A DNA stretch of 21,994 nucleotides, from the NCBI GenBank assembly GCA_003446665.1, contig DMCT01000004.1:1-21994 (forward strand), in the 5' to 3' direction. This document shows, piece after piece, positions 1 through 21,994 of this stretch (the first letter of the stretch is position 1; each line of letters starts with the position of its first letter). The translations under genes and the position numbers were made by a program. A model generated the notes under the pieces. The model saw only the letters and a list, made by a program, of their open reading frames with translations, did not search any database and was not told where the DNA came from. The DNA comes from Synergistaceae bacterium (GTDB lineage: Bacteria; Synergistota; Synergistia; Synergistales; Thermovirgaceae).

Positions 1-601
1 AAGCGCTTTTGTTTATGCCTACCTCTCTCAGGATTTCGGCCGCCGCCAGGACTACGGCTGTCGGAGGTCCCGGGCTCCAGGAGCGGTGTGCGCCTCCGTC
101 TTTGGAAAAAAGCCGCGCAAGAACTCTGCCCCGGTACGCCAGGGCTATGCCGTCGGTACCTGTAGGTTCTCCCACGATGCACGCCGACGGGCAGTGCAAA
201 GCCACCCTGTGGCGGGCTCCCCGGGAATCTTTCTCTTCCCCTACGGCGGCGATGAGCGTTACTTTCCATTCGTGTGAAACCTCGACCAGCGCTCCCGCTA
301 CGGCCAGTGCGCAAAGAGGCCCTTTGGCGTCTACTGTTCCCCTGCCGTGCATGGTCCCGTTATCGAGACGAAATTGGGGCCCACCTTGCACGGTGTCGAT
401 GTGTCCCAAAAGGATCAATTCTTTTTGTCCTCTGCCGCGACTAGCGACGACATTTCCCACTTCGTCCCTTTCGACAGTATCCCAACCGAGATCCTTAAGC
501 CTCGTGGCCAGAAGCGTGGTAGCTGCGTCCTCGGAACCGCTCGGACTCGGTGTTTTTACTATTTCTGCTAAAAAACGGATTTCAAAGGTTGTATCACCCA
601 T
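1..601 (-). CDS. lysK: LysK, [LysW]-lysine/ornithine hydrolase (3' end cut by window edge)
   Basis: This is an M20-family zinc carboxypeptidase that would release lysine (or ornithine) from the C-terminal Glu of LysW, the last step of the carrier-protein pathway. The first 200 codons are present. Visible metallopeptidase motifs are LLGHIDTV (zinc ligand His67, Asp69), GRGTVDAKG (bridging Asp91), GEEKDSRGA (general base Glu122 and metal ligand Glu123) and VGEPT (Glu145). The ATG at 601-599 sits inside the end of lysJ, sharing the 8 bases ATGGGTGA, so the two are translationally coupled. The reading frame is open to base 1, and the remaining C-terminal part (family length is about 350 residues) lies outside the window. 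The position after lysW-X-Y-Z-J supports LysK over other M20 peptidases such as ArgE or DapE. Confidence 0.9.
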   Translation of the reverse strand, partial: MGDTTFEIRFLAEIVKTPSPSGSEDAATTLLATRLKDLGWDTVERDEVGNVVASRGRGQKELILLGHIDTVQGGPQFRLDNGTMHGRGTVDAKGPLCALAVAGALVEVSHEWKVTLIAAVGEEKDSRGARHRVALHCPSACIVGEPTGTDGIALAYRGRVLARLFSKDGGAHRSWSPGPPTAVVLAAAEILREVGINKSA

Positions 602-1718
602 GAGTCACCAACACCTCCTCGAATATGGCGACGGCCTTTTCAAAGTGCTTAAATTCCGTTGTAAAAGGAGGTAGAAAACGGACAACGAAGGGACCCGCGG
701 GAAGAGCCAGCAATCCCTTTTCCTGAAGAGACTTGATCACCGGATAAGATTTCACGCGCAATTCGACCCCTACCAAAAGCCCGAGACCACGGACTTCGTT
801 GATCACCGGGCTTTGGATGTCTTTGATAAGTTGCCTGAAGATTGAGCCCAGTGAGTCAGCCAGGGCAGGATAATTGTTTTCCTCAAGCAGCCTGGTGGCG
901 GCGAGCGCCACAGAACATACCAGCGGGTTGCCTCCTGTGGTGGAGCCGTGGCTCATCGGGGGAAAATCTACAAGGTCCTCGCGCCAAAGGATGACGCCGA
1001 CGGGAAGTCCCCCTGCCACACCCTTTGAAAGGCAAACTATATCGGGATCGAGGCCGGTCTTTTCGCTTGCGAGAAAGGCTCCGCATCGACCAAACCCGCT
1101 CTGGATCTCATCGGCGACAAGCAAAGCTCCCGTTTGCCGGCATTGTGCCGTAAGCTGACGGCCGATTTCTTTTCTTATTACATTAACGCCTCCTTCGCCC
1201 TGGACGGGTTCCACGAATACGGCAAGTGTGGTTTCGTCAATAGCGTCGGCGATCTCCTCCGGTTCGAAAAACTCCGCATCAAAAAGGAAAGGTGCAAAAG
1301 GTTTCCGGTATTTGGGATTAAAAGTCAGGCTCAAGGCTCCCGTAGATCGTCCGTGAAAGCTTCTTCGCAAAGCCAGAATTCTCGATCTTTCCGGTCGGTT
1401 CAGTGCGCAAATTTTCAAGGCGCCTTCGATAGCCTCGGTGCCGCTGTTGGTCCAGAAGGCCCTGTAACCTGGAAGGTGAGATACAAGTGCCTCCGTTGCT
1501 GCTTCCCTGAACTCGCAGATAAGTCCGGAACCGGTATTCCACGGCTTCCCGGCTGCCTCTTTGAGTGCCGATACGAGGTCAGGGTTGGAGTGGCCGAACA
1601 GGGAGGCGCCATGACCGGCAAAAAAGTCGATGTATTCTCTCCCGGTTTGGTCGAAAAGAATCGCTCCCCTTCCTCCGGAGACGTTCAAACCGCGATTCCC
1701 GTAGATCTGGCTTTGCAC
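594..1718 (-). CDS. lysJ: LysJ, [LysW]-aminoadipate semialdehyde/glutamate semialdehyde transaminase
   Basis: This is a class-III PLP-dependent aminotransferase of 374 residues that converts the LysW-bound semialdehyde to LysW-lysine (or LysW-ornithine). Family marks are NSGTEAIEGALK (residues 91-102, cofactor phosphate region), the Asp of VADEIQSGFGR (201-211) and the Schiff-base lysine in LSKGVAGGLPVG (Lys232). The start is a GTG at 1718, with GGAGG nine bases upstream. It overlaps the end of lysZ by 34 bases, and its stop overlaps lysK by 8, so the three form a tightly coupled block. By sequence alone it could equally be called ArgD; the LysW/LysX context decides the name. Confidence 0.9.
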   Translation of the reverse strand: MQSQIYGNRGLNVSGGRGAILFDQTGREYIDFFAGHGASLFGHSNPDLVSALKEAAGKPWNTGSGLICEFREAATEALVSHLPGYRAFWTNSGTEAIEGALKICALNRPERSRILALRRSFHGRSTGALSLTFNPKYRKPFAPFLFDAEFFEPEEIADAIDETTLAVFVEPVQGEGGVNVIRKEIGRQLTAQCRQTGALLVADEIQSGFGRCGAFLASEKTGLDPDIVCLSKGVAGGLPVGVILWREDLVDFPPMSHGSTTGGNPLVCSVALAATRLLEENNYPALADSLGSIFRQLIKDIQSPVINEVRGLGLLVGVELRVKSYPVIKSLQEKGLLALPAGPFVVRFLPPFTTEFKHFEKAVAIFEEVLVTHG

Positions 1719-2521
1719 AGCCTGGTCCCTCCTCCTGTTAGTGCCGCGGTAAGTGGGTTGTCTACACGACTGTCGGAGATTATGGAAAGTTCTACGCCTC
1801 CATCGAGAGCCTCCCTGCAGGCGAGAACCTTTCTTTTCATGTTTCCTTGTGCCACTTCCGAAGCGGTCTCGAACTCATCTCCTTCTACCTGCCTGATTAC
1901 CGAATCGGGATCTGAAGGATCCTGCATAAGCCCCGGGACGTTTGAAAGAAGAATCAGTACTTCCGCTCCAACAGCCGAGGCTATGAAAGCGGCGGCCCTG
2001 TCTCCGTCAACGTTGACAGCTTCGAAGGTTTCCAGGTCGGCCGCGAGAGGAGGGATTACCGGCAAAAAGCCCCTTTCGGCAAGATCCAGTATTAATTCAG
2101 TGCGAACGTTTCTTATCGTTCCGCTTCTGTTGCCGCGGAGGATCTTTACCCTGTTTTGTACCTTTTCACGCAGGTATTTTTTTGTTACCGCCTCGATTAT
2201 CCTTTCAGAAACCGGATCGCAGGCGGCTGCGGGAACACCCAATCGGCAAAGGCTGAAGCAGGTTCGAGCCGTAACCGACAGGGCAGCCGATTCGAAAAGA
2301 GACATTTCGACGTCGCCTACGAAACGGCTCCTGTAACCTGATGGGCTTGTTACGTATCGCGGCTCTATCCCTATGCTTCTGCAAAGGAGATCCATAGTGG
2401 CGCTAGCACCATGGACGAGAATCCATCGTTCTCCCTCTTTGAATCGTCCGGCCAGGTCTTTAAGGAGTGGTTGCGGATTGTTTCCCAAGGCCCCGCCTAT
2501 TTTTACTACTCCCTTTATCAT
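1685..2521 (-). CDS. lysZ: LysZ, [LysW]-aminoadipate/glutamate kinase
   Basis: This is an amino-acid kinase (N-acetylglutamate kinase fold) of 278 residues that phosphorylates the side-chain carboxyl of the LysW-bound acceptor. Visible motifs are the N-terminal VKIGGALGNN (residues 6-15, phosphate-binding Lys7 and Gly-rich turn), LVHGAS, the SPSGYRSRFVGD segment near residue 60-70 where ArgB relatives bind the acceptor, NVDGDRAAA in the nucleotide region and LLSNVPGL. The start is ATG 2521, 41 bases after the lysY stop, with an AGGA-type ribosome site slightly far upstream. The 3' end overlaps lysJ. An ArgB acting on free acetylglutamate is the alternative; the LysW operon makes that unlikely. 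Confidence 0.88.
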   Translation of the reverse strand: MIKGVVKIGGALGNNPQPLLKDLAGRFKEGERWILVHGASATMDLLCRSIGIEPRYVTSPSGYRSRFVGDVEMSLFESAALSVTARTCFSLCRLGVPAAACDPVSERIIEAVTKKYLREKVQNRVKILRGNRSGTIRNVRTELILDLAERGFLPVIPPLAADLETFEAVNVDGDRAAAFIASAVGAEVLILLSNVPGLMQDPSDPDSVIRQVEGDEFETASEVAQGNMKRKVLACREALDGGVELSIISDSRVDNPLTAALTGGGTRLCKARSTGIAV

Positions 2522-2562
2522 TTCGTTTCACGTCCTTCCTTTAAATTGGTTTTATTCTCAGG

Positions 2563-3618
2563 TCAGACAGGGTAAACGGGCTGCATGTTGAGTCCTGCGA
2601 CCTCGGGTAAACCAAGCATTAAGTTTGCGGACTGAATCGCTGATCCGGCGGCTCCTTTCATGAGATTGTCCAGCGCGGAAACAACGAGGCAACGTCTTCC
2701 TCCTTCACGAAGGGCGAAGCCGATCTGAACGTTATTGCTCCCTGTAGTCAGTCTTGGGTCCGGGAATCTTTGATGAGCAGGCCTTGCAGGACAAAGATGA
2801 ACGAAAGGTTCGTTGCCGTAGGCGTCGCGATATAAACGCCACAGATCTCTTTCCTTGAGGCTGCTCGAAAGAGTGACTTCAGCGCAAGCCTGTACACCTC
2901 GAACCGTTTCGACCGCCGAAAGGCGCATCGAAAGGGTTTCTTCCCTCAGTGAGAGCTCCTGTGCGACTTCGCCAAGATGCCGATGAGAGAATGGTTCGAC
3001 GATGCGAAGGGCCCTGCTCCGAAAAGGGTGATGGCTGCCGGCAGTTGCCGTAGAGCCTCCTTCAGATGACCCGGCCCTGATGTCCAGGAAAGCCTCCTGA
3101 ATGAGATTCAGTCGGGCAAGGGGATAAAGACACAAGATAGACGCCGCCGCGTTGCATCCGACACCGGAAACAAGGCGTGCCCCAGCGAGCTGCGTCCTGT
3201 GAAGTTCAGGTAACCCGTAGACGGCTTCCCGAAGGAGGTACGGTTGCGAAGGAGATATCCCGTACCAGCGTTCATAAGTTGCCGGATCTTTTAGTCTAAA
3301 ATCCGCCGAAAGATCGACGACAGAAAGACCTCTGTCCAGGAGTTCGCGAACCGTTTCGGCGGACCTCCCGTGAGGCAAGGAGGTAAAAGCGATGTCGGCT
3401 TCCACCGTCCGGGCGTTCTCGGGAGATATAAATGTCGTCTTGGAATAAATATGACGCAAGTGTGGGTGAACGGAGCCGATAGCTGAACCTGACTTGCTCT
3501 GTGAAACCGCCCCGACCAGTTCCAAAGTCGGGTGGCCTGAAATGATGCGAAGAAGTTCTCCTCCTGCCATCCCTCCGGCGCCGTAAACAAGAGCCTTGAA
3601 ACAACTTTGCCTGCTCAC
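2563..3618 (-). CDS. lysY: LysY, [LysW]-aminoadipate/glutamate 6-phosphate reductase
   Basis: This is an ArgC-family NADPH-dependent reductase that turns the acyl phosphate on LysW into the semialdehyde. The Rossmann motif GAGGMAGGELLRI lies at the N terminus, and the catalytic cysteine is in SGVGCNAAAS at about residue 151. SALDNLMKGAAGSA near the C terminus is the usual closing segment of the family. Two GTG starts are possible. GTG 3627 is only two bases from the GAAGGG ribosome site, while GTG 3618 has about 8-11 bases of spacing, so I chose 3618 (351 residues). The gene follows a strong intrinsic terminator behind lysX, so its transcription needs readthrough or a promoter I could not identify. 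Confidence 0.88.
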   Translation of the reverse strand: MSRQSCFKALVYGAGGMAGGELLRIISGHPTLELVGAVSQSKSGSAIGSVHPHLRHIYSKTTFISPENARTVEADIAFTSLPHGRSAETVRELLDRGLSVVDLSADFRLKDPATYERWYGISPSQPYLLREAVYGLPELHRTQLAGARLVSGVGCNAAASILCLYPLARLNLIQEAFLDIRAGSSEGGSTATAGSHHPFRSRALRIVEPFSHRHLGEVAQELSLREETLSMRLSAVETVRGVQACAEVTLSSSLKERDLWRLYRDAYGNEPFVHLCPARPAHQRFPDPRLTTGSNNVQIGFALREGGRRCLVVSALDNLMKGAAGSAIQSANLMLGLPEVAGLNMQPVYPV

Positions 3619-3646
3619 TTTAAACACTTCCCTTCGATATCAGTCG

Positions 3647-3676
3647 AAAAAAAAGCCCGTGGTTTTCCCCACGGGC
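3647..3676 (-). terminator. Intrinsic terminator between lysX and lysY
   Basis: A perfect 8-bp stem GCCCGTGG/CCACGGGC with a 6-base loop is followed on the minus strand by eight T residues (3654-3647). It lies 36 bases after the lysX stop and about 20 bases before the lysY ribosome site, that is, inside the operon. Just upstream is the 10-bp palindrome GGAACGTTCC. Confidence 0.85.
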
Positions 3677-3711
3677 CCGGAACGTTCCTGTCGATCTGAG
3701 GTGCAATCACT

Positions 3712-4629
3712 TTAGTGAAGATTGGTGACCTCCGGGCCTCTGGGGTTAGCTATTTTGCAGGCGGGTTTATTCCCGCCGGTCGTGGAAGGCTTTCGCTTCA
3801 AAAGGCTGGCGCACAACTCAACGACACGCCCAGGTATGTCCTCTCCCGTCGGAGCGATAGAATTGCGGAATTCAGCGCCGTCGTTGATCTCGTTCACCAG
3901 GTAGCCCCCCTTGGTTAAAAAGAGGTCCACGGCAAGGAAATCGCCTTGTATGGCGTCGTAAATCCGCAAAAGAAGACTTCTAAGATCCTCGTGCAGAGGA
4001 TGTTCTGTGGCCGAACCTCCTCGGGCAGTGTTGGTGATCCAGTGGCCGGAGTAGCGCCTTATTGCGCAGACCGGTTCTCCTCCGATAATGAAGGCCCTGA
4101 TATCGAATCCGTCCTTTTCCACCCATTCCTGAATATAAAAAACCTGATGTTGCGGGCCGAGATGCTCCTTGTGTTCCGCTATTGCTTCCGCCGTTTCCGC
4201 GTCTTGTACTTTGGCGAGCAGTCTCCCCCAGCTCCCGGTGGCAGGTTTAAAAACGACCGGATACCCAAGTTCAGCGGCAGCCTGCAGGGCACCTTCACGG
4301 GACAAGGCCACCCTGTAGCGGGGTTGTGGAATGCCGGCTTCCTGGAGAACGCTGCTCGTGGCTACCTTGTCTCCGCAAAGCTCCATTACCCGGGAGGAAT
4401 TAACCGTTCGGAATCCGCTTCTTTCAAGCATTCTTGCTACTGCAAGGTTTTGGTGATGCCCGATGCAGCGACACAGGAAAATGTCCTCGCTGTCCTGAAG
4501 CCCAGGGAAAACGGCGTCTCTCACGTTTTCGATCACGAATGGAAGGGCCCTTTTCCCCGCTGCTTCAGCTAACAGCTTCTCTTCGGTTCTGAGTCTTGTA
4601 AAAAGAAGCCTTATACTGCCGTTACTCAC
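3712..4629 (-). CDS. lysX: LysX, LysW--alpha-aminoadipate (or glutamate) ligase
   Basis: This is an ATP-grasp ligase of the RimK/LysX group, 305 residues, that joins the alpha-amino group of aminoadipate (or glutamate in ArgX enzymes) to the C-terminal Glu of LysW. Visible are GDKVATSSVLQEAGIPQP entering the ATP-grasp domain, GYPVVFKPATGSWGRLLAK (nucleotide-binding lysine and glycine-rich loop), QEWVEKDGFDIRAF, and VNEINDGAEFRNS with the metal-binding Glu/Asn. The start is a GTG at 4629 sharing 8 bases (GTGAGTAA) with the end of lysW, which implies coupled translation of carrier and ligase. The last 25 or so residues after the fold are polar and unusual. Whether it prefers aminoadipate or glutamate cannot be read with certainty; the lysine-type T-box upstream favours aminoadipate. 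Confidence 0.9.
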   Translation of the reverse strand: MSNGSIRLLFTRLRTEEKLLAEAAGKRALPFVIENVRDAVFPGLQDSEDIFLCRCIGHHQNLAVARMLERSGFRTVNSSRVMELCGDKVATSSVLQEAGIPQPRYRVALSREGALQAAAELGYPVVFKPATGSWGRLLAKVQDAETAEAIAEHKEHLGPQHQVFYIQEWVEKDGFDIRAFIIGGEPVCAIRRYSGHWITNTARGGSATEHPLHEDLRSLLLRIYDAIQGDFLAVDLFLTKGGYLVNEINDGAEFRNSIAPTGEDIPGRVVELCASLLKRKPSTTGGNKPACKIANPRGPEVTNLH

Positions 4630-4795
4630 CCCAGTCTTCCTCCACTTCAGGTGCCTCTTCCAACCGCAGGGGATTAAGGCTTAAAACTTCCAGTTCGGTC
4701 CCGCAGTCGGGGCACAAGAGAATTTCCCCTTCCATGGTTCCCTCTGGGATCTGGATGTTGCACTCACAAATCGTGCAAGTGGCGAAAATTTCCAT
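4622..4795 (-). CDS. lysW: LysW, amino-group carrier protein
   Basis: This is an acidic 57-residue carrier protein that holds biosynthetic intermediates by the gamma-carboxyl of its last Glu. It has a small zinc ribbon made of CTICEC (Cys7, Cys10, Cys12) and CPDCG (Cys28, Cys31), then a run of acidic residues ending in the hallmark EDWGE. I chose ATG 4795, which gives the family's usual length and start (MEIFATC), with AAGGAG 11 bases upstream. A longer frame reads upstream but passes through the T-box leader and is not coding. It is the first gene of the operon, immediately behind the T-box terminator. Confidence 0.95.
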   Translation of the reverse strand: MEIFATCTICECNIQIPEGTMEGEILLCPDCGTELEVLSLNPLRLEEAPEVEEDWGE

Positions 4796-4834
4796 TACAA
4801 TCACGACTCCTTTACAAATAGGTTGCAGACATAC

Positions 4835-4867
4835 AAAAAGGCCCGTCCCCCTGAAGGGACGGGCCTT
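4835..4867 (-). terminator. T-box attenuator terminator before lysW
   Basis: A 12-bp perfect stem AAGGCCCGTCCC/GGGACGGGCCTT with a 6-base loop is followed on the minus strand by a run of T. It begins a few bases after the T-box sequence and is the mutually exclusive partner of the antiterminator. Confidence 0.92.
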
Positions 4868-5128
4868 AAAACCCGCGGTACCACCCTTTTTGGATGCCCT
4901 TTCTTGGCATCCCTCTCGAGGCTGTAACGTCGCCTCAAAACGGGAAATCGTACTCCAGGATATAATCCCTTTCCGATCCAACTCACCGGGTTTTGGGCTC
5001 CTTGCGGCCATCCGGAATCCCTTTCAGCCGGTGAGGATTCCTCTCTGGAGGATGTCTTGCCCTGTGGAGCGCCCCGGGTCATCGCCTTTTTCAAGTCTGG
5101 TTCGTACCAAACCGTCATACTGTGTGTT
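4835..5128 (-). promoter_or_regulatory. T-box leader upstream of lysW, probable lysine (AAA) specifier
   Basis: The diagnostic T-box sequence AGGGTGGTACCGCGG is at 4887-4873 on the minus strand. Upstream are the expected parts in order: K-turn bases GATGA (5083-5079), helix CCGGG (5077-5073) pairing with CCCGG (4990-4986), AGAGAG bulge (5046-5041), GGAATCC/GGATTCC distal stem with a GGCTGAAAG loop, then AAA+A (4994-4991) directly before CCCGG-TGAG. That is where a specifier codon and its following purine should be, so it reads as Lys. A GGATGCC/GGCATCC stem precedes the T-box. By family knowledge, uncharged tRNA pairs with specifier and T-box and favours antitermination. The usual AGUA on the 5' side of the specifier loop is not evident, so the codon call is less sure than the T-box call. 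Confidence 0.9.
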
Positions 5129-5134
5129 GAAGGT

Positions 5135-5163
5135 AGTTTATGAACTTTTCTACTTGCTGTCAA
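5135..5163 (-). promoter_or_regulatory. Sigma-70-type promoter of the lysW operon
   Basis: TTGACA (5163-5158) and TAAACT (5140-5135) are separated by exactly 17 bases on the minus strand. The predicted start near 5128 is the 5' end of the T-box leader. Confidence 0.8.
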
Positions 5164-5329
5164 TACATGATTTTTTTCACTGCACTCGCTGTTGTTATAA
5201 GCGGCCAGACCGTTTTTCAAAGAGAAAAGGTTATTTGCAAAGCCGCTGTTCTCCTGTTTAAACTACGCGGAGAGTTTGCCTGTTTTCCCTGAATGAGGGA
5301 ATCGCTTGTCTCCCTGTTGTAAATTTGCT
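5164..5329. other. Intergenic segment between the lysW promoter and the ArsA-linked gene
   Basis: No gene or convincing terminator was found here. A short TTCCCT/AGGGAA hairpin near 5284-5300 has no T-run on either strand. With the T-box leader it makes a gene-free stretch of 4796-5329. Confidence 0.5.
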
Positions 5330-6028
5330 CTACTGTCTTTCGCCTGTTTTTGAGGGATGCGATTTTTCCAATATCTCATTCAGCCATGACCAGACAGGAG
5401 GGAAGATTCGTGCTGTTTCACCTGGTTTGGGGATTAAAAAAACAAAAGCCTTTTCCTGGTCGGGGACGAACGCTATGTGGCGCAGCTCACCAGGTGTGTC
5501 GAGTTTTTTCTTTAACTGAATCAGAGCCTCACGCATCTTCTGGTTTTCGTAGTACAGGGTAAAAGGCTTTCCTCCCCATTCAACGGGTTCGTTTTTTAGC
5601 CTGGGCTTGTTTGTGATTTCGACATTTCTCAGGTTTTCATATCCCTTTTCGATGATATGCGCCTCAGAGATCTTCCCGTGAGCGTCTTTGGCAAAATACA
5701 GCGTAATAAAGAGCCGGTCCCATTTCCTCAAGAAACGGGAGTAAGGGTAATAGAGCAGGGTATGCCGTGCCAGCAGCGTGATAGTCGCGTCGACGCGTCG
5801 GATAAAGGTGTTTTTTTTGGGGATAAGGTTCGCGTGATAGCCTGATTGGCCTCCAATGGTGGTGAAGGTTTGGTCTTTCGGTTTCAAAGTATCGACAAGG
5901 GCATTGAAGGCCGAAAGGTAAATTCGCTTGTTCCGTCTCCCGCCCCAAAAGTACCAAAGGGAGACGAGGACCGAAGCGGCTACGAAAAGGTAGAAAAGGG
6001 GCTGTTGTGTAATCGGTTGAGAATTCAT
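5330..6028 (-). CDS. Uncharacterised protein with one N-terminal membrane segment, linked to ArsA-type ATPase
   Basis: I do not recognise this 232-residue protein. Residues about 11-31 form one hydrophobic segment (LFYLFVAASVLVSLWYFWGG), followed by basic residues (RRNKR) and a soluble domain of about 190 residues rich in aromatic and basic positions. That topology suggests a membrane-anchored cytoplasmic domain. ATG 6028 was chosen because AAAGGG lies about 10 bases upstream; ATG 6037 would be too close to it, and a longer frame would run into the ATPase gene. The start is 38 bases after the stop of the ArsA-type ATPase, and it is the last gene of the cstA operon. A partner or client-recruiting role for the ATPase is only an inference from position. 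Confidence 0.75.
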   Translation of the reverse strand: MNSQPITQQPLFYLFVAASVLVSLWYFWGGRRNKRIYLSAFNALVDTLKPKDQTFTTIGGQSGYHANLIPKKNTFIRRVDATITLLARHTLLYYPYSRFLRKWDRLFITLYFAKDAHGKISEAHIIEKGYENLRNVEITNKPRLKNEPVEWGGKPFTLYYENQKMREALIQLKKKLDTPGELRHIAFVPDQEKAFVFLIPKPGETARIFPPVWSWLNEILEKSHPSKTGERQ

Positions 6029-6066
6029 GATTGACATCCCTTTCGTGATTAGGGCCAAACCCGGTT

Positions 6067-6999
6067 TTACGGGCTTAAACCCAAGGCGTCCGTAATGTCC
6101 GTATCCATGATATAACAAGCTGGAGCATCGTGCCGTAACAAGGGGACCCGTTTTACTGAAGCATTTGGCAGGTCCGTCGTCAGAATTTCTTCAACGCGTT
6201 TAGCTATGTCTTCGTTTTGGTCCTCGACCTTGTTCAAGAAAAGGGTTCGCATGGGCAGCCCCAGCTCTTTTGCGCCCGTTAACAGTCTTTGGGATTCCCT
6301 CAACGAAAGGAAGTCGGGGTTACAGACAAGGGCTATATTGTTGTCTTCCGAAGTAAGGTAAGACAGCACCTTTTCGTAACGGTTTTGCATCTCCTTGAGT
6401 TTGCGCATGACGGTGTCTTCTTCTTCGCTATAGGGCAGCTTTGTCCCCTTTTCGTCGTACTTACCCGTGATCAAATGGATTGTATGCCGCTTGTCCAGAA
6501 TTTCCCTCCTGATCTCGACCAGCCGTTCCAGCCATGCCAATGTGACCTTTGGAAGGGCCAAAATTCTCAAGGTAAGTCCTGTGGGGGGAGTATCTATAAC
6601 AGTATAGTCGAATTTTTTCCCTTCCTCACGAAAAAGGTGTTCCATTGCCACAAGTGCGGCGTATTCCTCGACGCCCGGGGAATACCGGAGTATCTTGAAA
6701 TACTTGTCCATGTTGAAAGCCTTGGTGTAGCTGTATACTTCTTCCAGTACTCCCATGCTGGACTTTAGATATGCTTTTGCCGACTGCTCGAGATCAGTTT
6801 CCTGGAGAAACAGTGACGTCTTCTTGTATCGCCTGATCGCGTGGGAAAGTTTTTCGCCGAAAATATCCCCGAGGTTGTGTGCGGGATCAAAGGACGTGAC
6901 AAGTACTCGTTTGCCTTTTTCGGCAAGTTGCCAACCGGCTGCCGCCGAAAGCGAAGATTTTCCGACCCCGCCTTTTCCTGTGAAGAAAACTGATTTCAT
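6067..6999 (-). CDS. ArsA/Get3-family ATPase
   Basis: This is a single-domain, 310-residue P-loop ATPase of the ArsA/TRC40 group. It has the deviant Walker A GKGGVGKSS (residues 8-16, signature Lys9 and Lys14), switch I SFDPAHNLGDIF (36-47) and switch II VIDTPPTGLTLRIL (134-147). ArsA proteins energise arsenite export and Get3/TRC40 proteins carry tail-anchored membrane proteins. No arsenite pump, no ArsR and no Get3-type CxxC zinc pair are visible, so neither role can be assigned. ATG 6999 has AAGGTG at good spacing; an upstream in-frame start at 7032 would overlap the preceding gene. It sits between a small protein and a membrane-anchored protein in an operon led by cstA, suggesting a role in membrane-protein handling or transporter control (inference). 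Confidence 0.85.
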   Translation of the reverse strand: MKSVFFTGKGGVGKSSLSAAAGWQLAEKGKRVLVTSFDPAHNLGDIFGEKLSHAIRRYKKTSLFLQETDLEQSAKAYLKSSMGVLEEVYSYTKAFNMDKYFKILRYSPGVEEYAALVAMEHLFREEGKKFDYTVIDTPPTGLTLRILALPKVTLAWLERLVEIRREILDKRHTIHLITGKYDEKGTKLPYSEEEDTVMRKLKEMQNRYEKVLSYLTSEDNNIALVCNPDFLSLRESQRLLTGAKELGLPMRTLFLNKVEDQNEDIAKRVEEILTTDLPNASVKRVPLLRHDAPACYIMDTDITDALGLSP

Positions 7000-7018
7000 G
7001 AATTTACACCTTCTTGGC

Positions 7019-7333
7019 CTAGTCGATGTCAAGCAGGCCTATGATTTCGGCCATCGCGTCGGAGGATGCCTTTGCGCGTGCGTTGAGTACCTTTATTTCG
7101 TGCTCCAGGTGCGGCAGGAGTTCTGCCGCAATGAAAGACGGTGGCGAAGGTATTCCGGTAAAAGATCCCATAAGAAGCAGGACGAAAAGGTTCTCCAGCT
7201 CCTTTTCTTCGAACCGGGTAAGCTCAACTGCCTTTTCCCTGTGAGATGCTCCAAAATTGGAAAAGAAGGCAAGGGCTTTTCCCCAAAAAAACCGGAAAAA
7301 GCCCTTGCCCCGCTTGTCTTTCGTTTTCGACAA
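7019..7333 (-). CDS. Uncharacterised 104-residue protein of the cstA-arsA operon
   Basis: This small protein has a basic N terminus (KTKDKRGKGFFRFFWGK), a central moderately hydrophobic stretch (LENLFVLLLMGSF-TGIPSPPSF) and a helical C-terminal half (ELLPHLEHEIKVLNARAKASSDAM). No signal peptide or clear membrane helix was identified. It starts with TTG at 7333 behind AAGGAG, 15 bases after the cstA stop, and ends 19 bases before the ATPase start, so it is almost certainly co-transcribed with both. I do not recognise a family. The position suggests an adaptor between the transporter and the ATPase, but nothing in the sequence proves this. Confidence 0.7.
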   Translation of the reverse strand: MSKTKDKRGKGFFRFFWGKALAFFSNFGASHREKAVELTRFEEKELENLFVLLLMGSFTGIPSPPSFIAAELLPHLEHEIKVLNARAKASSDAMAEIIGLLDID

Positions 7334-7348
7334 GAATAACGGGTCTCC

Positions 7349-9070
7349 TTATTGTTCCTGTTCCAGAGGCTGATCCTTGTACTTGAGATAGTCCATAATG
7401 AAGATAAAGTTCAGGATCAGCATGATGATCTCAATGACCAAAACCGTAACGCCAGTGACCGGGTTAGCCTTGATGGTTCCGGGCAAAGCGACGGCGCTGA
7501 ACCATATGATAGCGGCCGTAACCGTGATCCAAAGCAGGTAAGCGGGAATGGTGATGAGCCCCGTGGATTTGGTTTTAAGCCTTTTCGTTGCCCACGCCGC
7601 AGCGGTCAGAAGCGTAATGGATGCGACTAGCTGGTTTGCCGAACCGAAAGACGGCCACAGGATCGCGAAGTTTCCGCTCCAGGCGAGGTAGACGCCTATA
7701 GCTGCCGGGATCAGTGAAGCCACCCATGGGTTGGTCAGGAAATCATAGGTTCCTGACCCTTTTTCTTTCAGCGGCAGAGCGAGTTCCGATATGGTGTACC
7801 TGGCTAGCCTGTTAGTAGTGTCCAGGGTGGTCATGGCGAAAGCCGCCACCCACATTCCGGCGATGACCTGGACTACCTTGGTCGGGATGAAACCGAGCCA
7901 GGTCGTTGCAACCATCTGGGCATACGAATGAGAGAACATGACCGCGCCCGGGAACGAAGCGTTCATGGATTTGGTATATTGAGCTCCCCAATTCGCAGCT
8001 GTTATGGATTCTCCGGCGCCCTGCATCAGCTGGAGTCCGAATCCGGCTACGGCGGCAACGACCAGGGTTGAAAGAAAGCCTTCAGTAAGCATCGAGCCGT
8101 AACCTATGGGCAAACCATGGCTTTCCTTTTCGAGCTGCTTGGATGTCGTCCCCGATCCCACCAGAGAGTGGAACCCGGAAAGGGAACCGCAGGCTATGAT
8201 AAGGGGAATCACCGGCCAGAAGGGGCTGGGTTTACCCCCCGTAACTATCGGCGCGAAAGAGGTGAAAGCCGGTGCGGTAAACTCGTGGAAGCTGAAAATG
8301 CCCGCGACCGCTCCTATGGCAAGCCCGAAGTAAAGAAGCCACGAATTCAGGTAGTCCCTTGGCTGAAGCAGTACATCCACGGGGATGGCTGCGGCGATGA
8401 TGATGTAGAAGAAAAGAACGATCATCCAGGTGCTGTATCCTAGTTTAATGGGCATTACAGCCCCACCGATTATAGAGGCCGCAAGCATTATGATGCCTAT
8501 GATCGTTGCCGGAACGAAGTTCATCTTTACGCGATACATCAGGTAACCAAGTATCAGGGCCGCGAGAACCATGAGGAAGAAAGCGGTGGGAACCTTTGGA
8601 TCGCCCACAAAAGTCTTTCCTACGACAGCTGCGAAAGCTGCTATAACCAGTATCAAGAGGAAAAATACGAGCCAGTAGAACAGTTTCCCCGTCCGCTTGG
8701 CTATGACGTCGGAGGCCACGAACTGTACCGAACGACCATCGTAACGGACGGAAGCCATGAGTGAAAGGTAGTCGTGTACGGCTCCGATAAAGATATTACC
8801 GAACCACACCCACAGCAGTCCCGGTACCCAGCCCCAGGCCATGGCCGCGACGGGGCCGACTATAGGTGCCGCTCCGGCAATGGACGCAAAGTGATGGCCG
8901 AAAAGTACCGGCGGTTTTGCAGGAACATAGTCCACACCGTCAAACAGCCGGGTAGCCGGCGTCTCGTTTTCGTCAGACGCCTTGACGATTTCCCGCTCGA
9001 GTTTCTTGCCGTAGGTCAGATAGAGGATTACGTAGATGGCAAGACCCCCAGCCACAATAAGAGTAGTCAT
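7349..9070 (-). CDS. cstA: CstA-family transporter (carbon starvation protein; pyruvate/peptide uptake)
   Basis: This is a polytopic membrane protein of 573 residues with roughly fifteen hydrophobic segments across its whole length. Recognisable CstA features are an N-terminal helix followed by YGKKLEREIV, then GHHFASIAGAAPIVGP near residue 60 and the GSGTTSKQLEKESHGLPIGYGSMLTEG segment near the middle. It is shorter than the 701-residue E. coli CstA and lacks its long C-terminal part, as in many anaerobe homologues. CstA proteins import peptides and CstA/BtsT relatives import pyruvate; the substrate here is unknown. ATG 9070 has a strong GGAGG seven bases upstream, so the upstream in-frame ATG at 9100 is not used. 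It is the first gene of a four-gene operon. Confidence 0.9.
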   Translation of the reverse strand: MTTLIVAGGLAIYVILYLTYGKKLEREIVKASDENETPATRLFDGVDYVPAKPPVLFGHHFASIAGAAPIVGPVAAMAWGWVPGLLWVWFGNIFIGAVHDYLSLMASVRYDGRSVQFVASDVIAKRTGKLFYWLVFFLLILVIAAFAAVVGKTFVGDPKVPTAFFLMVLAALILGYLMYRVKMNFVPATIIGIIMLAASIIGGAVMPIKLGYSTWMIVLFFYIIIAAAIPVDVLLQPRDYLNSWLLYFGLAIGAVAGIFSFHEFTAPAFTSFAPIVTGGKPSPFWPVIPLIIACGSLSGFHSLVGSGTTSKQLEKESHGLPIGYGSMLTEGFLSTLVVAAVAGFGLQLMQGAGESITAANWGAQYTKSMNASFPGAVMFSHSYAQMVATTWLGFIPTKVVQVIAGMWVAAFAMTTLDTTNRLARYTISELALPLKEKGSGTYDFLTNPWVASLIPAAIGVYLAWSGNFAILWPSFGSANQLVASITLLTAAAWATKRLKTKSTGLITIPAYLLWITVTAAIIWFSAVALPGTIKANPVTGVTVLVIEIIMLILNFIFIMDYLKYKDQPLEQEQ

Positions 9071-9115
9071 ACTATTCCCTCCCTCTTTTATATTAAACAA
9101 AAAACCCTACATGTT

Positions 9116-9145
9116 AATTTAACCCCTCGCCTTGGTATTTGTCAA
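9116..9145 (-). promoter_or_regulatory. Promoter of the cstA operon
   Basis: TTGACA (9145-9140) is followed after 17-18 bases by TTAAAT/TAAATT (9122-9116) on the minus strand, about 40 bases before the cstA ribosome site. Confidence 0.65.
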
Positions 9146-9439
9146 CCGACGCAGAACCTTCCGAAACGGCACTCCAGGAAGTAGTACAACCTAAAATGAA
9201 CATAACCTGCTTTTTGGGTTCAATCTACGAAGTGAATTGACCAGGGCGGCACTTGAAAACAAAAAATTGAATATCACCAAGAGGTTTTGCATAAGTTAAA
9301 ATAAAGACATCCGAGTGGATCGGGGAAAAATATACGTCCTTGCTGATAAATAATAGTAAAAAATGAATTTTGCTTGCAACAAATCTCAATTTTGGCAGTT
9401 GCAACTGGACATCTGCAGCTTGGCGGGGGTAGCACTCAT
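9146..9439. other. AT-rich divergent intergenic region between cstA and the histidine kinase
   Basis: The segment is clearly richer in A and T than the flanking genes and should hold the plus-strand promoter of the two-component system. TTGAAT near 9268 with an A/T-rich stretch near 9290-9302 is the best I can see, but the spacing and the -10 are poor. A 26-codon ATG frame (9363-9443) lacks a ribosome site and I do not call it. Confidence 0.4.
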
Positions 9440-10555
9440 TTGACTGAAGAAAAAAACTTTCAGGGAAACACGGATCTTCGAACCAGGGAGGAACAGCTTT
9501 ACCATATATTGCTTGAGAGGGCAATGGAGCCTTTTGCAAGATACCAGGTGATATGTACGGGCGAGGAAGGCTGTGATGCAAAATTTCTTGACGTTAACCC
9601 CTCTTATGAACATGTCATGGGTGTGAAGCGACAGGACGTCATCGGCAAGAGGTTCCGTGAGGTTTGGCCTGAAGCCGAAGATTGCTGGATGGACATCATC
9701 ATAAGGACCATAAAGACGGGAAGATCCGTCAGGAACGAGGCATGGAGCAGGGATACCGGGAAATACCTTGAGGCTGTGGCCTTCCCGACCTTTCCTGACG
9801 AGGTGGCGGTTCTCTTTCTGGACAGGACCAGATGGAAGAAGTCCGACGAGCAGCTTAGAAAGAACGAAAAAACACTTCTTGAATACAGACAGGAGCTCCG
9901 GGAACTGGCGGCAAAACTATCCCTTTCGGAGGCCGAGACGAGGCGCAAGATATCCAGGCAGATTCATGACAGGATAGGCTATGCCCTGGTGGACATTCTG
10001 AACAGGCTGCGAAGGATGCAGGACGGATCCAGGGATGAAATTGAGGAAATCGGATCGGTTGTGGAAAATTTGATTGCCGAAAGCAGGGAACTCACCTTCG
10101 AAACCGCTTCGCCGCTTCTTTACGAAGTCGGACTCAATGCGGCCATAGAGGACCTTGCCGAAAAACTCCTGAAACCGCAAGCCATAGGCTTCAGCTTCCA
10201 TGGAAACCATGTCGAGTATAAAGCGGACGAACGAGTGTGCATCCTTCTTTACGATATGGTCAGGGAACTTCTGGTCAATGTGATCAAACATTCCGGGGCA
10301 TCTTTCGTCAATATCAGGGTTTACAGATCACAAAAAAAAATTAGAGTGGTAGTCGAGGACAATGGCAGGGGTTTTCCCGTAGACCTGCAAAAGAAGTGGG
10401 GTCAGATGAAAGGGTTTGGTTTGTTCAGTATCAGGGAGAGGATCCTGCCCATTGGAGGGAAGATACAGGTTTTATCCGAACCGGGCAAGGGGGCCACAGT
10501 CTGCCTGGAGGCTCCCCTGGCCGAGGGGAGAATGTCCGAATGGACCGAAAGATGA
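9440..10555 (+). CDS. PAS-domain sensor histidine kinase, NarX/UhpB (HisKA_3) type, soluble
   Basis: This is a cytoplasmic two-component sensor of 371 residues with no membrane segment. A PAS domain covers roughly residues 18-128 (FLDVNPSYEHVMG...VIGKRFREVWPE is typical). A coiled coil leads into the HisKA_3 dimerisation domain RRKISRQIHDRIG, with phospho-acceptor His176, and then the ATPase domain with N-box RELLVNVIKHSGA (Asn280), DNGRGF (307-312) and GFGLFSIRER (325-334). Two TTG starts are possible. TTG 9440 has GGGGGT about 10 bases upstream; TTG 9374 has no ribosome site. The stop overlaps the start region of the regulator gene, so the two are coupled. It lies directly upstream of the betaine/glycine reductase genes on the same strand. 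The ligand is unknown. Confidence 0.88.
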   Translation: MTEEKNFQGNTDLRTREEQLYHILLERAMEPFARYQVICTGEEGCDAKFLDVNPSYEHVMGVKRQDVIGKRFREVWPEAEDCWMDIIIRTIKTGRSVRNEAWSRDTGKYLEAVAFPTFPDEVAVLFLDRTRWKKSDEQLRKNEKTLLEYRQELRELAAKLSLSEAETRRKISRQIHDRIGYALVDILNRLRRMQDGSRDEIEEIGSVVENLIAESRELTFETASPLLYEVGLNAAIEDLAEKLLKPQAIGFSFHGNHVEYKADERVCILLYDMVRELLVNVIKHSGASFVNIRVYRSQKKIRVVVEDNGRGFPVDLQKKWGQMKGFGLFSIRERILPIGGKIQVLSEPGKGATVCLEAPLAEGRMSEWTER

Positions 10556-11202
10556 CTAAAATCCTGCTTGCCGATGATCACAGGCTTTTTTTGGCGGGGC
10601 TGTGTGATCTTTTAGGCAGGGAGGAAGATTTCGAGATAGTTGGTACGGCTCATACGGGATTGGAAGCCGTTCAGTTGGCATTGAAGCTTGAGCCCGATGT
10701 CGTCGTAATGGACGTTACCATGCCCGACCTTAACGGCATCAAGGCAAGCCGCCGCATTCTGGAAGCGAGGCCTCATATTGGCATCGTTGCTCTTTCCATG
10801 CATTGCAACAAAGGTTTCATAACCGAGATGCTCAACCTGGGTGCCAGAGGCTATGTGTTGAAAGAAAGCGCTCCGGAAGAGTTTATGGCGGCTATTCGGG
10901 TCACTGCCTCGGGTGATGTATATCTCAGTCCAAAAGTAGCGACCATTCTCGTGGAAGAATTCAGGAAACTGTCGAACCTGGCGGGGTTTTCCCCGGTACC
11001 CGAGTTGTCCGTCAGGGAAACGGAAGTGCTGAAGCTCCTTGTAAAGGGCCTAAACACCAAGTCGATAGCAGAGACCCTGCATATCAGTAAAAACACTGTG
11101 GATACCCACCGAAGGCGCATCCTGGACAAGTTGGGATGCGAAAATATAACCGAGCTCACCCGTTTTGCCCTCCGCGAAGGTCTTCTGGACCTGGAAGAAT
11201 AA
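10540..11202 (+). CDS. NarL/FixJ-family response regulator
   Basis: This is a 220-residue DNA-binding regulator partnered with the preceding kinase. The receiver domain (about 5-125) has acidic Asp12/Asp13, phospho-acceptor Asp58 in VVVMDVTMPDLNGI, Ser86 and Lys108 (YVLKES). The C-terminal LuxR-type helix-turn-helix is LSVRETEVLKLLVKGLNT-KSIAETLHISKNTVDTHRRRIL. ATG 10540 has GAGGGGAG nine bases upstream; ATG 10552 would give a classic ATGA overlap with the kinase stop but has no ribosome site. The next gene downstream is grdA after a 141-base gap, so the grd operon is the obvious but unproven target. Confidence 0.9.
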   Translation: MDRKMTKILLADDHRLFLAGLCDLLGREEDFEIVGTAHTGLEAVQLALKLEPDVVVMDVTMPDLNGIKASRRILEARPHIGIVALSMHCNKGFITEMLNLGARGYVLKESAPEEFMAAIRVTASGDVYLSPKVATILVEEFRKLSNLAGFSPVPELSVRETEVLKLLVKGLNTKSIAETLHISKNTVDTHRRRILDKLGCENITELTRFALREGLLDLEE

Positions 11203-11297
11203 TCCTTTCGTGTACAGCCAATCGTAATTTTCGTGAAAGACGGTACGTCATTTCGGAATGGCGATTCACCCACTTTTGTCCGTAAGATAAATTTATG

Positions 11298-11309
11298 AAT
11301 AAGCTTATT
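11298..11309. repeat. 12-bp perfect palindrome upstream of grdA
   Basis: AATAAGCTTATT is a perfect palindrome 35 bases before the grdA start, in an A/T-rich stretch where the promoter should be. It could be an operator for the adjacent regulator. Short A/T palindromes arise easily by chance. Confidence 0.3.
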
Positions 11310-11343
11310 TGTGCCATAGATAACGAATCGGGAGGTGGAGCGT

Positions 11344-11820
11344 ATGGGTAAGCTTGAAGGTAAAAAGCTTCTTCTTCTGGGAGAGCGTGACGGCATCGCC
11401 GGACCAGCCATGGAAGAAGCCCTCAAAGGAAGCGGAGCCGAGATCATCTTCTCTGTGACGGAATGCTTCGTCTGAACTGCCGCTGGAGCCATGGACCTGG
11501 AAAACCAGCAGAGGGTCAAAGACGCAGCGGAAAAGTACGGCTCTGAAAACGTCGTGGCGATCCTTGGTAGCAGCGACGCGGAAGGAGCGGAAATTTACGC
11601 TGAAACGTTGACAAAAGGTGACCCTACCTTTGCAGGTCCTTTGGCCGGAGTCCCGTTGGGACTCGCCGTTTATCACGTTTTCGAAAAGGAAATCAGGGAA
11701 GAGTCGGATCCCGATGCCTGGGAAGACCAGATCGGGATGATGGAGATGGTTCTCGATCCCGAAGCATTGAGTGAAGCCGTCCGAAAGATGCGTGAAGAAG
11801 GCAGCAAATACACTCTTTAG
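11344..11820 (+). CDS. grdA: GrdA, selenoprotein A of glycine/sarcosine/betaine reductase (Sec44)
   Basis: Selenoprotein A is a small redox carrier of 158 residues. It takes the carboxymethyl group from the protein B selenol as a carboxymethyl-selenoether and passes it to protein C. The frame starts [20 protein letters not shown] behind GGAGG and runs to a TAG at 11820. It contains one in-frame UGA (11473-11475) at codon 44, in the context [15 protein letters not shown]. This is the invariant CxxU redox motif (Cys41, Sec44) of the family, so the UGA is selenocysteine and not a stop. The same GrdA serves all three substrate-specific B proteins. Gene finders unaware of Sec would call only a fragment from about 11491. 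Confidence 0.96.
11473..11520 (+). promoter_or_regulatory. Candidate SECIS element of grdA
   Basis: Bases just 3' of the UGA can fold. CTGG (11483-11486) can pair with CCAG further down, and a smaller CTGG-AAAA-CCAG hairpin lies within the same segment. Bacterial SECIS elements lie in this position, but the fold is ambiguous by eye. Confidence 0.45.
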
Positions 11821-11824
11821 GTCG

Positions 11825-11872
11825 AAAGGCCGGTGTGGCCAACGCGTTTTATGCGTGGTTTCACCGGACTTT
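11825..11872 (+). other. Long hairpin between grdA and the GrdE/I gene
   Basis: AAAG-g-CCGGTG (11825-11835) pairs with CACCGG-a-CTTT (11862-11872), and an inner ACGC/GCGT stem lies within. There is no T-run after it, so it is not an intrinsic terminator. It fills most of the 81-base gap inside the operon and could adjust mRNA stability or the ratio of GrdA to protein B. Confidence 0.6.
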
Positions 11873-11901
11873 AATGCATGCAAGAGGGGAGAGGGATCCA
11901 T

Positions 11902-13212
11902 ATGAAGCTCGAAATGGGAAAGTTTTATGTGAAAGACATAGTTTTCGGCGATGAGACAAAATTCGAGAACGGGGTTTTGACCGTCGACAAAGCAAATGCT
12001 CTTGAAGTAGTCAGGGAGGACGAACACATCACTTCGGCCGACCTGTTCATCGTTCGTCCAGGTGACGAAGTAAGACTCTGTCCGGTCAAGGACGCCTTTG
12101 AGTTTCGCTGCAAGGTCGAAGGCGGTAAGGGTATATTTCCCGGAGTCACCAGCCCCGTTGCAAAAGCGGGGACGGGAAGAACCCACGTACTGTCGGGATG
12201 CAGTCTTCTAGTGGTGGGAGAGCACTGGGGCGGCTTCCAGGACGGTTTGCTTGACATGTCCGGGAAATACCAGAACCAGTGTATTTTCGGCATGATGCCC
12301 AACCTGGTGCTCGTAGCCGATACTGACGAGGAGTTTGAGCGTTACGAACAGCAGAAGAAAAACCATGCCCTTAGATGGGCGGGCATGCGTTTGGCCGAGC
12401 ATATCGGCCTTTGCGTCAAAGAAAGCACCCCGGACGAGGAGGAAGTTTTTGAGTTGCCGCCCGTCAACCGCAGGCCTGCCGAGGTTCAAAAACTCCCGTC
12501 GGTGGTATACGTTTTGCAGCCCCAGACGCAGATGGAGCAGTTGGGCTACAACACCCTTATATACGGTTGGGACGGTAACAGGATGCTCCCCACATTCATG
12601 CATCCCAATGAGATCATCGACGGTGCCGTAGTTTCCGGCAGTTTCATGCCCGTTTCCTCGAAGATATCAACCTATGAATGGTGCAATCACCCTACCATTC
12701 ACAGGCTAATGAAAGAACACGGCAAGACCATCAACTTCCTTGGCGTGATCATGTCGAACCTCAATCCCAAGATGGAGGAAAAAGAACGCAGTGCCAAGAT
12801 GGTTGCCCAGATGGCGGTAAACCTTGGCGCCGATGGCGCAATCGTATGCGAGGAAGGTTACGGCAACCCCGACGTGGACTACATACAAACTATTGTGGAA
12901 CTCGAAGAAGCGGGCGTCAAGACCGTCGGAATTTCTGACGAATGCACCGGTCGCGACGGCGCATCACAGCCGCTGGTCGCCCTTGACGAAAAGGCTGACG
13001 CACTGGTGCATACGGGCAATGTTTCAGAACTGTATCATCTGGATCCGATGCCGGTTGTGCTCGGGGAGCTGGAAGCCTTGGCCAGGGACGGGAACTCCGG
13101 CGGCTGGGAAGGTTGTATCGCCGAAGACGGGTCGGTAGAGATGGAAAACAACGGCTATTTTTGCTCCAATCACATCAGCGGCTTTTCCAAAAAGACCTGT
13201 GCTGATTTCTAG
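11902..13212 (+). CDS. grdI: Protein B proprotein subunit, GrdE/GrdG/GrdI family (probably betaine reductase GrdI)
   Basis: This 436-residue proprotein forms the alpha/beta part of substrate-specific protein B. Clostridial GrdE is cleaved at Cys242 to give a pyruvoyl group. Family features are GTGRTHVLSG near residue 91, GFQDGLLDMSG near 111, GVIMSNLN (281-288), EEGYGNPDVD (317-326) and DECTGRDGASQPLV (346-359). From memory, the last two match sarcosine/betaine-type GrdG/GrdI better than glycine-type GrdE, and the BCCT betaine transporter downstream agrees. The region aligned to the clostridial cleavage site reads SGSFMPVSSK (245-254) and has no Cys. ATG 11902 has GGGGAGAGGG upstream. The gap to the following selenoprotein gene is 13 bases. 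The betaine assignment is an inference; the family call is secure. Confidence 0.88.
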   Translation: MKLEMGKFYVKDIVFGDETKFENGVLTVDKANALEVVREDEHITSADLFIVRPGDEVRLCPVKDAFEFRCKVEGGKGIFPGVTSPVAKAGTGRTHVLSGCSLLVVGEHWGGFQDGLLDMSGKYQNQCIFGMMPNLVLVADTDEEFERYEQQKKNHALRWAGMRLAEHIGLCVKESTPDEEEVFELPPVNRRPAEVQKLPSVVYVLQPQTQMEQLGYNTLIYGWDGNRMLPTFMHPNEIIDGAVVSGSFMPVSSKISTYEWCNHPTIHRLMKEHGKTINFLGVIMSNLNPKMEEKERSAKMVAQMAVNLGADGAIVCEEGYGNPDVDYIQTIVELEEAGVKTVGISDECTGRDGASQPLVALDEKADALVHTGNVSELYHLDPMPVVLGELEALARDGNSGGWEGCIAEDGSVEMENNGYFCSNHISGFSKKTCADF

Positions 13213-13225
13213 GGAGGGATGTAAG

Positions 13226-14539
13226 ATGAAAAAAGCCATACATTACATCAACCAGTTCTTCGGTCAGGTAGGCGGGGAGGATGCCGCTGATTACAAGCCC
13301 ACATTCCATGACGAACTCGTTGGCTGTTCTAACATGCTCAACCAGATGATGCCCGACGTAGAAGTAACCCACACCATCATTTGCGGCGACAACTACATAG
13401 CCAGCCATACCGACGAGGCTGTTGCCGAAATCATCGACTGGCTCAAGAACCAGGAATTTGACATTTTCTTCGCGGGCCCCGCCTTTATGGCCGGAAGATA
13501 TGGAGTAGGGTGCGGCACCATAGGCAAGGCCGTCAAGGAAACCTTCGGAGTGCCTGTAATTACCTCGATGAACGAAGAAAACCCCGGCGTCGAGATGTTC
13601 CAGAAGGAAATGTACATATTCAAAGGCGGCCGTAAAGCCACCTTCATGAAAGACGACCTTGGGAAAATGGCTGCCTTCGCACAAAAAATCGTAAAGGGCG
13701 AGGAACTGCTCCCCGCTGCGGTTGAAGGTTATTTCCCCAGGGGAATCCGGAAAGAAATCTTCCATCCGGAAGGAATTCCCGCAGCGGACAGGGCTGTCGA
13801 CATGCTCATCAAAAAGCTTAAAGGGGAACCTTTTCAGACGGAGCTTGTTATACCAAAGCGAGAAAGGGTACCGGTGGCACCTCCGATCAAGGACCTGAGT
13901 AAGGCCACTATCGCTCTGGTAGGTTCAAGCGGCGTAGTCCCTTCCAATAATCCTGACAGAATCCAGACGGCTTCGGCGACCAAATGGGGCAAGTACGATA
14001 TTTCAGGGCTTGATCACCTGCCGAAAGGCGAATACAAGACGATACACGCAGGATACGACCCCGAAGCCATTTGTGAGGTTCCGGATCGCGGTATGCCCGT
14101 AGACGCCATGCGCACTTACGAAAGGGAAGGGAAAATCGGCAAGTTGCACGAATACTACTATGTAACCGTGGGTACCGGAACCACTCAGGCCTATGCCGCC
14201 AAGTTCGGGCAGGAAATCGCCGCCGAACTCAAGGAAGCGGGAGTTGATGGCGTCCTCCTGGTAGCCACCTGAGGAACTTGCACTCGTTGCGGCGCAACGA
14301 TGACAAAAGAAATCGAGCGAGCCGGAATTCCTATTGTGATGCTCTGTAACCTCCTGAACGTGGCGAAGTCAGTCGGAGTCAACAAGATGGTCCAAACTGT
14401 CTCGGTCCCCTATCCTCTGGGTGATCCCAACCTGAGCCCCGAAGAGGAATGGAAGCTGCGTTATCATCGGGTAGGTGTGGCTCTTGACGCACTTACAAAG
14501 GACATAGAGGATCAAACGGTCTTTCCGACCAAAATCTGA
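13226..14539 (+). CDS. grdH: Selenoprotein B, GrdB/GrdF/GrdH family (probably betaine reductase GrdH, Sec349)
   Basis: This is the selenoprotein subunit of protein B, 437 residues, which acts on the substrate amine and transfers the carboxymethyl unit to GrdA. The frame starts at ATG 13226 behind GGAGG and continues through an in-frame UGA (14270-14272, codon 349) to TGA at 14539. Around the UGA it reads VAT-U-GTCTRCGATMTKEIERAGIP, the family's UxxCxxC motif with Cys352 and Cys355. The protein continues colinearly with the family after the UGA, so this is selenocysteine and not a nonsense mutation. Partnered with grdA and the GrdE/I gene, and followed by a betaine transporter, it most likely reduces betaine to trimethylamine and acetyl phosphate, with glycine or sarcosine as alternatives. 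The grdC and grdD genes are absent here. Confidence 0.92.
14270..14299 (+). promoter_or_regulatory. SECIS element of the grdB/H-family gene
   Basis: Twelve bases after the UGA a perfect 6-bp stem CGTTGC/GCAACG (14285-14290 with 14294-14299) closes a GGC loop. The position, within about 30 bases downstream of the UGA, fits bacterial SECIS hairpins bound by SelB. Confidence 0.75.
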
Positions 14540-14553
14540 ACATATCCTGTGCT

Positions 14554-14583
14554 ACGGGGCTTTCCTGGAGAAAGCCCCGTTTT
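14554..14583 (+). terminator. Intrinsic terminator after the grd genes
   Basis: An 11-bp perfect stem ACGGGGCTTTC/GAAAGCCCCGT with a 5-base loop is followed by a short T-run, 14 bases after the grdB/H stop. It separates the reductase genes from the transporter gene. Confidence 0.88.
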
Positions 14584-14673
14584 GATCGACTTACGGGCGA
14601 AGTCCGTGTAAGGCATTTAGTGTTTCAAGGTCTTTTGAGATTTAGCTAAGTGGGGACGCGATCGAGGTTTTTA

Positions 14674-14729
14674 TCGATCCGCATGCCGCATTGATTTGAG
14701 TAAAAGGTGATGTCGGTCATGCGGATCGA
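14674..14729. repeat. 12-bp perfect inverted repeat before the BCCT gene
   Basis: TCGATCCGCATG (14674-14685) and CATGCGGATCGA (14718-14729) are exact reverse complements with a 32-base spacer. As RNA they would form a long stem; as DNA they could bind a dimeric regulator. Confidence 0.75.
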
Positions 14730-14732
14730 CGT

Positions 14733-14753
14733 AAGCGCCGCAACGGCGCTTTT
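14733..14753 (+). terminator. Terminator-like hairpin in the BCCT leader
   Basis: AAGCGCCG/CGGCGCTT, an 8-bp perfect stem with a CAA triloop, runs into TTTT. The T-run is short and interrupted by CC, so termination strength is doubtful. Confidence 0.45.
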
Positions 14754-14778
14754 CCAGAGACGGAGGGAGGCGTGCGCC

Positions 14779-16272
14779 TTGGAGAAAAAAAGCGGTTTCA
14801 ACGAAGTATTCGTTATTTCCATGGGAGTAACTTTTGCGGTGGTTCTTTGGGGATTTTTGATGCCTGTGGGTTTCGGAAACTTCGCGACCAGTCTTTTTAA
14901 TTTCCTGGTAAACAATTTTGGCTGGGGCTATATGCTAGCAATGAACATTTTCGTGGTGTTTCCGATTTTTCTGGCTCTAAGCAAATATAGAAACATCAAG
15001 CTGGGTCCGCCGGATTCGAAACCGGAATTTTCCAATTTTTCGTGGTTTGCCATGCTGTTTTCGGCGGGTATGGGCGTAGGTTTGGTCTTTTATGGTGTCG
15101 GGGAACCTGTCTTTCATTTCCTCAGCCCTCCTACGGCTGAACCAGGGACAGCCGCCGCGGCTGCGGAGGCTATGAGAAAATCCTTTTTTCACTGGGGAAT
15201 TCACCCGTGGGCCAGCTACGCGATAATAGCGATGCCCCTGGCCTACTTCCAGTTCCGGAAGGGCTACCCGGGTCTTATCAGCAGCCTCTTTATTCCTTTG
15301 GTAGGTGAAGAAGGTGTAAAGGGAGGCTTCGGCAAGGCGGTCGACATTCTTGCTATTTTTGCCACCGTGGCAGGGATAGCCACGTCGCTGGGTCTTGGAG
15401 TACTTCAGATCAACAGCGGCCTGAACTATCTTTTCGGGATAAGCTCGACAGTAACTGCACAACTTATGATAATCATCGTGCTCGCATTGATATACACAGG
15501 GTCGGCTGTGGCCGGAATCGAAAAGGGTATCAAGCGTGTTGCCGACTCAAACCTCTATATAGCACTGACGCTCCTCGGACTCCTTTTCTTGATTGGACCC
15601 ACGATCAGCATCCTGGAGACATGGTTGTCAACTTTTGGAGACTATCTAAGCAGTCTTGTAAGGGACAGTTTCATGCTCGCCCCGAATGATGAAAAGTACA
15701 AGTCTTGGCTCAATGGCTGGACCATTTTCTACTGGGCGTGGTGGATTGCCTGGGCTCCATTTGTAGGATCTTTTATCGCGAGGATTTCCAAGGGGAGGAC
15801 GATAAGGGAATTCGTACTGGGTGTTCTGATCGTCCCCGCTCTTGGAAGCTTCACCTGGTTCGCAGTTTTCGGGACATCGGCGCTTCATATAGAACTATCG
15901 GGGATAGGAGATCTTGCGACAAAGGTCGCAGCCGATATATCTACCGGAGTTTTCGAGATGTACAGTTACTACATGCTTGGCGGAATAATGTCGGTCATCA
16001 TGGTGGTACTCATCTCCACCTTTTTCATTACTTCTGCTAACTCCGCCACTTTTGTCCTTTCCATGTACTCCACGAGGGGTGACCTGAATCCGCCTAAAGG
16101 GAAGATGGCCATATGGGGTTTTCTCCAGGCTGCCCTTGCCTTCGTTCTCCTCATGACCGGGGGGCTCCAGAATTTGCAAATCGTTTCCATAGCGGCGGCG
16201 GCGCCTTTTACGATAGTGATGGTTCTGGCGTGCTGGTCTATGATGAAGGGCCTGGGACAGGAACACAGCTAG
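14779..16272 (+). CDS. BCCT-family glycine betaine transporter
   Basis: This is a sodium-coupled betaine/carnitine/choline transporter of 497 residues with about twelve membrane helices. It shows the substrate/sodium glycine stretch AGMGVG (residues 96-101) followed by LVFYGVGEP, and the BCCT signature GWTIFYWAWWIAWAPFVG (about 313-330) with the Trp residues that line the betaine site. I chose TTG 14779 because GGAGGGAGG lies eight bases upstream and the length then fits the family. Starts at 14707, 14710 or 14719 would add a hydrophilic extension encoded by the leader hairpins. Standing right after the selenoprotein B gene, it likely feeds betaine to the reductase. Similar transporter genes accompany betaine reductase genes in other anaerobes. 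Confidence 0.92.
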   Translation: MEKKSGFNEVFVISMGVTFAVVLWGFLMPVGFGNFATSLFNFLVNNFGWGYMLAMNIFVVFPIFLALSKYRNIKLGPPDSKPEFSNFSWFAMLFSAGMGVGLVFYGVGEPVFHFLSPPTAEPGTAAAAAEAMRKSFFHWGIHPWASYAIIAMPLAYFQFRKGYPGLISSLFIPLVGEEGVKGGFGKAVDILAIFATVAGIATSLGLGVLQINSGLNYLFGISSTVTAQLMIIIVLALIYTGSAVAGIEKGIKRVADSNLYIALTLLGLLFLIGPTISILETWLSTFGDYLSSLVRDSFMLAPNDEKYKSWLNGWTIFYWAWWIAWAPFVGSFIARISKGRTIREFVLGVLIVPALGSFTWFAVFGTSALHIELSGIGDLATKVAADISTGVFEMYSYYMLGGIMSVIMVVLISTFFITSANSATFVLSMYSTRGDLNPPKGKMAIWGFLQAALAFVLLMTGGLQNLQIVSIAAAAPFTIVMVLACWSMMKGLGQEHS

Positions 16273-16282
16273 AAGTATTTTG

Positions 16283-16319
16283 AAAGAGCCCGGGCGCGAT
16301 GTTGCGTCCGGGCTCTTTT
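16283..16319 (+). terminator. Intrinsic terminator after the BCCT gene
   Basis: An 11-bp stem AAAGAGCCCGG/CCGGGCTCTTT, extended by an inner GC/GC pairing, ends in TTTT. It begins 10 bases after the transporter stop. Confidence 0.88.
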
Positions 16320-16334
16320 GCGAGGTGTCATGTC

Positions 16335-17333
16335 ATGGAAAAGGCGCTTCTGTTTTTTGACGCAGACAACCCGTACTGGAATAAGGATCTGCTGAACCTG
16401 GCGGGGGAAGACGCAGGCGCCCTGAAGCGACTTTTTAAAGCAGGGCTGGTCGAGCGAACGCCGTTGGGGAATTATGTTTTGACACGAAAAGGAAGATCCG
16501 TCCTTTTGGATTATGCCGCCGAATATGGGGTTCCTCTGAACCTGCCAGACGAATATGTGGACGAGAATAAGGCTGTCTGGACTACGAAATTTCAAATCCT
16601 CTTCGACAGGAGTTTCGCCGGAAGATGGAGTCTGAAGGAGTACAGGCACAACGTATGCATGTCCTTTTATCCGGGGCTTAAAGGAAAAGAAATCTGGGAA
16701 TTTTCCGCGGAAGGAAAAATCCGGTGGCTCTATTATGACAATCCCATGGTTCGCGCTTTGTTGAAAAAGTACCCGGAAAGTGGGTTGAGAGCCAGGGACA
16801 AAAACTTCCCGGACCTGAGGGAAGTTATGGCCTGGCTTGGGGAGCAAGAGTTCCCGGAAGGGAGTCTTTATGTCGATCTTCTTTTTTTAAGCCGCTATGA
16901 TTTTCCACATTATGCGAGCTTCCCTCCAGTTACCAATGATATATGGGGCTTTCTGAATGCGGATCGCATGTTCTGTTTCAGGTCGCCCGAAACAACGAAT
17001 GAGAATCTTGATGATTTCGTTGACCTTGTAGCCAATGTTCGCCTTTTTCTTTTGTACTACAGCCATGTGCTTCTTCCAGGTTATATCCATTTTGACACCG
17101 AGAACCAGGAGAACCTCAACTGGATCGTGTGGGTGGCTGAAACCGACGAAAAGGCCCAGTCGATCCTGCGGCTGCTTAAACCGTTGGCTCCTTCACTTGT
17201 TTGTGGTCAACTGCCGTTACACCTGAAGATTCTCAGCCTGGAGAACTTGCAGAACCTAGGAAATTTTTATGAAACCATCTATGACTTGATGTTTCACGAA
17301 TCGTTGAATGTCGCGAGTCCTGACGGTTTGTAG
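16335..17333 (+). CDS. Uncharacterised 332-residue protein with winged-helix-like N terminus
   Basis: I do not recognise this protein. Residues about 15-65 (LLNLAGEDAGALKRLFKAGL, VERTPLGNYVLTRKGRSVLLDYA) have the helix-turn-helix plus wing pattern of a winged-helix domain. The remaining 260 or so residues are rich in Trp, Tyr and Phe and look like one or more globular domains without membrane helices, signal peptide or a metal-binding motif. ATG 16335 has GAGGTG seven bases upstream. The start lies only 15 bases beyond a strong terminator, and no promoter is visible between, so expression must come from readthrough or a promoter inside the transporter gene. It ends convergently with proC 15 bases away. 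A transcription regulator is possible but not shown. Confidence 0.8.
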   Translation: MEKALLFFDADNPYWNKDLLNLAGEDAGALKRLFKAGLVERTPLGNYVLTRKGRSVLLDYAAEYGVPLNLPDEYVDENKAVWTTKFQILFDRSFAGRWSLKEYRHNVCMSFYPGLKGKEIWEFSAEGKIRWLYYDNPMVRALLKKYPESGLRARDKNFPDLREVMAWLGEQEFPEGSLYVDLLFLSRYDFPHYASFPPVTNDIWGFLNADRMFCFRSPETTNENLDDFVDLVANVRLFLLYYSHVLLPGYIHFDTENQENLNWIVWVAETDEKAQSILRLLKPLAPSLVCGQLPLHLKILSLENLQNLGNFYETIYDLMFHESLNVASPDGL

Positions 17334-17348
17334 AGGTTTTTCCCCAGT

Positions 17349-18179
17349 TTAACCGTTTATTTCCCCCCAAGCCTGTTCCCGCGCTGTTTCCGCCAGAACC
17401 CGCGATCGTGCCGAAGCGGCTCCGATGGCTTTCATGAACGCCGTGCGGATACGGCTTTCCTCAAGCTCGTATATGCCGTCGATGGTCACTCCTCCCGGAG
17501 TCAGTACCATATCCTTGAGTTCGGCCGGGTGTTTACCGGTTTCAAGAAGCAGGCAGGCTGCGCCTATGGCCGTGTGGGCTGCGGCCTCCAGAGCTAGTTT
17601 GCGTGGCAAACCCTCGCGCAGGGCGCCATAGACCATGGACTCGACTACGGTGAAGATATACGCCGGGCCTGAACCTGACATGGCAGTCAAAACGTCCAGA
17701 TATTGTTCTTGCACGCGCTGTATTTCTCCAAACTTGAGTAGGATGCTTTCGAGAAGTTCCAGTTCATCTGCGTCGATAATTTCTGCAGGCGAAAAAAGCG
17801 TGTAACCTTTCAAGACCTTTACGGCGATGTTCGTCATTGCTCGTACCAAACGGCACTCAGGGGCTGCCTTTTGCATGATATCCAGTGAAATGGCAGCCGC
17901 GAAGGAAATGACCATTTTCCCCTGGATGACCTCGGCGATATTCCGCAATACTGGTACGACCTGTGAAGGCTTGACGGCCAGTATGATGATATCGGCATCC
18001 GATGCGGCCTTCGTGTTATCAGTGGTCAAGTTGACTCCTTTTTCACCGAGCCCGTTAATCCTCTCGATCTGCCTCCTGGTCGCCGTTACCTTGCAGTAGG
18101 CCGAAAGCGCTTCCGCCAGGGCACCTCCTATGATGCCGGCCCCGATGACGCTGATATGTAGTTCTTCCAGTTTCTTCAT
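17349..18179 (-). CDS. proC: Pyrroline-5-carboxylate reductase (ProC)
   Basis: This enzyme, 276 residues, reduces pyrroline-5-carboxylate to proline with NAD(P)H, or works in reverse in some fermenters. It has an N-terminal Rossmann motif VIGAGIIGGA (11-20), ILAVKPSQV (66-74), the SGSGPAYIF signature (168-176) and LTPGGVTIDGI (226-236). One oddity: where ProC enzymes usually read RAMPNTP, this one reads RAMTNIAVKVLKGYT (113-127), with Thr in place of the substrate-loop Pro. ATG 18179 is preceded by GGAGG ten bases upstream. A strong terminator lies 25 bases upstream of the start, itself preceded by a promoter and a proline-rich small ORF, suggesting attenuation by proline supply. A ProC-like paralogue is the alternative. 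Confidence 0.88.
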   Translation of the reverse strand: MKKLEELHISVIGAGIIGGALAEALSAYCKVTATRRQIERINGLGEKGVNLTTDNTKAASDADIIILAVKPSQVVPVLRNIAEVIQGKMVISFAAAISLDIMQKAAPECRLVRAMTNIAVKVLKGYTLFSPAEIIDADELELLESILLKFGEIQRVQEQYLDVLTAMSGSGPAYIFTVVESMVYGALREGLPRKLALEAAAHTAIGAACLLLETGKHPAELKDMVLTPGGVTIDGIYELEESRIRTAFMKAIGAASARSRVLAETAREQAWGEING

Positions 18180-18204
18180 CTGTTTTTTCCCTCCTTTTTT
18201 GAAT

Positions 18205-18239
18205 AAAAAAGGCCGCCGACCCGGAAGTCGGCGGCCTTT
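18205..18239 (-). terminator. Intrinsic terminator between the Pro-rich leader ORF and proC
   Basis: A 13-bp perfect stem AAAGGCCGCCGAC/GTCGGCGGCCTTT with a TTCCGG loop is followed on the minus strand by TTTTTTATT. Its loop is complementary to CCGGAA, which occurs twice in the leader ORF. Confidence 0.9.
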
Positions 18240-18273
18240 CAAGTCCATTTGAGCTGCTAAAGTAACTTTGCGA

Positions 18274-18369
18274 TCAGGACACGACCAACCTTTTCCGGTA
18301 GCGATTCTTTCCGGAACACGGCGGAACGCACGGGCTAGGGCTGCTTGTCCTGATAAAACCGTTTTTCAT
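18274..18369 (-). CDS. 31-residue Pro-rich small ORF, probable leader peptide of proC
   Basis: The frame starts at ATG 18369 with AGGAG seven bases upstream and ends in TGA at 18274; the peptide begins MKNGFIRTSS. Residues 11-17 are PSPCVPP, four Pro codons (CCT, CCG, CCG, CCG) in seven positions, followed by CSGKNRYRKR. It has its own consensus promoter (18454-18426), a TTTGCC/GGCAAA hairpin in the 5' UTR, and a strong terminator before proC. The bases of codons 6-8 (ATCAGGACA) pair perfectly with TGTCCTGAT spanning the stop, and two CCGGAA elements lie between. Ribosome stalling at Pro codons could therefore alter folding. An independent microprotein, faintly like a SEC-C tail (PC-SGK-YRK), or a structured RNA are alternatives. 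Confidence 0.65.
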   Translation of the reverse strand: MKNGFIRTSSPSPCVPPCSGKNRYRKRLVVS

Positions 18370-18425
18370 ATCGGTTCTCCTGCCTTTGCCAATAAGGCAA
18401 ATTCCCTCAAAAATTGTTGTGATGT

Positions 18426-18454
18426 AGGATAGAACTTTTTCCGTGAATCGTCAA
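18426..18454 (-). promoter_or_regulatory. Promoter of the Pro-rich leader ORF/proC unit
   Basis: TTGACG (18454-18449) and TATCCT (18431-18426) are separated by exactly 17 bases on the minus strand. The expected start near 18419 gives a leader of about 50 bases before the small ORF. Confidence 0.75.
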
Positions 18455-18463
18455 CAACTAATT

Positions 18464-18493
18464 TTGTACCTTTGATTCCCTGGCGTGTAAACT
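18464..18493 (+). promoter_or_regulatory. Possible promoter of the DtdA-like gene
   Basis: TTGTAC (18464-18469) and TAAACT (18488-18493) are 18 bases apart on the plus strand, ending 26 bases before the gene. It lies back to back with the minus-strand promoter of the proC unit. Confidence 0.45.
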
Positions 18494-18519
18494 TGTTTTC
18501 AAAAGTTGGGGGTGTCTTG

Positions 18520-19464
18520 ATGTTGAAATGCAAACAAGCTGTCTTTTTCTTTTGTGTTGAAGAACCTCATCACCACGTCGCAAAATCCGTTTTCGAACGG
18601 CTTCAAACTGTATTTGCGCTGGAAGAAGCCGGTTTCAGCATCGACGGTTATCCCGTTTTGCAGCATCGGGACGCTGAAGGCAACCGCCTTTGCTTTTGCC
18701 GCCAGAAAGAGCTAGTCAGTTATGCATTCAGGCACTATCTCCCGACATTGCGGGAACATTTTCTCGATTTCGACATGGCCGGAGAGATCAACTGGCACGA
18801 AGGCGCAAAGGCTCCTGACAGGGTGCTCACACTCCATACCATTGGTGACGTAGAGGCGGGCATCTTTACACCTGCTGACCCCGGGCTCTTCAGGAATTTG
18901 CTGCTTTCGCTCGAAACGGAAAGGGAAAAGGCACATCTGGAGGACTTCGCAGTCATGACGGAAGGTACCCATTGGACGGGTTCCTTCAAGGGGCAAGATC
19001 CAAAAGACCTGAGACACTTGCCGGTGCCGATGGTAGACATCGAGATAGGCAGTACAGCGGAAAGCTGGGAGGATCCTCGCGCCGCGGAAGTCCTGACAAA
19101 AGGTCTGGCGGGTGTTTTCCAAAAGGGAGAATATCCTTCCCCGATTCTCTGTGTAGGAGGCGTACACTTCGAGAGCGCCTTCAATGAAGCGGCCAAAAAC
19201 AGCCTGTACCCTTTTGGAATCTCTCATATTCTTCCCAACCAGTGGCTTGTTTCGGGCGCTTACGACAGAGAAGAAAATTTCTGGAAGCTCGAGGCAGCCG
19301 CCAAAAGCATTAAGGGAAAGCTTAAAGCTGTGGTTTTTCACGAAGGGATCAAGGGCCCTTTCAGGGATGCTTGCAGACGACTGGGCGAAGCTTTCGGTAT
19401 TCCGGTGATGCGTCATAAGCACCTGAAAAATCCCGAAAACCTGGAGTGGTTGCAAAACAAATAA
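18520..19464 (+). CDS. DtdA/GEK1-like D-aminoacyl-tRNA deacylase
   Basis: This 314-residue protein resembles the zinc-dependent archaeal/plant D-aminoacyl-tRNA deacylase (DtdA/GEK1), which hydrolyses D-amino acids mischarged to tRNA. The supporting motifs are HTIGD (106-110), EGTHWTG (148-154), VDIEIGSTAESW (172-183) and CVGGVHFESAF (211-221). These correspond to the conserved HT.G, EIGST...W and GG.HY blocks of that family. The last has Phe where archaeal proteins usually have Tyr. The start ATG 18520 is preceded by GGGGGTG; longer in-frame starts lack a ribosome site. A role in D-amino-acid tolerance fits an amino-acid-fermenting anaerobe, but the family call rests on motif recognition only. 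Confidence 0.72.
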   Translation: MLKCKQAVFFFCVEEPHHHVAKSVFERLQTVFALEEAGFSIDGYPVLQHRDAEGNRLCFCRQKELVSYAFRHYLPTLREHFLDFDMAGEINWHEGAKAPDRVLTLHTIGDVEAGIFTPADPGLFRNLLLSLETEREKAHLEDFAVMTEGTHWTGSFKGQDPKDLRHLPVPMVDIEIGSTAESWEDPRAAEVLTKGLAGVFQKGEYPSPILCVGGVHFESAFNEAAKNSLYPFGISHILPNQWLVSGAYDREENFWKLEAAAKSIKGKLKAVVFHEGIKGPFRDACRRLGEAFGIPVMRHKHLKNPENLEWLQNK

Positions 19465-19533
19465 ACCATCAGCACTAGAAGACATCGCAGAAGTGTCCCG
19501 AAAAAGGTAAAATAATTTTGAGGGGGTGGGAAC

Positions 19534-19908
19534 ATGAGGAGGTTCTGGAAGATAGAATGCCCTGTATGCGGTGCCACCGCCGAATATACTGAGGATTCAG
19601 GGCCGGATGTAGAGTGTTCTCATTTCGACCGTTACGACCGGATGGAAAAAATAGCCTATTTCAACGATGATCTTGGTGAAGAAGTACCGGTTTTTCTCGA
19701 TGATATCGCCGAGGGGTGTTATTCCTTCGATTGTCCTTTATGCAAGGAAAATGTCGAGGCCTGTGCTTCTTCGCGGACCGGGCATTACCATGTAATTACC
19801 GAATGTCGTCATTTTTTGTCCATCGAGAGGAATGAAGATGAGACGTTCGCGGCGGAATTTCAGGATGACCTTGGGGAAATCCACCTGGTAGATCTGGAAT
19901 CGATCTGA
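19534..19908 (+). CDS. Uncharacterised 124-residue Cys/His protein made of two repeats
   Basis: I do not recognise this family. The protein is an internal duplication. The first half has CPVC (Cys9, Cys12), CSHF (Cys28, His30) and FNDDLGEEVPVFLD (43-56). The second half has CPLC (Cys67, Cys70), CRHF (Cys91, His93) and FQDDLGEIHLVDL (109-121). Each half therefore carries a Cys-x-x-Cys plus Cys-x-His set able to bind one zinc, followed by the same acidic DDLGE element. It has no membrane segment and is strongly acidic. ATG 19534 has GAGGGGG at good spacing. It follows the DtdA-like gene by 69 bases with no terminator between, so the two may be co-transcribed. Confidence 0.8.
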   Translation: MRRFWKIECPVCGATAEYTEDSGPDVECSHFDRYDRMEKIAYFNDDLGEEVPVFLDDIAEGCYSFDCPLCKENVEACASSRTGHYHVITECRHFLSIERNEDETFAAEFQDDLGEIHLVDLESI

Positions 19909-19966
19909 ACAGTGCGGTCATTCAAAATATACTTGAAGAAACTCTGGTCATTGGTGCTGCGTAACA

Positions 19967-20026
19967 GGAAAGAAAGCCGGGCTCCTTTATGGAAGCTCGT
20001 TTTGTGAGCTTTCCGTCGAGCCCGGC
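19967..20026 (-). terminator. Terminator of glnS
   Basis: A 9-bp stem GCCGGGCTC/GAGCCCGGC (19976-19984 with 20018-20026) encloses a second GGAAGCTC/GAGCTTTCC hairpin and is followed on the minus strand by TTTCTTTCC. It lies 46 bases after the glnS stop. The plus strand lacks a T-run, so it mainly serves glnS. Confidence 0.75.
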
Positions 20027-20072
20027 AAATTGTAATGTGACTGGTTGATGTTCGTTTTTGTCGTTTCCAGCT

Positions 20073-21749
20073 CTACGTCTTTTGCAGTTTCGCCCAGGTG
20101 TCCTTAAGGGAAACTATCTGGTTAAATACGGGCCTTCCCTTCTCGCTGTCAGGATCGACGCAAAAATAGCCGTGCCTGAGGAACTGGACTTTAGTGTAAG
20201 GGGCCGCTTCACCCATGCAGGGTTCGATGAGGACATTGGCAAGGATCTCAAGGGAATCAGGGTTGAGGTAGTCCTTATAGTCTTTCCCCTCTTCAATGGC
20301 TTCCATGTTTTTTAGTGTGAAAAGATGATCGTAGAGCCTGACTTCCGCTTTCACCGCATGAGGAGCCGATACCCAGTGTAGGGTGCCCTTGACTTTACGG
20401 CCGTCGGGCGCGTCTCCGCCTCTGGTTTTTGGATCGTAAACGCAGCGAAGCTCCGTGACTTCGCCCTTTTCATCCTTGATTACTTCCTTGCAAGTAATGA
20501 AATAGGCGTGTTTCAGACGGACCTCCCTCCCAGGTGCGAGGCGAAAGAACTTCTTCGGCGGATCCTCCATGAAATCGTCCCGTTCGATGTAGATTTCCCT
20601 GCTGAATGGAACTTTTCGCCAGGGCGAGTTAGGGTCTTCGGGGTTGTTGAGGGCGTCGATTTCTTCGACCTGACCCTCGGGATAGTTTTCTATGACCACC
20701 TTGAGAGGCCTCAAGACCGCCATGACCCTGTCGGCCGTCTTGTTGAGCTCCTCGCGGATGCAGTGGTGAAGGAATTCGATATCCACCATACTGTTGGTTT
20801 TTGACACGCCTATCTCCTCGCAGAAACGTCGGATTGACGAAGGGGTGAAGCCCCGCCTCCTGATACCGCGAATCGTAGGCATGCGTGGATCGTCCCATCC
20901 CGAGACATAACCCTTGTTAACCAACTCAAGAAGCTTGCGTTTGCTCATAAGCGTGTACGTAAGATTAAGCCTGGCAAACTCGTACTGACGGGGTCTGTGA
21001 GGTACGCTGACGTTATCGAGGAGCCAGTCATAGAGAGGACGGTGATCCTGAAATTCCAGGGTGCATATCGAATGGGTTATGCCTTCGATTGCGTCCTCGT
21101 ATCCATGTGCGAAATCGTACATAGGATATATGCACCATCTGTCGCCTGTGTTGTGGTGGCTTTTTTTGAGTATCCTGTACAAAACCGGGTCGCGCATGTT
21201 GAGGTTTGGATGAGACATGTCGATTTTGGCTCGCAGTACGCATTCGCCTTCCTCGAACTCGCCGTTTTTCATTTTTTCGAAAAGTTCAAGGTTTTCCTCC
21301 ACCGATCGGTTCCTGTAAGGCGAGTCTTTGCCCGGCTCGGTCAGCGTTCCGCGGTTTAACCGGATCTCCTCGGCGCTTTGGTGGTCGACATAGGCTTTTT
21401 CGGCATTTATAAGCTCAAGAGCCCACTCGTAAAACTGGTCAAAATAATCAGAGGCAAAACACAGGTTTGCCCAATTGAACCCCAGCCAGCGGACATCCTC
21501 TTTTATGGCCTCCACATATTCAGCCTCTTCCTTGGTGGGGTTCGTGTCGTCGAACCGGAGGTTACACGTGCCGCCAAATTTTTCGGCGAGTCCGAAATTC
21601 AGGCATATCGACTTTGCGTGACCGATGTGTAGGTAACCGTTTGGTTCTGGTGGAAACCGCGTAGCCACCCTGTCGACCCTGCCGGATTCGAGGTCGTCTA
21701 TGATGATCTGTTCGATAAAATTTCTTGCTTCAGGGTGCGGTCTTTCCAT
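20073..21749 (-). CDS. glnS: Glutaminyl-tRNA synthetase
   Basis: This is a class-I aminoacyl-tRNA synthetase of 558 residues that charges tRNA-Gln. The N terminus has [17 protein letters not shown] (31-47, HIGH at 41-44), then [16 protein letters not shown] (64-79). The KMSKS equivalent is LMSKRKL (267-273), and [16 protein letters not shown] marks the catalytic core's end. The C-terminal beta-barrel anticodon-binding domain follows to residue 558, as in E. coli GlnRS (554 residues). ATG 21749 fits this length; the upstream ribosome site (GGGA) is weak. The TTAGAC/TACAAT promoter is about 70 bases upstream. Having GlnRS implies direct Gln-tRNA-Gln formation, although an amidotransferase may coexist elsewhere. 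Confidence 0.97.
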
Positions 21750-21818
21750 GGCTTCCCATCATCCCCTATGATTCGGATATCCTAAAAACACATCGACGTA
21801 TTTGACGCTAACTGACGT

Positions 21819-21847
21819 ATTGTACCAAGTCATGGAAGGTTGTCTAA
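21819..21847 (-). promoter_or_regulatory. Probable promoter of glnS
   Basis: TTAGAC (21847-21842) and TACAAT (21824-21819) are separated by 17 bases on the minus strand. The transcript would begin near 21812, giving a leader of about 60 bases. Confidence 0.55.
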
Positions 21848-21994
21848 CTAGGCGTCGATCCGCAGGACGAATTTTACGTTGTTTTTTGAATGGCAGGTGG
21901 CCGGGGGAGCGATGAAAACCAGGCGGGCGAAGGGCCTACAGCGCAAAGCTAGAAGAAAAACCAGAAAACGCCACACGGACTGCTGTCCGTATAT
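21848..21994. other. Right-edge segment without a secure gene
   Basis: Two open frames reach the window edge and cannot be judged. A plus-strand frame begins at ATG 21912 (MKTRRAKGLQRKARRKTRKR), with GGGGAG unusually close upstream. A minus-strand frame ends in TAG at about 21849 after reading NNVKFVLRIDA. A hairpin ACGGAC/GTCCGT lies at 21975-21990. Confidence 0.3.

Follow-up and report, generated by a model that had tools for sequence, protein, structure and literature searches.

A probable proline attenuator upstream of proC in Synergistota: a leader peptide with interspersed proline codons followed by a covarying terminator

In the trp, his, leu, thr, and phe attenuators, a short open reading frame (ORF) with codons for the end product, mutually exclusive RNA pairings, and a terminator lie before the biosynthetic gene. 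The proline genes of Firmicutes are under T-box control, which senses the charging of tRNA-Pro.

The his leader-peptide attenuator scheme is given as background in the accessible part of PMC9413887. Together with the accessible part of PMC2965389, it presents the His leader peptides of Firmicutes as comparative evidence for attenuation outside Proteobacteria and Actinobacteria; in that same part of PMC9413887, Synergistetes are mentioned only for the HisR repressor. In Salmonella, the mgtP (mgtCBR) and mgtA leaders contain Pro codons, and their transcription goes up when proline is limiting, according to the portion of PMC3641672 that was available.

Here, we focus on the region upstream of proC in a 21,994-nt stretch of DNA from a Synergistaceae bacterium, hereafter the window. 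It is very probable, on the basis of sequence comparison and modelled RNA folds, that this region controls proC by ribosome-mediated transcription attenuation, with charged tRNA-Pro as the signal.

All parts of the locus lie on the minus strand. A sigma-70-type promoter (18426–18454), read directly from the sequence, consists of TTGACG (18454–18449), a 17-nt spacer, and TATCCT (18431–18426). The same boxes precede the leader of a close relative (L083), and similar ones are recognizable by eye in L084, L085, and L092. The leader ORF (18274–18369), identified from the sequence and from leader ORFs in relatives, has 31 codons followed by TGA (18276–18274), and a Shine-Dalgarno sequence, AGGAG (18377–18381), stands 7 nt before its ATG at 18369; an SD-like sequence precedes the start codon in each of 12 leaders compared. 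The predicted peptide is MKNGFIRTSSPSPCVPPCSGKNRYRKRLVVS, with Pro at codons 11, 13, 16, and 17, and the putative control codons 11–17 (18319–18339) read PSPCVPP. Downstream lies an intrinsic terminator (18205–18238; predicted dG −25.3 kcal/mol) with a 13-bp stem (18238–18226 paired with 18221–18209), a TCCG loop, and a T-run reaching 18205. The Shine-Dalgarno sequence of proC, GGAGGG (18189–18194), was read directly and falls outside the terminator. The gene itself, proC (17349–18179, ATG at 18179), encodes pyrroline-5-carboxylate reductase (TIGR00112, 228.9 bits against a cut-off of 196.75; PF14748) and is the presumed target of control. A first-pass annotation of this DNA had listed the promoter, the 31-codon ORF, the terminator, and proC, and the list is correct to the base. 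On the plus strand, a gene for a D-aminoacyl-tRNA deacylase of the PF04414 family (18517–19464), which we take to be the archaeal type, diverges from the proC leader.

Three RNA strands are assigned to the putative switch. Strand 1 (18331–18354) comprises ATCAGGACA and the first Pro codons, and is predicted, from folding and from a matched-strand duplex comparison, to pair with strand 2 when free of ribosomes. Strand 2 (18271–18298) runs from CCGGAA (codons 24–26) via GGUUGGUC to UGUCCUGA at the stop; its CCGG and TGTC.TG are invariant in all 11 leaders that were aligned over this strand. Strand 3 (18222–18246) begins with GGAC, continues into the 5' arm and loop of the terminator, and is the antiterminator partner of strand 2 predicted by folds with a stalled ribosome. 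The first-pass annotation had placed ATCAGGACA (18354–18346) opposite TGTCCTGAT (18281–18273), as is indeed the case, and had proposed that CCGGAA in the ORF pairs with the terminator loop. The predicted switch lies near that proposal, but the element extends from codon 24 to the stop and pairs either with the Pro-codon region or with the 5' arm and loop of the terminator.

From this arrangement we infer the start of transcription, translation of the leader, stalling, termination, and a response to proline as follows. RNA polymerase would begin about 7 nt past TATCCT, with a ribosome translating the leader. When Pro-tRNA is ample, the ribosome would reach the stop codon and cover strand 2, so that the 13-bp terminator could form and transcription would end near 18205. 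A shortage of Pro-tRNA would make the ribosome wait on codons 11–17 and cover strand 1. The free strand 2, from codon 24 to the stop, would then pair with the pre-terminator sequence, the 5' arm, and the loop; the terminator would fail, and proC would be transcribed.

The arrangement recurs in relatives. The ProC of the window is 90% identical to that of a Synergistales metagenome-assembled genome (L001, genome G001); around the leader, the DNA of the window and that of the corresponding locus of this genome (L083) are also about 90% alike. A ProC search over 185 genomes of the same phylum gave matches in 71 at E 1e-20. Among 30 loci, 11 carry a proC leader: L083 (G001), L084 (G185), L085 (G178), L086 (G021), L087 (G181), L092 (G011), L093 (G010), L098 (G123), L101 (G172), L106 (G174), and L107 (G173). 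One more, L143 (G182), came from 40 further upstream regions fetched from 45 additional ProC match rows, a set passed through a coarse terminator filter and including some proC starts that could not be placed. Two leaders, L114 (G183) and L117 (G179), lie at contig ends in genomes that have no ProC match. With the window included, the total is 15.

Conservation was assessed with an automatic filter, written after leaders had been seen, that calls for an ORF of 20–45 codons, an SD-like site, at least three of one residue per nine codons, and a stop 10–60 nt before an intrinsic terminator. From 31 Synergistota proC loci supplied, 30 were examined (one had no usable match). An intrinsic terminator precedes proC in 11 of the 30, and the same 11 all carry a Pro-clustered leader ORF; for residues other than Pro, a clustered leader was found in at most four of the 30 loci (Ser). 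Thus, none of these loci has the terminator without the ORF, whereas a noncoding RNA, as the first-pass annotation had reasoned, would be expected to keep its fold and lose the ORF. As an outside control, 79 proC loci from records not labelled Synergistota were supplied and 77 examined (two were too short); none qualifies, a result that says little because a terminator-like site was present in just 3 of the 77, which makes the control a weak one. On a ProC tree of 31 rows, 12 of them with leaders (L143, L114, and L117 were left out), leader presence requires 2 changes, compared with 9.8 when labels are shuffled, and 0 of 500 shuffles were as low. When the regions upstream of proC are aligned, relatives retain the Pro cluster and the terminator, and the greater part of the peptide has drifted.

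The Pro block is constrained at the level of codons in the closest relatives. Seven of the 15 leaders (window, L083, L084, L114, L085, L117, and L086) align over 31 ungapped codons. Synonymous and nonsynonymous differences, counted over sequence pairs that are not independent events, number 26 and 17 in codons 12–17, against 10 and 143 in codons 2–10 and 14 and 160 in codons 18–31. The difference rates at codon positions 1, 2, and 3 are 0.095, 0.048, and 0.262 in codons 12–17, and 0.434, 0.577, and 0.529 in codons 2–10. Pro13, Cys14, Pro16, and Pro17 are unchanged in all seven, with variation mainly at third positions. The clustering of Pro codons claimed earlier therefore holds for Pro13, Pro16, and Pro17 but not fully for Pro11, which is absent in two of the seven. 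Arg25 and Ser31 are likewise invariant; their codons fall within two elements of strand 2, CCGG and TGTCCTGA. The Shine-Dalgarno sequence, the start codon, and variation in the Pro block that follows the coding phase suggest a translated short ORF, and the codon cluster of the leader is for the amino acid made by the putative regulated gene.

This codon-phase comparison in the seven closest leaders was made after a count of raw Pro codons had failed to discriminate between frames. The 426 codons of 14 leaders include 68 for Pro, compared with 20.5 expected from the proteins of the window, and 0 of 2000 base shuffles (mean 42.9) reached 68; the raw count is not frame-specific, since frame +2 holds 72. 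P values for single leaders span from 0.17 (L083, 3 Pro) to 1.4e-4.

Could the ORF encode a small, conserved protein that has a terminator to itself, proC being simply the gene that follows? Over the 14 leaders, Cys (25 against 5.7 expected) and Arg (51 against 23.8) likewise exceed expectation, as such a protein might show, but most of the peptide on either side of the Pro block is replaced over time, as the synonymous and nonsynonymous counts above make plain. Cys18 is missing in five of the seven closest leaders, and across the wider set each lineage has its own residues beyond the Pro cluster. The first-pass annotation had held that a real microprotein would keep its Cys/Arg sequence and not its Pro codons; here Pro13, 16, and 17 are kept in seven of seven, and Cys18 and most Arg change, while Cys14, Arg25, and Ser31 stay. 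We consider a small protein very improbable, the least probable of the alternatives. Cys14 (18330–18328), which stands beside the control Pro codons, is an observation in its own right: it is invariant in the seven closest leaders, and Cys as a residue is enriched 4.4-fold over 14.

Another explanation retains the RNA switch and replaces its trigger. The ribosome could be stalled by the nascent peptide sequence itself, through PP motifs with EF-P dependence or through a small-molecule effector, with the same switch following. In favour of this, PCVPP hardly varies among the seven closest leaders, Cys14 included, but distant leaders keep just several Pro in clusters such as PSPCPS, PCPCP, LPCYPCP, LPCSPRP, PSPCLP, NPLPSP, and IPSPGSP, and seven leaders (L087, L143, L098, L092, L093, L106, and L107) have no consecutive Pro at all. 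Parallel leaders before other genes, described below, use Tyr or Phe/Tyr/Trp instead. Peptide arrest is therefore an improbable account, if the strongest of those that compete with sensing of charged tRNA-Pro.

The terminator is conserved in its pairing. In all 12 leaders folded, a terminator of 10–14 bp stands 22–42 nt past the stop codon, between ORF and gene, and in an alignment of 11 sequences, 94.4% of stem cells are paired. Six of the 13 pairs change on both sides, compared with 1.9 in shuffles (1 of 500 shuffles has as many), and sliding the terminator partners abolishes the signal. At the leader of L114 (G183), no perfect terminator stem was found by script; a group II intron match (RF02001; L114:1–80, minus strand) lies within about 100 nt downstream of that leader's terminator. 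Loss of the terminator in relatives was a further outcome that the first-pass annotation had named as speaking against itself, and what is seen is a terminator kept with compensating changes. With the Pro cluster conserved as well, and with neither a microprotein nor an ORF-less fold in evidence, its interpretation of the region as a proline attenuator is supported.

The alternative folds are predicted, and their statistical support is modest. Folding with a ribosome placed at different positions covered 12 leaders (L143, L114, and L117 were not included). When an early Pro codon occupies the A site, 3–12 nt of the 5' arm are predicted to pair with upstream sequence in the RNA that extends from downstream of the ribosome to the terminator loop; when the ribosome has reached the stop codon, 0–9 nt of the terminator arm are still paired upstream. 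The predicted gain from pairing the 5' arm is −6.6 to −15.1 kcal/mol with the ribosome on Pro and −1.9 to −7.1 kcal/mol with the ribosome at the stop, a smaller value that is partly due to the shorter RNA. In the window, the modelled stalled fold comprises CGGAA:UUCCG (in the terminator loop), GGUC:GGCC, and GUCC:GGAC. In 11 of the 12 leaders the antiterminator gain is larger than the mean for shuffles, but each leader taken singly is weak (13 to 106 of 200 shuffles are as good). Masking the ribosome-covered bases, as the first-pass annotation had suggested, thus shifts the folds in the direction that an attenuator requires, but weakly so for the window itself, where 69 of 200 shuffles do as well. 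When the 3' arm is included, the equilibrium fold after a stall on Pro is the terminator in 7 of 12 leaders, the window among them; therefore, we infer that the switch must depend on the sequence in which the RNA folds as it is transcribed.

Duplexes between strands of the same leader were also compared with species-swapped ones in 13 leaders (L114 and L117 were left out). Matched duplexes of strands 1 and 2 are better than swapped ones, with 73 of 20000 permutations as good. Those of strands 2 and 3 are less clear-cut (703 of 20000), and the matched 2:3 duplex of the window ranks 12th of 13 in its row and 9th of 13 in its column.

The long leader helix, a folding z-score of −3.4, and a Pro count that is not frame-specific might suggest a riboswitch that binds a metabolite, or some other structured RNA, in which the ORF is incidental. 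Variation in the Pro block nevertheless follows the coding phase, and the RNAalifold consensus of ten leaders holds only the terminator (a 12-bp helix) and one 4-bp hairpin, with no other helices. Because the consensus recovers these two alone, the switching helices are likewise unseen by RNAalifold on the ten-leader alignment. At the gathering score, no Rfam family matches the leader: SECIS_4 is the sole match in the window, nothing matches in 20 loci, and only the group II intron matches in 12 more. The T-box covariance model and the Rfam Trp, His, Leu, Thr, and Phe leaders gave no match at the gathering cut-off in the window or in the 20 and 12 loci. Thirteen sub-threshold Rfam matches at the leader were judged to be chance, the best by score being Phe_leader with 21.9 bits against a required 55. 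These results leave a riboswitch with a slim probability, between those of the peptide-arrest and small-protein accounts, and the proline attenuator remains the preferred reading. The SECIS_4 element lies at 14273–14310, within a region (11491–14310) of glycine/sarcosine/betaine reductase genes (PF04723, PF09338, and PF07355), and is followed by a BCCT transporter gene (14707–16272).

Taken by itself, the window sequence departs little from chance in some respects. Four Pro in 30 codons have P = 0.055 at the Pro frequency of the window, and the predicted antiterminator pairing is equalled by the 69 of 200 shuffles already cited; in the window alone, the Pro count and the antiterminator energy are unconvincing. 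In folding energy, the 245-nt leader lies 3.4 sd below dinucleotide shuffles, with 0 of 200 as low. It is the comparative data, namely codon constraint, terminator covariation, and the locus screen, that place the whole assembly beyond chance.

Similar leaders occur before other genes. When a covariance model built from ten proC leaders was run on 185 genomes, 22 of them yielded a total of 26 matches, which we sorted into 11 proC leaders, seven leaders of a sodium:solute symporter, one of aroE, and seven that look like chance, coding, or antisense matches; at E 0.001 the model misses the leaders of G172, G173, and G174, otherwise weak matches. The symporter was identified by Pfam and NCBIfam in four of the seven cases and by eye in the other three, and AroE by Pfam/NCBIfam. 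Tyr-rich leader ORFs and terminators stand upstream of the symporter in six Synergistota genomes (L199, L201, L204, L209, L210, and L211), and more weakly in L212. Six of these leaders are rich in Tyr (YVYSYIY, YNYYYAYSY, YRYYYY, YYYAYSY, YLYAY, and YLYVY), and the seventh (G123) has just YAY. In G010 and G011, the symporter leader lies directly downstream of proC. The single aroE leader (L208:1572–1670, minus strand), upstream of the shikimate dehydrogenase gene and with a terminator following, has the ORF MGKALLNKNFYFYWFFTFPRSFDASGCLAFFAK and the cluster FYFYWFFTF. The symporter leaders are probably tyrosine attenuators, and the L208 leader is probably an aromatic amino-acid attenuator. The clustered residue thus changes according to the gene that follows, which is what attenuation would lead one to expect: Tyr is found before the symporter and Phe/Tyr/Trp before aroE.

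A wider scheme can be offered tentatively, as a conjecture that may well prove wrong. Synergistota could possess phylum-wide leader-peptide attenuators built on one interchangeable RNA chassis, in which control codons are swapped, and these could be a main layer of amino-acid control in amino-acid fermenters that have no proBA. The proposed chassis would consist of a CCGG - GG - UGUCCU strand 2 and a GGCCGCCGAC-type terminator, with Pro set before proC, Tyr before the sodium symporter, and Phe/Tyr/Trp before aroE.

In 14 genomes with leaders (possibly incomplete), no proB or proA was found over the curated cut-off, only weaker matches to relatives of these families, and the two genes were dropped as candidate co-regulated targets. 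In 12 of 14 control genomes, proB or proA exceeds the cut-off. Absence of proBA extends beyond the leader genomes, since proA is present in 9 of 22 other Synergistota that have ProC and in which no leader was found. Ornithine aminotransferase exceeds the cut-off in 9 of the 14 leader genomes, the closest relative (G001) not being one of them. Because proBA is missing over the cut-off and ornithine aminotransferase is found in 9 of 14, ornithine is the probable source of proline in leader genomes, ProC would catalyse the last dedicated step, and proC may therefore set the supply of proline from ornithine. Ornithine cyclodeaminase-type proteins, a family with other functions too, are found in all 14 leader genomes and may leave a bypass of ProC open. 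In the window, genes for a class III aminotransferase, an amino-acid kinase, a semialdehyde dehydrogenase, and a LysX-type ATP-grasp protein lie in a row (594–4629, minus strand). They presumably belong to a LysW-type lysine/ornithine pathway, which is a possible source of ornithine for proline.

Among the open-access matches listed, judged by titles and the starts of abstracts, there was no leader peptide for proC or proline biosynthesis and none in Synergistota, which is a weak negative. Attenuation of this kind is known, and Pro-codon leaders are known in Salmonella; the proC target and the occurrence in Synergistota appear new as far as the open-access literature listed goes, with the same weak force. 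Ribosome-mediated attenuation would thus be extended, with comparative support, to proline biosynthesis and to Synergistota. The Salmonella mgtP and mgtA leaders share Pro codons in a leader ORF with the leaders described here; in contrast, as far as the accessible portion of that source goes, their targets are mgtC, Mg2+ transporters, and virulence rather than proline synthesis, and they belong to another phylum. The His leader peptides of Firmicutes differ in amino acid, genes, and phylum. Where Firmicutes use a T-box, a short ORF is found here, and no T-box match appears in the window or in the 32 loci. With the trp, his, leu, thr, and phe leaders of Proteobacteria, the proC leaders have in common a short ORF, end-product codons, a terminator, and predicted exclusive pairings; they differ in the use of Pro before proC, in their occurrence in Synergistota, in matching no Rfam family at the gathering score, and in that the Pro codons are interspersed and not in a run. 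The set of leaders can therefore be used to study control codons that are interspersed rather than tandem.
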